In this document: positions 1 to 64,000 of the stretch, in pieces
Position numbering within the stretch: position 1 is the first letter of the stretch
How the letters are laid out: every line of letters begins with the position of its first letter
NCBI RefSeq assembly: GCF_000337195.1
Contig: NZ_AOID01000053.1
Coordinates: forward strand, 1-64,000
Direction: 5' to 3'
DNA from: Natrinema versiforme JCM 10478
GTDB lineage: Archaea; Halobacteriota; Halobacteria; Halobacteriales; Natrialbaceae
Length of the DNA: 64,000 nt
Program-made: the position numbers and the translations under genes
The notes under the pieces: generated by a model
What the model was told of the DNA's origin: nothing
Databases searched by the model: none
The model's input: only the letters and a program-made list of their open reading frames with translations

Positions 1-11
1 CGCGCCATCAG

Positions 12-30
12 AGATGTGTATAAGAGACAG
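12..30 (+). other. Tn5/Nextera transposase mosaic end (sequencing adaptor)
   Basis: Bases 12-30 are exactly the 19-bp Tn5 mosaic end used in tagmentation libraries (AGATGTGTATAAGAGACAG). The 11 bases before it do not continue dnaK. The contig therefore starts with untrimmed adaptor and genomic sequence begins at about base 31. Confidence 0.95.
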
Positions 31-743
31 GCGTCTTTGAGTCGCTGGAGGGCCTGCCGGTCGTCCCGGAGATCGATCCCGTGTTCGTCCTCGAACTCCT
101 CGGCGAGCCAGTCGATGATGGCCTCGTCCCAGTCGTCACCGCCGAGGTCGTTGTCACCGTTGGTCGCGACGACCTCGTAAACGCCGCCGCCGAGATCGAG
201 AATAGAGACGTCGAAGGTGCCGCCACCGAGGTCGTACACGAGGACGGTCTGGTCCTGATCGTCCTCGAGGCCGTAGGCCATCGAGGCAGCCGTCGGCTCG
301 TTGATGATGCGCTCGACCTCGAAGCCGGCGATCTCGCCGGCGTCTTTGGTCGCCTGGCGCTGTCGGTCGGAGAAGTAGGCGGGGACCGTGATGACGGCTT
401 TTTCGACCTCGTCGCCGAGGTAGTCCTCGGCGTCGCGTTTGATCTTCTGGAGGATCATCGCCGAGATCTCTTCGGGCGTATACTCCTCGCCCTCGATCTC
501 GACGGTATAGTCCTCTTCGCCGATGTGGCGCTTGATCGAGGCGATCGTCTTTTCGGGGTTCTGAATCGCCTGATTCTTCGCCGGTTTCCCGACGAGTCGC
601 TCGTCATCGGTAAAGGCAACGACGGAGGGCGTCGTCCGTTCGCCTTCGGCGTTGACGATGATCTCCGGATCGCCACCTTCCATCACCGCGAACGCGCTGT
701 TCGTCGTCCCGAGGTCGATTCCGAGAATTTTGTTGCTGGCCAT
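31..743 (-). CDS. dnaK: molecular chaperone DnaK (Hsp70), N-terminal part, truncated by contig end
   Basis: Hsp70 ATPase that folds and protects cytosolic proteins together with GrpE and DnaJ. About 237 N-terminal codons are present, read leftward from the ATG at 743. The start gives [20 protein letters not shown], the phosphate-1 ATP loop of the actin-like fold, and further in lies [15 protein letters not shown], the phosphate-2 motif. The substrate-binding domain is missing because the gene runs into the adaptor at the contig edge. grpE lies immediately upstream on the same strand, the usual haloarchaeal order. A TATA-like element sits about 27-30 nt before the ATG, which fits a leaderless transcript separate from grpE. 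Confidence 0.97.
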
Positions 744-767
744 CGTGGAGGGGTATTGTGCGCACTT

Positions 768-777
768 TGTTTTAAAG
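768..777 (-). promoter_or_regulatory. TATA-like element of dnaK
   Basis: On the minus strand an A/T-rich CTTTAAAAC stretch lies about 27-30 nt upstream of the dnaK ATG at 743, the normal spacing for a leaderless haloarchaeal gene. It suggests dnaK has its own promoter. Confidence 0.55.
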
Positions 778-930
778 GTTACTAGCCGGATAGGAGGACC
801 GAATAAAATCCGGAAAGCGGGGGCTATAGCATCGCTCGCGGCAGTTGGATCACAGTAAAAACACGGTAAAATCGGAGTCGACTCGAGTGGTCAGTCGACG
901 AGTCTCGGTCGCGGGCGGGTTCCGAACGCG

Positions 931-2145
931 TTACTCGTCCGCTTCGTCCGCCGGAGGTTCCGTTCGGTCGTCGGCGACCTCGCCGCCGAGTTCGATCGCC
1001 TCGTCGGCGTCGTCGGCTTCCTCAGTGTCGCCAGCCGCCGAGTCCGCTTCCTCGGCCGATTCGTCGTCGATATCGTCCGTCGCGCCGTCGCTGCTGTCGG
1101 CGTCTGCCGTCTCCTCCGTTGCTTCGCCGTCGGCGGCGTCGGCAGTATCCACATCGTCGGCCTGCTCGTCTGCTTCTGCGTCCGCGTCGTCGTCACCCTC
1201 CGCGTCGGCGAGTTCGCCGTTCGAGACGGTCACCTGCGCGTTCTGGATGACCTTGTCGCCCATCTCGTAGCCAGGCGTGTAGACGTCGGCGACGGTCCCC
1301 TCCGGCTGGTCGCTGTCGACCTGCATCATGACCTCGTGGCGCTGCGGGTCGGTCTCAGTCCCGGGATCGGGGGCGATCTCGCTGACGTTCTCGTCCTCGA
1401 GGATGCGATCGAACTCCCGCAGCGTCATCTCGACGCCGTCCTGGAGGCTCTCGGCGTCGCCGCTTTCCTCCTCGAGTGCGCGTTTGAGGTTGTCGCGGAC
1501 GCCGATGAGTCGCTCGACGAGGTCCTCGGTCGCGCGGTCTTTGATCTGTTGCTGGCGCTTCTTGGCGCGTTTCTTGTAGTTCTGGAAGTCGGCCTGTTTG
1601 CGCTTGAGCCGGCTCTTGAGGTCCTCGACTTCCTCCTCGTACTCCGCGAGTCGCTCGTCGCGTTCGTCGATGGCCTGCTCGTACTCGTCGAGTTCGTCCT
1701 GCAGTTCGCCGATGGTCTCGGCCTGGGACTCGATGCGTTCCGTGAGGTCCTCGAGTTCCTCGCGCTGGTGGGAGACGGTCCCGTTGAGATCGCGGGCCTC
1801 CTCGACGATCGAGTTGACCTGGCGGGCGAGTTCGTCGTCGTACTCGGTGACCCGGTCGAGGACCCGCTGGACATCCTCGCTCGTTTCGGGTGCGTCCGTC
1901 GCCGCGTCGGCCCCGGTCGCGCCTGCGGCCGGCTCGGCTTCCCCCGCCGCGTCGGCGTCCTCGTCGGTCGCGTCGCGACTCGAGTCGGCGTCTGCGGCCG
2001 CCGTCGCGTCGTCCGGGTCGGGAGCCGATTCCGCGTCCCCGTTCGTCGACGCCGCGGGATCCGCGTCGGCCGTCTCGCCGTCGTCGGATTCCTCCTCGGA
2101 CGGGACACCCTGGGCGGACGTGTTCGTGCCCTCGTCTTCGCTCAT
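931..2145 (-). CDS. grpE: nucleotide exchange factor GrpE with long acidic extensions
   Basis: GrpE releases ADP from DnaK. The protein is 404 aa, about twice the usual 180-220. Residues 1-90 are a low-complexity D/E/A/T tract, 95-215 a long coiled coil that includes the KRKQADFQNYKKR signature, 245-312 the beta-rich GrpE head (PQRHEVMMQV, PGYEMGDKVIQNAQVTVS), and 313-404 a second acidic tail. I chose the ATG at 2145 because a TATA-like element lies about 25 nt upstream; an open extension to 2859 overlaps the CBS gene and is not coding. The acidic tails fit solubility in high salt, but their length is unusual. The gene sits upstream of dnaK, its functional partner. Confidence 0.96.
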   Translation of the reverse strand: MSEDEGTNTSAQGVPSEEESDDGETADADPAASTNGDAESAPDPDDATAAADADSSRDATDEDADAAGEAEPAAGATGADAATDAPETSEDVQRVLDRVTEYDDELARQVNSIVEEARDLNGTVSHQREELEDLTERIESQAETIGELQDELDEYEQAIDERDERLAEYEEEVEDLKSRLKRKQADFQNYKKRAKKRQQQIKDRATEDLVERLIGVRDNLKRALEEESGDAESLQDGVEMTLREFDRILEDENVSEIAPDPGTETDPQRHEVMMQVDSDQPEGTVADVYTPGYEMGDKVIQNAQVTVSNGELADAEGDDDADAEADEQADDVDTADAADGEATEETADADSSDGATDDIDDESAEEADSAAGDTEEADDADEAIELGGEVADDRTEPPADEADE

Positions 2146-2165
2146 GTCCCAGTCAACGAACAGCG

Positions 2166-2176
2166 GTAATAAAAGG
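2166..2176 (-). promoter_or_regulatory. TATA-like element of grpE
   Basis: A minus-strand CCTTTTATTAC stretch lies about 22-30 nt upstream of the ATG at 2145. The spacing supports that ATG as a leaderless start. Confidence 0.5.
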
Positions 2177-2328
2177 GTTGAGGTAGCCGGATCGCGGCGG
2201 CCGGTCCGGAACACAGCGCGGTCACCGTCTGGCAACACCGAGCCGCGATCGCCGCTTCGACGCCCGATCCCCGACGCGATCTCTGCGTTGACGGAAAACA
2301 TCATACCGACCGTTCCCGTTGTAGTACT

Positions 2329-2703
2329 ATGGGAAGTGCTGACAAGGAAACCGTCGAAGACGTGATGTCCACGCCGCTGGAAACGATTTCGGGAGACGCA
2401 ACGGTGATGGAAGCGACGAAACGGATGCGCGAGACGGACATCAACGCCTTGGTCGTTCGCACCTCGCCGCGGGCGATCATCAGCAGTACGGACGTGCTCG
2501 ACGCCGTCGCCGAGGGACGAGACGTCACGGAGTTGGCTGTGAGCGACGTGATGACGACGGACGTCGAAACCGCAACCCCGGATCTCTACATGGAAGAGGT
2601 CGCCGCGATGATGACCACCTACGGAATCAAACACCTCCCCGTCGTCGACGACGACTACGTCGGGATGGTCTCTTCGACCGACGTGACCGCTCACCTCTCG
2701 TAA
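2329..2703 (+). CDS. CBS-domain pair protein
   Basis: A 124-aa protein made almost only of two CBS motifs (about residues 8-60 and 70-123), a Bateman module that usually binds adenosine nucleotides such as AMP, ATP or SAM and acts as an energy sensor. Characteristic stretches are VEDVMSTPLETI, DVMTTDVETATPD and KHLPVVDDDYVGMVSSTDV. There is no catalytic or transporter domain, so it probably regulates a partner protein in trans. It is divergent from grpE and ends 98 bp before the XPB gene. No specific ligand can be assigned from sequence. Confidence 0.93.
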   Translation: MGSADKETVEDVMSTPLETISGDATVMEATKRMRETDINALVVRTSPRAIISSTDVLDAVAEGRDVTELAVSDVMTTDVETATPDLYMEEVAAMMTTYGIKHLPVVDDDYVGMVSSTDVTAHLS

Positions 2704-2800
2704 CTTCGAGCGGGAGTCGGTGGTCGGGCCGCGAGCGATCCGCCGTTCGAGGCCGCCGAACACCCGACAGTATTTGTACGCCCTGCCCCGACTGTGGCCC

Positions 2801-4243
2801 GTGACGCGGACATCGAGCGACGGCGCAGCTCCGATCGAACTCCGGTACGAGGACGGCACGATCCGGATCGACGGCCTCGAGGGGGCGTCGGTTTCGCCGT
2901 CGTCGGTCCGCGGGTCGGTCCCCGACCTCGAGGCCGATCCGCGGACCGACGGCTGGCGCGTTCCGGCCGGCGGCTACGCCGGCCTGCGGGCGGCCCTGAC
3001 CGACACCGGGGTCGCGATCGACGACCGCGTCCTCGACCTCGATCCCGTCTCCGATCTCCGCTCGGCGTACGAACTCCGCGACTATCAGGAAACGGCCCTC
3101 GAGGCGTGGCTCGAGACCGACCGCTGGGCCGACGCGCCCGCTTCCGCTCTTGACTTGGTTCCGCGAGCGCCCGCCGGCGTCCTCGAACTGCCGACCGGCA
3201 GCGGCAAGACGGTCATCGCGCTGGCGGCGATCGAGCGGCTCTCGGTGCCGACGCTCGTCGTCGTGCCGACGATCGATCTGCTCGAGCAGTGGGTCGGGGA
3301 ACTCGAGCGCGAGTTCGGCACCCCGATCGGCCGCTTCGGCGGCGGCGAACAGCGCCTCGAGCCAATCACGGTCTCGACGTACGACTCGGCATACCTCAAA
3401 GCCGACTCGGTGGGCGACCGCTTCGGCTGCGTCGTCTTCGACGAGGTCCACCACCTCGGCGGCGAGGGCTACCGCGAAATCGCACGGCTGCTCGCCGCGC
3501 CCGCCCGGTTGGGACTGACCGCGACCTTCGAGCGCCCCGACGGCGCACACGAGGTCATCAAGGAAATCGTCGGGCCGCTGGTCCACCGCATTGACGTGGA
3601 CGAACTCGCCGGCGACCACCTCGCGAACTACGACGTCAAGCGACTCGAGGTGTCGCTCACCCCCGACGAGCGCGAGGAGTACGAGCGAGCGCAGGGAATC
3701 TTCACGGACTACCTCGCGAAATCGAACATCGAGATGCGCAGCGGGTCGGACTATCAGGAACTCGTCAAGCGGTCGGGGAACGATCCCGAAGCCCGGGAGG
3801 CGTTGCTCGCGCGCCAGCGCGCACGAGAGATCATGCTCGGTAGCGAGAACAAACTCGCGACGCTCGCGGCCATCCTCGACGACCACCGCGGCGAGCGGAC
3901 CATCGTCTTCACGGCGCACAACGACCTCGCGTACGGCGTCAGCGAACGGTTCCTGCTGCCGACGATCACCCACCAAACCGGGGCCGCGGAGCGACGGGAG
4001 ATCCTCGAGCGCTTCCGCGAGGGAACTTACACGCGGATCGCGACCTCGAACGTGCTCGACGAGGGCGTCGACGTGCCCGACGCGAACGTCGCGGTCGTGC
4101 TCTCGGGCAGCGGCAGCGAACGCGAGTTCACACAGCGGTTGGGACGCATTCTGCGGCCGACGGCCGATGGCAGTCGCGCGCTGCTCTACGAAGTGGTGAG
4201 CGAGGACACCGGGGAGGAACGCGTCGCCAGACGGCGACGGTAA
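2801..4243 (+). CDS. XPB/Rad25-type DNA repair helicase (SF2)
   Basis: Archaeal XPB homologue, 480 aa from the GTG at 2801: an ATP-dependent SF2 helicase that unwinds DNA for Bax1-mediated nucleotide excision repair. An N-terminal damage-recognition-like region (about 1-95) precedes helicase domain 1 with Walker A LPTGSGKT (about 130-137) and the DEVH box (about 214-217), then domain 2 with the arginine-finger motif QRLGRILRP near the C terminus. The frame is open to 2720, but the region before 2801 reads as non-coding and holds a TATA-like TATTTG 25-30 nt before the GTG. Its usual partner Bax1 lies 790 bp downstream on the same strand. Confidence 0.95.
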   Translation: MTRTSSDGAAPIELRYEDGTIRIDGLEGASVSPSSVRGSVPDLEADPRTDGWRVPAGGYAGLRAALTDTGVAIDDRVLDLDPVSDLRSAYELRDYQETALEAWLETDRWADAPASALDLVPRAPAGVLELPTGSGKTVIALAAIERLSVPTLVVVPTIDLLEQWVGELEREFGTPIGRFGGGEQRLEPITVSTYDSAYLKADSVGDRFGCVVFDEVHHLGGEGYREIARLLAAPARLGLTATFERPDGAHEVIKEIVGPLVHRIDVDELAGDHLANYDVKRLEVSLTPDEREEYERAQGIFTDYLAKSNIEMRSGSDYQELVKRSGNDPEAREALLARQRAREIMLGSENKLATLAAILDDHRGERTIVFTAHNDLAYGVSERFLLPTITHQTGAAERREILERFREGTYTRIATSNVLDEGVDVPDANVAVVLSGSGSEREFTQRLGRILRPTADGSRALLYEVVSEDTGEERVARRRR

Positions 4244-4335
4244 CTGGAGGGGAACTCGAGAACCGTCGAATCTACCGAGAACAGCCGAGACTGCCGAGCC
4301 CACCGAAACCAGCGAGATCACCCACTCTCGACTCG

Positions 4336-4911
4336 TTACTCGTAGCCGGCCACGTTCCACTGCCCGCCGAGTTCGGAGCGCTCGAACGTCTGAAAGGAAC
4401 CGCGCTGAAAGATCGTTACCCGGCCGGTCTCCTCGCTGAGCGTGACCGTCGAGATCACATTCGGCCGTCGCGAGGTGTCCAGCGCGCTCATGTGGCGCGA
4501 TCCCATCCAGTCCTCGTACCCGCTGTCGGTCTCCTCGGAATTCTCGAGTTCGCCGGGAACGACGTCTCGAAAGCGGACCATCTGGTCTTGGACGACGCCG
4601 TCGACGCTCACGACGAGCGCGCCGTCTCGGGTCATCGCCACCTCCCGCGCCGCCTCGAAGAAGGTATCGAGGTCCAGACAAACGTCGCGACAGCGGTCCG
4701 TCGGCCACGTGTTGTCCCCCATCGGATCCGCGAAGTCCGCGACCGAGGGACCGGTGACGACGGCGACGTACAGGCCGGGGCCCTTGACGTACTGCTCGTC
4801 CCACCGGTCGAAGTCGAGACTGATCCCCTCGAGGGAGTGGACGAGACAGTCGATCAGTTCCCGGACGCCGTCGTGGGTCTCGTACTCGATCCGGAGCGCC
4901 GAATCGTCCAT
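4336..4911 (-). CDS. dacZ: diadenylate cyclase DacZ (DisA_N domain)
   Basis: Makes the second messenger c-di-AMP from two ATP. The 191-aa protein has the DisA_N (DAC) fold. Visible motifs are DGA (residues 96-98), which contacts ATP and metal, and SRHMSALDTS (about 138-147), the haloarchaeal form of the RHR motif. No other domain is attached, as in the DacZ studied in Haloferax volcanii, where c-di-AMP is linked to osmotic control (established knowledge). The gene lies antisense between the XPB helicase and bax1, ending 93 bp from the former and starting 120 bp from the latter. No membrane segment is seen, so it should be cytosolic. Confidence 0.93.
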   Translation of the reverse strand: MDDSALRIEYETHDGVRELIDCLVHSLEGISLDFDRWDEQYVKGPGLYVAVVTGPSVADFADPMGDNTWPTDRCRDVCLDLDTFFEAAREVAMTRDGALVVSVDGVVQDQMVRFRDVVPGELENSEETDSGYEDWMGSRHMSALDTSRRPNVISTVTLSEETGRVTIFQRGSFQTFERSELGGQWNVAGYE

Positions 4912-5030
4912 GCGACCGATTTGGGACGGGATCGCCGTAATATCGCTGCCTGAACCGCCGGAGAGAAGGGAAGGAAGGCTCGAGCCGCCGTCCGGGCCAC
5001 TTTTGGCGACGCCGCGCCGACACGGGATAG

Positions 5031-6569
5031 ATGCTGACGAAGGACCTGCTGCGGGTCTCGCGGGCCGGCGGCGGCTACCACCCGCAGTTCGCCGCTCGCG
5101 AGCACCGGCCGCTGGCCGCCCGCGTCATCGGCACGTATCAGGGCCACGTCGGGCAGCCCCGAGCTGCTCTCGAGACGGCGCTGACCGACCTCGAGCGCGA
5201 CGCCGACGACTTCAAACTCGTCCGCGGATTTTCGGCGCTGCTCGAGCGCGAGGCGACTTTCGAGACGGACGCCGAAATCGAGCCTGAGCGCGCTCGCAAA
5301 GCCGCGTTCGAAGCCGCCGAGGCGGTCGGCGTGGTCACCGAAGACGAGCGTGCGATGGCGCTCATCCGGGCGAGCGAGTCCCTCGACGTGTCGGCGGACG
5401 CCCTCGAGACCGCGCTCTACGCCGACCTCGAGACGCGACAGGTCCTCACTGCGGTCGACACGCGCTGGGATCCAGACGAGTTGCTCGATCGGTACAACCT
5501 CTCGCTCTGTCAGACCGCGCTGTTCGACGCGACCGAGGTGCGCGTGCGCTCGAGCGATCCGAAAGCGCTGATCTCGGCGATCAAGCGGCTGCGACTGATG
5601 TACGAGATTCGGCGCGTCGAGGGCGAGTCGGCGGCCGGGGCCGACGGGCTCTCGGAGCGCGAAGTCGTCGTCACGGGGCCGACCCGCCTCTTCCGTGCGA
5701 CGCGGCGCTACGGCACTCGATTCGCACGACTCCTCCGAACCGTCGCGAAGGGCGAGGCGTGGTCGCTCGAGGCGACGATCGACGATCGGGGCACCGAACG
5801 CACGCTCGAACTCTCCAGCTCGGACCCGGTTCGGGTGCCCGACGCGGAGCCGATCGCGGACGTGACCTTCGACAGCGGCGTCGAAGCCGATTTCGCCGCT
5901 CGCTTCTCGAGTCTGGACCTCGACTGGAAACTCGTCCGCGAGCCGGAGCCGCTCGCGACGGGGACGAAGGTCATGATCCCGGATTTCGCGTTCGAGTACG
6001 AGTACGGCGACTTCCGTCTCTACTTCGAGATCATGGGATTCTGGACGCCCGAGTACGTCGCGAAGAAGCTCTCGCAGCTCTCCTCGCTCGAGGACGTGGA
6101 CATGCTGGTCGCGGTCGACGAATCGCTGGGCGTCGGCGAGGAAATCGCCGCCCGCGACCACCGGGCGATTCCGTACTCGGGGACGGTGCGGGTCAAAGAC
6201 GTCGCCGACGTCCTCCGAGAATACGAGCGCCAGTTGGTGGCCGAGAGCGCGGCCGAACTCCCCGACGAGTTGCGGCCGGCGGAAGACGCGATCGCACTCG
6301 GAACGCTGGCCGAACGTCGCGGCGTGAGCGCGGACGCGCTCGCAGACGTCGACTTCCCCGAGCACGACCGCGTCGGGCGGACGCTGATTCGGCCCGCCGT
6401 CCTCGAGTCGCTCGCGGACGCGATCGAGCCGGGGATGGCGCTTTCGGACGCCGAACCGATCCTCGAGGAGGACGGGATTTCCGACTCGAGTGCGGTCCTC
6501 TCGCGGCTCGGGTACCGCGTCGAGTGGGAGGGGCTGGCCGGCGGGACGATCGTCGAACGGACCGAGTAG
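5031..6569 (+). CDS. bax1: Bax1 (DUF790) nuclease, XPB partner
   Basis: The 512-aa DUF790/Bax1 protein is the structure-specific endonuclease that works with archaeal XPB in nucleotide excision repair, cutting near the bubble 3' side in studied crenarchaeal homologues. The N-terminal half is helical. The C-terminal half (about 300-380) carries a PD-(D/E)xK-like nuclease core: a PDF motif, then YFEIMG, then a lysine-bearing helix (YVAKKL). In many archaea bax1 directly follows xpb; here dacZ is inserted on the opposite strand between them, so the two are not co-transcribed. Start is the ATG at 5031. Confidence 0.95.
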   Translation: MLTKDLLRVSRAGGGYHPQFAAREHRPLAARVIGTYQGHVGQPRAALETALTDLERDADDFKLVRGFSALLEREATFETDAEIEPERARKAAFEAAEAVGVVTEDERAMALIRASESLDVSADALETALYADLETRQVLTAVDTRWDPDELLDRYNLSLCQTALFDATEVRVRSSDPKALISAIKRLRLMYEIRRVEGESAAGADGLSEREVVVTGPTRLFRATRRYGTRFARLLRTVAKGEAWSLEATIDDRGTERTLELSSSDPVRVPDAEPIADVTFDSGVEADFAARFSSLDLDWKLVREPEPLATGTKVMIPDFAFEYEYGDFRLYFEIMGFWTPEYVAKKLSQLSSLEDVDMLVAVDESLGVGEEIAARDHRAIPYSGTVRVKDVADVLREYERQLVAESAAELPDELRPAEDAIALGTLAERRGVSADALADVDFPEHDRVGRTLIRPAVLESLADAIEPGMALSDAEPILEEDGISDSSAVLSRLGYRVEWEGLAGGTIVERTE

Positions 6570-6665
6570 TACGTATCAGGTATCGAAGCGGCGAGAGTCC
6601 AGCGACGGCGAGCGGTCCGACACTGAACTCAACACCCAACGTACTTTGTAATCAGCCTTAACCGG

Positions 6666-7139
6666 GTGAGGTCCTATTCGTCTATAGTGTCCAACTCCCC
6701 CTCCAGCGCTCCGGTCTCCATCTTGCTCGTCGAGGACAACCCCGGCGACGTCCGACTCATAGAGGAGGCGTTCAAATCGGCGGGGTTCGCGACGACGTTT
6801 CATACCGTTACCGACGGTGCCGCCGCGATCGACTTTCTCCAAGACCAGGCCGCGACCGACTCCGGCCCCAATCTAGATCTGATGTTGCTGGATCTAAATC
6901 TCCCGCGAACGGACGGGTTCGAAGTGCTCGAGACGATCAAGGACGATCCGGCGCTTTCCTCGCTGCCGGTGCTCGTCCTCACGAGTTCGGAGGCGACCGA
7001 GGACATCGTCAAGAGTTACGAACTGTGTGCGAACGCCTATCTCACCAAGCCGACCGATCCCGCCGAATTCGCCGACATCGGCCGCGCGGTCGAAGCCTTC
7101 TGGATCGACGAGGCGACGCTGCCGCCGGTTCCGTCGTAA
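6666..7139 (+). CDS. single-domain response regulator (receiver only)
   Basis: A CheY/Rcp1-like receiver, about 157 aa from the GTG at 6666 or 150 aa from the GTG at 6687; the latter fits a TATA-like stretch near 6645 better. It has the acidic pocket (LLVEDNPGDVRL), the phospho-acceptor Asp in LMLLDLNLP, the switch Thr/Ser (LVLTSS) and the conserved Lys-Pro (LTKPTD). There is no output domain. Such receivers are partners of PAS-containing histidine kinases; the nearest kinase is at 57.9 kb and any link is a guess. The gene converges with the minus-strand PUA gene, with a 1-bp gap between the stops. Confidence 0.93.
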   Translation: MRSYSSIVSNSPSSAPVSILLVEDNPGDVRLIEEAFKSAGFATTFHTVTDGAAAIDFLQDQAATDSGPNLDLMLLDLNLPRTDGFEVLETIKDDPALSSLPVLVLTSSEATEDIVKSYELCANAYLTKPTDPAEFADIGRAVEAFWIDEATLPPVPS

Positions 7140-7140
7140 G

Positions 7141-7656
7141 TTACGACTCGAGGTCGCGCTGTCTCCCCTTCGGGACCATCGAGCGCAGTTCCCCGTGGAC
7201 GTAGAGGCCGACGCCGATCGGTTCGCGCTGGCCTGCGACCTCGTGTGCGGCAATGAGGTATCCCCAGTCGCCGTCCCACCGCTCGAGGTCCTGGTCCTCG
7301 CCGCTCGCGAACCGGCGAGCCTGCTCGCGGTCGAGTTCGATCACGCAGTCGGTCGCGTGTGTACCGAACCGCTGGACGAAGTCCGTCGTCGGCTTCCAGT
7401 GTTCCTGTCTGGTGCGGAGACAGGTCATGCCGATCGCCTCGATCTCGATCGGGGACGGTGCGTCGCCGCCGTAGATCCAGATCTTGCCCGCGCCCTTCTC
7501 CCAGAACGTGTAGTCGTCGAAGATCCTCGGTGGGATACCGAACCGGTCCGCGAAGAGATCGATCACTTCCGCGCGCGTCGCACGGCCGTCGACGGTGCGG
7601 TCGGCCTCGGTGGCCGGCAGTCGGTCGAAGCGCTGGCCATCGTTTCCGTCGGCCAT
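7141..7656 (-). CDS. PUA-like RNA-binding protein paired with an m5C RNA methyltransferase
   Basis: A 171-aa protein resembling the stand-alone C-terminal PUA-like domain of bacterial RsmF: FGIPPRIFDDYTFWEKGAGK near residues 40-60 and the closing REPIGVGLYVHGELRSMVP motif. It lacks a catalytic domain. Its ATG overlaps the stop of the upstream Nol1/Nop2/Sun methyltransferase by one base, so the two are translationally coupled and probably form one split enzyme: the methyltransferase supplies catalysis, this protein RNA binding. The family assignment is by motif resemblance. Confidence 0.88.
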   Translation of the reverse strand: MADGNDGQRFDRLPATEADRTVDGRATRAEVIDLFADRFGIPPRIFDDYTFWEKGAGKIWIYGGDAPSPIEIEAIGMTCLRTRQEHWKPTTDFVQRFGTHATDCVIELDREQARRFASGEDQDLERWDGDWGYLIAAHEVAGQREPIGVGLYVHGELRSMVPKGRQRDLES

Positions 7657-8564
7657 CAGGCGGTCACCTCCAACTTCGCGACGAAGAAGCCGCCGGTATC
7701 GTTCTGGTGTGGATAGATCCGAGCCGCCTTCTCGAGGCTCGAGTCGAACTCGTCGTCCTCCCATGCGGTCAGCCCCGGGGAGTGCTCGAGGGCGAGGTCG
7801 AAATCGACGACGCGACAGGACTCGGTGTCGAGCGCGTGCTGGACGATGGCCTCGTTCTCCTCGGGTGCGAAGGTACACGTCGAATAGACGACGGTGCCGC
7901 CCTCGCGGGTGGCCTGAATCGCCCGACGGATGATTCCCTTCTGGATGCCCGCGACGGAGGAGATGTGGCCTTCGGACCAGTTGTCCAGCGCGTCGGGGTT
8001 CTTCCGAATCGTCCCCTCGCAGGAACAGGGTGCGTCGACGAGCGTGCGGTCGAACTCGTCGAACTCGAATCGCTCGAGCGAGTAGTTGCGCGCGTCGGCG
8101 TTGGTCACCGCGAGGCTGGTCGCGCCGAGTCGCTCGGCGTTAAAGCGCAGTGCCGAAATCCGGCCGAGGTTGTTGTCGTTCGCGACGACCGTCCCGCGGT
8201 CGTCCATCAGCGCCGCGATCTGGGTGGCCTTCCCACCGGGGGCCGCACAGCAGTCCCAGACCCGCTCGCCGGGTTCGGGGTCGAGGACGACCGGCGGCAC
8301 CGCCGAGACCTCCTCCTGCCCGTGGGTAAAGCCGTGAAAGGAGGTCCACGTCGATCCCGGCGAATCGGTCTCGAGGTCCAAAACGCGGGAGTTCCAGTCG
8401 GCCTGCTCGTAGCCGATTCCCTCCCGCTCTAGGGCCGCGAGCGTGCGCTCGACGGTCGCCTTGATCGTGTTCACGCGGACGGCGTTGCCGAGCGGCCGCT
8501 CGCAGGCCGCCAGAAAGGCGTCGAAATCGTCAATGATCGGTCGATACCGCTCGAGTGGCTCCAT
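7656..8564 (-). CDS. RsmB/NOP (Nol1/Nop2/Sun) family RNA m5C methyltransferase
   Basis: A SAM-dependent RNA cytosine-5 methyltransferase of 302 aa. It shows the SAM site DCCAAPGGKATQ, motif IV DAPCSCEGT with the Pro-Cys that releases the product, and motif VI STCTFAPEENE with the catalytic Cys of the Thr-Cys pair. I prefer the ATG at 8564 (MEPLERYRPI) because this is where the N-terminal domain begins; a 26-residue extension to 8642 is possible. The substrate, rRNA or tRNA, cannot be told from sequence. It is the first gene of a two-gene operon with the PUA protein. Confidence 0.94.
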   Translation of the reverse strand: MEPLERYRPIIDDFDAFLAACERPLGNAVRVNTIKATVERTLAALEREGIGYEQADWNSRVLDLETDSPGSTWTSFHGFTHGQEEVSAVPPVVLDPEPGERVWDCCAAPGGKATQIAALMDDRGTVVANDNNLGRISALRFNAERLGATSLAVTNADARNYSLERFEFDEFDRTLVDAPCSCEGTIRKNPDALDNWSEGHISSVAGIQKGIIRRAIQATREGGTVVYSTCTFAPEENEAIVQHALDTESCRVVDFDLALEHSPGLTAWEDDEFDSSLEKAARIYPHQNDTGGFFVAKLEVTA

Positions 8565-8654
8565 TTGCTCTGGGTTCGAGTGACTGGCGTTTGTGGGTTT
8601 CGAAGCGCCCGGGAGCGACTGTATTAACGGGGAACCGCCCATCTAATGGCCAGA

Positions 8655-8686
8655 TATATACAATAGTGTATATACTTGCACACTAT
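8655..8686 (+). promoter_or_regulatory. two overlapping palindromes over the promoter and start codon of the next gene
   Basis: Two nested inverted repeats lie just before the ATG at 8685: TATATACA-ATAG-TGTATATA (8655-8674, 8-bp arms) and ATAGTGT...ACACTAT (8663-8669 with 8680-8686, 7-bp arms). They cover the likely TATA box and the start codon. A dimeric repressor binding here would block transcription; this role is inferred. Confidence 0.6.
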
Positions 8687-9383
8687 GAGTGACTCGACAG
8701 CGTTCGAAGTGACCGACTGTGCCGTCATCGGACGGACGTTCGAGGAGTACGCGGCGATGTTCGACCTCGAGCCGACCGAACTCGAGGGGCGACGGGTGCT
8801 CGACTGTCCCTCGGGCGTCGCGTCGTTCGTCGCGACTGCGACCGAACGAGGGATCGACGCCGTCGGGGCCGACGTCGTCTACGATCGATCGGTCACGGAA
8901 CTCGAACGGCGATGTCGCGAGGATCGCGAATCGGTCGGGGAACAACTCTCGAAGAAACGGGCGCTGTTCGAGTGGTCGTTCTACGGTTCGCCGGCCGAGC
9001 GCCGCCGTTATCTCCGGCGGGCCGCCGACCGATTTCTCGAGGACTACGCGAGCGACGGGGCGGGAGATCGGTACGTCGGTGCGGCACTGCCGTCGCTACC
9101 GTTCGATCGCGATTCGTTCTCGCTCGTCTTCTCATCGCACTTCCTGTTCCTGTACGGCGATCGGTTCGGCGAGGCGTTCCACCGCGAGTCGCTCCGGGAA
9201 TTGGCTCGCGTCGCGACCGACGAGGTCCGCGTCTATCCGCTCCAAGGGCTCGACGCGGAACCGTCCGTCCACCTCGAGTCCGTCGTCTCGATGCTCGCGG
9301 ACGAGGGGTACGAGCCGACCCTCGAGACGGTCCCCTTCGAGTTTCAGTCGGGATCGACGGAGATGCTCGTCTACTCGCCGTGA
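8685..9383 (+). CDS. SAM-dependent methyltransferase-like protein
   Basis: A 232-aa protein with a degenerate class I methyltransferase fold: GRRVLDCPSGVASFVATA (about 35-52) stands where motif I should be, then VGADVVYD as motif II and LPFDRDSFSLVFSSHFLFLY as the motif IV region common in SAM methyltransferases. The glycine-rich loop is reduced to CPSG, as in a group of haloarchaeal proteins, so activity is uncertain. The start is the ATG at 8685, which overlaps a palindrome that may be an operator. Substrate unknown. Confidence 0.85.
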   Translation: MSDSTAFEVTDCAVIGRTFEEYAAMFDLEPTELEGRRVLDCPSGVASFVATATERGIDAVGADVVYDRSVTELERRCREDRESVGEQLSKKRALFEWSFYGSPAERRRYLRRAADRFLEDYASDGAGDRYVGAALPSLPFDRDSFSLVFSSHFLFLYGDRFGEAFHRESLRELARVATDEVRVYPLQGLDAEPSVHLESVVSMLADEGYEPTLETVPFEFQSGSTEMLVYSP

Positions 9384-9423
9384 GAGCGGGCACAGCTGAG
9401 ATACTGGGACCAATCCGCCCTCG

Positions 9424-9430
9424 ATTTTAT
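9424..9430 (+). promoter_or_regulatory. TATA-like element of the PAC2 gene
   Basis: A TTTTAT stretch centred about 28 nt before the ATG at 9456. It supports 9456 rather than the in-frame ATG at 9429, which lies inside the element. Confidence 0.5.
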
Positions 9431-9455
9431 GGCGCTGACGCGCATCGATCCGACC

Positions 9456-10199
9456 ATGGCAGCAATCCGCCTACAGGGACCGGACGCGGACCTCGAGAAC
9501 CCGACGCTGGTCGAAGGGTTCCCGGGCGTCGGCCTCGTCGGCAAGATTGCGACGGACCACCTCGTCGAGCAACTCGACATGCGCTACTACGCGAGCGTCC
9601 ACTGCGAGGGGCTCCCCCGGATCGGCGTCTACCGCGGCGGCGACCGAACCGCTCGCCCGCCGGTCCGCCTCTACGTCAGCGAGGAACACGACCTCATCGC
9701 GCTCCAGAGCGACGCGCCGATCGCCTCGCAGGCCGTCGAGAGCGTCGCCGACTGTCTCACCGGCTGGATCGTCGAGCAGGATGCGACGCCGATCTATCTC
9801 AGCGGACTCCCCGCCGAGCGCGACGAGGACCGACCCGACATCTACGGCATCGCGACCGGCGACGGCGGCGAGGCGCTCGAGGGAACAGACATCCCGGTCC
9901 CGCCGGAAGACGGCGTCATCACCGGGCCGACGGGGGCGCTCATCAACCGCGCGGCACAGGAGGGCCACGGCAGCCTCGGGCTCGTCGTCGAGTGTGACCA
10001 CCAGTTCCCCGATCCGGAATCTGCGAGCGTCTTGCTCGAGGACGGCATCGGGCCGGTCACCGATCTCACGGTGGACGTGGCGAAACTCGTCGACCGCGCC
10101 GAGGAGATCCGAGCGAAACGGGAGCAACTGGCCCAGCAGATGCAGGCGATTGGACAGGACGAGAGTTCGCAGGCCCAGCCGCTACGGATGTACCAGTAG
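9456..10199 (+). CDS. PAC2 family protein (proteasome assembly chaperone-like)
   Basis: A 247-aa member of the PAC2 superfamily, related to eukaryotic proteasome-assembling chaperone 2 and common in archaea. It shows the family pattern: LVEGFPGVGLVGKIATDHL near the N terminus, a central GLPRIGVYRGGD region, GITGPTG-like VITGPTGALIN at about 165, and a short charged C-terminal helix. Archaeal members are proposed to help assemble the 20S proteasome, but experimental support is limited. It stands alone between the methyltransferase-like gene and an aldo/keto reductase. Confidence 0.9.
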   Translation: MAAIRLQGPDADLENPTLVEGFPGVGLVGKIATDHLVEQLDMRYYASVHCEGLPRIGVYRGGDRTARPPVRLYVSEEHDLIALQSDAPIASQAVESVADCLTGWIVEQDATPIYLSGLPAERDEDRPDIYGIATGDGGEALEGTDIPVPPEDGVITGPTGALINRAAQEGHGSLGLVVECDHQFPDPESASVLLEDGIGPVTDLTVDVAKLVDRAEEIRAKREQLAQQMQAIGQDESSQAQPLRMYQ

Positions 10200-10337
10200 T
10201 CCCGCTGGGTCACGGTCGGTCAGGATAGATCGATTTCGCGGTAAATAGGCCTCCTCGGTACCGAATCCCACACATCCTTTGCGGAAGACGCTACTGCAAA
10301 CACAACCCCTTTTCTCGTCGTTCCCCACCCTCCGACC

Positions 10338-11168
10338 ATGATGGAACAGATCGACCCTGAGACGTGTCCGACTGCGAACGGCATGCCGATGCTCGGCCTC
10401 GGAACGTGGCAAAACGAGGATCCCGAGCAGTGTGCCGAGAGCGTCCGGACGGCCCTCGAGATGGGCTATCGACACATTGACACCGCCCAAGCCTACGACA
10501 ACGAAGCAGCCGTCGGCGAGGGCATCGCGGCCGCCGACGTCGACCGCGACGATATCTTCCTCGCGACGAAGATCTGGACCGCGAACCTCGCACACGACGA
10601 CGTCCTCGAGACGGCCCGGGCCAGCCTCGACCGACTCGGCGTCGACTACCTCGACCTGCTGTACATCCACTGGCCGGCCGACGAGTACGAGGCCGAGGAC
10701 ACGCTCTCGGCCTTTTCGGAACTCTACGACGAGGGCCTGATCGAGAACGTCGGCGTGAGCAACTTCGAGCCCGAACAACTCGAGGAAGCCGTCGAGGTGT
10801 GTGACGCGCCGATCTTCGCGAATCAGGTCGAACTCCACCCGCTGCTCCCACAGGAGGAGGTCCGGGCCGCGTGTGACGACCACGATATCGAGGTCGTCGG
10901 CTACTCGCCGCTGGCGCGCGGACAGGTCTTCGACCAGCCCGAACTTCAGGAGATCGCGGAGAAACACGACGCCAGCGAGGCACAGGTCAGTCTCGCGTGG
11001 GCACGCGAGCAGGGCGTGACCGCGATCCCGAAAGCGACCGGCGAGGACCACATCGGCGACAACTGGGCGTCGCTGACGGTCGACCTCGATCAAGAGGACC
11101 TCGAGACGATCGACGCGATCGACGAGACGAGCCGCGAAGTCGATCCCGGCTTCGCCCCGTGGAACTGA
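10338..11168 (+). CDS. aldo/keto reductase
   Basis: A 276-aa cytosolic NADPH-dependent aldehyde/ketone reductase with the (beta/alpha)8 fold. The full catalytic tetrad is visible: D48 and Y53 in GYRHIDTAQAYDNE, K78 in LATKIW and H111 in YIHWP. The C-terminal cofactor loop reads IPKATGEDHIGDN. Length is normal for the family. The start is the first of two adjacent ATGs (10338, 10341). Substrate unknown; haloarchaeal relatives are often annotated as 2,5-didehydrogluconate reductase-like, which sequence alone cannot confirm. Confidence 0.95.
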   Translation: MMEQIDPETCPTANGMPMLGLGTWQNEDPEQCAESVRTALEMGYRHIDTAQAYDNEAAVGEGIAAADVDRDDIFLATKIWTANLAHDDVLETARASLDRLGVDYLDLLYIHWPADEYEAEDTLSAFSELYDEGLIENVGVSNFEPEQLEEAVEVCDAPIFANQVELHPLLPQEEVRAACDDHDIEVVGYSPLARGQVFDQPELQEIAEKHDASEAQVSLAWAREQGVTAIPKATGEDHIGDNWASLTVDLDQEDLETIDAIDETSREVDPGFAPWN

Positions 11169-11318
11169 GCGGCGACAGCGGCCCCGTACTCACTCGTTAT
11201 CGAGTTCCCTGAACCGGATCGACGCCCGTTTTCGCGTGCGAGCGGCCGAGTTCGGAGACGTGTCGCTTCCGAAGAAAAAGCAGGAAAGTTTACGGTACGC
11301 CGGCTTTTTGGCTCGCGT

Positions 11319-12089
11319 ATGTCTACCCGCTCGAAAAGCGGTGGCGGTGGTGGGCTCGTCGGCGCGGTCAGAGCCGACATTCGGCGGTTACACGGAGCCT
11401 GGATGGAGATCGTCTTCCCCCGGCAACGTGGCCGCGGCCACTCCGTCATGGGCAAGTGGAAGCCCGAGACGCTCCCGCAGAAGCTCGGCTATCACGGCTG
11501 GAGCGCCCTCGGCGTCATCGGCTTGCTCGTCCTCTATCCGCTTACCGTTCTCGGTCTCGGTACCCGCTACTACGCGGCGAAACTCGACTCGACACGAACC
11601 CGCCTTGGCATCGTCGGCGTCACGGGCATCGCACTGCTCGGGTGGGGGCTCCTGACGATCGCCTGGGGGGCGATGTCGTACATGGAACAGGTCGACATCC
11701 CACTCGACGCGGTGCTGGCGGTCGCAGCGGCAAGCGGCGTCGCAACCATCGCGACCGCGCTCGCAGCGACATCCGCGAAGGTCGGCGGCCGAGCGCTCAC
11801 GGTCGTCTTCGCCTATCCGTTCGCGATGACGGCGCTGTTCCTACCGCCGGTCGTCGCCGCGCTGGTGACGCCGTCGCTGCATCCCTACGTCCTCGACCCC
11901 AGCTACGACTTCGCCGTCTGGGTGTTGGACAACGTCCTGTTCGTCGGCGGGATCAGCGAGTATCTGCGGGGCAACTTCACGCTCGAGGGAGCGGCCTACG
12001 CGGGGATGTGGCTCGGCCTCTCGTTCCCGCTTGGCTGGTTCTTCGGGAGCGTCGTCGCGCTGGCGAATCTGGTTCGGCCCTCGCAGTAA
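11319..12089 (+). CDS. haloarchaeal membrane protein of unknown function
   Basis: A 256-aa protein with a basic Gly/Ser-rich N terminus (about 1-55) followed by about five hydrophobic helices (roughly 60-80, 95-120, 127-150, 160-185 and 225-250). No catalytic motif or known domain is recognised. The cytosolic N terminus carries many Arg/Lys, and a short KWKPETLPQKLGYHGW segment precedes the first helix. It is followed 85 bp later by another small membrane protein on the same strand; shared function is possible but unproven. Confidence 0.85.
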   Translation: MSTRSKSGGGGGLVGAVRADIRRLHGAWMEIVFPRQRGRGHSVMGKWKPETLPQKLGYHGWSALGVIGLLVLYPLTVLGLGTRYYAAKLDSTRTRLGIVGVTGIALLGWGLLTIAWGAMSYMEQVDIPLDAVLAVAAASGVATIATALAATSAKVGGRALTVVFAYPFAMTALFLPPVVAALVTPSLHPYVLDPSYDFAVWVLDNVLFVGGISEYLRGNFTLEGAAYAGMWLGLSFPLGWFFGSVVALANLVRPSQ

Positions 12090-12174
12090 GCCCCGCCGGT
12101 TCTTTTCGGACCACGGTCGTGAACGGACTGCCGATTCCCGATACCATTAGGAGTTTGCCTCCTAACGCCCGCAT

Positions 12175-12366
12175 ATGGAGTTCGATCTTCCAAAGACCGC
12201 AGTCGCATTTCTCGTCGTGATTGGGATCGGCATCGGGGGTATGCTCGCGACGCCGATGGGAACAGACACCATACTGATGATGGTCACGCCGTCGATGATC
12301 GTCTTCGGGCTGCTCATGCTCGCCCTCGGCGTCAAACACGGCGAGTACCGCGCCGCAGGCCGATAA
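12175..12366 (+). CDS. small two-helix membrane protein
   Basis: A 63-aa protein with two hydrophobic segments (about 8-27 and 33-52) joined by ATPMGTDTILM and ending in a charged tail. It resembles the short conserved haloarchaeal DUF7333-type proteins, but I assign that only tentatively. The ATG at 12175 follows TTAGGAG-like sequence. No function is known. Confidence 0.75.
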   Translation: MEFDLPKTAVAFLVVIGIGIGGMLATPMGTDTILMMVTPSMIVFGLLMLALGVKHGEYRAAGR

Positions 12367-12531
12367 CAGCGGACCGGATCTCTTTCTCGCTGATCGACCA
12401 GTTCTTACCCGTCGACCTGTGCTTGTCGCAGTTCCACGGGCGACGATCACGTCGGTACTGCCGCTTGTTCAAGCGATCGAAACCGGGAAAAGCGGTAGTA
12501 AAACGTCAGTCAGCGGTCGACTGCGGGCGGC

Positions 12532-13503
12532 CTACATGTAGCCGAGGTCGCGCAGGCGCTCCATCAGGTCTTCCTTGTCCTGGGCGCGGCCCGCGCGCTC
12601 GGTGGTTCCCTCGAGGTCCTGCAGCCACGCGGGGTCCTCGGTGTTCTTTTCGGTGCTGATCTCACTGCCGAGCGAGCGGAAGCCGGCGAAGTACTTCGGC
12701 GAGATCGGCACGTCGTCCTGTTCGACGCCCTCGGGGAGGTCGTCGTCGGCCTCGGGGACGTAGCCCTCCTCGGGGAAGTTCTCGACCGTGTCCGGCACCA
12801 CGAAGTTCCAGAAGGCGTCCCAGACGGCGGCCTCGTCGAACTGCAGGATGGGTTGGATGCGGTCGTGGGGCGGGTAGATGTCGGGGTCGTGGCGCGGCGA
12901 GAAGAACGTCTCGTCGGCGCGGGCCTCCTGTTCGTCCCAGCGCACACCGGAGATGACGCCGTCGATGCCGTGCTCCTCGAGCGCGTCGTTGAGCGCGACC
13001 GTCTTCAGCAGGTGGTTGCCGACGTAGGTGTCGAGCAGGAACGGGAACGTGTCCTCCTCGTACTCGAGGATATCCTCGACGTGGTGCTGGTTGTGCTCGG
13101 AGAGTTCCGAGATGTCGATGTCGTCGCCCGGCTCGAGGCCGTGTTCGTCGACGTACTCGCCGACGTCCTCGTTGCGCGCGTAGATTACCTCGAGATCCCA
13201 CTCGTCGGCCCAGTGGTCGACGAAGTCGTGGATCTCGTCGAAGTGCTGGTAGTGGTCGATGAAGACCGCGGGGGGTACCTCGAGGTCGAAGCGGTCCGCG
13301 ACCTCCTTGATGAAGTACAGCGTGAGCGTGGAGTCCTTGCCGCCGGTCCACATGACCGCCGGGTTCTCGTACTCCTCTAAGCCCTCGCGGGTGACTTCGA
13401 TCGCCTTCTCGATCTTGTCCTGAATGTGGGGATACTCTTCGGGCTCTTCGCCCTCGCCGTCGGCATAGTCGATGTCGACGTAGTCGGGAAAGTTCTCGGC
13501 CAT
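12532..13503 (-). CDS. phosphoadenosine phosphosulfate reductase family protein
   Basis: A 323-aa PAPS-reductase/ATP-PPase-family protein. The nucleotide-binding loop MWTGGKDSTLTLYF (GGKDS at 54-58) is intact, followed by PPAVFIDHYQHFDEI, GVRWDEQEARADETFF and HDRIQPILQFDEAAVWDAF. True CysH reductases have a C-terminal ECG...H redox motif, which is absent here, so the enzyme may use its PP-loop for adenylation or sulfur transfer rather than classical PAPS reduction. The start is the ATG at 13503; an ATTTACA element lies about 30 nt upstream on the minus strand, whereas the nearer AT-rich patch at 13513-13522 is too close. Confidence 0.9.
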   Translation of the reverse strand: MAENFPDYVDIDYADGEGEEPEEYPHIQDKIEKAIEVTREGLEEYENPAVMWTGGKDSTLTLYFIKEVADRFDLEVPPAVFIDHYQHFDEIHDFVDHWADEWDLEVIYARNEDVGEYVDEHGLEPGDDIDISELSEHNQHHVEDILEYEEDTFPFLLDTYVGNHLLKTVALNDALEEHGIDGVISGVRWDEQEARADETFFSPRHDPDIYPPHDRIQPILQFDEAAVWDAFWNFVVPDTVENFPEEGYVPEADDDLPEGVEQDDVPISPKYFAGFRSLGSEISTEKNTEDPAWLQDLEGTTERAGRAQDKEDLMERLRDLGYM

Positions 13504-13919
13504 CTCGTAATTAGATATAATTAGCAGGTGTAAATCCTTTGGGTCGGCGGAAAGCTCTGTCGGCACTCCGGACCCCGCCCCATCGGCCAATTCGGCCGAC
13601 AGTCACCGCACACCGCGGAATATCGCAGCGGCGTCGGCTCGGACACTCGTTCCGCCCTCGAGTCCCGCATCGAATCGGAGCACGCCGTCGGCGGTACCGG
13701 CAAATTTCTCTTACTCGAGGCAGCGAGTTCAGCTCTCGGAGAGCTCACTCACGAGACGACCACGCGGTACCGCGATTTTGGCGAATATTTCCGTCCGCGA
13801 AAATTTCTTGTATGTCCTTATCAGCAGTTATCGTGTGACTCAGTAGCAAAGGAGAAAATAAGCGATATCAACGGGCGAATCAGCGGATCGTCCGCGACGA
13901 AACCGCGACAGAGCACACT
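13504..13919. other. intergenic region, no gene recognised
   Basis: About 415 bp between two divergent genes. It contains the minus-strand promoter of the PAPS-reductase-family gene (ATTTACA near 13530-13537) and AT-rich sequence near 13780-13860 that probably drives the glutamate-cysteine-ligase-like gene. I see no convincing reading frame or RNA. Confidence 0.6.
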
Positions 13920-15032
13920 GTGTCAGTACACGAATCCCGACCGATACGACGGAGCATCGAAGTCGAGTACTGGGTCATCGACGACGACGGACGGCTCGTC
14001 GAACCGGGCGCGCTCGTCGACGCGTCGCCGGGAGCCGAGACCGAGTTCGTCGAGCCAGTGCTCGAGATCAAAACGACGCCCTGCGAGACGACCGCGGAAC
14101 TGCGGGACGAACTGTTCGACCGGATCGAAGCGGTCCTGCGACGGGCCGAGGAACTCGAGAAGGGACTGGTCCCGCTCGCCACGCCGATCAACCACGACGA
14201 GATTCGAGACCGTGCGAGCGACCGGACTCGAGTACAGGAACAGGTTATCGGCGACGATTTCGAGTACGTTCGCCACTGTGCGGGCACCCACATCCACGTC
14301 GAGCAACAACCGGACCGCGCGATCGATCAACTCAACGCGCTCATCGCGCTCGATCCGGCGCTCGCGCTGGTCAACTCCTCGCCGTACTTTCGAGGCCGGA
14401 ACCTGGCCGCGGGCGCGCGGTCGAAACTGTATCGATGGATGGCCTACGACGACGTCCCCCATCAGGGCCGGCTGTGGCCCTATGCCGACGATACCGAGGA
14501 GTGGACCCGGCGGCTCGAGCGGCGGTACGAGGAGTTCGTGACGGCGGCGATCGAGGCGGGTGCCGACCGGGCGACGATCCGGTCGCATTTCGACCCCGAG
14601 AGCGCGGTCTGGACGCCGGTCCAGCTCCGAGAGTCGTTTACCACCGTCGAGTGGCGCTCGCCCGATACCGCGCTGCCGAGTCAGGTCGTCCAACTGGCAG
14701 ATCAAGTGGCCACCATCGTCGACCACCTCGGCGATGCCGAGGTCCGTATCGAGGGCGACACTGGCCGCGTCGCCGACGACGAAATCGTCCTCCCGGAGTT
14801 CGACGCCGTCATCGAGTACGTCAACGCCGCGATCCGAGACGGGCTGGACTCGGACGCGGTCCGGTCCTATCTCGAGCGACTGGGATTCGACGTCGAGGCC
14901 TACGAGCCGGTCTCGAACGAGATCGTCGGACGGGGGCCGATCTCTCCGGCGGAGGCCCGCGAAATCCGGCTCGAGCACGCCGAGCGACTCGAGGAAAACG
15001 TTCGGCGAGCGCGACCGATCAGCAGCGATTGA
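13920..15032 (+). CDS. glutamate-cysteine ligase-like carboxylate-amine ligase (GCS2 family)
   Basis: A 370-aa GCS2-family ATP-dependent carboxylate-amine ligase, starting at a GTG. SIEVEYWVIDDDGRLVEPG (12-30) corresponds to the GxE(E/V)E substrate/metal loop of the family, and CAGTHIHVEQQPDRAIDQLN is the conserved His-x-His stretch. It is distinct from the other GCS2 protein in this window (27877-28959), which has the more canonical [13 protein letters not shown] start. Haloarchaea use gamma-glutamylcysteine instead of glutathione (established), so one of the two probably makes it; this one may join a different amine to glutamate. Confidence 0.88.
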   Translation: MSVHESRPIRRSIEVEYWVIDDDGRLVEPGALVDASPGAETEFVEPVLEIKTTPCETTAELRDELFDRIEAVLRRAEELEKGLVPLATPINHDEIRDRASDRTRVQEQVIGDDFEYVRHCAGTHIHVEQQPDRAIDQLNALIALDPALALVNSSPYFRGRNLAAGARSKLYRWMAYDDVPHQGRLWPYADDTEEWTRRLERRYEEFVTAAIEAGADRATIRSHFDPESAVWTPVQLRESFTTVEWRSPDTALPSQVVQLADQVATIVDHLGDAEVRIEGDTGRVADDEIVLPEFDAVIEYVNAAIRDGLDSDAVRSYLERLGFDVEAYEPVSNEIVGRGPISPAEAREIRLEHAERLEENVRRARPISSD

Positions 15033-15058
15033 CCGCCCAGAGTCGATCGACGCGGCCG

Positions 15059-15385
15059 TCACGACGAGGGGAGTCGCCGCTGACAGTCACGACAGAACGA
15101 GACCCCCGCCCGGTTCGGCGTGCCACACGACGGACAGCGCACGCCCGATGCATCGGCGGCCTCGATATCCATCTCGTTGGCCAGCACGGCGAACACGTCG
15201 TCGTCCGGCGCGATATCGTGTCCGTCATCCCCGCCTCGCGTCCGCGCCCACGCGTCGATTACCTCGTCGTCCCGTAGCCGCTCGAGCCCCCGGACCAGTC
15301 CCAGAAAGCAAAGCGTCGGCGCGATCATCACGAACGCCGCGACGGCGAGGCGACCGAGGAGCGCGTAGGGGCCCGGATCGTCCAT
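15059..15385 (-). CDS. small membrane protein with C-terminal zinc ribbon
   Basis: A 108-aa protein with one hydrophobic helix (about 9-33) and a C-terminal zinc ribbon CPSCGTPNRAGVSFCRDCQ (four cysteines in two CxxC pairs). The likely topology places the ribbon in the cytosol. It ends 27 bp from the stop of the convergent GCS2-family gene. Function unknown; such fusions resemble zinc-ribbon membrane proteins common in archaea. Confidence 0.82.
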   Translation of the reverse strand: MDDPGPYALLGRLAVAAFVMIAPTLCFLGLVRGLERLRDDEVIDAWARTRGGDDGHDIAPDDDVFAVLANEMDIEAADASGVRCPSCGTPNRAGVSFCRDCQRRLPSS

Positions 15386-15501
15386 ACTCGTCGTTCGCTA
15401 TCGGGGGTACAAACGTCTATCGCCGGTGCTCGCGACGGATTGAGACCGAATGGAAAACGAGCAGCTAGTCGAACCGAGATACCGACGAGGAGATCCGGCG
15501 C

Positions 15502-16086
15502 TTAGTCCGTGATGAACTTGTTGTCGCGCCAGTTGACGCCGCCCTGTCCGGAGCCGTGATCGCGCGGGCCCTCGACGACTTCGATGTCGGCGGGTCGCGG
15601 CTCGCCGTCGACGATTCGGGTCGCCTCGAGGTCGCCGTCGCGTTCCGAAATCGCTGTGAGGGTGCCTTTCTCGGCGGCTTCGGCGATCCCACAGAGGACG
15701 AGGAACATCTGGTACTGCAACAGCGAGTTCTGGAGGACGGTCTCGCGGTCGCCTTTGAACGCGGCGAACTCGACGAGTTCGGATTCGATCTCTTCCTCTT
15801 CTTCCTCGTCCCAGCTGAAGGACTTCTGGCGTCGCTCGTCCGGATCCTCCTCGTAGACCCGGTTTTCCGTGACGCTGGCCTTGAGCTGTGCCGTAGGGGT
15901 GTACTTGCTGACGGACTGGTCCTCGGCGACGGCCTTGAGGATCAGTGTATTATTGCGCCGCGTGATCTCGACGTCCGTGACTCCTTCCGGGAACGTCGCG
16001 TCGTCGATGTGGTCGTGGAGATCTTCGAGGGGCAGTTCAAGCGTCGAATGCAGCCGATAAACGTGTCTGGATTCCTCTGTTGACAT
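15502..16086 (-). CDS. conserved haloarchaeal protein of unknown function
   Basis: A 194-aa acidic soluble protein. It begins with a beta-rich region that reads like a small ligand or nucleic-acid-binding fold (RLHSTLELPLEDLHDHIDD, then DVEITRRNNTLILKAVAE), contains an E-rich loop at about 95-105, then a helical stretch QNSLLQYQMFLVLCGIAEAAEKG. I recognise it as a family conserved across haloarchaea but cannot name a function. It is probably transcribed from the AT-rich region at 16087-16205 and precedes no other gene in an operon. Confidence 0.82.
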   Translation of the reverse strand: MSTEESRHVYRLHSTLELPLEDLHDHIDDATFPEGVTDVEITRRNNTLILKAVAEDQSVSKYTPTAQLKASVTENRVYEEDPDERRQKSFSWDEEEEEEIESELVEFAAFKGDRETVLQNSLLQYQMFLVLCGIAEAAEKGTLTAISERDGDLEATRIVDGEPRPADIEVVEGPRDHGSGQGGVNWRDNKFITD

Positions 16087-16205
16087 TGTGGGAAGGTGTG
16101 TACGGCGATACTCGTGATCCGTTAGTACGAGCGCGTGACTTATATGACCTGCTATTAAATCCGTGAAATATCAAGATAGATAAATTACCATCGGCGACGC
16201 GACAG

Positions 16206-16556
16206 TTACGCGTCGGTCAGCGTCTCCTCGAGTTCCCCGCGTTCGTCGAGTTCCTCGAGAATGTCGGAGCCGCCGACGAACTCGCCGTCGACGAACGTCT
16301 GCGGGATGGTCTCCCAGCCGCTTTCCTCGTTGAGCGCCGCGCGGTACTCGTCAAGGGACTCGAGGACGTCGACGGTCTCGAAGTCGTCGCGGTGCTGGTC
16401 AATCAGGCCCAGCGCCTTGCGGGAGTAGCCACACTGGGGCATCAGCTCGGTCCCCTTCATGAAGAGAACGACCTCGTTTTCCGCGATGGCGTCGGCGACC
16501 TGCTCGTTGACCTCGTCCTGATCGAGACCCTGATTCGGTGGGAATTCCATACTCAT
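16206..16556 (-). CDS. monothiol glutaredoxin (Grx4/5 family)
   Basis: A 116-aa monothiol glutaredoxin. The active site is CGYS (C42), preceded by FMKGTELMPQ, and the family motifs WETIPQTFVDGEFVGGSDIL and a C-terminal ELDERGELEETL follow. Monothiol glutaredoxins of this type carry [2Fe-2S] clusters for transfer or sensing and normally use glutathione; in haloarchaea gamma-glutamylcysteine is the presumed thiol, which ties in with the GCS2 genes nearby. I chose MSMEF at 16556; a 15-residue extension to 16601 is possible but unconserved-looking. Confidence 0.93.
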   Translation of the reverse strand: MSMEFPPNQGLDQDEVNEQVADAIAENEVVLFMKGTELMPQCGYSRKALGLIDQHRDDFETVDVLESLDEYRAALNEESGWETIPQTFVDGEFVGGSDILEELDERGELEETLTDA

Positions 16557-16695
16557 CGCTACGGTCGTGACGGGGATATGCTTTGCGTCATCGGCACTCA
16601 CGATCGGACTCGGATCGCGATCGACCAGCGGCTCAGGGGCTGTGGTCCGAGAACGGTCCCGCCAGTAACGACAGGAAACAGCGAGAATCGACTTC

Positions 16696-17493
16696 TCAGT
16701 CCGCCGCGGTCGGTGTTTCGAGGACCTCGAGTTTCTCCGCGGCGTAGCCGAAGACGTTCCGGTAGCCGTTCGGGGACATGAGCACCGGATAGAACGCCTC
16801 GTCGGCGACCTGCTCGTTGCCGTCGGCGGCGGCGAAGGGATCCCCCGCTTCGACTTCCGTGAAGTTATCGACGAAGACCTCGTAGGTGTCGGCCTGTCCT
16901 TTGCGAATCACGTCGGTGAGACGGTAGACCGGGAGATCGCGTCGGACGGTATCGCCGGGCAGCGCGCCGACAGCGGTGAGGAAGGCGCGAGTCAGCCGGT
17001 CGGCGTTCTGGGCGGCCGTCTCCGAACCCTGTAGCCCGCACTCGACTTCGACGGTGTCGACGGCCGAGAAGAGCCGTCCCTCCGCGAAGTTGCTCGTCTC
17101 GACCATCGCCGAGACGGGCAGTTGCGGAACGATCTCTTTTGCCGTCTCGCTGACGCCGTTGACGATGGCGAACGGATCGGCGTGGCTCTGCGTGGAGTGC
17201 ATCGAGAAGGTCAGACAACCGTCGAGTTCGGCCACGAGTTCGGCCGCGAGTCGGCCTTCGTGTGTCTGGGCGTCCGGACTGCCCGGGAACGCGCGGTTGA
17301 GATCCTCGTCGACGAAGCGAACCTGCCGCTCGAGGGCCTCCTCGTTGGCGACGATGAGTTTGACGGGCCGTTTGACGGTCGGGCGTTCGTCGAGCAATCG
17401 CTCGACGGCTCGGACGCCACAGGGTTCGTCCCCGTGGACGCCCGCGACGACTGCGATCTCCGGCGTTCCCGACCCGATCTGTGCGACTCTCAT
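16696..17493 (-). CDS. succinylglutamate desuccinylase/aspartoacylase family zinc hydrolase
   Basis: A 265-aa M14-like zinc deacylase. Zinc ligands are H20 and E23 in GVHGDE and H99 in TFSMHSTQ; the catalytic glutamate is probably in VDTVEVECG. The N-terminal carboxypeptidase-like domain covers about 1-185, and a C-terminal beta domain ends in YGYAAEKLE-like sequence. It hydrolyses an amide of a small acidic or amino-acid substrate; the exact one is unknown. It is alone on this strand, divergent from the DUF309 gene. Confidence 0.9.
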   Translation of the reverse strand: MRVAQIGSGTPEIAVVAGVHGDEPCGVRAVERLLDERPTVKRPVKLIVANEEALERQVRFVDEDLNRAFPGSPDAQTHEGRLAAELVAELDGCLTFSMHSTQSHADPFAIVNGVSETAKEIVPQLPVSAMVETSNFAEGRLFSAVDTVEVECGLQGSETAAQNADRLTRAFLTAVGALPGDTVRRDLPVYRLTDVIRKGQADTYEVFVDNFTEVEAGDPFAAADGNEQVADEAFYPVLMSPNGYRNVFGYAAEKLEVLETPTAAD

Positions 17494-17768
17494 TACGTGA
17501 TAGTTGGGCCGAAACGGGAAAGGCGATTCGGTCTTTCACAGCGTGGACGGGTCAGCTGTCGGGCTCGAACCGACGGTACCGTGCCAACAGCCCCCTCTGA
17601 GCGGGGAATCGATGGATCGAGCACCGCCGACCTATCACGCTCGGTGAACCGCGACGGCGACGGGCCGCCCGCCCTCGAGCGTGTTAGTGAGTGTGATGCG
17701 ACATGAATGGCCGTGACGGAACGCAGCCCTCCGACGCGGTTACGTGAGTGGGGCCATAACGAACGCCC

Positions 17769-18263
17769 ATGGACGACCACACCCGCGACGACTCCGTCGG
17801 GCCGCCGATTTCCGACACGCCGACCGGGTGGGACGCCGAGCGCGGTCCGTCGAACGGCTGGGAGCACGGAACGCTCCGGCGGGCCGTGATTCACGGCGTC
17901 CGGCTGTACAACGCCGGCGACTTCCACGAATCACACGACTGCTTCGAAGCGGAGTGGTACAACTACGGCAACGGAACCACGGAGAGCGCGTTCCTTCACG
18001 GGATGGTGCAGGTGGCCGCCGGGGCGTACAAACACGTCGACTTCGAGGACGACGCCGGGATGCGGTCGCTCTTCGAAACGGCACTCCAATATCTCCGCGG
18101 CGTGCCACGGGACTACTACGGCGTCGCCCTTCCCGACGTGCGGAGCACGCTCACCACCGCGCTCGAGGACCCGACGGTACTCGAGGGGTGGCAGATCGAA
18201 CTCGACGGGGAGTACCCGGTGGCGAGCGAGGCGGACCGCGAGTACGCGGCGCGACTCGAGTAA
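17769..18263 (+). CDS. DUF309 protein
   Basis: A 164-aa helical protein of the DUF309 family. The diagnostic motif runs from [19 protein letters not shown] (about 47-65) to [17 protein letters not shown] (about 73-90), with conserved His, Glu, Trp and Gln facing a putative pocket. Function is unknown, although metal or nucleic-acid roles have been suggested for the fold. The start is the ATG at 17769. No operon partner is visible. Confidence 0.9.
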
Positions 18264-18356
18264 CCGGGTGGATTCATCGACGCCGCCGTCGAGCACGCCG
18301 TTCGGCGCATGTGTAAGTGCAGTATTTATCCCGGTTCGGGACTCCATACCGAATAG

Positions 18357-18485
18357 ATGGCTCAGCCCTACGGCCGGTGTCAGCACTGCGGCGAGCGACT
18401 CTACGCCCACATCGAGGGCGGCTACCAGTGTGTGAACTGCGGACGGCGGTACACCGAGTCGGACCTCGAGACGCGGGCGGCGTAA
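18357..18485 (+). CDS. tiny zinc-ribbon protein
   Basis: A 42-aa protein with CQHCGERLYAHIEGGYQCVN followed by CG: cysteines 8, 11, 25 and 28 form a rubredoxin-like zinc ribbon. The TATTTAT at 18323-18329 lies about 30 nt upstream of the ATG at 18357. Such micro-zinc proteins are widespread in haloarchaea; a few have regulatory roles in Haloferax volcanii, most are unstudied. It lies just ahead of tRNA-Leu. Confidence 0.82.
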   Translation: MAQPYGRCQHCGERLYAHIEGGYQCVNCGRRYTESDLETRAA

Positions 18486-18656
18486 TCGAGGAGCATCCGT
18501 CTCCAATGCGTGTTCTCGGCGGTCCTCGAGCGGCTCGTAGCGCAGTCGCGTCCCAGAATCGATTCTCGGTACACTCTCGACAGGCCTCGAGCCCGGAAAA
18601 TCACCGAACGGAATCGGACGATTTAACCGCTGGGACGGCCTCAGAGGGAACTGCGT

Positions 18657-18739
18657 GCGAGGGTAGCCAAGCGGTCAACGGCGGCGGACTCAAGATCCGC
18701 TCTCGTAGGAGTTCGTGGGTTCGATCCCCTCCCCTCGCA
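18657..18739 (+). tRNA. tRNA-Leu (CAA)
   Basis: Acceptor stem GCGAGGG (18657-18663) pairs with CCCTCGC (18732-18738), with discriminator A at 18739. The anticodon arm is GCGGA-CTCAAGA-TCCGC with anticodon CAA (reads UUG), then a long variable arm typical of leucine tRNAs and a T arm with GTTCGAT. No intron and no encoded CCA. A TTTAA element lies about 30 nt upstream. Confidence 0.95.
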
Positions 18740-18754
18740 CTCACCACAGTGCGC

Positions 18755-18775
18755 GGCAAGACGGAGCGTCTTGCC
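18755..18775 (+). terminator. hairpin after tRNA-Leu
   Basis: GGCAAGAC (18755-18762) and GTCTTGCC (18768-18775) form a perfect 8-bp stem with a GGAGC loop, 15 nt after the tRNA. It may protect or end the transcript. Archaeal termination mostly depends on T runs, so the role is uncertain. Confidence 0.45.
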
Positions 18776-18897
18776 CTCGCAAACTTCTAAGGATGCTCGA
18801 ATCGATAGTGACTGGACCGCCGAGACAGTTCGTCTCCGTACTTCAGAGTTCGATTTCGCACTCGCCTAGATGGGTCTCTTTCAGCACGTTTGCAGTA

Positions 18898-18905
18898 GAT
18901 ATAAG
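18898..18905 (+). promoter_or_regulatory. TATA-like element of the candidate ncRNA
   Basis: GATATAAG at 18898-18905 is a good archaeal TATA match and lies about 22-28 nt before the base of the predicted RNA structure that begins at 18923. Confidence 0.5.
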
Positions 18906-18922
18906 TCCCAACAATTCAACTG

Positions 18923-19065
18923 GCAAACTGGAAGCCACACTCCAAGATCGGGGGCAGCACGCAAATGCCCCGGGTGAAGAGAGCACCCGAGACGTGGCTT
19001 CCAAATCCCATACCGGGATTCAGTTGCCATGTTTGCGTTACTTCTTCCGGGATATAAACATCCCG
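18923..19065 (+). ncRNA. candidate structured non-coding RNA
   Basis: A compact, multi-branched fold can be drawn by eye. P1: GCAAAC 18923-18928 with GTTTGC 19031-19036. P2: TGGAAGCCAC 18929-18938 with GTGGCTTCCA 18994-19003 (10 bp), enclosing P2a GGGGC/GCCCC (18951-18955, 18967-18971) and P2b GGGTG/CACCC (18972-18976, 18984-18988). P3: AATCCC/GGGATT (19004-19009, 19015-19020). P4: CGGGAT/ATCCCG (19048-19053, 19060-19065). P2 starts right after P1 and P3 right after P2, as in a real stacked junction. A TATA-like element lies upstream. No convincing reading frame covers it, and I do not recognise it as SRP RNA, RNase P RNA or a known riboswitch. It could also be the leader of the next small gene. 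Confidence 0.6.
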
Positions 19066-19131
19066 CACGACGGTCGAATCGCCCGACACGAGTCGTTTCG
19101 ATGGCCTGTTGTCGACCAAGAGGCGGTCGGG

Positions 19132-19305
19132 ATGCGTAGTCAGTCCGACGAGCGTGACGATACCGGCGACGGCACGTCACCGCTGCCCGACTGTCCGCGC
19201 TGTGGCGAGCCGGTCGCGTTCGTCACCGCGACCGGCCCCGTAACGGCCTCGGCCAGCCCCTGCGGCTGTTCGGTGCCGCCCGGGCTGGGACAGCGCGACG
19301 ACTGA
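19132..19305 (+). CDS. small cysteine-rich (zinc-finger-like) protein
   Basis: A 57-aa acidic protein with CPRCGEPVAFVTATGPVTAS leading to a second cysteine pair (ASPCGCSVPPG), likely a zinc ribbon. The start is the ATG at 19132; the ATG at 19101 is out of frame and stops at once. It begins 66 bp after the candidate ncRNA fold, which might be its 5' leader. A perfect 10-bp inverted repeat directly follows the stop. Confidence 0.7.
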   Translation: MRSQSDERDDTGDGTSPLPDCPRCGEPVAFVTATGPVTASASPCGCSVPPGLGQRDD

Positions 19306-19306
19306 G

Positions 19307-19330
19307 TCGGGGCTCGGGCTCGAGCCCCGA
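19307..19330 (+). terminator. GC-rich hairpin after small Cys-rich gene
   Basis: TCGGGGCTCG and CGAGCCCCGA form a perfect 10-bp stem with a 4-nt GGCT loop immediately downstream of the stop at 19305. It is terminator-like or protects the 3' end; no T run follows. Confidence 0.45.
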
Positions 19331-19398
19331 CGATCAACTGGCCAGTCGGCGAGTTGTCAGTACGACCATTTTTCAGCCCGGCCCGTCGAAAAGAAGTA

Positions 19399-20202
19399 AT
19401 GAGCGAAGCCGAGCCCAATGCCGAGCGTGCGGCCGTCGCCGTTCGCGCCGCGAACGCGGGTGCCGCCGTCGCAGCCGACTCGTTTCGAACCGATTTCACC
19501 GTCGAGGAGAAAGACGGGAAAACGGACGTCGTGACCCAGATCGATCGCGACGCACAGGAGACCGTCATCGAGACCGTCCGCGAGTCGTTTCCGGACGATC
19601 CGATAGTCGGCGAGGAGGAGGGCGCGCTGAAGGTCGTCCCCGAGGACGGGCCGGCGTGGATCGTCGATCCGATCGACGGGACGAGCAACTACGTCGACGG
19701 TGTGCAGACGTTCGGAACCGCCGTCGCCGCCGTCGTCGACGGGGAACCGGTCGGCGCTGCCTTCGACTGCCCCGCGCTGGGTGACACCTACCGCGTCGGT
19801 CCGGACGGCGCGTTCTGTAACGACGAACCGCTGTCGGTCAGCGACTGTTCCGACCCCGAAGCGGCCACCGTCTGTCCGACCTTCTGGTGGGACTTCGACC
19901 AGCGCGACCAGTTCGCCGCGGTCACCCGCGCGATCGGCGACCGATTCGGCGACATGCGCCGCTTCGGCTGTGCCCAACTCGAGCTCGCGATGGTCGCCTC
20001 GGGCGCGCTCGAGGGGGCGTTGACCGACCTGCCGACGAACTCGTGGGACACCGTCGCTGGCGTCGGACTGATCCGCGAGGCCGGCGGCGTCGTGACCGAC
20101 CTCGAGGGCGATCGCTGGCGACACGATAGCCGGGGACTGGTCGCCTCGAACGGCGAGGTTCACGACGAGGTGCTCGCGGCCGCCCGCGAAGCCGAGAACT
20201 GA
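19399..20202 (+). CDS. inositol monophosphatase family protein
   Basis: A 267-aa Mg-dependent phosphatase of the IMPase/FBPase superfamily. Metal ligands are visible in GEEEG (71-75), WIVDPIDGTSNYVDG (D90, D93, T95) and SWDTVAGVGLIREAGG (Asp near 218). Archaeal members dephosphorylate inositol phosphate, fructose-1,6-bisphosphate or NADP; sequence alone does not choose. Start is the ATG at 19399, with an A-rich stretch just before it. Confidence 0.94.
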   Translation: MSEAEPNAERAAVAVRAANAGAAVAADSFRTDFTVEEKDGKTDVVTQIDRDAQETVIETVRESFPDDPIVGEEEGALKVVPEDGPAWIVDPIDGTSNYVDGVQTFGTAVAAVVDGEPVGAAFDCPALGDTYRVGPDGAFCNDEPLSVSDCSDPEAATVCPTFWWDFDQRDQFAAVTRAIGDRFGDMRRFGCAQLELAMVASGALEGALTDLPTNSWDTVAGVGLIREAGGVVTDLEGDRWRHDSRGLVASNGEVHDEVLAAAREAEN

Positions 20203-20286
20203 TAGACTGCGTTCGCGGTCGACAGAACGGATTGTCATGCGTACTGAAACCGGAAACGGTAAGCGCTCCCCCAAACGGGATTCGGT

Positions 20287-21414
20287 ATGGACGACTTCAT
20301 CGACCGGTTCGGGGCCGAGCGCGTCTGGGCCGCGACCGTCGCGAGTCTCGCCGCCGTCGTGGTCCTCGGCGCGGTCCTGTTCCCCCAGCGAGTGTACGTC
20401 GACATTATCTGGCAGTACTTCTGGGGGCCGGTCGTCGCCGACGCCCACAGTTGGAACTGCGTCGCGTGGGCCGGCGGGCAGGAACTCCCCTGCGGCGAGG
20501 CCGGTACCGGCGCGGGTCCGACCGCCGAACCCGGCTACACCTTCGTCTCGTATTCCGGTTACATCCCGACGTTAGTCCTGTTACTGGTCGGTGTCATCTT
20601 CCTCGTCCGTCGGCTCGAGATCGAGCGCTATCGCGCGGGCTTTTTCGCGCTGTTCCCGTTCATGCTCTTCGGCGGGGCGCTGCGGGTCGTCGAGGACGTC
20701 AACGCCACCGCCTTCGAAGCGACCGGCGAGATGGCGATCCAGTTGCCCTGGTCCGGGTTCATCATCAGCCCGCTGATCTACTTTACCGTCTTCTTCATCG
20801 CCCTCGTTTCGGTCATCGCCTCCGTCTGGCTCGACCGCAACGGCCACGTCTCGGGCTATGAGTACCCCCTCGCCGGGATCGGCACGACCGTACTGACGAT
20901 TACGATCGCCTATCTGGCCTACGTCGCGGCCACGGAACCCTACGCCGAGTTCTATCCGCTCATCCCCCTCGTGATCCTCGTCGGCGCGACCCTGACTACG
21001 GCGATCACGTGGGTCGCACTCGAGCGCTTCGCCCCCGAACTGAACCGTGGAACCGAGTCGATGGGGATCGTGGTCATCTGGGCCCACGCGGTCGACGGGG
21101 TCGCAAACGTCATCGGCCTCGACTGGGCGACGAGCCTCGGCCTGCCGGTCAACCTCGTCCCGAAGCACCCGATCAACCGGGCGATCGCGAACACCACGGC
21201 GGACGTGCTTCCCGCCGATGTCGTCGCCATCACTGGGTCGGCGTGGCCGTTCCTGCTGGTGAAAGTCGCTGCCGCCATCTTCGTCATCTGGATCTTCGAC
21301 GAGACGGTCTTCGAGGACAGCCCGCGCTATGCAATCCTCCTCATGATCACTGTCGTCGCCGTGGGCCTCGGTCCCGGCACCCGCGACATGCTGCGGGCGA
21401 CGTTCGGCGTCTGA
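20287..21414 (+). CDS. DUF63 family membrane protein
   Basis: A 375-aa polytopic membrane protein of archaeal family DUF63, with about eight hydrophobic helices and the diagnostic segments [20 protein letters not shown] (about 118-137), [16 protein letters not shown] and [16 protein letters not shown]. The conserved Glu, Asp and Asn inside membrane segments suggest a transporter or membrane enzyme, but no function is established. The N terminus is cytosolic and short. It starts 84 bp after the IMPase-family gene and could be co-transcribed. Confidence 0.92.
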
Positions 21415-21502
21415 ATCGGCTCGTTTTCGCGGTTCAGCGATTTCGGTTCCGCTCTCGAGAGCGACTGCGTCCGGCCTCCGTCGCCCGAGCCCGTGAACGG
21501 GG

Positions 21503-21510
21503 GCTTTAAT
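21503..21510 (+). promoter_or_regulatory. TATA-like element of nop5-flpA
   Basis: GCTTTAAT lies about 25-30 nt upstream of the nop5 ATG at 21535, supporting that start and a leaderless transcript. Confidence 0.5.
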
Positions 21511-21534
21511 CGCCCGCGGCGGGAACGAGCGTCC

Positions 21535-22410
21535 ATGAGTAATACGGACGGGTGGTTCGCGGCCGGGGACCGCGACGATCCCGATGCGACGATCACCGCG
21601 GTTCGCGAGGGGAGCGCCGACGAACCCCGCGACTGGCCCGCCCTCGCCCTCGAGGCCGGGTTCGCGAGCGACGAAGACGAGTACTACGACGCCCTCCGCG
21701 AGGCGACGACTACGGCGACGCGAGCCGCGGTGACCGAACGCGAACGGGCCGACGACCGCCAGCTCGTCCACGCGGTGCGCGCGATGGACGACTGCGACCG
21801 CACCGCAAACGAACTCGCCGAGCGGCTGGCCGAGTGGGCCGGCACCGTCGACCCCGACGCGGGTACCGGCGTTGAGTACGCCCGAACGCTGGCTGACGGC
21901 GAGGCCGACGACGACCTCGAGGAGCCCGCGATCCGCTCGCTCGCCGAACGGGTCGCCGACCTCGCGGACGAGGCGGACAAACTACGGGAGTTCGTCCAGC
22001 GGCGGACGCCCGCCGTCGCGCCGAACCTCGCGGCGCTGGCCGACCCCGTCCTCGCGGCCCGGCTGATCTCACTTGCCGGCGGCCTCGAGGAACTGGCGAA
22101 GAAACCCAGCGGCACGATTCAGGTGCTTGGGGCCGAGGATGCCCTGTTCGCCCACCTGCGGGGCCACGCGCCCTCGCCCAAACACGGCATCATCTACACG
22201 CACGACGCGGTCCGGGGAACCCACCCCGAGAACCGCGGCTCCGCGGCGCGTGCGGTCGCCGGGAAACTCGCCATCGCCGCCCGGGTCGACCACTACTCCG
22301 GCGAGTCGAAACCCGAACTCGAGGCGGAACTGGCCGAGCGGATCGAGACGATTCAGTCGCGGACCGTCGACGACGACGCCGAAGCCGACGGAGGTGCCGG
22401 CGATGAATAA
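21535..22410 (+). CDS. nop5: Nop5/Nop56-58 family protein (box C/D sRNP core)
   Basis: The scaffold of the box C/D ribonucleoprotein, which bridges L7Ae-bound guide RNA and fibrillarin for 2'-O-methylation of rRNA and tRNA. The protein is 291 aa. The central coiled coil lies at about 90-150, and the C-terminal Nop domain carries NLAALADPVLAARLISLAGG, KKPSGTIQVLGAEDALFAHL, KHGIIYTHDAVRGT and the RGSAARAVAGKLAIAARVD-type motif. The N-terminal fibrillarin-binding domain is short and acidic. The last 8 bases overlap the start of flpA, its partner, so the two are translationally coupled. Confidence 0.96.
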   Translation: MSNTDGWFAAGDRDDPDATITAVREGSADEPRDWPALALEAGFASDEDEYYDALREATTTATRAAVTERERADDRQLVHAVRAMDDCDRTANELAERLAEWAGTVDPDAGTGVEYARTLADGEADDDLEEPAIRSLAERVADLADEADKLREFVQRRTPAVAPNLAALADPVLAARLISLAGGLEELAKKPSGTIQVLGAEDALFAHLRGHAPSPKHGIIYTHDAVRGTHPENRGSAARAVAGKLAIAARVDHYSGESKPELEAELAERIETIQSRTVDDDAEADGGAGDE

Positions 22411-23038
22411 GGCGCTTCCCGCAGGGGTCCAGCGCCACGAATTCGACGGGACCGAGCGACTCGCGACACAGGGCGAGCCGGTCTACGGCGAGCCCACCGA
22501 GGGCGAGTGGCGCGCGTGGAACCCGAACCGCTCGAAGCTCGGTGCCATGCTCGAGTTGGGGATGGACACCGGCCTCGCGGGCGGCGAGACGGTGCTCTAT
22601 CTGGGTGCCGCGAGCGGAACCACTGTGAGCCACGTCGCCGATTTCGCCGGTCCGACCTACGCCGTCGAGTTCGCCGCGCGGCCGGCCCGGGACCTGCTCG
22701 AGGCCGCCGAGAGCCGCGAGCGGCTCTTTCCGCTGCTGAAAGACGCTCGCAAGCCCGAGACCTACGCCCACGTCGTGGAGTCGGACGTAGACGTGATCGT
22801 TCAAGACGTGGCGACGCGCGGACAGGCGCGGGTGGCGCTCGAGAACCGGCAGTTCTTGGCTGACGACGGGCGGCTCCTATTGGCTGTCAAGGCCCGGAGC
22901 GAGGACGTGACTCGAGAGCCGGCGGCTGTGTTCGCGGACGTTCGCGAGGAGCTTTCGGAGGGCTACGAGATCATGGAGACGCGGCGACTCGAGGAGTATC
23001 ACGCGGATCACCTCGGACTCGTCGCGCGGCCGCGGTAA
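22403..23038 (+). CDS. flpA: fibrillarin-like rRNA/tRNA 2'-O-methyltransferase
   Basis: The SAM-dependent catalytic subunit of the box C/D sRNP, 211 aa. GEPVYGEPTEGEWRAWNPNR and SKLGAMLELG open the conserved core, VLYLGAASGTTVSHVADF is the SAM-binding motif, DVDVIVQDVATRGQA the catalytic Asp region, and LLLAVKARSEDVT the catalytic Lys strand. It starts at an ATG inside the last codons of nop5 (8-bp overlap), the normal archaeal nop5-flpA operon. Confidence 0.97.
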   Translation: MNKALPAGVQRHEFDGTERLATQGEPVYGEPTEGEWRAWNPNRSKLGAMLELGMDTGLAGGETVLYLGAASGTTVSHVADFAGPTYAVEFAARPARDLLEAAESRERLFPLLKDARKPETYAHVVESDVDVIVQDVATRGQARVALENRQFLADDGRLLLAVKARSEDVTREPAAVFADVREELSEGYEIMETRRLEEYHADHLGLVARPR

Positions 23039-23177
23039 GTCGGGCGGGTATCTCATTCGGTCGTGTAGCGACCATGTTCTCCGCAGCGCCTCCATCTTGA
23101 TCCCCTGAGAATCACGCATTACAGAACGTGAGTCCACCGAAATACCCATACATATCTAGCTCCCAGACAGGTATTGT

Positions 23178-23297
23178 ATGGTCCGCTATGCCGAAGAGCC
23201 CTGCGCTGACTGTCGCGGAAAGAAGATTCGACGGACGGATGGATCGGTCTGGTGTCCGAACTGCACGTTGTTCGATCCGCGTCAGCAGGCCACGTGA
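23178..23297 (+). CDS. tiny zinc-ribbon protein
   Basis: A 39-aa protein with the two cysteine pairs CADC (8-11) and CPNC (about 26-29), a minimal zinc ribbon, basic in the middle. A TACATAT element lies about 30 nt upstream of the ATG at 23178. Function unknown. It is one of several such micro-proteins in this window. Confidence 0.75.
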   Translation: MVRYAEEPCADCRGKKIRRTDGSVWCPNCTLFDPRQQAT

Positions 23298-23546
23298 GAC
23301 GGTCGGCCGCGAGGGACAGCCACGGAGCGCCGTGAGCGATCAGACCGATCCGCGGAGGGGTTGATGGCTCTGCGGTGACTGTGAGCGTGCAATCGACGGT
23401 GACGGTACGTGGATCACGGAATCGATTGGTCGTGAGCGGAGAGTGCGGTGCGAAACGACTAGCCGGTCTCGTATGAACCGCTATCGCTTCCGCTCATCAC
23501 GCGACTGAAGTTCGTGAACGGGGGAGTCGCGATTTTCTCCTCTCGT
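23298..23546. other. intergenic region, nothing recognised
   Basis: About 250 bp between a tiny zinc-ribbon gene and the convergent end of a secreted-protein gene. I see no plausible reading frame, RNA or strong repeat. Confidence 0.5.
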
Positions 23547-24140
23547 TCACCCAGTGGTCTCGTTCTGTTCGTCCTCGAGCGTGATCATCGCGTCGTCGGT
23601 GACCGGTTCCTCGTCAGTGAGGTAGGGATCGTCTGCCTCGGGGAAGTCGTACGTCTGATTGTCGTCGGTATCCTGATGGGCCATCGCGATCAGGACTTGG
23701 CTCTCCTCGAGGGACTCGTTGAGCTCGACGGTCACGTTTTCGTGGTCGCCGGACTCCAAGTACGTGGAGTTACCCAGAACGTCGCCGGGCTCGTACTCCT
23801 CGGACATGTTCGTGACGGTCTCGTTCTCGTCCGCGGTGGCGTTTTCGTCGGTGGCGTTCTCGTCCGCGGTGGCGTTTTCGTCGGTGGCGTTGTCCCCGCC
23901 GACGGGCGCGGCCGCGTGGATGACGGCGAAGCCGCCCTCGGGCAGCGTCGTGTTATTGACCGCGACTGCCGTCCCGTTCGACGTCTGGTTTTCGAACGTC
24001 ACTGTGGCCGTTTCGTTCTCCGTCTCGTTGTCTTGGGACGCCGTGCCGGCGTCGGTCGCGGCGAACGCAATGCTCGCCCCCGAGAGGAGGACGAGCGCCG
24101 CGACGACTGCGACGCCGACGGTTCGTGGACGTGGCATCAT
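23547..24140 (-). CDS. secreted Asn-rich glycoprotein-like protein (DUF7282-like)
   Basis: A 197-aa exported protein. The signal peptide MMPRPRTVGVAVVAALVLLS is followed by a Sec-type cleavage region (SIAFAATD). The mature part is acidic and carries many N-glycosylation sequons (NET, NAT, NQT, NTT, NVT). A short imperfect repeat ATDEN/ATADEN occurs at about 92-113 and is visible as tandem GC-rich repeats in the DNA (23830-23890). The ordered part (GGFAVIHAAAPVG, VLGNSTYLESGDHENVTVEL, AMAHQDTDDNQTYDFP) fits the DUF7282 pattern of haloarchaeal surface proteins. Starts at 24137 or 24146 are also possible. Confidence 0.85.
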   Translation of the reverse strand: MMPRPRTVGVAVVAALVLLSGASIAFAATDAGTASQDNETENETATVTFENQTSNGTAVAVNNTTLPEGGFAVIHAAAPVGGDNATDENATADENATDENATADENETVTNMSEEYEPGDVLGNSTYLESGDHENVTVELNESLEESQVLIAMAHQDTDDNQTYDFPEADDPYLTDEEPVTDDAMITLEDEQNETTG

Positions 24141-24240
24141 AGCCATCGACGGTACCGGCACAGGTCGACAAAAACTGGCAGTTTCGTTCGAGCGTTCCAG
24201 GAGTAGAAATATCCGAATTCACCGGAACGGGCGCTCAGGG

Positions 24241-24559
24241 TAAGGGATCTATTCCGACCTCACTCAGCGGCGTAATGTCGTCATTCTGAGGAGAAATGTC
24301 GGAGAATCACCGACCCAAAGTAGCGTCCGAGCGGTACCGGAGTCGAGATATCCGCCAGTAGAACCCTCGAAAGCGCCGATCGACCTCGTGAGCCGAGATA
24401 GCGCGGTGTCAGAACGCCCCGAATTCCGGGCTCGTGCAACTGTTGAGACGGCAGTCGAGCACACTATCCCGCCCGGGGAACTTGCGGCAGCGACCTAGCT
24501 CAAATGCATATTACAGCCACTAGAAGGATTTTACAAACGTCGACCGTAGGAACGGGTAG
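24241..24559. other. intergenic region with promoter for the lipoprotein operon
   Basis: About 320 bp without a convincing gene. An A/T-rich GATTTTACAAAC near 24525-24538 sits about 25-30 nt before the ATG at 24560 and is the likely TATA element. Confidence 0.5.
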
Positions 24560-25270
24560 ATGACACTCGATCGACGGCAGTTTCTCGCCGGCACCGCCCT
24601 CGCGACGGTCGCGTCGGCCGGCTGTCTACAGGCTGACGATAGCAGCGGGAGCGGAAACGGCAACGACGGGACGGAACCGACGAGCGCGATCCCGGAAGAG
24701 CCCCGCGTCGACGACCCGCCCTACAAGATTGAGGAGCAACCCGACGACCGCGAGGCGTGGAACGAGTTGAACCTTTGTGCGAACATGTCGGCCGACTCCG
24801 ACCTCGAGTTCCAGCCGGTACCGGCTCCCCGCGCCGACTTGTTGCTATCGACAGCCGACACCGGGGACGAGGCGTACGCCGTTCGCGCCCTCACGAGTGC
24901 GGACGAGGTTCGCCAGGTCTTCGAACTCGGTGGCGACAGCAACAGCGATAACGGCAGCGGCGAGGAACCAGAAGAACCCATCGACCAGATAGACTTCGCG
25001 GCAAATATCCTGCTGGTCATCGAGTCCGGCTTCGGCTCGGGATCGATCGCACACCACTGGAAGCGCGCCGAACGGACCGATCGCGGCCTCCGTCTCCACG
25101 GGTGCCATACGTCGCCGTACGAACGGACGGACGACCTGACCTCGCGGCACTCGGTCGTGCGCGTCGAGCGTCCCGAGGACTTCGAAATCGCCCGCGTGAG
25201 CCTCACGGTGGACGAGGACCGGCGCGTCCATTTCAACTCTACTGAGGACGTCGTCTCAGTGCAGACGTGA
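24560..25270 (+). CDS. Tat-exported lipoprotein of unknown function
   Basis: A 236-aa lipoprotein. The N terminus has a twin-arginine motif (DRRQFLAG), a hydrophobic core and a lipobox ending ASAGC at about residue 22, so the Cys is lipidated outside the cell. A Ser/Gly/Asn linker follows. The folded part contains four further Cys or His residues (LNLCANMSAD, HHWKRAERTDRG, LRLHGCHTSPYE). No enzyme motif is recognised. Its stop overlaps the GTG start of the next lipoprotein by four bases, so the two form an operon. Confidence 0.86.
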   Translation: MTLDRRQFLAGTALATVASAGCLQADDSSGSGNGNDGTEPTSAIPEEPRVDDPPYKIEEQPDDREAWNELNLCANMSADSDLEFQPVPAPRADLLLSTADTGDEAYAVRALTSADEVRQVFELGGDSNSDNGSGEEPEEPIDQIDFAANILLVIESGFGSGSIAHHWKRAERTDRGLRLHGCHTSPYERTDDLTSRHSVVRVERPEDFEIARVSLTVDEDRRVHFNSTEDVVSVQT

Positions 25271-26001
25271 ACCGACGCTCGATTCTCGCGGCGGGAGGAG
25301 CGTCCCTCGGTCTCGGTATCGGTCTCAGCGGTTGTCTCGAGGCGGATCGGACGACCGAGCCCGATTCGAATTCCGACGGGGACGGGACCGATACGACCGA
25401 AAACGGTACCCCGACATCGACGACAACGAGTGAGTTCGAGCAGTGTCACCTCGTGTCGATCGACTACGAGTCGCTACCCGATGCGATCCGGGCAGAGGTC
25501 GACGCTGCACTCGAGGACGGACGATACGAGACGGAGAACCTCCTGTTCGACGACGCCATCGATCCCGACCGGTCGTTCGTCGTGGTCGACGACGAGCCCT
25601 ACGACCCCCGCGTCGAAACGGACGGCGAGACGCGGACGCTCGAGCTCGAGGTGACCGACACGGTCAGACTGCCGGAGCCGGCGGTCGTCCGCGTCACCGA
25701 CAGCGCCGACCGCGCTCACGAGGTGCACGTCGAACTGACCGACGACGACGGTGAGACGGTCGTCGGCGAAACGGTCTCGCTCGAGCCGGGCGAGGAACGC
25801 GAACTCGAGGCGACCGACGAGTTCGGCAGGTACGAGTTGACCGCTCGAGCGCGCACCGGTCACGGAGCGACGGACGAGTTCGACGCTCGAATCAGCGATT
25901 CGCGCTCCGACGGAACGGTCTCGGTCACCGACGACGGGATCGTGGCCACCCAGTCGGCCGCCGATATGTTCCCGTGTCCGTGGGACGCCCGGTACGACTG
26001 A
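25267..26001 (+). CDS. Tat-exported lipoprotein of unknown function (second gene of pair)
   Basis: A 244-aa lipoprotein starting at a GTG within a GTGA overlap with the upstream stop. Signal: NRRSILAAGGASLGLGIGLS followed by the lipobox Cys (SGC). A Thr/Asp-rich linker precedes a region with an isolated cysteine (EFEQCHLV) and a beta-sandwich-like domain (about 110-200: VRVTDSADRAHEVHVELTDD, VSLEPGEEREL, GRYELTARA), ending in a second cysteine (MFPCPWDARYD). The fold resembles extracellular Ig-like domains of haloarchaeal lipoproteins. Function unknown; it probably acts with its operon partner. Confidence 0.84.
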   Translation: MNRRSILAAGGASLGLGIGLSGCLEADRTTEPDSNSDGDGTDTTENGTPTSTTTSEFEQCHLVSIDYESLPDAIRAEVDAALEDGRYETENLLFDDAIDPDRSFVVVDDEPYDPRVETDGETRTLELEVTDTVRLPEPAVVRVTDSADRAHEVHVELTDDDGETVVGETVSLEPGEERELEATDEFGRYELTARARTGHGATDEFDARISDSRSDGTVSVTDDGIVATQSAADMFPCPWDARYD

Positions 26002-26076
26002 CGACTGTCGTCGAAGGAGTCGCGATGAGGATGATCGAGGGAGACAGCACTGGGCAGGGCCTTTTACTCGATAAAG

Positions 26077-26084
26077 AATATAAG
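26077..26084 (+). promoter_or_regulatory. TATA-like element of the acyl-CoA ligase
   Basis: AATATAAG lies about 28 nt upstream of the ATG at 26110. It favours 26110 over the in-frame GTG at 26092. Confidence 0.5.
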
Positions 26085-26109
26085 GACCATCGTGGTACGA
26101 GAACATGGT

Positions 26110-27705
26110 ATGTCAGAACACCCCACAATAGGCGATACGCTCGAGCAGACGGTCGACCGGTACCCCGACCGGGACGCGATCATCTATCCGCGGAAGGACC
26201 AGCGGTGGACCTACGCCGAGTTCGACGAGCGGGTGAATCGGCTGGCGAACGCGTTCCTCGAGGCCGGGGTCGAGAAGGGAGACCGGGTCGCGACCGTGCT
26301 CTACAACGGGTCGGAGATGGCGCTCACCGTCTACGCGTGCGCCAAGATCGGTGCCGTCTTCACCCCGCTGAACTTCCGCCTGCCGGCGGGCGAGATCGAG
26401 TACATCGTCAACGACGCCGGAGCCGAGCTGGTCGTCTTCGAGTCCGACACGCGGGAGGCGGTCGAGGGAGCGCGGCCCAGTCTCGAGACCGTCGGGGAGT
26501 ACGTGTTCATCGACGACGACCGCGACGACACCCCGGCGTACGCGAGCGGATTCTACGACATGCTCGAGTCGGGATTGCCGGACCGACCCGGCGTTTCGGT
26601 CGCGGAAGACGACGTGTACGCCTTCATCTACACGTCGGGGACGACGGGCCGCCCGAAGGGCGTCGTCCACGAGCACCGAAACATGGTCGAGCACGACCTC
26701 CTCTGTATCGCGGAGATGAACCTCACCCGCGACGACGTCGGGCTGTCGATGATGCCGCTGTACCACTGCGCCGAACTCCACTGCAACCTGTTCGCGCGAG
26801 TCCACCGCGGCGCAGCGAACGTTATCCACCACGAATTCGAACCGGGGGCCGTCCTCGAGGCGATCGAGGACCACGGCGTCACGGTCCTGTTCGCGGCACC
26901 GACCGCCTGGAACGCGCTCTCGATGGCCGCCGCCGAGTCGGCCGCCGACGTCTCGTCGCTCCGACTCGGGCTGTACGGTGCGGCCCCGATGCCCGAACAG
27001 GTGCTCGAGAACTGCATGGAACACCTCTGCGAGGACTACGTCCAGGCGTACGGAATGACCGAGATCGGCCCCGCCGGCGTCTTCCAGTCGGCGGACGACC
27101 AACTGTCCAAACAGGGTTCGGCCGGCTTACCCGGGCTCAATCACGAACTGCGCATCGTCGAACCCGACGCGGACCCGGACCGGGAGGTCGAGCCGGGAGC
27201 GATCGGCGAGATCCTGATCGCCAGCCCGTGTACGATGCGGGAGTACTGGAACCGGCCCGAAGCGACCGCGCGGTCCCTGCGCGAGGCCGACGGCACGACG
27301 TGGTACTACACCGGCGACCTGGGCTACCGCGACGACGACGGCTACCTCTACGTCGTCGACCGGAAAGACGACATGATCGTCTCCGGCGGCGAGAACGTCT
27401 ACCCGGCCGAGGTCGAGGACGTGCTGTTCGGCCACGACGCCGTCGAGGAAGCGGCCGTCGTCGGCGAGCCGGACGAAGAGTGGGGTGAACTGGTCGTCGC
27501 GTACGTCGTCACCGACGACGCCGTCGGCGCGACCGATCTCGACTCGTTCGTCCTCGAGAGCGACCGGCTCGCCGACTTCAAGCGACCGCGGACGTACTAC
27601 TTCGTCGACGAACTCCCGAAGAATCCCAGCGGCAAGATCCAGAAGTTCAAGCTCCGCGAGGACGAGGCGGACCTCGAGTCCGAGGCGGAAACCGTCGCGT
27701 CCTGA
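26110..27705 (+). CDS. long-chain-type acyl-CoA ligase (AMP-forming)
   Basis: A 531-aa adenylate-forming enzyme that activates a carboxylic acid to acyl-AMP and then acyl-CoA. Signature motifs are the AMP loop YTSGTTGRPKGVVHEH (about 172-187), YGAAPMPEQV, YGMTEIGPAG, YYTGDLGYRDDDGYLYVVDR, and GGENVYPAEVE. The catalytic lysine is in NPSGKIQKFKLRE. Substrate chain length is not predictable; family members in haloarchaea serve fatty-acid or branched-acid degradation. It stands alone on this strand. Confidence 0.95.
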   Translation: MSEHPTIGDTLEQTVDRYPDRDAIIYPRKDQRWTYAEFDERVNRLANAFLEAGVEKGDRVATVLYNGSEMALTVYACAKIGAVFTPLNFRLPAGEIEYIVNDAGAELVVFESDTREAVEGARPSLETVGEYVFIDDDRDDTPAYASGFYDMLESGLPDRPGVSVAEDDVYAFIYTSGTTGRPKGVVHEHRNMVEHDLLCIAEMNLTRDDVGLSMMPLYHCAELHCNLFARVHRGAANVIHHEFEPGAVLEAIEDHGVTVLFAAPTAWNALSMAAAESAADVSSLRLGLYGAAPMPEQVLENCMEHLCEDYVQAYGMTEIGPAGVFQSADDQLSKQGSAGLPGLNHELRIVEPDADPDREVEPGAIGEILIASPCTMREYWNRPEATARSLREADGTTWYYTGDLGYRDDDGYLYVVDRKDDMIVSGGENVYPAEVEDVLFGHDAVEEAAVVGEPDEEWGELVVAYVVTDDAVGATDLDSFVLESDRLADFKRPRTYYFVDELPKNPSGKIQKFKLREDEADLESEAETVAS

Positions 27706-27844
27706 GAAGCGGGCCGATGTCGGTGACGACGGCGGCGAACCACACCCGAGACCTCAGGTCTCGAACACTCATCGTTGGCCTCGCCGTCTGGGGGACGGCC
27801 CGTGACGCGATCCAGTTCCGGCCGCGCGGTTCCGAGTCCACATC

Positions 27845-27852
27845 GTATTTAT
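27845..27852 (+). promoter_or_regulatory. TATA-like element of gshA
   Basis: GTATTTAT lies about 28 nt upstream of the ATG at 27877, supporting a leaderless transcript. Confidence 0.5.
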
Positions 27853-27876
27853 CGCCGCGGGCAAAACGTGGCAACG

Positions 27877-28959
27877 ATGGAACGCGGGTCCCGGGAATCG
27901 TTTACGCGCATGGGTACGCTGGGGATCGAAGAGGAGTGTTTCGTCGTCGACGAGGACGGCCGCCCCACCAGCGGGACCGACGAACTCGTCTACGAACACG
28001 AACCCCCCGAGATCCTCGAGGGCCGACTGGACCACGAACTGTTCAAGTTCGTCATCGAGACCCAGACGCCGCTGATCGAAGATCCCGAGGACGCCCGTGA
28101 CTCGCTGCTCGAGATCCGACAGGCGCTCGTCGACCACGCGGAGGCCCACGGCTACCACATCGCCGCCGCCGGCCTCCACCCGCTCGCGAAGTGGCGCGAA
28201 CTCGAGCACGCCGAAAAGCCGCGCTACCGCTCGCAACTCGACCGGATTCAGTACCCGCAGCACCGGAACACGACCGCGGGGGTCCACGTCCACGTCGGCG
28301 TCGACGACGCCGACAAGGCGGTCTGGATCGCCAACGAACTGCGGTGGTACGTTCCGATCATGCTCGCGCTGTCGGCGAACTCGCCGTACTGGAACGGGTT
28401 CGACACCGGCCTCCAATCGGCCCGCGCGAAGATTTTCGAGGCGCTGCCCAACACCGGGATGCCGACCCACTTCGAGGATTTCGAGGCCTTCGACCGGTTC
28501 GAACGCCGGATGCTCGAGACCGACTCGATCAGCGACCGCGGCGAACTCTGGTACGACGTGCGTCCCCACACGGCCCACGGGAGCGTCGAAGTGCGCACGC
28601 CGGACGGGCAGGCCGATCCCGACATCGTGCTCGCGTTCGTCGAATACACCCACGCGCTCGTCGAGGCGCTGTCCGAGGCCTACGAGGACGGCACGAGCGG
28701 CCACCGCCACCGCCGGGAACTGCTCGACGAGAACAAGTGGCGGGCCATCCGCTACGGGCAGGACGCCTCCTTCATCGACCGCGATCTCGAGGGCACTGTC
28801 GAACTGGGCGAACTCGTCGATCGGGAGTGCGAGCGATTGGGCATCGACGGCATCAAGGACGTGTACGAACGCGAAAGCGGCGCGGATCGCCAGCGCCGTC
28901 TGCTCGAGGACGAGGGCCCCGACGCGCTGTGCGAGTCGCTCCGCCTGCAAACGCAGTAG
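27877..28959 (+). CDS. gshA: glutamate-cysteine ligase (GCS2 family)
   Basis: Makes gamma-glutamylcysteine, the main low-molecular-weight thiol of haloarchaea. The 360-aa protein is the canonical family member of the window: [20 protein letters not shown] opens the active site, [13 protein letters not shown] provides the conserved His pair, and [20 protein letters not shown] and [20 protein letters not shown] are characteristic GCS2 motifs. It lies upstream of a winged-helix gene. A second, more divergent GCS2 gene is at 13920-15032. Confidence 0.93.
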
Positions 28960-29087
28960 GCCGAATACCCCTCCGAGAACCCTTCTTCGAGCCGTTTCCG
29001 CACGCGTCGCTGTCGGAACGCCCGGTCGCGTTGACACCCCGCAAAGGTTTAACTCCGCTCGAAGCCTCGTCCTGTACGAGAAGACAC

Positions 29088-29771
29088 ATGAGTTCCGACG
29101 ACACTGACGAGCGCCCGGGCGGCGCGGACGGCGGAGACGAATCGCTCGAGGGGGGAGACGAGTTCGTCGAGCGCGATGGCGATGATTTCGGTCGCAATCC
29201 GACCGTCGAGGAACTCGACCAACGGATCGTCGACCTGCTCTCGTGGATTCTGGACACGGAAACCCGCGCGAAGATCTACGTGTACCTGCTGGCGAACCCG
29301 GGCAGTACCTCCGAAGAGGTCGCGAAGGGGACCGGCCTCTATCCCAGTACGGTCCGCGAAGCGCTCGCGGAACTCCACGAGGAAGACCGCGTGACCCGAG
29401 AGAAACGCGCCAACGAGGGTGCGGGGAACAACCCCTACGAGTACACGGCGATCCAGCCGAGCGAACTCGTCGGCGGCGTCGTCGATCAGGTCCAACACGA
29501 ACTGAACACCATCTTCACGCTCGACCGCGTCCTCGACCGCGAGGACGAACGCGACGCCGGAGTCGGGTTCGAGGAGGACGTCGAACCGGTGAAGATCACC
29601 GTCGACGACACGGCACCGCCGCCGACCGACGAGAGAGAAGCGGACACGGACGCCGATCGGGACTCCGAAACCGGTGCCGACGCCGACGCTCCCGGCGACA
29701 CCGAGACCGACGTCATCGAGTTCGAAGACGACTCCAAGCGCGACGCAGGCGACCGGGATAGCGACAACTAG
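29088..29771 (+). CDS. winged-helix (ArsR/TrmB-like) transcriptional regulator
   Basis: A 227-aa protein with acidic N- and C-terminal tails and a central winged helix-turn-helix at about 50-110: LSWILDTETRAKIYVYLLAN, STSEEVAKGTGLYPSTVREA with the recognition helix, and the wing VTREKRANEGAGNNPYEY. The C-terminal tract after about 160 is low-complexity D/E/T. It resembles haloarchaeal helix-turn-helix regulators whose targets are unknown. It follows gshA by 128 bp on the same strand, so it may be co-transcribed, but this is not proved. Confidence 0.86.
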   Translation: MSSDDTDERPGGADGGDESLEGGDEFVERDGDDFGRNPTVEELDQRIVDLLSWILDTETRAKIYVYLLANPGSTSEEVAKGTGLYPSTVREALAELHEEDRVTREKRANEGAGNNPYEYTAIQPSELVGGVVDQVQHELNTIFTLDRVLDREDERDAGVGFEEDVEPVKITVDDTAPPPTDEREADTDADRDSETGADADAPGDTETDVIEFEDDSKRDAGDRDSDN

Positions 29772-29845
29772 TCAGATTCGGGCCCCTCGTCGAGTACGGA
29801 ATCAAAACCGGGAGCGATCGCAACTCGCCGATTTGCCGTCAGTCG

Positions 29846-30949
29846 CTACGCCTCGAGGTCGAGGATATCGTGTCGCTCGAGTTCGAGATCCCGGTCGACC
29901 GCGTCGATGGTCGTCGTCGGCCATCGATCCGTCGCGGTCAGGACCTCGACCTCGTCGTCGGTGACGAGAGCAGTGTCTTCGCTTTTTGCACCCTGGACGG
30001 TCGGATTCCACGCGTAGGCCATCGGCGCTTCGACCGGCGCGTCGTGGTCCGGCGTGGCGATCCACTCCCGGCCCGCGAAGCCGGCGGCTCCGCCCTGATG
30101 GTGGTGTTCCCACTCGCCCGCGTAGCCGACCGCGTCGTAGGCGTCCTGCACGGCGGCGAAGACATCGCCCGCATCGCCACCGTCTTCGGCCGCCGCCCGC
30201 GTCGCCGCCAGCGCCGTCGTCTCGACGCGAGCCGCGGCCTCGTGCCGCTCTTCGAGCCACGACGGGGGATCGAAGGCGACGGTTCGGGTACAACTAGCGT
30301 GAAGGCCGGCCCGCTCGGCGGTGACGGAGACCAGCGCGTAGTCGCCGAGCTCGGCCTCGGTCGGCGTGTAGTGGCGGTACTGCTGGGCGCGTTCGGAGCC
30401 GCCGACGAGCACGACCGGCGCTTCGATGTCCCGCGCCGAGAGGGCGATCCGCAGCGCCGACGCCACCTCGTGTTCGGTGTCCTCGGGCTGGAGTTCCCGA
30501 CAGACCGATTCGACGGCCGAGGCCGTCTGTCCGCCGAGTTCGCGGTAGCGCTCGCGGTCGCGCTCGGTCAGCGGCTGGCGCACCGCCGACGGATCGATCC
30601 GCTCGAGGCCGGGGATCTCGATATCTGCGGCGGCCCGCTCGTCGGTGCCAACGTGTTCGGCTACGGCCTCGCCCAGCGACGACGCGTGCCACGGGAACTG
30701 CTCGATCGACACCTCGCTCGCCTCGAGGTCGGGCAACTCCTCTGCGGCGATGCGGTCGGCTTCGATGTTGTTCGTCACGAGGCGGACGTCGGTGCCGTCG
30801 TAGCCGATCGCGGCGACGCCGGTGTCGCTCTCGCGGTCGATCACGCTATTCCCGCCGGTGAGCCACGCAAACGAGTTCGGCCGGGCGAACCAGACCGAAT
30901 CGAGGTCGTGTGACTCGAGGACGGCCTCGAGTCGCTCGCGTTTGTCCAT
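29846..30949 (-). CDS. M24-family protein (Xaa-Pro peptidase-like) probably lacking catalytic metals
   Basis: A 367-aa protein with the creatinase-like N-terminal domain (about 1-125) and the pita-bread M24 domain (about 135-367). In active M24 peptidases metal is held by two Asp, one His and two Glu. Here the first Asp position reads ALVSVTAERAG and the second SCTRT (normally SDxTRT); only parts of the set, such as the HHHQGG stretch, remain. The enzyme is therefore probably not a classical metallopeptidase. ATG at 30949. It converges with the wHTH gene. Confidence 0.85.
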   Translation of the reverse strand: MDKRERLEAVLESHDLDSVWFARPNSFAWLTGGNSVIDRESDTGVAAIGYDGTDVRLVTNNIEADRIAAEELPDLEASEVSIEQFPWHASSLGEAVAEHVGTDERAAADIEIPGLERIDPSAVRQPLTERDRERYRELGGQTASAVESVCRELQPEDTEHEVASALRIALSARDIEAPVVLVGGSERAQQYRHYTPTEAELGDYALVSVTAERAGLHASCTRTVAFDPPSWLEERHEAAARVETTALAATRAAAEDGGDAGDVFAAVQDAYDAVGYAGEWEHHHQGGAAGFAGREWIATPDHDAPVEAPMAYAWNPTVQGAKSEDTALVTDDEVEVLTATDRWPTTTIDAVDRDLELERHDILDLEA

Positions 30950-31097
30950 GTCGTGTGCTGGCGTGGGGTGTTCTTGAATGCGGCGAACGGCGGGTCGCCG
31001 AGCGGTAGGGTGCGGGTCGTCGAAACCGTCACACCGCTGCCGACCGGGTGACTCGGTCAACATAAGTACGGCCCGTCCTAACTGCCGCTGAACGACC

Positions 31098-31976
31098 GTG
31101 TCGTACGATAATCGCGCGCCCGACTCGAGGTTTCGATCGTTGATCGATCGGTTCGGCTTTCCGCACCTGCTGACCGTCACGCTTGTCATGGTCGCCGCGA
31201 CGATCCTGCTGGGTATCGCCGCGAAGGCGACGGGCTCCGGGCTAGCCTGCGAGGCTAACTGGCCCCAGTGCGATGCCGGGCCGTACAACCTGTTGCCGGG
31301 GAGCCTGCCGAGTTTCTACGAGTGGTTCCACCGCTTCGTCGCGATGTTCGCCGGCTTCGCCATCATCGGCTCCGCGCTCGCGGCGTGGCGACTCCCCGAC
31401 GTCGACCGGCGGGTGACCGGACTGGTCGTCCTCGGGATGGTCCTGACGCCGGTACAGGTCGCGCTCGGCCGCGAGACCGTCACGACCTACACGATGGACA
31501 TCCTCTCGCTGCACTTCTGGACGGCCGTCCTCATCTTCACCCTGTTCCTCGTCGCCACCGTCTTGGTCTGGGCCCACCGGCTGACGGGCGCTCACGTCAC
31601 CGGTGCCCTCGCCGTCGGCATCATCGCGCTGCCAGCACACGTCACGCTCAGCCCGGTCGTCGGCTCCGAGATTTCGAGTTACTCGCCGACGATGCAGATG
31701 GCACAGTACGGCGTGACCCTCACGCTCTTGGGCGCGGCGATCGTCGCGACCATGATCGGCCGCCGTCGCTTCGCGGGCCGCGTCGTCGCCCCGCTGCTCG
31801 CGGCACCGCCGCTCGTAATCGCCGTCCTCTTTTTCGGCCGGCAGGCCGTCAACCCCGCGCTCGAGATGCCCTATCTCGTCGCCGCGGCCGCACTCTTCGT
31901 GACGTTCGTCGCGGGAATCGTCCTCACTCGCGGCGCGGACGACTCGATCGGGGCAGCCGACGCGCTCTCGCGGTAG
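31098..31976 (+). CDS. ctaA: heme A synthase (CtaA/COX15 family)
   Basis: A 292-aa polytopic membrane enzyme that oxidises heme O to heme A for cytochrome oxidase. It starts at a GTG. About seven or eight helices are visible. Diagnostic motifs are the conserved ATGSGLACEANWPQCDAG with cysteines in the first loop, and heme-ligating histidines in YEWFHRFVA and SLHFWTAV. Length and pattern fit CtaA; the archaeal form is shorter than many bacterial ones. It is divergent from the M24-like gene with 148 bp between the starts. Confidence 0.93.
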   Translation: MSYDNRAPDSRFRSLIDRFGFPHLLTVTLVMVAATILLGIAAKATGSGLACEANWPQCDAGPYNLLPGSLPSFYEWFHRFVAMFAGFAIIGSALAAWRLPDVDRRVTGLVVLGMVLTPVQVALGRETVTTYTMDILSLHFWTAVLIFTLFLVATVLVWAHRLTGAHVTGALAVGIIALPAHVTLSPVVGSEISSYSPTMQMAQYGVTLTLLGAAIVATMIGRRRFAGRVVAPLLAAPPLVIAVLFFGRQAVNPALEMPYLVAAAALFVTFVAGIVLTRGADDSIGAADALSR

Positions 31977-32011
31977 CCTCGCGAATCGTCGCGGCTATTC
32001 TCGAACCGGAC

Positions 32012-32503
32012 TCAGCCGAGCGTGACGACGATGAGGGTGCCGACGAGGACGGCCCCAATACCGAGCCCGAACAGGCCGTAGTTGGCCAGCGGGTTCGCCG
32101 CCGTCGTCAGATCCACGGAGTAGCGCCGCCGCGAGAGCGGCCAGAACGGACGGACGCCCATCGGGGTCAGCGCGTCGACGAGGAGGTGCGAGCCGATCGA
32201 GAGGAGACCGACGAGAAAGGCGAAGGTGACGTAGCCGGTGTCGGCGAACGCCGAGGACGCGTCGACGAGGACGGCGGTCAGGGCGGCGAGGCCGACACTG
32301 ACGAGTAGCGCGAAGAGGACCGTGTGGGTCGGGCCGCGATGTTCGATCAGCGGGAGCCGGTGATCGAAGTCCGGCAGCGTCGACAGCCCCACACAGACGA
32401 GGCCGCCGACGATAGCGACCGGGGCGTGTCCCCACAGGGAAACGACGGTTCCGACGGGCGCGTAGGCCAGCAGCGCACCGCCGTAGTGCCCCTCCTGATA
32501 CAT
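32012..32503 (-). CDS. membrane-bound DUF457-type metal-dependent hydrolase family protein
   Basis: A 163-aa membrane protein of the YdjM/DUF457 type (LexA-binding membrane hydrolase-like family). About four hydrophobic helices carry the conserved polar motif: LPDFDHRLPLIEHRGPTHTV (about 42-61) with Asp and His in the membrane, and SHLLVDALTPMGVRPFWPLS near 105-125. Activity has not been shown for the archaeal forms. A TTTATATT element lies about 20-28 nt before the ATG at 32503. Two further family members lie at 45657 and 46173. Confidence 0.88.
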   Translation of the reverse strand: MYQEGHYGGALLAYAPVGTVVSLWGHAPVAIVGGLVCVGLSTLPDFDHRLPLIEHRGPTHTVLFALLVSVGLAALTAVLVDASSAFADTGYVTFAFLVGLLSIGSHLLVDALTPMGVRPFWPLSRRRYSVDLTTAANPLANYGLFGLGIGAVLVGTLIVVTLG

Positions 32504-32656
32504 ATACAACACGACCCGACGGCTGAAATATAAACCTACCGTCACTGAATCGATCGGCAGACAGCCCTCGACACCGTCCGGAACGGCAATCGCGACGGTC
32601 CGTCGAATGCTGACGCGACCGCTAGGGTTTTGGCCGCAGATCGCTATCTCCCGTGC

Positions 32657-33289
32657 GTGCAAAACGTCACCGACAGGACGAGCAACCCGTTCGGACTGCG
32701 ACCACCGTTCGATCGCTCCGATCCGGGCGACCAGGTGGCCGCGTTCGGCTACGGTGACGCCAACGCCGACTTTCACGTTATCGGCGACTTCCCCGGCATC
32801 CACGGCGGCGAAACCACCGGCATCCCCTTTACCGAAACCGAGGCCGGCGTCGAGATCCAAGCTGTCCTCCGCGAGACCGGGTTCGTGAGTGGGCCGCGAG
32901 ACAAGCCTGTCCTCGAGAACTGTTTCTGGGACTACGTCCACATGTGTAGCCTCCCGGACGGGGAGCGCCCGACCGACGAGGACTACGCCGACCTCGAGCG
33001 CTTTTTCGACGCCGAACTCCGCGCGATCAACGCCCACATCCTCCTTCCGGTCGGGGCCCGTGCGACCGACCACGTCCTCCGGGAGTATACGACCCAGCGC
33101 CACCGGTTCGACCTCGACATGCCGTCACTCCACGCCCGCGACATCCGCGGCCGCGGATTCATGGTCATCCCTATCGCGGACCCGGTCGAGTGGGTCGACG
33201 GCGACCGCGAGGCGATCGTCTCGAAACTCGAGGCGGTACTCGCGAGCGATTACCGGCAGACGAAAGGCGTCGCGACGCTGGTCGGCTAA
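32657..33289 (+). CDS. uracil-DNA glycosylase family protein
   Basis: A 210-aa base-excision repair protein of the uracil-DNA glycosylase superfamily, starting at the GTG at 32657 (a TTG at 32630 is an alternative). The motif GDANADFHVIGDFPGIHGGE (about 37-56) corresponds to the GxxP-type active-site loop and is followed by the TGIPFT that matches the conserved GxPF. A central NCFWDYVHMCSLP replaces the usual Asn-bearing strand and VIPIADPVEW stands at the C-terminal His position (normally HPS), so catalysis may differ. No iron-sulfur cysteines are seen. Confidence 0.83.
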   Translation: MQNVTDRTSNPFGLRPPFDRSDPGDQVAAFGYGDANADFHVIGDFPGIHGGETTGIPFTETEAGVEIQAVLRETGFVSGPRDKPVLENCFWDYVHMCSLPDGERPTDEDYADLERFFDAELRAINAHILLPVGARATDHVLREYTTQRHRFDLDMPSLHARDIRGRGFMVIPIADPVEWVDGDREAIVSKLEAVLASDYRQTKGVATLVG

Positions 33290-33298
33290 CGGACGGAC

Positions 33299-33604
33299 TT
33301 ACGCATCCGTTTTCGGCGCGAAGACCACCAGCGCCGTACTGTCCTCGACCGCGTACGGAGACACGTCCTGATCGCCGTCGAATCGGACGACATCGCCCGG
33401 CTCGAGGCCGAAGACCTCCTCGCCGAGCGTGAGGTCGACGGCACCGTCTATGAGGTGGATGACGACGTTCGACTCCGGATGGCGGTGCTTCGGGACCCGG
33501 TCGTCCGCGTCGAGTTGCAGCCGGACAGTTCGCGGGGTTCGCTCCTCGAATACCTCGGCGTGGGGCGCTTCCTCGAGCGTCTCGAGCGACGTGACATCGG
33601 GCAT
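33299..33604 (-). CDS. small cupin-domain protein
   Basis: A 101-aa single-domain cupin. Metal ligands are in motif 1 (VPKHRHPESNVVIHLIDG, with two His and a Glu-like position) and in motif 2 (GLEPGDVVRFDGDQ), where the usual His is replaced, so metal binding may be partial. The start is the ATG at 33604. It converges with the uracil-DNA-glycosylase-like gene, the stops being 9 bp apart. Specific function unknown. Confidence 0.88.
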   Translation of the reverse strand: MPDVTSLETLEEAPHAEVFEERTPRTVRLQLDADDRVPKHRHPESNVVIHLIDGAVDLTLGEEVFGLEPGDVVRFDGDQDVSPYAVEDSTALVVFAPKTDA

Positions 33605-33629
33605 ACGCGAACAGTGGGGGTACGCGGGC

Positions 33630-33791
33630 ATGTACTTTGGAACGAACACGTTCGTCTCGAGAGGCGGGAGCGATCCGTCCGTCGTCCTCGACGACGCCGA
33701 CATCGCCAAGGCGGCCGAGACGGGCGCGCAATCAAAACGATGGGCAGTCCTGCTCGAGTTCGTCAACCGAAAGACGGTCTGGGTCGAGTAA
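33630..33791 (+). CDS. possible small protein of unknown function
   Basis: A 53-aa frame with haloarchaeal-like codon choice and a sensible composition (MYFGTNTFVSRGGSDPSVVL at the start, then DIAKAAETG and an acidic end VNRKTVWVE). It lies between the divergent cupin start at 33604 and the multicopper oxidase. No promoter is obvious and no family is recognised. It could be a remnant of a longer gene. Confidence 0.35.
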   Translation: MYFGTNTFVSRGGSDPSVVLDDADIAKAAETGAQSKRWAVLLEFVNRKTVWVE

Positions 33792-33978
33792 CGGCCGGCC
33801 GACGCGGTTTCAGTTTCGAGACCCGAATTCGGGTCACGACGCGGACCGGGTTTTGGCTCGGTCTCGAGGTGCGGTGGTCTCCGTTTAAATACTCAGGGAG
33901 AACATGTTCTCGGTACTTCCCGATCCGTAAGAACCTGCTCGACCCGTTATACACGGGGACTTCTTAGGACCAGTTGTC

Positions 33979-35136
33979 ATGAGTGATCGTATCGGCGCAC
34001 CCGGATTGGGGCTATCGCGACGCGAATTCGTTGCTGCGACTGGCGGTGTAGCGGCACTGACCGGACTTGCCGGCTGTACGAGTCAGGGGGCCCAGCAGGA
34101 CTCCCAGCCGGAGAACTCCGGCGAGGGGTCGACGGAGTCGTCGAACTCCGACCTCCCGTGGACAAGCTCGCCGGAGGTCGTCCAAGTCGACGAACAGGGC
34201 GGCAGCGTGACGCTGCAGTCGGTGACCTCCCGACACGCCGTCCATCCGATGGACTCCATGGGCGGACCAGTCGAACTGCCCAGCGTCTGGGCGTTCAAGG
34301 CCGACGACGGGCAGCCGAGCGTTCCGGGCCCGATCCTCCGGACGACGGAGGGTAACGACATCGAGGTGACCCTCGACAACACGGACGCCGACATGCCCCA
34401 CACCCTACACTTCCACGGGGCACAGAAGACCTGGGAGAACGACGGCGTGCCGACGACGACGGGGATCACGGTCAACCCCGGCGAGAAACACACCTACACG
34501 ATCCCGGCGAACGTCCCGGGAACGCACCTCTATCACTGCCACTACCAGACCCACCGGCACATCGACATGGGAATGTACGGCATTTTCCGCGTCGATCCGA
34601 AAGGGTACGAGCCGGCCGATAAGGAGTACTTCTTCACGCTGAAAGACTGGGACTCCCGGGTTAACCGTCAGTTCGCCGGCGAGGATGTCGACTACAGCCC
34701 CCGGAACCGCAACCCCGACGTGTTCACGATCAACGGGAAGAGCCTCCCGCGGACGCTCCACCCCGAGGAGGGCTCCCCGATCATCGTCGATCACGGCGAC
34801 ACCGTCCGGCTGCACATGGTCAACGCGGGCTACATGTCCCACCCGATGCACACGCACAACCACCGCTTCCGTCTCGTCGAGAAAGACGGCGGCCAGGTCC
34901 CCGAGACGGCCCAGTACGAACAGGACGTCACGAACATCGCACCCGCGGAACGACACACCGTCGAGTTCGAGGCAGATGCCGACCCTGGTATCTACCTCAT
35001 GCACTGCCACAAGGTCAACCACGCGATGAACGGGGACGCCTACCCCGGCGGCATGGTCAACGGCATCGTCTACCGCGACGCGATGGACACCGACGTCTTC
35101 GCTGACCTCATGCAGTACGCCGGCTACGAGGGCTGA
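33979..35136 (+). CDS. Tat-exported two-domain multicopper oxidase
   Basis: A 385-aa extracellular copper enzyme. The N terminus has the twin-arginine motif LSRREFVAA and a lipobox Cys at LAGC. Two cupredoxin domains carry the copper ligands: TLHFHG and HLYHCHYQTHRHIDM in domain 1, and SHPMHTHNHRF plus LMHCHKVNHAMNGDAYPGGM in domain 2 (the HCH motif supplies type 1 and type 3 ligands). Two-domain MCOs resemble nitrite reductases or small laccases; the substrate is unknown. Upstream lies an AT-rich region with GTTTAAATACTC near 33885-33896. Confidence 0.94.
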   Translation: MSDRIGAPGLGLSRREFVAATGGVAALTGLAGCTSQGAQQDSQPENSGEGSTESSNSDLPWTSSPEVVQVDEQGGSVTLQSVTSRHAVHPMDSMGGPVELPSVWAFKADDGQPSVPGPILRTTEGNDIEVTLDNTDADMPHTLHFHGAQKTWENDGVPTTTGITVNPGEKHTYTIPANVPGTHLYHCHYQTHRHIDMGMYGIFRVDPKGYEPADKEYFFTLKDWDSRVNRQFAGEDVDYSPRNRNPDVFTINGKSLPRTLHPEEGSPIIVDHGDTVRLHMVNAGYMSHPMHTHNHRFRLVEKDGGQVPETAQYEQDVTNIAPAERHTVEFEADADPGIYLMHCHKVNHAMNGDAYPGGMVNGIVYRDAMDTDVFADLMQYAGYEG

Positions 35137-35169
35137 TCAGCGAGACAAACCAGACAGTATCGACCGGGG

Positions 35170-35433
35170 TTATGACCGACTTTCCGTTTCCGTCGAGACG
35201 GCTGCCCCGCCGGTCGCCGGTTGTGCGTCGTCGACTCGCCGACGCCCGACCGCGGTGATCTCGTACCGACGACAACCGACCGAACGGATGTCCTCCCCGT
35301 CTCGGAGGCGGTTGCAGGCTTGTTCGACCGCGATGGGATGTTCGTCGATCGCCGCGGCGAGGTCCACTACATACCGGGGCGACTCGTCTGCGAGCGCATC
35401 GAGGACAGTCTGCTCGAGTCGTTGTCGGGACAT
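35170..35433 (-). CDS. small winged-helix protein downstream of TFB
   Basis: An 87-aa protein with a helix-turn-helix-like pattern (LADESPRYVVDLAAAIDEHP then AVEQACNRLRDG and a wing RSVGCRRYEITAVGRRR), suggesting DNA binding. Its ATG directly follows the TAG stop of the tfb gene, so the two are coupled. It may modulate the adjacent transcription factor, but this is inferred from context alone. Confidence 0.72.
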   Translation of the reverse strand: MSRQRLEQTVLDALADESPRYVVDLAAAIDEHPIAVEQACNRLRDGEDIRSVGCRRYEITAVGRRRVDDAQPATGGAAVSTETESRS

Positions 35434-36408
35434 CTATCGCTCCCGCTCCTCCCCGTAGGCGTCTAGTAACTCCCGGTATCGATTTCGGACCGTGACCCGG
35501 CTCACGCCGGTCTCCTCGCCGATCCGTTCCTGTGTGAGTCGCTCGTTCGCGAGCCGCGCCGCCCCGTAGATCGCCGCCGCCGCGAGCCCAGCCGGACTCC
35601 GCCCGCTGTGGAGCCCCTGGGCTTTCGCCGCCTCGAGAATTTCTCGGGCCAGCCGCTCGGCGTCGTCGCTAATCTCGAGTACCGAGGCGTACTGCGGGAG
35701 GTAGTGTATCGGATCCGCGGGTTCGATCTGGAGCCCGAGTTCGCTCGAGAGGTAGCGATAGGCTCGCTGAATGGGGAGTTTGTCGACGCGGCTCACCGAT
35801 GTGAACGCGACCAGCGTCCGCGGCGTGCCGTGTCGTCTGGCGGCCGCGTACAGGGAGGCGGTCGACATCGCCTCGATCGAGCGACCGGGCAACAGGCCCT
35901 CGTCGACGGCGCGGCGGTACAGGACCCCGGCCGTTTCGCGACACGGCTCCGGCAGCCCGAGTGCCGACGCCATGCGCTCGATCTCGCCGAAAGCCTGTTT
36001 CAGGTTCCGTTCGGCGGCGTCTTTCGAGGTGAACCGTTCGTTCCACGTCCGCAGCCGCTGGAGTTGCTCGCGCTTGCGGCCCGAAATCCGATTGCCGTAG
36101 GCGTCCTCGTCCCGCCAGCCGATCGTCGTGCTGAGCCCCTTGTCGTGGCGGAGTTTCGATACCGGTGCGCCGACCCGCCGTCTCTCGTCGGCGTCGTCGT
36201 CGAGAGTCCGCCACTCGGGGCCGTAATCGATCGCGTCCGCATCGAGGACGAGCCCGCACTCCGTACACGTCCGCTCGCCGTGTTCCTCGTCACGGTGGAC
36301 CGACCCGTCACACTCCGGACACTCCGTCCCCCGCCGCTCAGGAGCGATCTCGCGCTCTCCGTTCCGGGTCGATTCCTCAGTAGCCGTACCGACGATCGTC
36401 TGAGTCAT
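35434..36408 (-). CDS. tfb: transcription initiation factor TFB (TFIIB homologue)
   Basis: A 324-aa archaeal TFB that bridges TBP-bound promoter DNA and RNA polymerase. The N-terminal zinc ribbon has Cys30, Cys33, Cys48 and Cys51 (ECPECD...CTECG), then a linker with GAPVSKLRHDKGLSTTIGWR, and two cyclin repeats (about 120-205 and 215-300) ending in the HTH segment ERIGEETGVSRVTVRNRYRE. Haloarchaea usually have several TFBs; this is one. Start is the ATG at 36408; longer frames upstream look non-coding. It heads a two-gene operon with a winged-helix protein. Confidence 0.95.
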   Translation of the reverse strand: MTQTIVGTATEESTRNGEREIAPERRGTECPECDGSVHRDEEHGERTCTECGLVLDADAIDYGPEWRTLDDDADERRRVGAPVSKLRHDKGLSTTIGWRDEDAYGNRISGRKREQLQRLRTWNERFTSKDAAERNLKQAFGEIERMASALGLPEPCRETAGVLYRRAVDEGLLPGRSIEAMSTASLYAAARRHGTPRTLVAFTSVSRVDKLPIQRAYRYLSSELGLQIEPADPIHYLPQYASVLEISDDAERLAREILEAAKAQGLHSGRSPAGLAAAAIYGAARLANERLTQERIGEETGVSRVTVRNRYRELLDAYGEERER

Positions 36409-36596
36409 TGGTTCTGTCTCCGCCGGGACCGTGCCCCGGCCGCGTGTGATGGCTTCGCTTGGATTGGAGGGAAGCGCGGGTATCAACGACCGGCGGATTC
36501 CCAGTGCGTGGGAACGGTCGACGTGCCACGTCTACCCAGCGGCGAGGGATGCGAGAGGAGCAACGTTTATTCGCTCCGAGACGACAGCACAGACAG

Positions 36597-37019
36597 ATGA
36601 GTCGCGACGGGGATCGGACCGAACGCAAAGGTGAGTCCAGCGTCGACCCCCCACTCGAGGCCGACGACGACCGCGTCGAACTGGGGCTTGCCCTGCTCGC
36701 CCGCCTCGAGCACGAATCGCTCTCGCTCGCCGACGCCGTCGACCGAATCGAGACGGTCACGGCCGATCCGACGGTAACCCGAACGATCCTCGATCAGGCG
36801 GAACTCCGCGGGATCATCGAACGTGACGACGGTATCGTCCGCCCGAAGAGTTCCCAATACGTGCGCTTCGAGCGCGACGTGATCACGAAAGAGGGGGAGT
36901 TCTCCTGTCGGCGCTGTGGCTCCGGGCTGTCGACCGGCTACTTCATCGACCTCGAGGCCGGAGAACTCGGCCCCTTCGGCTCCTCGTGTATCCGAAAAGT
37001 TACTGGACGGGACGACTAA
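36597..37019 (+). CDS. winged-helix protein with C-terminal Cys motif
   Basis: A 140-aa protein: a charged N terminus (about 1-25), a winged-helix-like core (about 30-85: LLARLEHESLSLADAVDRIE and DQAELRGIIERDDGIVRP), then CRRCGSGLSTGYFIDLEAG and SSCIRK, a probable zinc-binding tail. It looks like a small DNA-binding regulator conserved in haloarchaea. A GTTTATT element lies about 30 nt upstream. Its last four bases overlap the convergent gene. Confidence 0.8.
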   Translation: MSRDGDRTERKGESSVDPPLEADDDRVELGLALLARLEHESLSLADAVDRIETVTADPTVTRTILDQAELRGIIERDDGIVRPKSSQYVRFERDVITKEGEFSCRRCGSGLSTGYFIDLEAGELGPFGSSCIRKVTGRDD

Positions 37020-38188
37020 CGGCCCTGCCGGAGTTCCGCGATCAACTGATCGATCGTCTGTTGCTGTTGTTCGATGAGTTCGCTCTGCCGTTCGACCGAT
37101 TCCTCGAGCGAGTCGAGTCGCTCCAGGAGTTCGGGATCAGTCTCGGCGACGGGTGCCGACTCGGCGGTTGCCGACTGCGGCGACTCGGACCCGGCGAGAG
37201 CCGAGTCCGTCCCGGCAGTCTCCTCGAAGACCGAGCCGGTCTCCGCTTCCCGCCTCCTCGCTGCGGTATCGGGTTCGGTCGCGCGGTCGTCCGTCTCGGC
37301 GGCCGCTCGAGCCGACGAGTGGCCCGACTGCCCGTCGCTCCCGTCGGCCCCCGTCACCGCTGAGTCGGCAGTCGCGGCGTCGTCCTCGGTTCCGCCAGCG
37401 AGTGGATCGCCCGATCCGGTACCCGCCGCCTCGGTGGTCTGTTCGGCGGTCACCTCCCGATCCTCGGGCTCGGGCGGGTCGGCATCGAGCGGGTCGACGC
37501 CGCCGCCGAAGTCGACCGACCCGCCGCTACTGGCCGGCTCGTCCTCGTCGACGCCAATCGTCTCGTTGAGTTCCTCGAGCGAGCCGACATCGTGGTAGTC
37601 GAACAGCGCCCGCTGGAGCCGCTCCCGGAGATCGTTTGCTTCCTCGTTGGGGGCCTTGATCCGCTGGGGCCGGCCATTGGCCGTGAGGACGATCTGGGTG
37701 GCGACGCTCCCGTCCTCGAACGAGAGGCTGGTTACGTCGCCAAACTGGTACTCCTCGAAGTCCTCGTCCCAGACCGCGCCGCCGATGTGTTTGACGAGCC
37801 GATCGCTCGTAACGATCAGCGTCAGTTCGCTAAACCGATAGGGCTTGATGACCGTCTCTCCGGGCCCGGTGATCCCGTTGCCGTTTAACACCCCGGCGAG
37901 GACGGGGTGTAACACTTCGTCGGTTTTCCCCGCGGGCACGGAGAACGATCGCTCGCCCTCGAGTGCGTACTCGAGGGTAAATTTCGTCTTGCGCCGCCCT
38001 TCGGAGAGGGTCAACCGATCGGCGTCGTGAGAGTACTCGTCGGCCGATTCGTCGCTCAGGAGACCGTCGGCACGGTAGACGATCGTCCTCGTGGGAGTGA
38101 TGAAGAGTTCGTCGTCGCTGCCGAGAGAGACCCGGGCCGCGATCTCCTCGCCATCGAGAGTCGAGTGGACGATGCCGGGAACGCTCAT
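37016..38188 (-). CDS. haloarchaeal protein with PH-like N-terminal domain and disordered C terminus
   Basis: A 390-aa protein. The N-terminal 200 residues read as two PH-like domains: beta-strand-rich with signatures VSLGSDDELFITPTRTIVYR and YRFSELTLIVTSDRLVKHI, resembling bacterial PH or YdbT-type modules. The middle (about 215-345) is a low-complexity Asp/Ala/Thr/Gly tract; the end is a coiled-coil-prone stretch (LERLDSLEESVERQSELIEQ). No enzyme motif. It overlaps the convergent wHTH gene by 4 bp. Function unknown. Confidence 0.8.
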   Translation of the reverse strand: MSVPGIVHSTLDGEEIAARVSLGSDDELFITPTRTIVYRADGLLSDESADEYSHDADRLTLSEGRRKTKFTLEYALEGERSFSVPAGKTDEVLHPVLAGVLNGNGITGPGETVIKPYRFSELTLIVTSDRLVKHIGGAVWDEDFEEYQFGDVTSLSFEDGSVATQIVLTANGRPQRIKAPNEEANDLRERLQRALFDYHDVGSLEELNETIGVDEDEPASSGGSVDFGGGVDPLDADPPEPEDREVTAEQTTEAAGTGSGDPLAGGTEDDAATADSAVTGADGSDGQSGHSSARAAAETDDRATEPDTAARRREAETGSVFEETAGTDSALAGSESPQSATAESAPVAETDPELLERLDSLEESVERQSELIEQQQQTIDQLIAELRQGR

Positions 38189-38382
38189 GCGGCGCTGTTC
38201 GTAACACCGTTTGATAAAGATTGCTAGCCCGTACCCGCGGTTCCGTGCGGTCCCGCGAGCACAGCGGTCGCTCTCGCCGAATCCAACCCGGAGACGGCGG
38301 GCGATCACCGTCCATGGGTCCGCGTTGCATGGCGGATCCGAATACAAAGGTTAAAGAAACGGACCGCACTACTCGTAACCGA

Positions 38383-38533
38383 GCCCGGGTGGCTTAGCTG
38401 GACATAGCGCCGCACTCATAGGGTTCAGAGATTCGGTGCGGTTTCGCCTTGGAAGCCTCCGTGTCCCTCGAGGACTGCCGAGCCTCGGACCTGGGACATG
38501 CGGAGATCGAGGGTTCGGAGCCCTCCCCGGGCA
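38383..38533 (+). tRNA. elongator tRNA-Met (CAT) with intron
   Basis: Acceptor stem GCCCGGG (38383-38389) pairs with CCCGGGC (38526-38532), with discriminator A at 38533. Anticodon stem CCGCA/TGCGG; anticodon CAT at 38417-38419; T arm GAGGG-TTCGGAG-CCCTC. A 77-nt intron interrupts position 37/38. The mature tRNA would be 74 nt. Haloarchaeal elongator tRNA-Met genes are known to carry an intron here. Confidence 0.95.
38421..38497 (+). other. archaeal tRNA intron with bulge-helix-bulge
   Basis: A bulge-helix-bulge can be drawn exactly: central 4-bp helix CTCA (38415-38418) with TGGG (38492-38495), a 3-nt bulge TAG (38419-38421) and a 3-nt bulge ACA (38496-38498). The endonuclease cuts after the second base of each bulge, which gives 38421-38497 as the intron. 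Confidence 0.9.
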
Positions 38534-38671
38534 CTGGCTTTCTACGCGATGTCACGAACGGAGTGAGTGACGAGTCTGAAAGCCAGTGCCCGAGAGGGGG
38601 CGACGAACCCGTAGGTCTTGCGCGAACAAAGTGAGCGCAAGGCAGGAAAGACGAACGGAGTGAGTCTTTCC
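38529..38671 (+). repeat. three hairpins sharing an 11-nt loop, downstream of tRNA-Met
   Basis: Three stem-loops with unrelated stems share one loop. A: GTCAC/GTGAC (38551-38555, 38567-38571), inside a longer stem GGGCACTGGCTTTC/GAAAGCCAGTGCCC (38529-38542, 38578-38591) that starts inside the tRNA 3' end. B: CTTGCGC/GCGCAAG (38617-38623, 38635-38641). C: GGAAAGAC/GTCTTTCC (38645-38652, 38664-38671). The loops are GAACGGAGTGA (A, C) and GAACAAAGTGA (B). Different stems around one loop point to selection on RNA structure. Confidence 0.75.
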
Positions 38672-38673
38672 GT

Positions 38674-38688
38674 GGTTCGGAGCCCTCC
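38674..38688 (+). repeat. 15-bp direct copy of the tRNA-Met T-arm region
   Basis: GGTTCGGAGCCCTCC here is identical to 38512-38526 inside the tRNA-Met T arm, 162 bp upstream. Short duplications of tRNA 3' ends are typical of integration sites, so this may be a relic of an attachment site. Confidence 0.55.
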
Positions 38689-38740
38689 TGAACGTGTTTC
38701 CGACACCCGTCCTCGATTGAAGACGAGTGGCGACATCAGG

Positions 38741-38757
38741 GTGCCCGAGGAGGGCAC
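38741..38757 (+). repeat. short inverted repeat
   Basis: GTGCCC (38741-38746) and GGGCAC (38752-38757) form a 6-bp stem with GAGGA between. It lies at the end of the hairpin-rich tract after tRNA-Met; no function is evident. Confidence 0.35.
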
Positions 38758-38854
38758 TATACCCGAGCTCCGTGCTCGCTGGCGTTCTATACAAGAATTC
38801 GTACAGCGAACTCCCGCTTCAACTGGCCTCTCGCTCGAGAAATCCTAAACTCGA

Positions 38855-39121
38855 TCAGGAGCCGTCGGCGGCGGCATCCCAATCGGTCCTGCAGTCCTCG
38901 GGTCGGACCTCTCGAATCGCGTCCATCCCTTCACTCGGAATGTGTTTGAAACAGCGCGGTTCGTGCTCCGTTTCCGCGATCCACGCCGCCTCGTCGCCAC
39001 AGACAGCACAGCGAGGCGCACCGGCGACTCGCAGCGCGTACCACCAGCGGAGTCGCTCGAGTCGATCCGCGAACCCGGTCTCGAGTCGAGTGCGAAGGCG
39101 TGACAGACGGTTTCCGGTCAC
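38855..39121 (-). CDS. small basic protein with Cys/His motif
   Basis: An 88-aa protein starting at a GTG. The N-terminal half is Arg-rich (RLSRLRTRLETGFADRLERL), the middle has CAVCGDEAAW followed by CFKHIPSEG, a plausible zinc site, and the end is acidic. No family recognised. It lies next to the tRNA-Met hairpin tract, on the opposite strand. Confidence 0.65.
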   Translation of the reverse strand: MTGNRLSRLRTRLETGFADRLERLRWWYALRVAGAPRCAVCGDEAAWIAETEHEPRCFKHIPSEGMDAIREVRPEDCRTDWDAAADGS

Positions 39122-39448
39122 GGTCGATCCCCCTCGAGTCGGTCATCGTCGACCATCATGGGAGAACGTCGCGTCGCGTGCGGGTTACGTCTTCCGTCGA
39201 TCGATGGCCGGTCACCCCATCGGTGCGTGTTCGAGTTGACATGATGGCGAACGACGGGTTCGGTCCCGTCCGTTGAGTTACGTGGCAGGCTAGACGGTTC
39301 GGGTATCGGTCTTTTCGTCGGCCGTGTCAGCCACTCTCCGCACGGAATTCGATATCTACAGACAATCACTCGAGTCGAACAGAACCGCCGTTGCCGATCC
39401 GATTCGCTCGAGCGTACCGAGAGAACAACGCGACCGCGGAGTATCGCC
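39122..39448. other. intergenic region, nothing recognised
   Basis: About 325 bp between two minus-strand genes. I see no convincing reading frame, tRNA or repeat. Confidence 0.5.
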
Positions 39449-40546
39449 TCAACTCCGCTCTTCGTCGGGGAGTCCCCACGGGCTCTCGACGTCGGTCGCG
39501 GCCTCGTCCGTCGAGAGCGGTACGTCCTGATACAGTTGCTCAAGGTTGGTCATCGTGTACTCGACCGAGTAGCGCTCGACGGCCGCTCTGGTCTCGTACT
39601 CGGTTGCCAGCGACGTTTCGATCGCCTCGACCATCGAGTCGAGATCGCCGTACTCGAAGCGCTCGCCGTTGTCGGGGCCGATCGTTCGGTCGAACGGCGG
39701 CGCGTCGGTGGCCGCGACGGGGGTCCCGCAGGCGTTGGCCTCGAGCGTCGAGAGCCCGAGGGTGTCCGCGGTCGAGGCGGTGACGAAGGTGTCGATCGAG
39801 GAATAGAAGGCGGGCAGATCCTCGCGGGGGAGGAACTCCCGGAGTTCGACGTTGTCCGGCGCGTTTCGCTCGAGGGAGTCGCGGTAGGGGCCCTCGCCGA
39901 CGATGACGAAGTCGTATTCCGGGAGTTCCTCGGCGGCCCGCAGGAGTTCGTTGACGTTTTTCTCCATGCTGAGCCGCCCGCTGTAGCCGATCACCGTCCG
40001 ATCGGGGTACCAGTCTTCGGCAGTCGGTTGGAAGAAGTCCATGTCGATGCCCACCGGGAGCTGGACGTGTTCGACCTCGCGGTCGATCCGCTCGGTCGAG
40101 GCGGTAACGATGTCGAAGCTCCGGAGGAAGGCGTTCTCCGCGGGCACGTACGCCGCCGAGAGCGCCGCCGCGGCCGACTCGAGTTTGATACTCTGGTGAA
40201 AGTACTCCTCGAGCGGCGTGTGGTGGGTATAGATCGTCGGCAGGTCGCGTTTCCAGGCGTAGTAGCGACCGAGAAGGCCGATCGGTGCGGGACCGTGACA
40301 GTGGACGACGTCGAGATCGGGCAGCGTCGAGGTGCGTTTGGTAAGCGGGATCCGATAGCCGGCATAGAACGGGTTCGGCAGCGACCTGACCGGTATCTCG
40401 CGGTCACCCGGTTCATAGTCGCCGTCCGGATAGATGACGTAGACCTCGTGTCCGTTCCGTTCTAACTCCTCGCGCCAGAGCTTGATCGTATACGTTACGC
40501 CATCGATCTCGGGGAAATAACTGTCAGTAAAGAAGCCGATTTTCAT
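39449..40546 (-). CDS. GT4-family glycosyltransferase
   Basis: A 365-aa GT-B glycosyltransferase of CAZy family GT4. The N-terminal Rossmann domain starts MKIGFFTDSYFPEIDGVTYT; the C-terminal domain has VIGYSGRLSMEKNVNELLRA, FVIVGEGPYRDSLE and the GT4 nucleotide-sugar motif STADTLGLSTLEANACGTPV (the conserved Glu is in TLEANA). The donor is probably a nucleoside diphosphate sugar; the acceptor is unknown. It overlaps tightly (TGA-ATG) with the next upstream glycosyltransferase, so they form an operon at the start of the glycan cluster. Confidence 0.93.
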   Translation of the reverse strand: MKIGFFTDSYFPEIDGVTYTIKLWREELERNGHEVYVIYPDGDYEPGDREIPVRSLPNPFYAGYRIPLTKRTSTLPDLDVVHCHGPAPIGLLGRYYAWKRDLPTIYTHHTPLEEYFHQSIKLESAAAALSAAYVPAENAFLRSFDIVTASTERIDREVEHVQLPVGIDMDFFQPTAEDWYPDRTVIGYSGRLSMEKNVNELLRAAEELPEYDFVIVGEGPYRDSLERNAPDNVELREFLPREDLPAFYSSIDTFVTASTADTLGLSTLEANACGTPVAATDAPPFDRTIGPDNGERFEYGDLDSMVEAIETSLATEYETRAAVERYSVEYTMTNLEQLYQDVPLSTDEAATDVESPWGLPDEERS

Positions 40547-41530
40547 TCAGGCCACCTCCTCGTACAGCGACTGGTACTGGTTCGCGACCGACGACAGCGA
40601 GAACGCCTCGCTGCGGTCGGCCGCGTTCGTTCCGAGCCGATCCCGGAGCGTGGAATCGGTGAGTCGCTCCAGCGCGTCGACGAAGCCGTCCACGCCCGAG
40701 TCGGCGACTTTCAGGCAGTCCTCGCCGTCCTCGAGCCACGAGAACGTCTCGATGTCCCGGACGAGGAGCGGCTTTCCCGCGGTCATCGCCTCGAGCAGGG
40801 CGATCCCCTCGTTTTCTTCGTGGGTCGGGAAACAGAAGATGTCGCCCGCCGCGTACGCGCCCCGGATGTCGTCGACGTAGCCGGTGAACGTGCAGTTGTC
40901 CGGCGACTCCTCGATCAGTCTCGTCGTTTCCCGTCCCTTCAGGGAGAGATCGAGCGGGCCGAACCACGCGAAGTCCAGATCGGGTAATCGACGGGCGAGT
41001 TCGACGAACGTCTCGAGGCCCTTGCGCTTGATCACGTGACCGACGAGGAAGACGGTGGGCGACTCGAGGTCATAGCGCTCCCGGTACTCGGCCTCGAGCG
41101 ATTCGAACCCCTCGAGTTTCTCGCGGTCGACACCGTTCGAGATCACGGTCGTCGGCGCGTCCGCGTAGGTGTCGATCAGCCGACGGTTGTACGCCGAGGG
41201 ACAGACCAGCGCGTCGGCGAGCCCGTAGGCCCGCTCGAGGTACGGCCGCAGCGGCTTCGAGAGGGCGTTCGTAAACCGGAAGCTGTCCCCGAAGTCCTCC
41301 GCGGTGACGTGGGTGTTCGCGACGACCGGAATACCGCGATCGCGGGCCCGCTTTGCGTACCAGACGGATCGAGGCCCCATGAGATTGCAGTGAAAAACGT
41401 CGGCCTCAAGCGTCGGCTCCGTCGTATAGCGCAGGTCCAACCCGTCCAACATCTTCCGCTGGTGGACGACGGACTCGCGGATCCCGCCGGTCACGTGGTC
41501 CTCGAACTCGAAGTAGTGGCTGATCTTCAT
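40547..41530 (-). CDS. GT4-family glycosyltransferase
   Basis: A 327-aa GT4 glycosyltransferase. Motifs are VFHCNLMGPRSVWYAKRARD, VCPSAYNRRLIDTYADAPTT, FLVGHVIKRKGLETFVELAR and the donor-binding end FPTHEENEGIALLEAMTAGK, with Glu residues in the EX7E-type position. It begins at the ATG at 41530 and its stop abuts the ATG of the next gene. A membrane-associated lipid-linked glycan is the most likely product, inferred from neighbours that include a flippase-like protein and phosphatase-superfamily enzymes. Confidence 0.92.
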   Translation of the reverse strand: MKISHYFEFEDHVTGGIRESVVHQRKMLDGLDLRYTTEPTLEADVFHCNLMGPRSVWYAKRARDRGIPVVANTHVTAEDFGDSFRFTNALSKPLRPYLERAYGLADALVCPSAYNRRLIDTYADAPTTVISNGVDREKLEGFESLEAEYRERYDLESPTVFLVGHVIKRKGLETFVELARRLPDLDFAWFGPLDLSLKGRETTRLIEESPDNCTFTGYVDDIRGAYAAGDIFCFPTHEENEGIALLEAMTAGKPLLVRDIETFSWLEDGEDCLKVADSGVDGFVDALERLTDSTLRDRLGTNAADRSEAFSLSSVANQYQSLYEEVA

Positions 41531-41616
41531 ACCGGGCTACACCAATCGGAGTGACCGTCGGACACTCGCGGATGCGGAACCGAATCGAGGGCCACGACGG
41601 GCGGTCGATTCCGGCG

Positions 41617-42477
41617 TTACTCGACTTCGAGCCACGGTACCTCCATCAGCGGCGGGATGTGCGTCTCGATGTGGTGTTCCCAGACGCCCTCCTCGCCGAA
41701 GGCCTCCCCGTGGTCGGCCGTCACGACGACGCGGCCGTCCAGTTCGTCGACCAGTTCCGAGACGGACTCGAGTGCGATCCGCAGGTTCTCCTCGTACAGC
41801 TCCAGGGCCGCCTCTCGAGTCCCGTTCTTGACGAGGTCTGCGGGATCGAGTTCGAGCCAGAGCCCCGCTTTCTGGGCGAGTTCGCTGCCCTCGAGTTTGT
41901 CTTCGACTTTCGGGCGAATGGTATCGCCGAGCGAGGAGAGCGCGCCACCGCCGTCGGTTTCGGCGTTTTCGGCCTCCTCCTGTTTGCGGATCCCTTTCTG
42001 GATCTGTTTGAGCTTCTGGCCTTTGCCACGGGAGAGGTAGGGCGCGTGTGGCTGCATGTAGTGGAGCACCGTCCGATCGGCCTGCTCGACGGCCTCCGTG
42101 TTGTTCCGGAACGCCTCGCCCAAACTCTCTGGGGGCACCGTCCCCAGATCGTCGTCCCAGCCGGTCTTCCAAACGTCGAAAACGTTGCTGATGTGGTCGG
42201 TCGCCGACCATTCGTAGTCGCAACTGGCCCCCCATTTGAGTTCGTTCAGTGGGATACCGAGGTCGTTAATAAACGGGTTCCCTGAAAAGTACGCGATATC
42301 GTGGTCGCCGGTAAACGTCCGGTAGGCCCACTCCGGCGTCGACGATCCCACGCTCCAGCGCTTTTCCAGCGTCCCGTCGAGATACTCGTCGTAGACGTCG
42401 CTGAACACGTCGTACCGACACGCATCCAGCACGAGACAGTAATCCCACTCCGACTCGAGGAAGTGCTGGTCGTCCAT
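41617..42477 (-). CDS. alkaline-phosphatase/sulfatase-superfamily hydrolase or transferase
   Basis: A 286-aa protein with metal-site motifs of the alkaline phosphatase superfamily: LVLDACRYD (Asp 18 and neighbours), VVVTADHGEAFGEEGVWEHH near the C terminus (Asp/His/His), and a nucleophile region VGSSTPEWAYRTF where S45/S46/T47 could attack. There is no formylglycine Cys motif. It lies 87 bp upstream of the glycosyltransferase pair and may modify the same glycan. Start: the ATG at 42477; an N-terminal extension to 42564 is possible but unlikely. Confidence 0.88.
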   Translation of the reverse strand: MDDQHFLESEWDYCLVLDACRYDVFSDVYDEYLDGTLEKRWSVGSSTPEWAYRTFTGDHDIAYFSGNPFINDLGIPLNELKWGASCDYEWSATDHISNVFDVWKTGWDDDLGTVPPESLGEAFRNNTEAVEQADRTVLHYMQPHAPYLSRGKGQKLKQIQKGIRKQEEAENAETDGGGALSSLGDTIRPKVEDKLEGSELAQKAGLWLELDPADLVKNGTREAALELYEENLRIALESVSELVDELDGRVVVTADHGEAFGEEGVWEHHIETHIPPLMEVPWLEVE

Positions 42478-42606
42478 TAGTTGCGGGACCTTTCGAGTCG
42501 ACCACTGTATTCTTATTGGTTCCTGAAGGTCACGGGAACCGACGCGGTCGGGCCGGCATATCACCGCGCCTGCACGGGGTTTCGTCGATCGAGTCGAGGC
42601 GGCAGT

Positions 42607-44310
42607 TCACTCCAGGTAACCGAGTTCGCGGAGCCGGTCCTGCGTCGCTTCGTCGGCCTCCTTGAGTGCATCCCCGGCGTCGGCATCCGTCTCGGTCGGG
42701 TCGTCCCACGCGCCGCCGACCGCGTCCTCGAACCGGGCGAGTGCCCGTTCGGTGGCCGCGACGCGGTCGTCGTCCGCGGGGTCGACCGGCGACGCCTCGC
42801 GCGGATCGTCATCGAGCCGGTACCCCTCGTCCGGAACGAGATCCGCGCGAACGTACTTCCGGTCGGTACCGCGTGCGGCCCGGAGCCGCGAGTAGGCCCG
42901 GTGATCCGCCGGCAGCGTGACGCCGGCCTCGCTCGCCTTCTGCTCTAAGTGGTGTAACTCGATGACCGGCTGGGCGTACTCGATAAACGCGTAGTCGGCG
43001 TCGCCGTCGCCCTCGAGGACGGCTCGCTGGCCGGGGTCCGGATCCGAGACGCCGTCGAACGCTCGGTACTCGCTCGAGAGCAGCGACCGCGTCGGGTCCA
43101 GCGCGACGGGGCCGTCGTCCCCGCCCGGGCCGACCGCGGGGTCGGGATCGACGGCCAGCGTGTCAAGCATCGTGTGATAGCAGTCGAGCAGTTCGACGAG
43201 ATCGTCGCGCCGCTCGGCCTCGAGGGCAGGGTGTTTCACCAGCAGTGGGACGGTGACGAGTTCGTCGTAGAGCGCGAACTCGTGGCCGTAGAGGTCGTGT
43301 TCGCCGTGGAGTTCGCCGTGGTCAGCCGCGACGACGACGGTGGTCTCCTCCCACTGGCCGGTCGCGCGCAGCCAGTCGAAGAGACGGCCGAGTTCGGCGT
43401 CCATGTGCGCGATTTCGGCGTCGTACAGCCCCCGGATGTCGGCCCACTCCTCGTCGTCGATGTCCCGAACGCCGGCGTTGTACTCCTTCGAGTTCTGACA
43501 GACGGAATCGGGATCGACCCCGGGGGCGAAGGTTTCGCGGTACTCCTCGGGCGGGTAGTACGGCAAATGGGCGTCCATCAGATTGACGAACGCGAACCAG
43601 CCCCGATCGCTCTCGCTGTCGTCGATGAAGGACCTCGTTCGGTCGATGACCGACGGCGTCTTCGTGTCGGCCCCCTCGCCGCTGGCGAGTTTCTCGTGGG
43701 CCATCGCGCCGAGCCTGACGAGTTTCGACGCCATCTCGCGGAGGTAGTCGTTGTCGTTGACCGCCTGCCACGCGCTCGCGAGCGGACCCGAGAGCACGTC
43801 TCGAGGCAGGATCTCGAAGAACGAGTCGTGGGCGTCGAAGCCGTCGGTGAGGCCGGTGTAGGGGGTGATCCAGGCGTTCGAGGAGAAACACGCCGTGTCG
43901 TATCCCGCCGCCGAGAGGGTCGACGCCAGGGTCGTCGCGTCGTCGAGGTACGGACTCCCCTGGTCGGCCCTGTGCTGGCTCGGGTAGAGGCCGGTAAAGA
44001 GCGAGGCGTGGACCGGCAAGGTCCACGGCGCGGGCGCGACCGCGGACTCGAAGACGGTCGCCTCTTCGGCGAACACCGAGAGTTCAGGTGTCGTCCCCCG
44101 GTCGTAGCCGTACGGGCCGAGGCGATCCTTCCGGACGGTATCGAGCACGACGAAGAGGACGTTCGACTGGCGGGTGCCGGGTTCCGTCTCCGTCGCCGTT
44201 CCCGTCCCCTGTACGGCCGCAGTCTCGCGAACGGTTGACTGTGACCGACCCCCGGTACTGCAGCGGAGAGCGGGCGCTGACGGGACGGTAGAAGGGTTCA
44301 GGTAACTCAC
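42607..44310 (-). CDS. sulfatase-superfamily protein with Thr in place of the formylglycine Cys
   Basis: A 567-aa protein starting at a GTG. After a low-complexity N terminus (about 1-48) come the metal motif NVLFVVLDTVRKDRLGPYGY (D57), the nucleophile region PAPWTLPVHASLFTG, then VVVAADHGELHGEHDLYGHE with metal-binding Asp and His. In true sulfatases the motif is CxPSR; here the aligned residue is T97 and the Arg is His, so formylglycine cannot form. A Thr nucleophile is used by phosphoglycerol and phosphoethanolamine transferases and by nucleotide pyrophosphatases, so those activities are more likely. No signal peptide is obvious. Confidence 0.9.
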   Translation of the reverse strand: MSYLNPSTVPSAPALRCSTGGRSQSTVRETAAVQGTGTATETEPGTRQSNVLFVVLDTVRKDRLGPYGYDRGTTPELSVFAEEATVFESAVAPAPWTLPVHASLFTGLYPSQHRADQGSPYLDDATTLASTLSAAGYDTACFSSNAWITPYTGLTDGFDAHDSFFEILPRDVLSGPLASAWQAVNDNDYLREMASKLVRLGAMAHEKLASGEGADTKTPSVIDRTRSFIDDSESDRGWFAFVNLMDAHLPYYPPEEYRETFAPGVDPDSVCQNSKEYNAGVRDIDDEEWADIRGLYDAEIAHMDAELGRLFDWLRATGQWEETTVVVAADHGELHGEHDLYGHEFALYDELVTVPLLVKHPALEAERRDDLVELLDCYHTMLDTLAVDPDPAVGPGGDDGPVALDPTRSLLSSEYRAFDGVSDPDPGQRAVLEGDGDADYAFIEYAQPVIELHHLEQKASEAGVTLPADHRAYSRLRAARGTDRKYVRADLVPDEGYRLDDDPREASPVDPADDDRVAATERALARFEDAVGGAWDDPTETDADAGDALKEADEATQDRLRELGYLE

Positions 44311-44582
44311 TGGGTGTATTCCACCGAGCGCACAATTTGTTATGGAGCGAGTACGGTCCCGGAACCGTCTCGCCGTCGCCGTAGTGAATCATTGAACGGG
44401 ACACCCTCAAGGGCGGGGCCGGCGATAGCGGAGACGAGCCCAACGTCTCGGAACGACTCGAGCGGCCCTGTCCGACCGAGAGAACGAGCGCCCGATCGAC
44501 GAGCAGGTACCCGTGAGCGCCGACCGCTTCCGTTGTTGCGAGCGATCAGACGTTTCAAGTCGACTGAGAATCCATACCCGCC
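44311..44582. other. intergenic region, nothing recognised
   Basis: About 270 bp between the divergent sulfatase-like and flippase-like genes, so it should contain two promoters. I see only weak AT-rich stretches and no gene. Confidence 0.4.
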
Positions 44583-45602
44583 ATGGACGAGCAAAATCGG
44601 CGCGCGTTTCTCATCGGGGCCTTCGGTGCGATCGCGGTCTTTGCCGTCCTCGTGTTCATCGTCGGCGCGCGCTCTATTCTCGATTCTCTCCTCTCGGCAC
44701 AACCGTCGCTCGTCGCGGCGACGTTTGCACTCGCGCTCTGTTGGCTGGCCGTCTGGAGCCTGATGCTCCGGACCGTCCTCGGCACGCTCGGCGTCGAGAT
44801 CCCGCTGGGCAAGTCGTTTCTCGTCTACGCCGGCGCTGTCTTCGCCAACAACGTGACCCCGTTCGGACAGGCCGGCGGCGAACCGATCGCGGCGCTGCTC
44901 ATCTCGAAGGTCTCCAACTCCCGCTACGAAACCGGTCTCGTCGGGATCGCGAGCGTCGACGTCCTCAACGTGATCCCGTCGATCTCGCTCGTCTTCGTGG
45001 GGATCGGCTACTATGGGACCACCGCCGCCGTCGGCGAGCGCCTCGAGACGGCCGTCGGCTCGGCCGTCGTGCTGATCGGTGCCGTCCTGCTCGTCATGGG
45101 ACTTGTCTGGCGGTACCGAGACCGGATCATCGACCGTCTCCCGGCCGTCATCGCGCCCCGGCTCGGAAGGCTCGGTCTCGAGCGTTTCGACTCGGAGACG
45201 CTCGAGGCCGACCTCGCGGACCGAATGGGCCGGTTCTTCGAGAACATCGAGCGGCTCGCGACGAACCGCTGGCGGCTCGGGGCCGTGATCGGGCTCTCGC
45301 TGTGTGGCTGGCTCTTTCAGGTGGTCGCGCTGCTCGCGGCCTTTGCCGCCCTCGGCTACAGCGTCCCGCCCTACGTCCTGCTGTTTGCGATTCCGCTCGC
45401 GAACATCGCCGGCGCGGCCCCGCTCCCGGGCGGCCTCGGCGGGATCGAGGCCGCGTTCGTCACGCTGCTCGTCCCGACGACGGGCATCGAAGCGTCGGCC
45501 GTCACCGCAGCCGTCCTGATCTTCCGCGGCGCGGTCTACTGGATGCCCATCCTCATCGGCGGCGCCTCGGTGTCGGCGCTGGGGATTCGGACGCTCCGAT
45601 GA
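44583..45602 (+). CDS. flippase-like membrane protein (UPF0104/LPG-synthase TM region)
   Basis: A 339-aa polytopic protein with about eight helices, matching the family related to the transmembrane region of lysylphosphatidylglycerol synthase (UPF0104, archaeal AglD-type tails). Signature segments are VFANNVTPFGQAGGEPIAAL, near the substrate cavity, and PLANIAGAAPLPGGLGGIEA. It probably moves or binds a lipid or lipid-linked sugar; exact cargo unknown. It is followed at once by a DUF457-type gene, and the gene cluster around it is rich in glycosyltransferases. Confidence 0.9.
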   Translation: MDEQNRRAFLIGAFGAIAVFAVLVFIVGARSILDSLLSAQPSLVAATFALALCWLAVWSLMLRTVLGTLGVEIPLGKSFLVYAGAVFANNVTPFGQAGGEPIAALLISKVSNSRYETGLVGIASVDVLNVIPSISLVFVGIGYYGTTAAVGERLETAVGSAVVLIGAVLLVMGLVWRYRDRIIDRLPAVIAPRLGRLGLERFDSETLEADLADRMGRFFENIERLATNRWRLGAVIGLSLCGWLFQVVALLAAFAALGYSVPPYVLLFAIPLANIAGAAPLPGGLGGIEAAFVTLLVPTTGIEASAVTAAVLIFRGAVYWMPILIGGASVSALGIRTLR

Positions 45603-45656
45603 GCCGGCCGAGTAGTTAACCGCGCCGGCCGCCGAGTAGCAGCCGACTCGAGACCG

Positions 45657-46214
45657 ATGTATCGAGACGGTCACGCCGGCTTCAACGCGCTCCTGTACGC
45701 GCCGTTCGTGCCGACGGTAACCGCCGCCTACTCGCTCGAGACGGCGCTCTGGGGCGCGGTTATCGCGCTCGCCGCGGCGAACCTGCCCGACCTCGACCAG
45801 AGCATCGAGCAGATCGACCACCGCGGCCCGACTCACACCGTCTGGTTTGCCCTCCTCTTTGGCTTCGTTGCGGGAGTCGGAACCGTACTCGTCGCTCGCT
45901 CGGGGTTCGGCTCCGGCAGCTTCGGCTTCGGATTCGCCGTCGGCACCTGCGGGATTCTCGCCCATCTCGCGGGCGACATCGTGACGCCGATGGGAATCGC
46001 CCCGTTCGCGCCAGTTTCGCGGGTCCACGTCACGCTCGAGTGGTTCAAATCGAAAAACGGCCGGATCAATCGCGCGTTTCTGCTCGTCGGCTCGGTCGCG
46101 TTGGTGGCGTCGCTGCTGTTGGCGGCCGCTCAGCCGGTTCCGATACGGGTGCCGGTGTCGACGACCGGCGATTTATTCCGACTGACGCCGACGGACGCCG
46201 CCGCTTCGATCTAG
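45657..46214 (+). CDS. membrane-bound DUF457-type metal-dependent hydrolase family protein
   Basis: A 185-aa membrane protein with four or five helices and the family motif LPDLDQSIEQIDHRGPTHTV (about 43-62), then HLAGDIVTPMGIAPFAPVS. It is a paralogue of the protein at 32012-32503. Its 3' end overlaps the convergent gene at 46173-46694 by 42 bp. Functions of these proteins are unknown, although membrane hydrolase activity has been suggested for the family. Confidence 0.88.
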   Translation: MYRDGHAGFNALLYAPFVPTVTAAYSLETALWGAVIALAAANLPDLDQSIEQIDHRGPTHTVWFALLFGFVAGVGTVLVARSGFGSGSFGFGFAVGTCGILAHLAGDIVTPMGIAPFAPVSRVHVTLEWFKSKNGRINRAFLLVGSVALVASLLLAAAQPVPIRVPVSTTGDLFRLTPTDAAASI

Positions 46215-46694
46215 CCACTGCTCGATCGCCGCTAGGTCGTCCGTGCGCCACGCGAGAACGCCGACGGACGCCGACCAGAGCAGGGTCGTCGCGATTACAC
46301 CGTGGACGTCCAGGCCGGGGCTCCACGTCGCCCGCAGCGGGAACAGCCACGGGATCGCCATCGGGGACAGCGAATCGATGGCGAGGTGGGAACCGATCGC
46401 GAGTCCGGCAGCGATCGCGACTGCACGACTGCGGCTAATCGCGTACGTTCCAGCGATGACCGACAGCGCGAACAGCGGCGAATGCGTTATGCCCCGGTGG
46501 ACGAACGGCCACCCCCACGCCGCCGGAAAGAGGAAGTCCGCGTCCGGGGCGAGCCCGAAGACGACACCCAGCCACAGCCCGGCTCGCGGACCGACATCGG
46601 CGAACCCGCGGGCGAGCGCGACGCCGACGATAGCGTGTGTCGCAAACGCGACGGTAAGAAAGACGATCAGTCCGAACAGCATCGGTTCACCCAT
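46173..46694 (-). CDS. DUF457-superfamily membrane protein
   Basis: A 173-aa membrane protein with about four helices. The polar motif is LAPDADFLFPAAWGW followed by VHRGITHSPLFALSVI and GSHLAIDSLSPMAIPWLFPL, similar to the two DUF457-type proteins in this window but more divergent. Starts at 46694 (MGEP) or 46682 (MLFG) are both possible. It overlaps the 3' end of the plus-strand paralogue by 42 bp. Confidence 0.85.
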   Translation of the reverse strand: MGEPMLFGLIVFLTVAFATHAIVGVALARGFADVGPRAGLWLGVVFGLAPDADFLFPAAWGWPFVHRGITHSPLFALSVIAGTYAISRSRAVAIAAGLAIGSHLAIDSLSPMAIPWLFPLRATWSPGLDVHGVIATTLLWSASVGVLAWRTDDLAAIEQWLDRSGGVRRRQSE

Positions 46695-46772
46695 CGGCCG
46701 AGATCCGGATATACGTTGTGCCGCTCCCCGCTCGCGGGCGGGGATTCGAGGCCGAGACCAGGTGTATTTACG

Positions 46773-46805
46773 ACGGCTGCAACTGCAAGCCCACGACTTC
46801 AGTCG
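46773..46805. mobile_element. possible decayed IS200/IS605-type element end
   Basis: CCCACGACTTCAGTCG (hairpin CGAC-TTCA-GTCG) at about 46783-46798 resembles the right-end hairpins of haloarchaeal IS200/IS605 elements. The flanking arm is broken and no tnpB frame is nearby, so this is at most a relic. Confidence 0.25.
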
Positions 46806-46839
46806 CCCGACGAGGTCAGAGTCGAGATGACAGACGGCG

Positions 46840-47361
46840 ATGGTCCCCCTCCAACTCACCGAAACGCCACCGTGGCTCGAGTCCCTGTTCACCTCGGAAG
46901 TCGGCTTCGCGGTCCTGTTCGGCATCTGTGTCCTCGAGGGAGCGATGTTGCTGCGGTTCATGCCAAGCGAACTCGTCGTGCCGTCGGCACTGGCGCTGAT
47001 CGGCTCGTCGGTCCCGACGGCGGCCTCGATCGTCGTCCTCGCGGTCGTCGGGACGACGGTCGGTCAACTCCTCCTGTTCGGGCTCGTCCGTCGCGCCGGT
47101 CGGGAGTACGTCCTCCAAAAGCGCTGGTTCCCGGTCACCGAGTCGCGCCTCGAGCGGTTCGACGGCTGGTTCGACCAGTGGGGAGCCGTTGCTGTCGCCG
47201 CGAGCAATACGATGCTGTTCGTCCGGGGGCTACTCACCGTGCCCGCCGGCCTCTCGGAGATGGACAGTCGATCGTTCCTCGTGCTGTCGGCGGTGGGCTC
47301 GCTGTCCTTTCAGTCGATTCTGGCCGGCCTCTACTTGCTCGGCGGTTACCTGCTCGTCTGA
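46840..47361 (+). CDS. DedA-family membrane protein
   Basis: A 173-aa DedA/VTT-domain protein, a compact polytopic membrane protein with about four or five helices. The family motifs are EGAMLLRFMPSELVVPSALA (about 33-52, with the charged residues of the VTT domain) and the second half FVRGLLTVPAGLSEMDSRSF. DedA proteins are proposed lipid scramblases or flippases (undecaprenyl-phosphate and C55-type lipids in bacteria). The neighbourhood of lipid and glycan genes fits this. Confidence 0.9.
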   Translation: MVPLQLTETPPWLESLFTSEVGFAVLFGICVLEGAMLLRFMPSELVVPSALALIGSSVPTAASIVVLAVVGTTVGQLLLFGLVRRAGREYVLQKRWFPVTESRLERFDGWFDQWGAVAVAASNTMLFVRGLLTVPAGLSEMDSRSFLVLSAVGSLSFQSILAGLYLLGGYLLV

Positions 47362-47410
47362 GCGGGAAACGACGCCGGGAGCCGAGACCGAGTGCGTCCG
47401 CGGTCGGGGC

Positions 47411-48814
47411 TCAGTCCCCGCCCTGCCTGGAGACCGGCAGCCGGAACCTGACCCCGGCGTCCCGCAATTGCCACCTGATCTCGAGGCCGGCCCAGAGCAG
47501 CCCCGTTAGGAGCGCGACCCCGACGGCGGCAAACTCCGACGCCCCCATCCAGACCGGGGTCGCGAAGAGGAGGCCGTTGTAGATCCGATGGGGGAGGATC
47601 GACTCGAGGAGGTTCCCGAGGAAGTCGAGCGGATCGAATCCGAAGAATCCGCTGCTCTCGTCGTCGCTCTCGGCCGTGGTTTGGGACTCGAGGCCGAGTG
47701 CTGCGGCGCTTTGGCCGCCCTCGCTTTCGGCACCGGTCTCTAAGCGTTCGGCCTCGTAGGGGAGCGTCGACTCGACCTGCCAGACGATGTCGCCGGATTC
47801 GTTGACCTCCATGACACGGTTGCCGTGGGTGTCGGTGATGAGCGTATTCCCGTTGGGCAGTCGATCGGCGTCTCGCGGCCACTGGATGCGGTCGTCTTCC
47901 CACTCCCAGCTACGGGTCCACTCGCCGTCCTCGCGCTGGAACTCCTGGACGCGGCCGTTCTCGGAGTCGGCGACGACGACGGCCGGGCCACCCTCGCTCT
48001 CGGGGATGTAGTCGGGGTTGTGCTGTTCGTACTGGATGTCGTACTCGTCTTCTTCCCCGAGGGTCCAGTCCTCGACCAAGCCCTCCTCCCGATCGAGGAA
48101 GACGACCTGGTCCTGATTCCGAAGGCTGGCCATGATTCGGCCCTCCATCTCGCCCGATTCGATGTATTCGACATCATTAATGTGCGCCCAGTCGCCGGGA
48201 TACGCGCCGCCGCCCTCGACGGGGAAGTCGCTCTGGGCGTCCCAGAGCCACTCGACGACCTCCGTCTCGGTGTTCACGATGAACACCTGATCCGCGACGA
48301 TGTCGGCGACGACGACGTGGGTCTCGTTGATGCGGTCCGCGTCGTGCCACTCGCCGGCGGTCTCCTTGTAATCGTAGCGCTCGTAGATCACCTCGACCTC
48401 GCCGGTCGAGAGGTTCGCGCGCTCGATGACGTTGCGCGCACACGGCGGGTCGGAACAGGTCGGACCCTCCGAGTGAATCGTGTCCGTCGCGGTGTACTCG
48501 ACGGTCAGCGGGTCCCCCTCGACAGGGTCGACGTCGAAGTACTTCGTCCGCGAGTTGTTGTAATAGAGAACGTCACCGCTAGGTTCGTAGGCGGTGATGG
48601 TGCCGGCCCGCCCCGATTCGGTGACGACCGTATGGTTCTCCGTCGGCGGTGCGTCGGGCACGTCGGCCTCCGTGGCCGTCGAGAGGTCGTTCGACGCCGC
48701 GCTGGCGACGACGGCCGCCGAGAGGAGGATCACGGCGACGAACACGACCCGGAGTCGGTTTCGCGTGAGGATCGATCGGAGCCGAGCGAGCGGGGAGAGT
48801 GATCGGTCAGACAT
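47411..48814 (-). CDS. arylsulfotransferase-like membrane protein (beta-propeller)
   Basis: A 467-aa protein with an N-terminal membrane anchor (about 22-40), an extracellular six-bladed propeller-like region (about 55-360) and a C-terminal membrane segment (about 405-445). Repeated patterns such as GEWHDADRINETHVVVADIV, GDWAHINDVEYIESG, EQHNPDYIPESEGGPAVVVA and PRDADRLPNGNTLITDTHGN match the arylsulfotransferase (ASST)/PQQ-like family. Haloarchaea have several; their acceptors are unknown. It lies just outside the glycan cluster. Confidence 0.88.
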   Translation of the reverse strand: MSDRSLSPLARLRSILTRNRLRVVFVAVILLSAAVVASAASNDLSTATEADVPDAPPTENHTVVTESGRAGTITAYEPSGDVLYYNNSRTKYFDVDPVEGDPLTVEYTATDTIHSEGPTCSDPPCARNVIERANLSTGEVEVIYERYDYKETAGEWHDADRINETHVVVADIVADQVFIVNTETEVVEWLWDAQSDFPVEGGGAYPGDWAHINDVEYIESGEMEGRIMASLRNQDQVVFLDREEGLVEDWTLGEEDEYDIQYEQHNPDYIPESEGGPAVVVADSENGRVQEFQREDGEWTRSWEWEDDRIQWPRDADRLPNGNTLITDTHGNRVMEVNESGDIVWQVESTLPYEAERLETGAESEGGQSAAALGLESQTTAESDDESSGFFGFDPLDFLGNLLESILPHRIYNGLLFATPVWMGASEFAAVGVALLTGLLWAGLEIRWQLRDAGVRFRLPVSRQGGD

Positions 48815-48954
48815 TGGTCATACCGGATACTGCCGGGCCATCCGAGGTACCATTATCCGTCGTTTGCAGTCTGTGACAGACGGCGTCGAACGCGGATCGC
48901 TTGGGGCCAGTGGCAGGCAGCAGCGGATCAGCGACGCCGTTGGGTCGCTGCGAC

Positions 48955-49830
48955 TCACTCCAGTTCGTCCGCGCGTCTCGTGGTCAGGACGGGCACGGGC
49001 GAGGTCCGGATTACCCGCTCGGTGAAGCTCCCGAGCAGGTGGCGGTCGAGGCCGGTGTGGCCGTGGGTCCCCATCACGACGAGATCGACGCCCTCCTCGT
49101 CGACGTAGGTCGTGATCTCTCGAGGCACCGAGCCGGCCGTGATGGTCGTCTCGATCTCGTCGACACCCGCTTCCCTCGCGGTCGTTTCGGCCTCGTCGAG
49201 AATGGCCTGGACGTTCTCCTCGAGTTGCGAGGGGAGTTGCGTCGACTCCGGGTCGATCACCTCCGGCAGTTCGTCGACGACCGACAGCAGGTGTAACGTC
49301 GCGTCGTGTCGCGCGGCGATCGAGGCCGCGTGCTCGAGCGCTACCGACGCGTGGTCGCTGCCGTCGGTCGGCACGAGCACGTCGCCGTAGGGGTAGTCAC
49401 GTCTTGCCCCTTCGGCCGATCGAACGGTCAGTACGGGAATCTTGCTCCGGTTTACGACGCAATCCGTGGTGCTTCCGAGGACGTATTCGCCGATCCCGCG
49501 CCGGCCGTGAGCGCCCATCACCGCGAGGTCGAACTCGTCGGTCGCGTAGTCGACGATCGCGGTTCGCGGATCGCCCTGGACGAGCTCCGTCTCGACCGCG
49601 ACGCCGCGGTCCTCAGCCAGCGCGGCCGCGCCGTCGAGGATTTCGTCGCCCTCACCCTCGAGTACGTCGACGACGTCCATTCCGAGCCGGGTCAGACTCG
49701 GTTCCTTCGTGTCCGCGACGTAGAGCAGTTGGATCGTTGCCTCCCGGTCGGCAGCGATATCGAGCGCGTGCTCGAGGGCCGCCCTCGCGGGGTCGCTCCC
49801 GTCGGTCGGCACGAGGAGTCGCGTAGTCAT
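48955..49830 (-). CDS. tandem universal stress protein (two UspA domains)
   Basis: A 291-aa protein made of two UspA repeats (about 1-140 and 150-291), each with an ATP-type loop: GAHGRRGIGEYVLGSTTDCV and GTHGHTGLDRHLLGSFTERV, the G-2x-G-9x-GS pattern. Both start with LLVPTDGSDPA-like and VLVPTDGSDHA segments. Such tandem forms are common in haloarchaea and respond to stress; the signal is unknown. The ATG at 49830 faces away from the HalOD1 gene. Confidence 0.93.
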   Translation of the reverse strand: MTTRLLVPTDGSDPARAALEHALDIAADREATIQLLYVADTKEPSLTRLGMDVVDVLEGEGDEILDGAAALAEDRGVAVETELVQGDPRTAIVDYATDEFDLAVMGAHGRRGIGEYVLGSTTDCVVNRSKIPVLTVRSAEGARRDYPYGDVLVPTDGSDHASVALEHAASIAARHDATLHLLSVVDELPEVIDPESTQLPSQLEENVQAILDEAETTAREAGVDEIETTITAGSVPREITTYVDEEGVDLVVMGTHGHTGLDRHLLGSFTERVIRTSPVPVLTTRRADELE

Positions 49831-49938
49831 GGATGGCGGTTCGGCACCGACCCGCTTACCTTTGTGGGATGCTCTCGCGGGGCCGAGAGAAACGAGAAGG
49901 GAACGGTCTCGCGGGCGATCGATGCCCGACGGAAGCCG

Positions 49939-50238
49939 CTACGCCGCTTCGACGCGGATCTCGCCGTCCGCGGCGACGGTCACCAGACAGTCGCTGTACT
50001 CGAACGTGACTGAGCCGGTAGACCGCACTCCGTTCGGGCGCGGCTCGAACAGCCGCTCGAGCGCGTCGGCGTTGATCGCGTAGTGGAGCGGCTCGAGGTC
50101 GGTGATGGCGTGGTCGCGAAATGTTGCGACGGCGTCCGCAACGGCAACGCTGAGCGGTTCATCATCGAGTCTATCGTACTGTACGGAATACTGCTCCCCC
50201 ATCGCGGTCGACGGCGATCGTGAACTCATTTCTGTCAT
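49939..50238 (-). CDS. HalOD1 output-domain protein
   Basis: A 99-aa stand-alone HalOD1 domain, a haloarchaeal output module usually found C-terminal to receiver or PAS domains. The core runs LSVAVADAVATFRDHAITDL and EPLHYAINADALERLFEPRP to VTFEYSDCLVTVAADGEIRV. A TATA-like TATAAT near 50242-50252 lies so close to the ATG at 50238 that a downstream start at 50202 (MGEQY) is possible. It precedes the giant regulator, but no operon is clear. Confidence 0.88.
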   Translation of the reverse strand: MTEMSSRSPSTAMGEQYSVQYDRLDDEPLSVAVADAVATFRDHAITDLEPLHYAINADALERLFEPRPNGVRSTGSVTFEYSDCLVTVAADGEIRVEAA

Positions 50239-50347
50239 TGATTATACGTACCCCCAATACGCCGGTGGGACACTACTCCCCCGTTCTCGAGTTACCGTAA
50301 AGAGCCTGATTGTTAACTCTGTAACCCCGCTCGAAAGCGGTGGTTAA

Positions 50348-53300
50348 TCAGTTAACCCCGGTGGTGGCCGTCCCCTCGAACAGTGCCGCGAACAGCTTCC
50401 GTTCGGCGGACCGGACGTGCTTGTGGAAGGCGGGCGGGGAGATCTCCAGCGACGCGGCGATTTCCTCGCCGGTAGCCCGTCGAGGCCACTCGAAAAAGCC
50501 GCCGTGGTAGGCCGTCTGGACGACCTCGCGTTGCCGATCGGTAAACCGGTCGAGCAAGGCGGTGCGGGCGGGGCCGCCGAGCGCCGACGGCTCGTCGGGT
50601 CGCTGCTCGCGCCGGGCGACCATCGAGACGGAGGGGCCGTTTCGCGTGATCGCGGAGAGGACGGCGCGAATTTCGGCGGCCTCCGGCACGTCGACGATCG
50701 CGCGGCCGCCGGACTCGTCGGCCGCGAACTCGCGCAGTCGCGCGCCGCGCGAATCGGCGATCGATCCGAGGAACGGGTCGGTCAACCGCACCTGAAGCAC
50801 CGTTTCGCCCTCGTGCTCGGCGATCATCGACACCGCACCGATTCCGTCGATCGCACTGCAGTCGACGGTCTCCGACGGATCGTCGACGGGGTCCTCGACG
50901 GCGACGAACGCGACTCGCGAGCCGTCGGCCCGCACCGTCGTGCCCTCGTAGGTGACCGGTTCGTCGAGCACCGCCGCGAGCCGACACAGGGCCGCGTCGG
51001 CCGCGACCTCGAGTTCCACCTCGGTGTACTCGTCCCCGACGAGCGCGTTCTTGCGCTTGACCGCGTCGATCGCGTAGGCGATCGTTTCGCCGAGTTCCGC
51101 GACCGTCGACCGGAACGTCTCGTCGAAGGCCTCGCGTTCCTCGCCGTAGAGCGAGAGCACGCCGTAGAGGAACCCGTCGTAGACCAGCGGCACGGCGTAG
51201 ACGGACTGGAAGTTCCGCGACAGCGCGTCGCCGCGCCACTCGCCGTCGTGGACCGCGTCGGCGACGTTGTCGACAGCGACCGGCGCTCGCGTCCGAGCGG
51301 CCCGACCCGCCGGCTCGGCGGCCGACTCGTCGACCGCCGTTACCGTCACCGCATCGAGATACCCCCGGTCGAGTCCGGCGCTGGCTCGCGGCTCGAGGCG
51401 ATTACCGCTCGGGTCCGGTTCGCCGATCCACGCGAACGAACACGCCTCGAGGTCGGCAAGCAGGTCGGGGACTTCGCGTTCGATCTCGGCGCGGGAGCCG
51501 GCCAACAGGAGGTGCTGTTCGATCGCCTGTCGGACCTCGTTTGCCTCGTTAAGCCGCTCGAGGTGCCGGTTCTGCTGCTCGAGTTCGCGCTCGCGCTCGC
51601 GTAACCGGCGGGTCCGGCCGATGCGGTCGAGCGCGGCCTCGGCCGTCGCCGCGAACAACTGGGCGAGTTCGACCGTCTCGTCGTCGTACCCCCCGGAGTT
51701 GGCCGAGAGTGCGACGAAGACGCCGTGTTCGCCGAGCGGGACGCAGAGACCGCTCCGAGCGACAGTCGGCTCGTCGTAGACACCGACTGCGCCCCCGATG
51801 TCGTCAGCGACCACCGACTCGCCGTCGACGAACGCCTCCCAGACGATACCGTCGTTGGGCTGCAGCCGCGGCGGCGAGCCAAAGGCCGACTCGAGGGCCG
51901 GCGACCACGCCGCCGGAACGAGTTCGTTCTCTCGGTCGTCGAACCGATAGACAGCGCCGTCGAGATCGAGCACGTCGGCCGCGATGTCGACGACGTATTC
52001 GAAGGCGTCCGCTTTCGAGTCGACGGTCAGCAGGTGGCGGGACGCCTCGTGGACGGCGTTAAGCGCTTCCTGATACTGGACGCGCTCGGTCACGTCCGTG
52101 GCGACGCCGATCACGCGGTCGACGGTCTCCTCGTCGTCCGTGATCGGCCGGTACCACGTCTCGAAGACGCGATCGCCGAGCCGTCTGCGCGAGTCGACCG
52201 TCTCCCCCTCGAGGGCCGTCTCCGCGTCGGCGCGGGCCTCGGGGTAGTCCTCGAGCAGGTCGGCGACCGAGTTGCCGACGACGTCCTCGGGGTCGAAGCC
52301 GAGGTTCGCGAGCCCGCGGCCCTCCGAGAGCGTGAATGTGCCCTCGTCGTCGAGGGCGAACAGGACGACAGGAGCGTTCTCGACCAGCGCCTGTAACCGC
52401 TCGGTGCGCTCGGTCAGATTCCGTTCGCGCTCGATGCGCTCGGTCACGTCCCGCCAATAGACGGAGATCCCCGACGGCGACGGGTAGATCGTCGCTTCGA
52501 TCCACGCGTCGTAGCGCTCGTAGTACCCCTCGGCTGTCCGGGACTCCTGAGACGCCATCGCCTCGATTGCCTCGTGCTGGAAAACCGTCCCGGTCATCTC
52601 CGGGAATACGTCGAGAATATACCGGCCGAGGATATCCGAGCGGTCGAAATCGAGTTGCTCGAGCGCGCGGTCGTTGACGTACGTAAACCGCCAGTCCGCG
52701 TCGAGCGCGTAGAACGCGTCGGTGACGCGCTTGAACGACGCGCTCAACTCCCGCTCGATGCGGTTGTACTCCGTGATGTCCCGGATCGACGCGACGACGC
52801 CGTCGATGGCGTCGTCCCCGAGCCGGTTCGTCAGGGTGGCTTCGTGGACGTATTCCTCTCCGTCGGCGTGCCGGCACGCGTACTCGACGGTCCGTGACGT
52901 GCCGTACTCGGCCGCGCGGACGGCGGCGAAGGCGTTCGTCACCGCCTGCACGTCGTCGGAATGGACGTGGTCGCGTATGTGGGACCCGCACAGACCGTCG
53001 GCGTCGACGCCCCCGACGCGTTCGCCGGCCGGCCCGGCGTGGGTGATCTCGCCGTCGCTGTCCGCGACGAGCACCACGTCGGACGAGTGCTCGAGCAGCG
53101 TTTGGAACCGTTCCGTTCGCCGGTCGACCGTCTGCTGCATCGCGGCGAACGCGACGGCCCGGCGGAGCCGCTGGGCTAAGAGCCGCGGCTCCTGAATCGT
53201 CGTCTTGGCGATCACGTCGGGATCGCCGGGGAGTCGGTCGATCGACTCGGTTCGCGCCGGATCGACGGCGTAGACGATCGGATACGCCTCGTCGACGGCG

Positions 53301-53503
53301 GCGACGGCCTCCGGGTCGTCGGTCAGGAGGCAGTTCGCCGCCTCGAACTGGTCGTCCGTGACCGCAGCGGCGGTCGCGACCGAGTCCGTCACGGTCACCG
53401 ACTCGTCCGCCAGCCCCGCCATAGCTGTCCGCAGCCACTCCGACGAGCCGACGGCGAGGGCGCGTACCGGGGTCGTCTTTCCGTCCTCGAGACCGCGAGC
53501 CAT
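50348..53503 (-). CDS. giant PAS/GAF sensor with bacterio-opsin-activator (bat) HTH domain
   Basis: A 1051-aa cytosolic sensor-regulator. Order: degenerate receiver-like domain (about 1-115), three PAS domains (about 130-245, 250-370, 375-480), a GAF domain (about 490-640), a coiled coil, a second GAF domain (about 690-830), a bat-type output region (about 840-960) and an HTH_10 domain ending with FFEWPRRATGEEIAASLEIS and PPAFHKHVRSAERKLFAALF. Related Bat proteins sense oxygen or light and activate bacterio-opsin or other genes. Target genes are unknown. The receiver-like domain lacks the usual acidic pocket, so it is probably not phosphorylated. Confidence 0.92.
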   Translation of the reverse strand: MARGLEDGKTTPVRALAVGSSEWLRTAMAGLADESVTVTDSVATAAAVTDDQFEAANCLLTDDPEAVAAVDEAYPIVYAVDPARTESIDRLPGDPDVIAKTTIQEPRLLAQRLRRAVAFAAMQQTVDRRTERFQTLLEHSSDVVLVADSDGEITHAGPAGERVGGVDADGLCGSHIRDHVHSDDVQAVTNAFAAVRAAEYGTSRTVEYACRHADGEEYVHEATLTNRLGDDAIDGVVASIRDITEYNRIERELSASFKRVTDAFYALDADWRFTYVNDRALEQLDFDRSDILGRYILDVFPEMTGTVFQHEAIEAMASQESRTAEGYYERYDAWIEATIYPSPSGISVYWRDVTERIERERNLTERTERLQALVENAPVVLFALDDEGTFTLSEGRGLANLGFDPEDVVGNSVADLLEDYPEARADAETALEGETVDSRRRLGDRVFETWYRPITDDEETVDRVIGVATDVTERVQYQEALNAVHEASRHLLTVDSKADAFEYVVDIAADVLDLDGAVYRFDDRENELVPAAWSPALESAFGSPPRLQPNDGIVWEAFVDGESVVADDIGGAVGVYDEPTVARSGLCVPLGEHGVFVALSANSGGYDDETVELAQLFAATAEAALDRIGRTRRLRERERELEQQNRHLERLNEANEVRQAIEQHLLLAGSRAEIEREVPDLLADLEACSFAWIGEPDPSGNRLEPRASAGLDRGYLDAVTVTAVDESAAEPAGRAARTRAPVAVDNVADAVHDGEWRGDALSRNFQSVYAVPLVYDGFLYGVLSLYGEEREAFDETFRSTVAELGETIAYAIDAVKRKNALVGDEYTEVELEVAADAALCRLAAVLDEPVTYEGTTVRADGSRVAFVAVEDPVDDPSETVDCSAIDGIGAVSMIAEHEGETVLQVRLTDPFLGSIADSRGARLREFAADESGGRAIVDVPEAAEIRAVLSAITRNGPSVSMVARREQRPDEPSALGGPARTALLDRFTDRQREVVQTAYHGGFFEWPRRATGEEIAASLEISPPAFHKHVRSAERKLFAALFEGTATTGVN

Positions 53504-53671
53504 ACCGCTGGGTTGGCCGGCACGAATAAAAACTTCGTGTCGGTTTCGGTTGCATCGATCGAGCAACTGTCGGTACTATTCCGGTTGCGAGACGGTCTCG
53601 ATCGGTTCGAAATCCCTGGCGTGCCCGCTGCCGGTCGTCGCCTGACTGCCGATCGTCCAGCCGTCGGGGAC

Positions 53672-54724
53672 TCACTCGAGGGCCAGCGGGGCGTGCTCGA
53701 TCCGGTAGCCGTCGACGATCCTCTCGATGTCGCGGACTTCGCGCAGCCGGATGCCGCGTTCCATCCCCGTCACGACCGGCGTCTCGTAGTAGTCGGCCTC
53801 GTACTCGAACCCCTCGCCGTCCTCGCGGCGGCGCTCGACGAACTCCCGATGGCGCTCGAGACGCGCCCGACCGACCGAGCGCGACAGCGCCGGAATCTCG
53901 TCGACGCCGTCGTCGAACACCTCGAGGAAGGCGTCCTCGAGTTCGGAGCCGACGGAGTTCCGGCCGGCACACATCGCCGCGAGCGTGGTCGTCCCGGTCC
54001 CCCAGAACGGGTCGAGGACGGTGTCGCCGTAGGCCGAGTACATACAGAGCAGTCGGTAGGGGATCTCGAGCGGGTAGGCCGCGGACCGCTCGCGGAGTTC
54101 GTCGTCGGTCGTCTCGATCGACTGCAGTTCGCCCGTCACGTCGGTCCAGACATCCGTGAACCACTGGTTGCGCTCCTCCCAGAAGTAGGCGGCCTCGTAC
54201 CGGCGGTCGGCCTTGGGCTCGAACGCGCGGCTCTCGGCCCCCTTTCGGAACACCAGAATGTACTCGTGTTCGAGCGTGACGTAAGCGTTCGGCGGGATCA
54301 TCCCACTGCCCATGAACTTGGCCGCGCTGTTGGCCGGCTTGCGCCAGAGCACGTCCGGCAGCGGCTCGAACCCGCGCTCCTCGAAGGCCTCGAGCACGCG
54401 AGCATGGTTCTGGTAGACCCGGAAACTGCCGTCGATCGACCGGGTCGCATCGCCCACGTTGATACAGGCGATCCCCCCGTCGACCAGCACCCGCTCGAGT
54501 TCGTCCCAGACGCGCTCGAGTTGGGCGTGCATCGCATCGAACGCGGCGCGTCCGTCCCCGTTCGCCAGCGCGTCGCCGACGGCGGGGTCGAGTTCGGTAA
54601 AGAGGTCGTCCCACATTTCGATCATCGGATACGGTGGGGACGTGACGACGAGTTCGACCGACTCGTCGTCGACCGCCGAGAGATCGCGAGAATCGCCGAC
54701 GAACACGCGGTGGGTCGTCTCCAT
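53672..54724 (-). CDS. zim: orphan beta-class N4-cytosine DNA methyltransferase (Zim/CTAG type)
   Basis: A 350-aa SAM-dependent DNA methyltransferase. The catalytic motif TSPPY (28-32) marks N4-cytosine activity; the SAM loop DPFWGTGTTTLAA (about 238-250) follows, giving the beta-class order. There is no restriction partner nearby, consistent with the widely conserved haloarchaeal orphan that methylates CTAG (Zim in Haloferax volcanii). The start is the ATG at 54724 (METTHRVF), with a GTG three codons upstream as alternative. Assignment to CTAG is by family resemblance. Confidence 0.85.
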   Translation of the reverse strand: METTHRVFVGDSRDLSAVDDESVELVVTSPPYPMIEMWDDLFTELDPAVGDALANGDGRAAFDAMHAQLERVWDELERVLVDGGIACINVGDATRSIDGSFRVYQNHARVLEAFEERGFEPLPDVLWRKPANSAAKFMGSGMIPPNAYVTLEHEYILVFRKGAESRAFEPKADRRYEAAYFWEERNQWFTDVWTDVTGELQSIETTDDELRERSAAYPLEIPYRLLCMYSAYGDTVLDPFWGTGTTTLAAMCAGRNSVGSELEDAFLEVFDDGVDEIPALSRSVGRARLERHREFVERRREDGEGFEYEADYYETPVVTGMERGIRLREVRDIERIVDGYRIEHAPLALE

Positions 54725-54890
54725 TGGGTTCACACTGTCGGCGTGGCTCCCTTAGGTGCTTCGTCAGGCCGACGCTCGCGTCCGGCGGCTCCCGGGATCG
54801 GTGATGTGACGTGAGTTCGGGGATCGAACCCAACGAGAAACGCCAGCAAGGAATCGAAAACAGTTGCATCCGGTCGACGGCGGGTCGGCG

Positions 54891-55442
54891 TTACTCCTCG
54901 ATTTCCTCGTCCGCTTCCTCGGCACCGGACTCGTCCATGTCAGCCGTCTCGCTTTCCTCCTCGGTCTCCCCGCCCGTCGCCGGTTCGAACTCCTCGATCG
55001 GCTCCCACTCCTCTTCCTCGTCGGAGGAGAGGCGACGCCGGAGGAACACTGCCCCCGCGACGGCACCGAGCATGAGGAGGAGTCCTGGCAGTCGTCGCGA
55101 GCCGGAGTCGTCCGTCTCCGACTCGGATTCCTCCGTCATCTCGGCCATCGCGTCCGTCTCCTCTGTCGACTCCATCACGTCCTCGATGATCTCCGGTTCC
55201 TCTAAGTCCTCGATCGGCGAGTCCTCGAGGTCCGGGGACTGGCGGCCGACCAGAAAGCCGACGGTCGCGCCGAGGCCGAACAGGGCCCCCGCGAGCGGCA
55301 GTCGACCGCCGGACCGAGAGCCTTCGGCCTCGTCGACGGCCTCGAGAATCGAGTCGCGCATGGGGGAATCCATTCCTTTGTTGATCGCTTCTTTGACGAT
55401 GAGCTCGGACAGCGTTTTGTCTTGTTGTTCCGTCTCGGGCAT
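54891..55442 (-). CDS. two-helix membrane protein with acidic tail
   Basis: A 183-aa protein. The N terminus is charged and helical (ETEQQDKTLSELIVKEAINK), followed by a short hydrophobic segment (about 50-66), an acidic stretch (about 70-115), a second hydrophobic segment (about 117-135) and a long Glu/Asp-rich tail (about 140-183). No enzyme motif. It resembles small haloarchaeal membrane-anchored proteins of unknown role. Confidence 0.78.
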   Translation of the reverse strand: MPETEQQDKTLSELIVKEAINKGMDSPMRDSILEAVDEAEGSRSGGRLPLAGALFGLGATVGFLVGRQSPDLEDSPIEDLEEPEIIEDVMESTEETDAMAEMTEESESETDDSGSRRLPGLLLMLGAVAGAVFLRRRLSSDEEEEWEPIEEFEPATGGETEEESETADMDESGAEEADEEIEE

Positions 55443-55907
55443 AATCCGCCACGACCACACCGCCGTACATAGTTCTATCCCCCGTTTCCGTCAGCGGCTC
55501 GGCCCCGGCACGGATTATTGGACTGTTACCCGCCACACAGCGGTCTATAACTACCGGCTACTGGGCTCTCGACCGTCCGTGTGCGGAGAGATAGCAGTAG
55601 GTATCGACGATCGGCGGCTCGAGCGGATCCCCGAACTGCATCCTCAATCGGACGAAATCGGCGGTGTGTGCGTTCAATAATCGACTGATCGGCCGGCATC
55701 GCTCTCGGCGGGGGCTCGTCGAGCGAACGTGGGCGATCGACGGACGCGCGGAGCGCGACGAGCGCCGGCGGCTGCGATCGACCCGCCGTCGCGGACGATA
55801 AATCGAGTTCTTCCCGTCGTATAAACTCGTCTCGAGGGGGCGCTCGTGGGCTCGGCTCCGCGAAGGCCTTCCATAACGAAAGGGGTGCCGGCGAAAGGAG
55901 TCGGGAT
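55443..55907. other. intergenic region, no certain gene
   Basis: About 465 bp. A 33-aa frame at 55579-55680 is sense-looking but has no support beyond its composition, so I do not call it. A TATA-like TCTATAAC near 55542 could be a promoter. No RNA is recognised. Confidence 0.4.
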
Positions 55908-56552
55908 ATGAGCGTGATCCGCCAGCCGGAGGTGCTCGGCCGAACGACGCGTCGCCGCGTCGTCGGGGTCACCGCCGCGCTCTCGGCTGCGGCCATCGAA
56001 ACCCTCGCGGTCGGCCTCTGGTTCGGTCTCGTCGTCGGCTCGCGGACATCCGCGACCGCACTCGCGGGACTCGGGATCCTCTTCTGTGGGGCCCTGCTCA
56101 GAACGGGGGTCGTCGGCGCGACAATCAGCGACCTCGGGGACCTCCTCGAGCCCCATCGACTCGGTGCGGCGGTCGTCCTCACCGGCGGCTGGGTCGTCTG
56201 GCTACTCACCGCCGAACAGGTCGGCGGCGGTGCGGGCGTCGCCGTGGCGACGGGTCTCCTCGCTGCCATCCTCGCCGGCCAGTTCGTCCTCGAGCGGTAC
56301 GCCTTCAGGCCGGCGTCGAACGACGGCTCGATCGTCGCGCCGATACTCTCGGGCGTGGTGATGGCCGCCGGGGCGTCGGCGCTGCTCGCGACCGCGTGGT
56401 TTACCGACTGGGCGCTCTCGTCGGCCCCGATCGCGCTCGGCTTCACGACGGTCGTCGTCCGGATCGAGGCCCTGCACGTCGGCGCGATTATATTCGCGGT
56501 CTTTGCCTTCCTCGCCCACCAGCGTCGATTCCAGCGGCTCCTCGACCCCTGA
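55908..56552 (+). CDS. polytopic membrane protein of unknown function
   Basis: A 214-aa hydrophobic protein with about five or six helices and few charged residues (AALSAAAIETLAVGLWFGLV, LTGGWVVWLLTAEQVGG, PIALGFTTVVVRIEALHVGA). No family recognised. The ATG at 55908 follows a short AT-rich stretch. It is adjacent to a convergent FMN reductase, stops 24 bp apart. Confidence 0.78.
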   Translation: MSVIRQPEVLGRTTRRRVVGVTAALSAAAIETLAVGLWFGLVVGSRTSATALAGLGILFCGALLRTGVVGATISDLGDLLEPHRLGAAVVLTGGWVVWLLTAEQVGGGAGVAVATGLLAAILAGQFVLERYAFRPASNDGSIVAPILSGVVMAAGASALLATAWFTDWALSSAPIALGFTTVVVRIEALHVGAIIFAVFAFLAHQRRFQRLLDP

Positions 56553-56576
56553 GTGGAGAGCCGCGGCGGCCGGCAG

Positions 56577-57170
56577 CTACTTTCCCCGCGCGCCGACGTT
56601 GTGATCGCTCTCGAAGGAGTCTGGGTCCGGTTCGATCGATGCGTACTGAACCGCTCGCCGGCCCAGCGTTCGGACCCGCTTCTCGAGTTTCGGGTCGACG
56701 AACGCGCCGTCCTCGAACGCCGCGCTCGCGTTCGGCACCGCGGCCTCGTGGGGGATCACCCACGCGTTCAGTGCCCGACAGACCGAGCGCATGTGCTCGA
56801 GGGTCGTCACGGGAAAGGCCCCGCCCGAGACGGCCAGCAGGCCGACGGTCTTGTCCCCGAACTCGTCGAACCCGCAGTAGTCGATCGCCGTCTTCAGCGG
56901 CGAGGAATAGGAGCCGTGGTACATCGGCGACCCGAGGACGATCGTGTCGGCCGCGCGCACGCGGGCCGCCAGTTTCTCGGCGTCGCCGGCCGCCGCGCGG
57001 TCGCGATCCGCGTCGAAGATCGGCAACTCGTACTCGCGGAGGTCGAGCAGTTCCGTCTCAGCACCGGCGTCGGCGGCGGCCGAGAGCATGGCCTCGAGTG
57101 CGGTCCGGGTGTGGCTCTCCTGGCGAAGGCTGCCACAGAGTGCGGCGACACGGACATCGCTGTCGCTCAT
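56577..57170 (-). CDS. NAD(P)H-dependent FMN reductase (flavodoxin-like)
   Basis: A 197-aa flavodoxin-like reductase of the NADPH:FMN reductase family. FMN phosphate loop CGSLRQESHTRTALEAML (about 12-29), LREYELPIFDADRD, and the flavin-contacting SPMYHGSYSSPLKTAIDYCG are intact, and GDKTVGLLAVSGGAFP follows. The start is the ATG at 57170; an extension to 57227 is possible. It should reduce FMN or quinones with NAD(P)H in the cytosol. Confidence 0.93.
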   Translation of the reverse strand: MSDSDVRVAALCGSLRQESHTRTALEAMLSAAADAGAETELLDLREYELPIFDADRDRAAAGDAEKLAARVRAADTIVLGSPMYHGSYSSPLKTAIDYCGFDEFGDKTVGLLAVSGGAFPVTTLEHMRSVCRALNAWVIPHEAAVPNASAAFEDGAFVDPKLEKRVRTLGRRAVQYASIEPDPDSFESDHNVGARGK

Positions 57171-57351
57171 GGCCCTCCGGACGACCGGCAACGGGAAAAG
57201 CGGTCCGAACGGCACAGGTTCTGACACGAATCGGGCTCGACGCGGCGGGCCGATGACTGGGCCGTCGTTTCGGGAGAAAATCTCGGACTCGAGTCGGTCC
57301 AGTCGGCTGCGAAAGCGGACGGTGGACGGTCAGAGAAAAACGGAATCGGTC

Positions 57352-57750
57352 TTACGCACTTGCTGTAGCGCTTTTCGACGTCTGGAAGCTGCCGTAAACG
57401 CCGGCGAGCGACAGGATCACGATGAGCGCCCCGGCGACGCCGCAGATCCCGAGGACCAACTGGCGGTCGACGCCGAAGGCGACTATCGGCGCGATCGCGA
57501 TCCAGATGCCAAGCAGCGCGAGGATCGCCGCCAGGACGATACTCGGCGATCGCATCTCACCGGTCCGGTAGGCGTGCAACGACGCGATGACCGCGACCAG
57601 TGCGCCGAGGAGAACGTTGTGAATCCCCACCGTTCCCGTCACCGTGAAGACGACGGTCGATGCCATGACGAGCGCGCCGAGTACCGCCGTCAGCCCGGCC
57701 GCTCGTTCGACCAGTACCGAGGCACCGTCCGCGGATCGTGTCCGGCTCAT
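57352..57750 (-). CDS. four-helix membrane protein (SPW-repeat-like)
   Basis: A 132-aa protein with four hydrophobic helices (about 15-40, 43-60, 68-88, 95-120), the arrangement of haloarchaeal SPW/DUF-type small membrane proteins. A motif VGIHNVLLGALVAVIASLHA precedes the second helix. No catalytic residues. It is divergent from the histidine kinase gene. Confidence 0.8.
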   Translation of the reverse strand: MSRTRSADGASVLVERAAGLTAVLGALVMASTVVFTVTGTVGIHNVLLGALVAVIASLHAYRTGEMRSPSIVLAAILALLGIWIAIAPIVAFGVDRQLVLGICGVAGALIVILSLAGVYGSFQTSKSATASA

Positions 57751-57920
57751 ACGTGGTTATAGCGAGTGCCAGCTATTTGAGAGCGTCGGTGATGTGTGTA
57801 ACCTGATAGCTTCACCGCGCCACAAAACCAGGAAACAGACGCCGGAGCCGACGGCTCGACGGGGCCACACCCGGCCAATCGACTCATCTGCCGACCGGGA
57901 CGGTGCCCCGAGCGTCGGGA

Positions 57921-57928
57921 GATTTATC
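57921..57928 (+). promoter_or_regulatory. TATA-like element of the PAS histidine kinase
   Basis: GATTTATC lies about 28 nt upstream of the ATG at 57954, supporting that start. Confidence 0.5.
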
Positions 57929-57953
57929 CGGTGGAGGAGCGATTGCTGTTCGC

Positions 57954-60569
57954 ATGAGCGACCGGGGCACGGTTACCGAAACGACCGTTCTCGAGGACGA
58001 AAACGACTCGGCGACGCGACAGCGGTACCGAACGCTCACGGAACTCCTCGACGACGGACTCTACCGGCTCGACGCGACCGGTCGCTTCGTCGCCGTCAAC
58101 GACGTGCTGATCGAGCGACTGGGGTACACTCGCGACGACCTCCTCGGCGAGCACGTCACGACTATTTTCGAGGACGCTGATCGCGACCGCGTTCGCGACG
58201 CGCTCGCCGACTGTCGGATGGGTAACCGCGACGGCACGACGACCCTCGAGGCCGTCGTCCGAGCCGCGGACGGGCGGCGACTGACCTGCGAGTTTCGGCT
58301 CCAACCGATCGCGGTCGACGGCGAGGGCCGCGGCGTCCTCGGGCTCGCTCGAGATATCACCGCACAGACGGAACGCGAACGGGAACTGGCGGAGTCGGAG
58401 CGACGCTACCGCACGCTCGCGGAGTCGTTCCCGAACGGCGTCGTCACCCTGTTCGATCGCGACCTCGAGTACACGCTGGCCGCCGGGCAGGGCTTTGCGG
58501 ACCTCGACGCTGATCCGGCCGACGTCGAGGGCCAGCACTTCCGCGATGTCGTCCCCGAGGAAACCGCCGACGCGCTCGAACCCGCGTTCCGGGCGGCACT
58601 CGAGGGGGCCGAACGCACGGTCGAACTCGAGTTCAACGGCCGCATCTGGTCGGTTCGGACGGTTCCGGTCACCGACGGCGGCGACGTGTCCGCCGGGATG
58701 GCCGTCGCCCGGGAGATCACCGAGCGCAAGAACCGGGAGAGAGAGTTGGCCAAGTACGAGACGATCGTCGAGACGATCAACGACGGGATCTACGTCAAAG
58801 ACGAGGACGGGCGATTCACGATGGTCAACGACGCGTACGCCTCGTTGACCGGCTACTCGCGGGCGGAACTCGTCGGCGAACACGCCTCGCTGGTCGTCGA
58901 CGAGGCGACGCTTACCCAGTCGGAAGCCCGACGCGAGGCGATGGCGGCGGGGGATGCGACGACGCCGACCATGGAGGCGATGATCCAGCGAGCGGACGGC
59001 GAACAGGTCCCGACGGAAGGCACCTTCGCGACGCTTCGGACCGGAGCGGAGACGAAACAGATCGGCGTCGTCCGCGATATCACCGAACGAAAGCGGATGG
59101 AACGGGACCTCCGCGAGAGCGAGGCCCGGTTCCGACTGCTCGCTGACAACCTCGAGGATGTCGTCTGGCTCTCGACGACGGAGACCAAGGAGATACTCTA
59201 CATCAACCCCGCCTACGAGGAGCTGTGGGGACGCGACTCGGCGGCACTGGACGACGACCCGCGCGCGTTCGCCGACGGAATCCACCCGGACGACCGCGAG
59301 CGGGTCATGGCGGCCTACGCCGATCTGCCCGACGACGAGTTCGACGAGGAGTTCCGGATCGTCACTCCCGACGGCGAGCACCGCTGGATCCACGCCCGGG
59401 CGGCCGCGGTCCACGACGAGGATCGCGACGTGTCCCGGATCGTCGGCATCGCCGAGGATGTCTCCGAGCGAACGGAACGCGAACGCGCCCTCGAGCAGTC
59501 CGAGCGGCGGTACCGAACGCTCGCGGAGAACTTCCCGAACGGCGCGGTCGGCGTCTACGACACGAATCTTCGATATACGCTAACGAGAGGCGCGGTCCTC
59601 GGCGACCGGCTCCCGAACGCGGACCGTCTCGAGGGAAGCCGAGTGTCGGACATCTTCCCCGAGGAACTGGTCGCGGACCTTGAAGGGGTGTTGCGGGCCG
59701 CCGTCGAGGACGGCGAGACCGGCAGTATCACGATCGAGTTCGACGGCCGAAACTGGCGCGTTTGGGCCGCACCGCTTCAGGACTGCGACGGCGAGGTTTT
59801 CGCCGGATTGAGCTTCACCCAAGATGTCACCGAGCAGGTCGAACGCGAGCGGCGACTCGAGGAACTCGTCGCGAAGTTAGAGGAGTCGAACAAGCGCTTA
59901 GAGCAGTTCGCCTACGCCGCTTCCCACGACTTACAGGAACCGCTCCGGATGGTCTCGAGCTACCTCCAGTTGATCGACGGCCGATACGCCGATGCCCTCG
60001 ACGACGAGGCCGAAGAGTTCCTCGCCTACGCCGTCGACGGTGCCGAGCGCATGCGGGATATGATCGACGCCCTCCTCGAATACTCCCGGATCGAGACGCG
60101 GGGCGACCCCCTCGAGCCCGTCGACCTCGAGGCGGTCTTCGAGAGCGTGCTCGACGACCTCCGGTTGCAGATCGAGGACGCGGACGCGACGGTCACCGCG
60201 GACGAACTGCCGCGCGTCGAGGGCGATGCGGATCAGTTACGCCAGGTGCTCCAGAACCTGCTCTCGAACGCGATCACGTACAGCGGTGACGAGCCGCCGG
60301 ACGTGTCGGTCTCGGCCGAACGCGACGGCGACGAGTGGGTCGTCTCCGTACACGACGAGGGGATCGGGATCGCGGCCGAGGAACAGGACCGGATCTTCGA
60401 GGTGTTCCAGCGCCTGCACAGCTGCGAAGAGTACGCCGGCACCGGGATCGGTCTCGCGCTCTGTCAGCGCATCGTCGAACGCCACGGCGGCGATATCTGG
60501 GTCGACTCCACAGCGGGCGAGGGCGCGACGTTCTCGTTTTCGCTGCCTGCGGTGGAGTCTGCCCAGTGA
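57954..60569 (+). CDS. multi-PAS histidine kinase
   Basis: An 871-aa soluble sensor kinase: five PAS domains (about 17-135, 140-255, 260-380, 385-505, 510-625), HisKA with the phospho-acceptor His658 in YAASHDLQEPLRMV, and a HATPase_c domain (about 755-865) with N box NLLSNAIT, G1 HDEGIGI and G2 GTGIGLALCQ motifs. No membrane segment, so the stimulus is cytoplasmic (redox, light or small molecules, unknown). No response regulator is adjacent; haloarchaeal kinases of this type often pair with separate receivers such as the one at 6666. Confidence 0.94.
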   Translation: MSDRGTVTETTVLEDENDSATRQRYRTLTELLDDGLYRLDATGRFVAVNDVLIERLGYTRDDLLGEHVTTIFEDADRDRVRDALADCRMGNRDGTTTLEAVVRAADGRRLTCEFRLQPIAVDGEGRGVLGLARDITAQTERERELAESERRYRTLAESFPNGVVTLFDRDLEYTLAAGQGFADLDADPADVEGQHFRDVVPEETADALEPAFRAALEGAERTVELEFNGRIWSVRTVPVTDGGDVSAGMAVAREITERKNRERELAKYETIVETINDGIYVKDEDGRFTMVNDAYASLTGYSRAELVGEHASLVVDEATLTQSEARREAMAAGDATTPTMEAMIQRADGEQVPTEGTFATLRTGAETKQIGVVRDITERKRMERDLRESEARFRLLADNLEDVVWLSTTETKEILYINPAYEELWGRDSAALDDDPRAFADGIHPDDRERVMAAYADLPDDEFDEEFRIVTPDGEHRWIHARAAAVHDEDRDVSRIVGIAEDVSERTERERALEQSERRYRTLAENFPNGAVGVYDTNLRYTLTRGAVLGDRLPNADRLEGSRVSDIFPEELVADLEGVLRAAVEDGETGSITIEFDGRNWRVWAAPLQDCDGEVFAGLSFTQDVTEQVERERRLEELVAKLEESNKRLEQFAYAASHDLQEPLRMVSSYLQLIDGRYADALDDEAEEFLAYAVDGAERMRDMIDALLEYSRIETRGDPLEPVDLEAVFESVLDDLRLQIEDADATVTADELPRVEGDADQLRQVLQNLLSNAITYSGDEPPDVSVSAERDGDEWVVSVHDEGIGIAAEEQDRIFEVFQRLHSCEEYAGTGIGLALCQRIVERHGGDIWVDSTAGEGATFSFSLPAVESAQ

Positions 60570-60691
60570 TCGGCTCCCGGGGACTACTTCGGATCCACCC
60601 CGATATCGAGACGCGACTCGAGCGCCTCGAGCGGCTGGTCGGAGACCGCATGGACGGGTAGTGTCGGGGCCGCTCGAGACGGCCTCGTCAG

Positions 60692-60814
60692 TCAGAACTC
60701 TCGGAGCGACTCGCTTCCACAGACGCACACGCGCTGTGCGCTCGCGGTCTCGACGATCGTCACGCGAGCGCAGTCCTCACACCGGCGAACGGCCCACGTC
60801 TCCTGTGTGCTCAT
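60692..60814 (-). CDS. tiny zinc-ribbon protein
   Basis: A 40-aa protein with the cysteine pairs CEDC (12-15) and CVC (30-32), a minimal zinc ribbon. The ATG at 60814 follows an AT-poor leader. It lies antisense just after the histidine kinase. Function unknown; one of several micro-zinc proteins in the window. Confidence 0.7.
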   Translation of the reverse strand: MSTQETWAVRRCEDCARVTIVETASAQRVCVCGSESLREF

Positions 60815-61127
60815 TACCACGTCTCGGACGGCAGCGGCCTTAAGCAGCGTGTGAGTTCGGTGCTCGCGTTCGGTGTGTTGTTACGGCAGCGAAAACGGGG
60901 TGTGGCTCGAGCGGGGTGGTTGCGGTCCCGCGACTAGTCGTTTCAAGACGCTTCGCTCGAGCGATCTTCCGCTGCTCCGGTGGCATGGTGGCGGTGATCA
61001 TCGCGGAACCGGACAAGCGAAACTCTCGAGTGACTCTCTTTTCTAATCAGGGTTGTAGAGAGCTCTTTTCTGATCATAGATTGTGCGCGACAGGGTTGGT
61101 AAGTATAGAGCGGTAGAGCGGGCGCAC
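60815..61127. other. intergenic region at start of AT-rich island
   Basis: About 310 bp. Base composition begins to fall in GC from about 61,000. A short near-direct repeat of CTCTTTTCTAATCA/CTCTTTTCTGATCA (about 61,040 and 61,070) is the only structure I see. Confidence 0.45.
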
Positions 61128-61523
61128 CTAGCAGATCGAGTACGTTGATTCAGCCGTCCCGTCCTCTCGGATGGTCACGTATGCATTTCCGTAACAGTCG
61201 TTCGTCGTGATCTCTACGGTTCCGGTCTCGTTCGCTGCAGCCCATCGAAATGCAACGGTTTCGATACCGTCTGAGATCGATTCATTGGTGTTGTAGACTT
61301 CTCGGTCCTCCTCGGGATCGAGCACGTAACTCTGGTCGTGAACGGTCTCATTCGTTGCGGTTCTCACTACGGTAATATCGAACGTTGCGCTCTCATTTCC
61401 GTGGTTTTCGAGATACAAGGAGTGATCTGACGATGGTTGCTCTGCTGCGAAAGTCCCGAGACAGCCAGTTGCGAGGACCAGTACGACGAAAGCACAGCAC
61501 ACCACCAGCGAGCGTTCCCGCAT
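61128..61523 (-). CDS. small lipoprotein of unknown function (AT-rich gene)
   Basis: A 131-aa lipoprotein with a Sec signal and lipobox Cys at VLATGC (about 21). The mature protein is Asn/Thr-rich with several N-glycosylation sequons (NES, NET, NAT-like) and an Ig-like pattern (ATFDITVVRTATNETVHDQS, GTVEITTNDCYGNAYVTI) with three cysteines. Codon use is less GC-biased than its neighbours to the left, so it may be a recent arrival. Function unknown. Confidence 0.75.
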   Translation of the reverse strand: MRERSLVVCCAFVVLVLATGCLGTFAAEQPSSDHSLYLENHGNESATFDITVVRTATNETVHDQSYVLDPEEDREVYNTNESISDGIETVAFRWAAANETGTVEITTNDCYGNAYVTIREDGTAESTYSIC

Positions 61524-61623
61524 ACCGATACTCTGTAATGGAGAACCTGAATACTTTCTGTTGAGTATACATATCCACTACACGGCTATTTTGCGTCCAA
61601 AAATATCGAATAACTAGATAGAC

Positions 61624-61884
61624 TCAATCAGTGGCGGTAGCGATTTCGCTCCCACCATCGAACGTCACTGCTCGTAGTGTCTCAGCGATCTCCCGGCGCT
61701 GCTCGAGCGTGAGGTCGTCGCGCTCGAGGACTTGGTAGGACACTTGGACGAACTTCGGAACGTCGTCGCAGGCACTACCACTGCTTTGGTCTTGTTGCAG
61801 TCGTAGAAGTTAGCTGCGTGTTCGATCGCGTCCTGCCGGTCTGCGTAGTCGCCATCAGTTCTGATTCGCACACTCGTACGTACG
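61624..61884 (-). pseudogene. frameshifted remnant of a small RHH-like or hypothetical gene
   Basis: Two overlapping frames complete each other. The first reads RTSVRIRTDGDYADRQDAIE...YDCNKTKAV; after about 61,775 the frame changes and continues CDDVPKFVQVSYQVLERDDL...DGGSEIATATD to the stop at 61624. The first half resembles the N terminus of ribbon-helix-helix (CopG-like) proteins. The clean switch between two good frames is the mark of a single indel. The start is unclear. Confidence 0.6.
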
Positions 61885-61921
61885 GCCCCCGAAACCCTCG
61901 TTTTTCGGCTCACTGAATGGT

Positions 61922-61940
61922 CGATTTCGGCCCGAAATCG
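61922..61940. repeat. near-perfect palindrome
   Basis: CGATTTCGG and CCGAAATCG flank a single C, giving a 19-bp palindrome between the remnant gene and the hairpin at 61999. Possibly a protein-binding site. Confidence 0.5.
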
Positions 61941-61998
61941 GCAGAACGTGTTAGCCATCCAGAGACGAACGGCAGCACAAGTGATGGACCGACTCACG

Positions 61999-62033
61999 AT
62001 ATGCACACGACGAGTCGCGGCTCGTGTGCATAT
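61999..62033. repeat. 12-bp perfect inverted repeat
   Basis: ATATGCACACGA (61999-62010) and TCGTGTGCATAT (62022-62033) form a perfect 12-bp stem with an 11-nt loop, about 68 bp after the 3' end of the HEPN-like gene. It may be a terminator, operator or element end. Confidence 0.65.
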
Positions 62034-62100
62034 TCGGGAAACGGATTCTGTCGACGTGCAACCCCAGGGGTGGATCAGAGAATGTGGTCTGAATAGCAAA

Positions 62101-62820
62101 TTACCGATTATCAATTAGGTCCTCAAGCTCAAGGTCGTCATGGTATTTGAAAATCGGTATAGTATAAACCATATTGTAAAGATCATTTATCAATTCTGAT
62201 AGTATATTTATTTTGTTTAGGTCATCAAGGACAGATAGTGTAAAACGTTCCTCTACATCGTGTACTAACGCCGCTCGTACATCTGCTACATGCTTAATAT
62301 CATCTAATCTATCTGAATCGACTATATCGCATGCAACCAATGTCTCTGCCCGGCCCTCGTAGGACCCGATCTGTGAAACAATAGCATTCTTTCCTGAATT
62401 GGGTAAATCGTCATCAACTAACTTCCTCACCAGTTTACCTAACATATCATATATTAGCTCATACGCCATCGAATATATGAGTGTGACTGTATTTCCAATA
62501 GTATATCTCCCCGATCGTTCTGCAAACCCCATTACAGCATCCTTGGAAACCGAAAACTGTTCAGCTTCAGACGCTATTTCGCTAACTTGTTCTAAATACA
62601 TTCTGTGGCTGGCATTCACCATATCCGCTATTCTTATAGAAGTAATATAGTGGTATTCATGATCCTCAATTTTAGCATGATTAGCACTAACAATATAATC
62701 GTTGCATGCATTAATCATCACGTTAAACGCGTCTTCAGGTGATTCTCTTGGATCAATACTTGCTTTGTCTAATCTATTCGCAACATATTCGCGCACATTA
62801 GAAAAAGTGGGCTCTGCCAT
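62101..62820 (-). CDS. AT-rich gene for a helical protein with a HEPN-like RX4H motif
   Basis: A 239-aa mostly helical protein with strikingly AT-rich codons, unlike the chromosome to the left. Near the C terminus ADVRAALVHDVEERF contains R182-AALV-H187-D, the Rx4H pattern of HEPN ribonucleases and nucleotidyltransferase antitoxin partners. HEPN domains act as toxins or defence nucleases. No antitoxin is recognised next to it, although a 60-aa gene lies upstream. Assignment rests on one motif plus helical content. Start ATG at 62820. Confidence 0.6.
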   Translation of the reverse strand: MAEPTFSNVREYVANRLDKASIDPRESPEDAFNVMINACNDYIVSANHAKIEDHEYHYITSIRIADMVNASHRMYLEQVSEIASEAEQFSVSKDAVMGFAERSGRYTIGNTVTLIYSMAYELIYDMLGKLVRKLVDDDLPNSGKNAIVSQIGSYEGRAETLVACDIVDSDRLDDIKHVADVRAALVHDVEERFTLSVLDDLNKINILSELINDLYNMVYTIPIFKYHDDLELEDLIDNR

Positions 62821-62938
62821 ATATATTGGATATTGACGATCAGATATGATTCTTTTGTAAAAGTATATAAATGAAAGTGGTATACAGAGATTCTAATAAT
62901 CGAACCATTATCATTTGACCTTAGCCTCAATTTCCATC

Positions 62939-63121
62939 TCAACACTGATGCCCACTCCTTCCCTCGAATTGCTGAATTGCTTCAGCTGTAGTCAGTCCAT
63001 GCTGGTTAGCGATCTCGGCAGCAAGGTCGTTTGCATAAGCTTCCGTTGGAGTTCGCTTATGCTGTCGTGCAAGTTCAACCAGGGCTAAAACAATCAACAG
63101 GTCATCTTGAGGTTGGCGCAT
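62939..63121 (-). CDS. small protein of unknown function (AT-rich island)
   Basis: A 60-aa protein: QDDLLIVLALVELARQHKRT, an acidic-helical middle and GLTTAEAIQQFEGRSGHQC. I chose the ATG at 63121 because a TTTTATCC element lies about 31 nt upstream (63148-63156, minus strand); the longer frame to 63331 runs through a GC-rich hairpin and looks like noise. It could partner the HEPN-like protein downstream. Family unknown. Confidence 0.6.
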   Translation of the reverse strand: MRQPQDDLLIVLALVELARQHKRTPTEAYANDLAAEIANQHGLTTAEAIQQFEGRSGHQC

Positions 63122-63261
63122 GACGGCAATTCTGGCCTCGGCATCACGGATAAAACCCCGTAAGCGTATCTGACAAGCGGGGTTATCGAGGTCCTGCCAC
63201 GGCCTACCAGCGGGGTAGCGTCTCTGCAACGTCCAGTATCGTCCTGTCCAATTTTCGCTAG

Positions 63262-63288
63262 CGCGGCGCGCGCTCTGCGCGCCGCGCA
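63262..63288. repeat. 11-bp perfect GC-only inverted repeat
   Basis: GCGCGGCGCGC and GCGCGCCGCGC (63262-63272, 63278-63288) flank GCTCT. It is a very strong hairpin in AT-rich surroundings, about 43 bp beyond the stop of the repeat-bearing gene. It may end that transcript. Confidence 0.65.
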
Positions 63289-63330
63289 ATTGCCCTGCCC
63301 CCTTAGGGGCATATCCGTGAACACAACACA

Positions 63331-64000
63331 CTATTCCTGATATTCCGGCTCACCTGTACGGTTTTCCTCATCTGTCGAATCATTGGTTTCAGAGTTTCTT
63401 CTCACATAGGCAATTATAGCCATTGCTGAGCCAGTTGCTGAAACTGCTAGCCCGGCAGGACCAGCAAACAGAACTGCTCCGGTATTCAAAATCTGGCCTC
63501 CAACGAGTAGAAGCAGTTTATCGTCAATCTTCCCTCCATAAATCTGTAAGGATTCATACGTCTGACGGAAAGCAAATTGGAATCGAACATGATTAATATA
63601 AGAACTGATCTCACTTTCGACACTTGTCTTGGATGGATCTGTGTCAGGAGAACCTCTAATCGGTGAACGGGGCGAACTGAACTCTGACTTAGTAGGTCCA
63701 GTTAGGGGGGCTTCGTTTAGAAACGGACTCGAATCGACATCAGTGAGGAGATGGTCAGATTCGAGGTCCCCCCAGGGCGGACTCGAATCAATATTGGAGA
63801 GAAGATGATCTGATTCGAGATCCTTCCAGGGCGGACTCGAATCGATATTGGAGAGAAGATGGTCAGATTCGAGATCCTCCCAAAGCGGACTCGAATCGAT
63901 ATTGGAGAGAAGATGATCTGATTCGAGGTCCTCCCAGGGCGGACTCGAATCAATATTGGAGAGAAGATGATCTGATTCGAGATCCTTCCAGAGCGGACTC
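63331..64000 (-). CDS. repeat-bearing membrane protein, C-terminal part (runs off contig end)
   Basis: A partial gene read leftward from the contig edge to the TAG at 63331, giving 222 residues. The first about 100 residues are at least five tandem copies of an 18-residue unit of type DLESDHLLSNIDSSPPWE, followed by a Ser/Pro/Thr linker (FSSPRSPIRGSPDTDPS), a helical segment (RFQFAFRQTYESLQIYGG) and one long or two short membrane helices (about 155-190: LLLLVGGQILNTGAVLFAG, AVSATGSAMAIIAYV), then a charged tail ending EPEYQE. The frame is uninterrupted through all repeats, so it is coding. The start and the repeat total are beyond the window. Function unknown; it is probably a surface or membrane-anchored protein of an acquired element. 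Confidence 0.8.
   Translation of the reverse strand, partial: SPLWKDLESDHLLSNIDSSPPWEDLESDHLLSNIDSSPLWEDLESDHLLSNIDSSPPWKDLESDHLLSNIDSSPPWGDLESDHLLTDVDSSPFLNEAPLTGPTKSEFSSPRSPIRGSPDTDPSKTSVESEISSYINHVRFQFAFRQTYESLQIYGGKIDDKLLLLVGGQILNTGAVLFAGPAGLAVSATGSAMAIIAYVRRNSETNDSTDEENRTGEPEYQE
63724..64000 (-). repeat. 54-bp tandem repeat array (coding, 18-aa unit)
   Basis: The sequence CGGACTCGAATC recurs at 63724, 63778, 63832, 63886, 63940 and 63994: a period of exactly 54 bp, with small sequence differences between copies. It continues beyond the contig end. It encodes the repeats of the partial gene at 63331. Confidence 0.95.

Follow-up and report, generated by a model that had tools for sequence, protein, structure and literature searches.

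A widespread class of haloarchaeal leader RNAs with a putative strand-exchange switch at the start codon

We find that the RNA encoded at positions 18925-19031 of the window, a 64,000-nucleotide stretch of Natrinema versiforme JCM 10478 (contig NZ_AOID01000053.1), forms a structured 5' leader on a short mRNA and is no independent non-coding RNA, and that it belongs to a widespread haloarchaeal leader-RNA class. The class is apparently undescribed, as a literature search outside the subscription journals found no published description of it. Judging from the sequences, these leaders are riboswitch-like, ligand binding itself being hypothetical, and they probably form a new cis-regulatory class that works as a strand-exchange translational switch. 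The preliminary description of this locus had offered two options, an RNA or a structured leader for the gene at 19132; the second is right and the stand-alone RNA is not, with a micro-operon or start codons following the structure. We call it a leader because the same pair of ORFs follows it in Natrialbaceae and, elsewhere, its 3' end abuts start codons.

The predicted minimum free energy of 18923-19065 is −59 kcal/mol, which gives a z of −5.0 against 200 dinucleotide shuffles (mean −39.0, s.d. 4.0), none of which (0/200) reached the native energy, and all the nested and stacked stems named in the preliminary description are present in the predicted fold. On the plus strand, helix P2 pairs a 5' strand at 18930-18938 (GGAAGCCAC), supported by covariation (permutation z 12.6), with a 3' strand, P2', at 18994-19002 (GUGGCUUCC), which is able to pair with either of two partners. 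Within P2 lies a three-way junction core (18940-18991) formed by inner P2 (18940-18942/18989-18991), hairpin A (18951-18956/18966-18971), which has an unpaired AAA on its 3' side, and hairpin B (18972-18976/18984-18988), which has a near-invariant GUG/CAC. P3 (19004-19020, stem 19004-19009/19015-19020) is a variable hairpin in the loop region separating P2' from its alternative partner, and four of its five pairs have changes on both sides among the Natrialbaceae copies. The proposed closing stem P1 (18923-18928/19031-19036) was not borne out, as 54.7% of its cells are paired in homologues compared to 53.6% in shuffles, and its 5' strand lies no further downstream than the predicted start of transcription. 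In the whole window, a tRNA was the sole Rfam match at the gathering threshold, and sixteen divergent loci compared with Rfam 15 at E ≤ 1 matched no family; with the strong covariation described below, the claim of a structured RNA outside the known families is upheld. An H/ACA or C/D guide RNA was also considered, and was dropped once the leader position was clear, the window having no Rfam guide-RNA match.

The TATA-like element that had been noticed upstream is real and conserved. The box, ATATAAG (18899-18905), is part of a GCAGTAGATATAAGT block at 18892-18906 on the plus strand, which is conserved in alignments of ~33 Natrialbaceae copies and has a fixed spacing to P2. Relative to the model start, a TATA-like hexamer occurs at −29/−30 in 22 of 26 members from Natrialbaceae and in 35 of the 74 remaining members. 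From this position and the usual archaeal TATA-to-start spacing, we infer that the 5' strand of P2 forms the beginning of the RNA, the predicted transcription start region here being 18925-18930 (plus strand). If the RNA starts at P2, the competitors for P2' would be the extreme 5' end of the transcript and the start-codon region. At L145, L148, L156, L176 and other loci, the stretch from the TATA box to the predicted start contains palindromes, CCATAAGACACGTGTCTTATGG for example, and these are possibly operators for transcription factors.

When 18900-19140 was compared by BLAST with 100 relatives, the region turned up in 46 genomes, with several copies per genome and every strong match in Natrialbaceae; the present genome has five leader copies, one of them degenerate. 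The neighbouring tRNA-Leu, named in the preliminary description, is only the address of one orthologous locus (found beside 5 of 33 related loci), and a tRNA-associated element was rejected, with the tRNA being near orthologous loci only. In 32 Natrialbaceae copies, 90.9% of cells are paired, eight pairs show two-sided changes and none of 500 shuffles was as good, so that the compensatory changes suggested as a check on the structure are indeed present in relatives. A first covariance model gave weak single matches in other families, and reading these matches identified them as divergent members with quite different P2 sequences. A second covariance model, confined to the P2/A/B domain and applied at E ≤ 0.001 (the model E-values are rough), found the class in 193 of 391 sampled haloarchaeal genomes and in 66 of 86 genera, with up to 12 copies scored per genome and at least 16 in one genome when the scoring limit was raised. 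No match outside the order was found by covariance model in a phylum sample of 295 genomes. Thirty-five divergent members aligned with MAFFT contain 77 two-sided cells compared to 40 when shuffled. In an alignment of 100 members, which was fitted to the model and whose numbers lean towards it, 85.9% of cells are paired (34-51% in slid controls), 23 of the 25 pairs have two-sided changes and two-sided cells number 326 versus 122; the MAFFT alignment leads to the same conclusion. Covariation is strong in P2, A and B, the GUG/CAC of hairpin B is kept in almost all of the 100 members, and the AAA on the 3' side of hairpin A is also conserved. The 5' leader thus has a conserved structured domain such as riboswitches have.

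Some copies lie close together. Two are ~0.5 kb apart on the minus strand of locus L003 (1525-1661 and 2000-2137), and close tandem copies occur in other genomes too, for example around 1570915-1574231 of G048 C1. Three copies on the Natrinema sp. SYSU A 869 plasmid NZ_CP082248 (L228, L230 and L231) each lie in the same kind of small cassette, with a 264-bp gene downstream on the opposite strand and a 195-bp gene upstream, and the cassette has the look of a module that duplicates. At two plasmid loci of Natrinema (L208, L209) the leader has a gene for a cold-shock domain protein upstream; this gene is missing at the other loci inspected and was rejected as a regular neighbor.

In an oriented alignment of the Natrialbaceae copies, the promoter (AGTAGATATAAG), the leader and two ORFs make up one continuous conserved unit. 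The first ORF (19029-19139, plus strand) is unannotated and encodes a short, basic, arginine-rich (LPGYKRPARR) microprotein of 36 aa (MFALLLPGYKHPARRSNRPTRVVSMACCRPRGGRDA). It has an ATG and is open in 32/32 copies, compared to 4/32 and 0/32 for the other two frames of the interval, and its length across copies is 33 to 57 codons. The second ORF (19132-19305, plus strand) encodes a 57-aa zinc microprotein with CPRCG and PCGC knuckles, and between the window and its closest relative it has 5, 3 and 13 changes by codon position, mostly in the third. Its start overlaps the stop of the first ORF in 31/32 copies, in two frame relations, ATGA and ATGNNTAG, and because of this recurrent overlap the two genes appear to be translationally coupled. 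Neither microprotein has a Pfam or NCBIfam family above cut-off, and the inspected Natrinema and Halopiger plasmid records have no annotated gene beneath the match. Another small ORF with two CxxC knuckles (MAQPYGRCQHCGERLYAHIEGGYQCVNCGRRYTESDLETRAA) is found at 18357-18485, just upstream of tRNA-Leu, and has weak zinc-ribbon matches only.

The micro-operon also changes the reading of P4 (19048-19065, plus strand; CGGGAU-AUAAAC-AUCCCG, stem 19048-19053/19060-19065), which had been listed as an RNA stem. The hairpin is there, with 96.9% of cells paired across the Natrialbaceae copies, and it sits within the reading frame that starts at 19029. Codon shuffling gives a z of −1.06 for the Natrialbaceae copies and of +0.1 elsewhere, by which P4 is family-specific, and we rejected it as a feature of the whole class. 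A second TATA box in P4 serving the zinc gene was considered as well: ATATAAAC is sometimes ACATAAAC with the hairpin still pairing, and the upstream ORF spans the site. We therefore prefer to regard P4 as a hairpin/coding element.

Outside Natrialbaceae, the genes behind the leader are small and diverse, and include zinc-ribbon-like proteins, SWIM zinc fingers, PadR regulators, HNH proteins, secreted proteins and unknown ones. A CxxC or SWIM-like Cys motif is present in the first or second downstream ORF in 51 of 73 cases versus 3 of 66 window ORFs, a comparison whose p-value is overstated as members of the same family are not independent; most downstream products are small, Cys-rich and probably zinc-binding proteins. 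In Haladaptatus, 24 of the 77 SWIM loci searched carry the leader, on the sense strand and just upstream of the start, and these 24 include nearly all of the loci in which the match starts at residue 1 or 2. SWIM genes are highly multiplied in the Haladaptatus genomes (L234-L313), with up to 24 places on one plasmid, and many copies are N-terminally truncated and then have no leader. A number of the downstream proteins have matches in PHROG among families without an assigned function. Viral spread of the leader was rejected: viral contigs queried with the zinc microprotein and SWIM yielded no relatives, and the SWIM-like gene of a halovirus is overlapped by the gene before it, which leaves no space for a leader.

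The alternative partner of P2', anti-P2 (AGUUGCCAU; 19022-19030, plus strand), extends into the start codon. In the window copy, the anti-P2 helix consists of GCCAU/GUGGC and one flanking G-C across a UU/UU mismatch; it is imperfect, and P2 is favored. Elsewhere, the P2' strands GGUCUUCC, GGGUUCCC, GGUUGUCUC and GGCUUCC face GAAGACC-(A)AUG, GAAGAACCC-AUG, GACAACC-AUG and GAAGCC-AUG, respectively, and across such very different sequences P2' has two complementary partners, the 5' strand and the 8-9 nt in contact with the start codon. A first test of anti-P2, which searched a 52-nt window, proved too permissive, and a fixed-window test took its place. For 73 non-Natrialbaceae members, the complementarity of P2' to −11 to −1 of the AUG is 15.5 compared to 12.1 with permuted partners (z 10.5, 0/5000), and dual complementarity in 62 unique non-Natrialbaceae members has a z of 9.9. 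Permuted partners leave some relatedness, and slid windows with the same phylogeny show nothing: when the mRNA was scanned, complementarity peaked at AUG −8 to +1 (z 11.8) and its immediate neighbors, with no signal from +4 to +65. Since windows elsewhere have the same phylogeny, relatedness alone is insufficient to account for the anti-P2 signal. The Haladaptatus paralogues keep (G/A)AAGACC directly against the AUG, and their intervening loop is unalignable and free in sequence and length. A divergent subfamily with at least 11-12 copies in G227 (loci L100 and L107), a genome of another family, has GGGAAC as P2 and GGUAACCC as anti-P2 against the AUG.

The two helices are close in predicted energy. 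P2 is usually the more stable, the anti-P2 state lying a median 3.3 kcal/mol above it and within 5 in 71 of 98 members, as computed with thermodynamic parameters other than those for molar KCl. In several Natrialbaceae copies (L024, L032 and L025), the alternative fold with a paired AUG is itself the minimum free energy structure, and in many members anti-P2 stops just before the AUG and does not cover it. On sequence and energy evidence, then, a helix mutually exclusive with P2 is found where a riboswitch would have its expression platform.

We suggest the following working model. Transcription would start at P2, as the TATA box indicates, and the leader would fold into P2, the three-way junction and hairpins A and B. 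P2' could then exchange the 5' strand for the 8-9 nt at the start codon, which would place a hairpin next to the AUG or across it. Formation of P2 would leave the start region free and allow translation of the first ORF, and formation of anti-P2 would hinder initiation. Anti-P2 would need something to favor it, P2 being usually the stabler in prediction, and the balance might be set by a ligand, an ion, a protein or a condition acting on the P2/A/B junction or the 5' end. The controlled unit in the window would be the 36-aa arginine-rich microprotein and, if coupling holds, the overlapping zinc microprotein gene.

Several candidates can be considered for what would set such a switch. The leader could be a haloarchaeal riboswitch, possibly the first natural one in these organisms, that senses a metal ion, zinc being the obvious guess from the genes, or another small ligand, and that controls initiation by strand exchange between 5' end and start codon with no Shine-Dalgarno sequence involved; this is a tentative proposal that we consider doubtful. 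It is conceivable, if still on the unlikely side, that the leader responds to protein, with its own arginine-rich or zinc microprotein or another RNA-binding protein binding the junction and setting the switch in the manner of ribosomal leaders. The first microprotein is short and basic and the downstream products are mainly small and Cys-rich (51/73), but the downstream proteins (SWIM, PadR, HNH, zinc ribbons, unknown) are mutually unrelated and a single self-binding mode is unlikely for all of them. A common trans-acting protein is still a candidate, and a protein trigger is compatible with strand exchange. An RNA thermometer or salt sensor, in which temperature or ionic strength shifts two nearly equal folds with no specific ligand, would draw on the median gap of 3.3 kcal/mol and the near-equal states of most members, but a pure melting device would have no need of the conserved junction core (GUG/CAC, AAA), and we think this improbable.

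Two other explanations dispense with the leader altogether. An own promoter and a compact fold would suit an independent trans-acting small RNA. Such an RNA would be independent of the downstream ORF, but conserved ORFs begin at the 3' end of this structure, with the same ORF pair behind nearly all Natrialbaceae copies and a start codon at the 3' end elsewhere, making it very improbable. Many copies per genome, including plasmid copies, might suggest a MITE-like element or other dispersed repeat that has no regulatory role, which we find scarcely credible given that compensatory changes keep the pairing, the promoter-to-ORF and start-codon registers are kept, the downstream ORFs are open, the tRNA-Leu neighbor is retained in five other genomes, and P1, the candidate terminal repeat, has no conservation. 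The strand-exchange translational switch is the reading that we carry forward.

Few cis-regulatory RNAs are known or predicted in archaea (PMC7247131), and in Haloferax volcanii, where dRNA-seq found 72% of protein-coding transcripts to be leaderless, control by structured leaders was judged not typical of haloarchaea (PMC4983044). Hundreds of members in half of the sampled haloarchaeal genomes contradict this picture. The class offers a system in which Shine-Dalgarno-independent control of translation can be tested directly, and exposes a family of unannotated two-gene micro-operons. The product of the gene at 19132 resembles the small CPxCG zinc-finger proteins of haloarchaea, such as Brz in Halobacterium salinarum (PMC2253796), in its size and CPxCG-type knuckles, a likeness of motif, and it has no Pfam or NCBIfam family. 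Like the archaeal ribosomal-protein leaders (S15 in Halobacteria, eL15 and L4; PMC7247131), the present class is a structured cis-regulatory RNA found by covariation, but those leaders precede ribosomal protein genes whereas this one is followed by small Cys-rich, SWIM, PadR and unknown genes. As of PMC8241225, only one natural riboswitch had been determined experimentally in archaea, the fluoride riboswitch of Thermococcus kodakarensis. With translational riboswitches in general, the leader shares its 5' position, a conserved junction-type domain and mutually exclusive helices, of which one is located where translation begins. It differs from them in that the ligand is hypothetical and no Shine-Dalgarno sequence is masked: the pairing would abut or cover the AUG itself, and the competitor would be the transcript's own 5' terminal strand.
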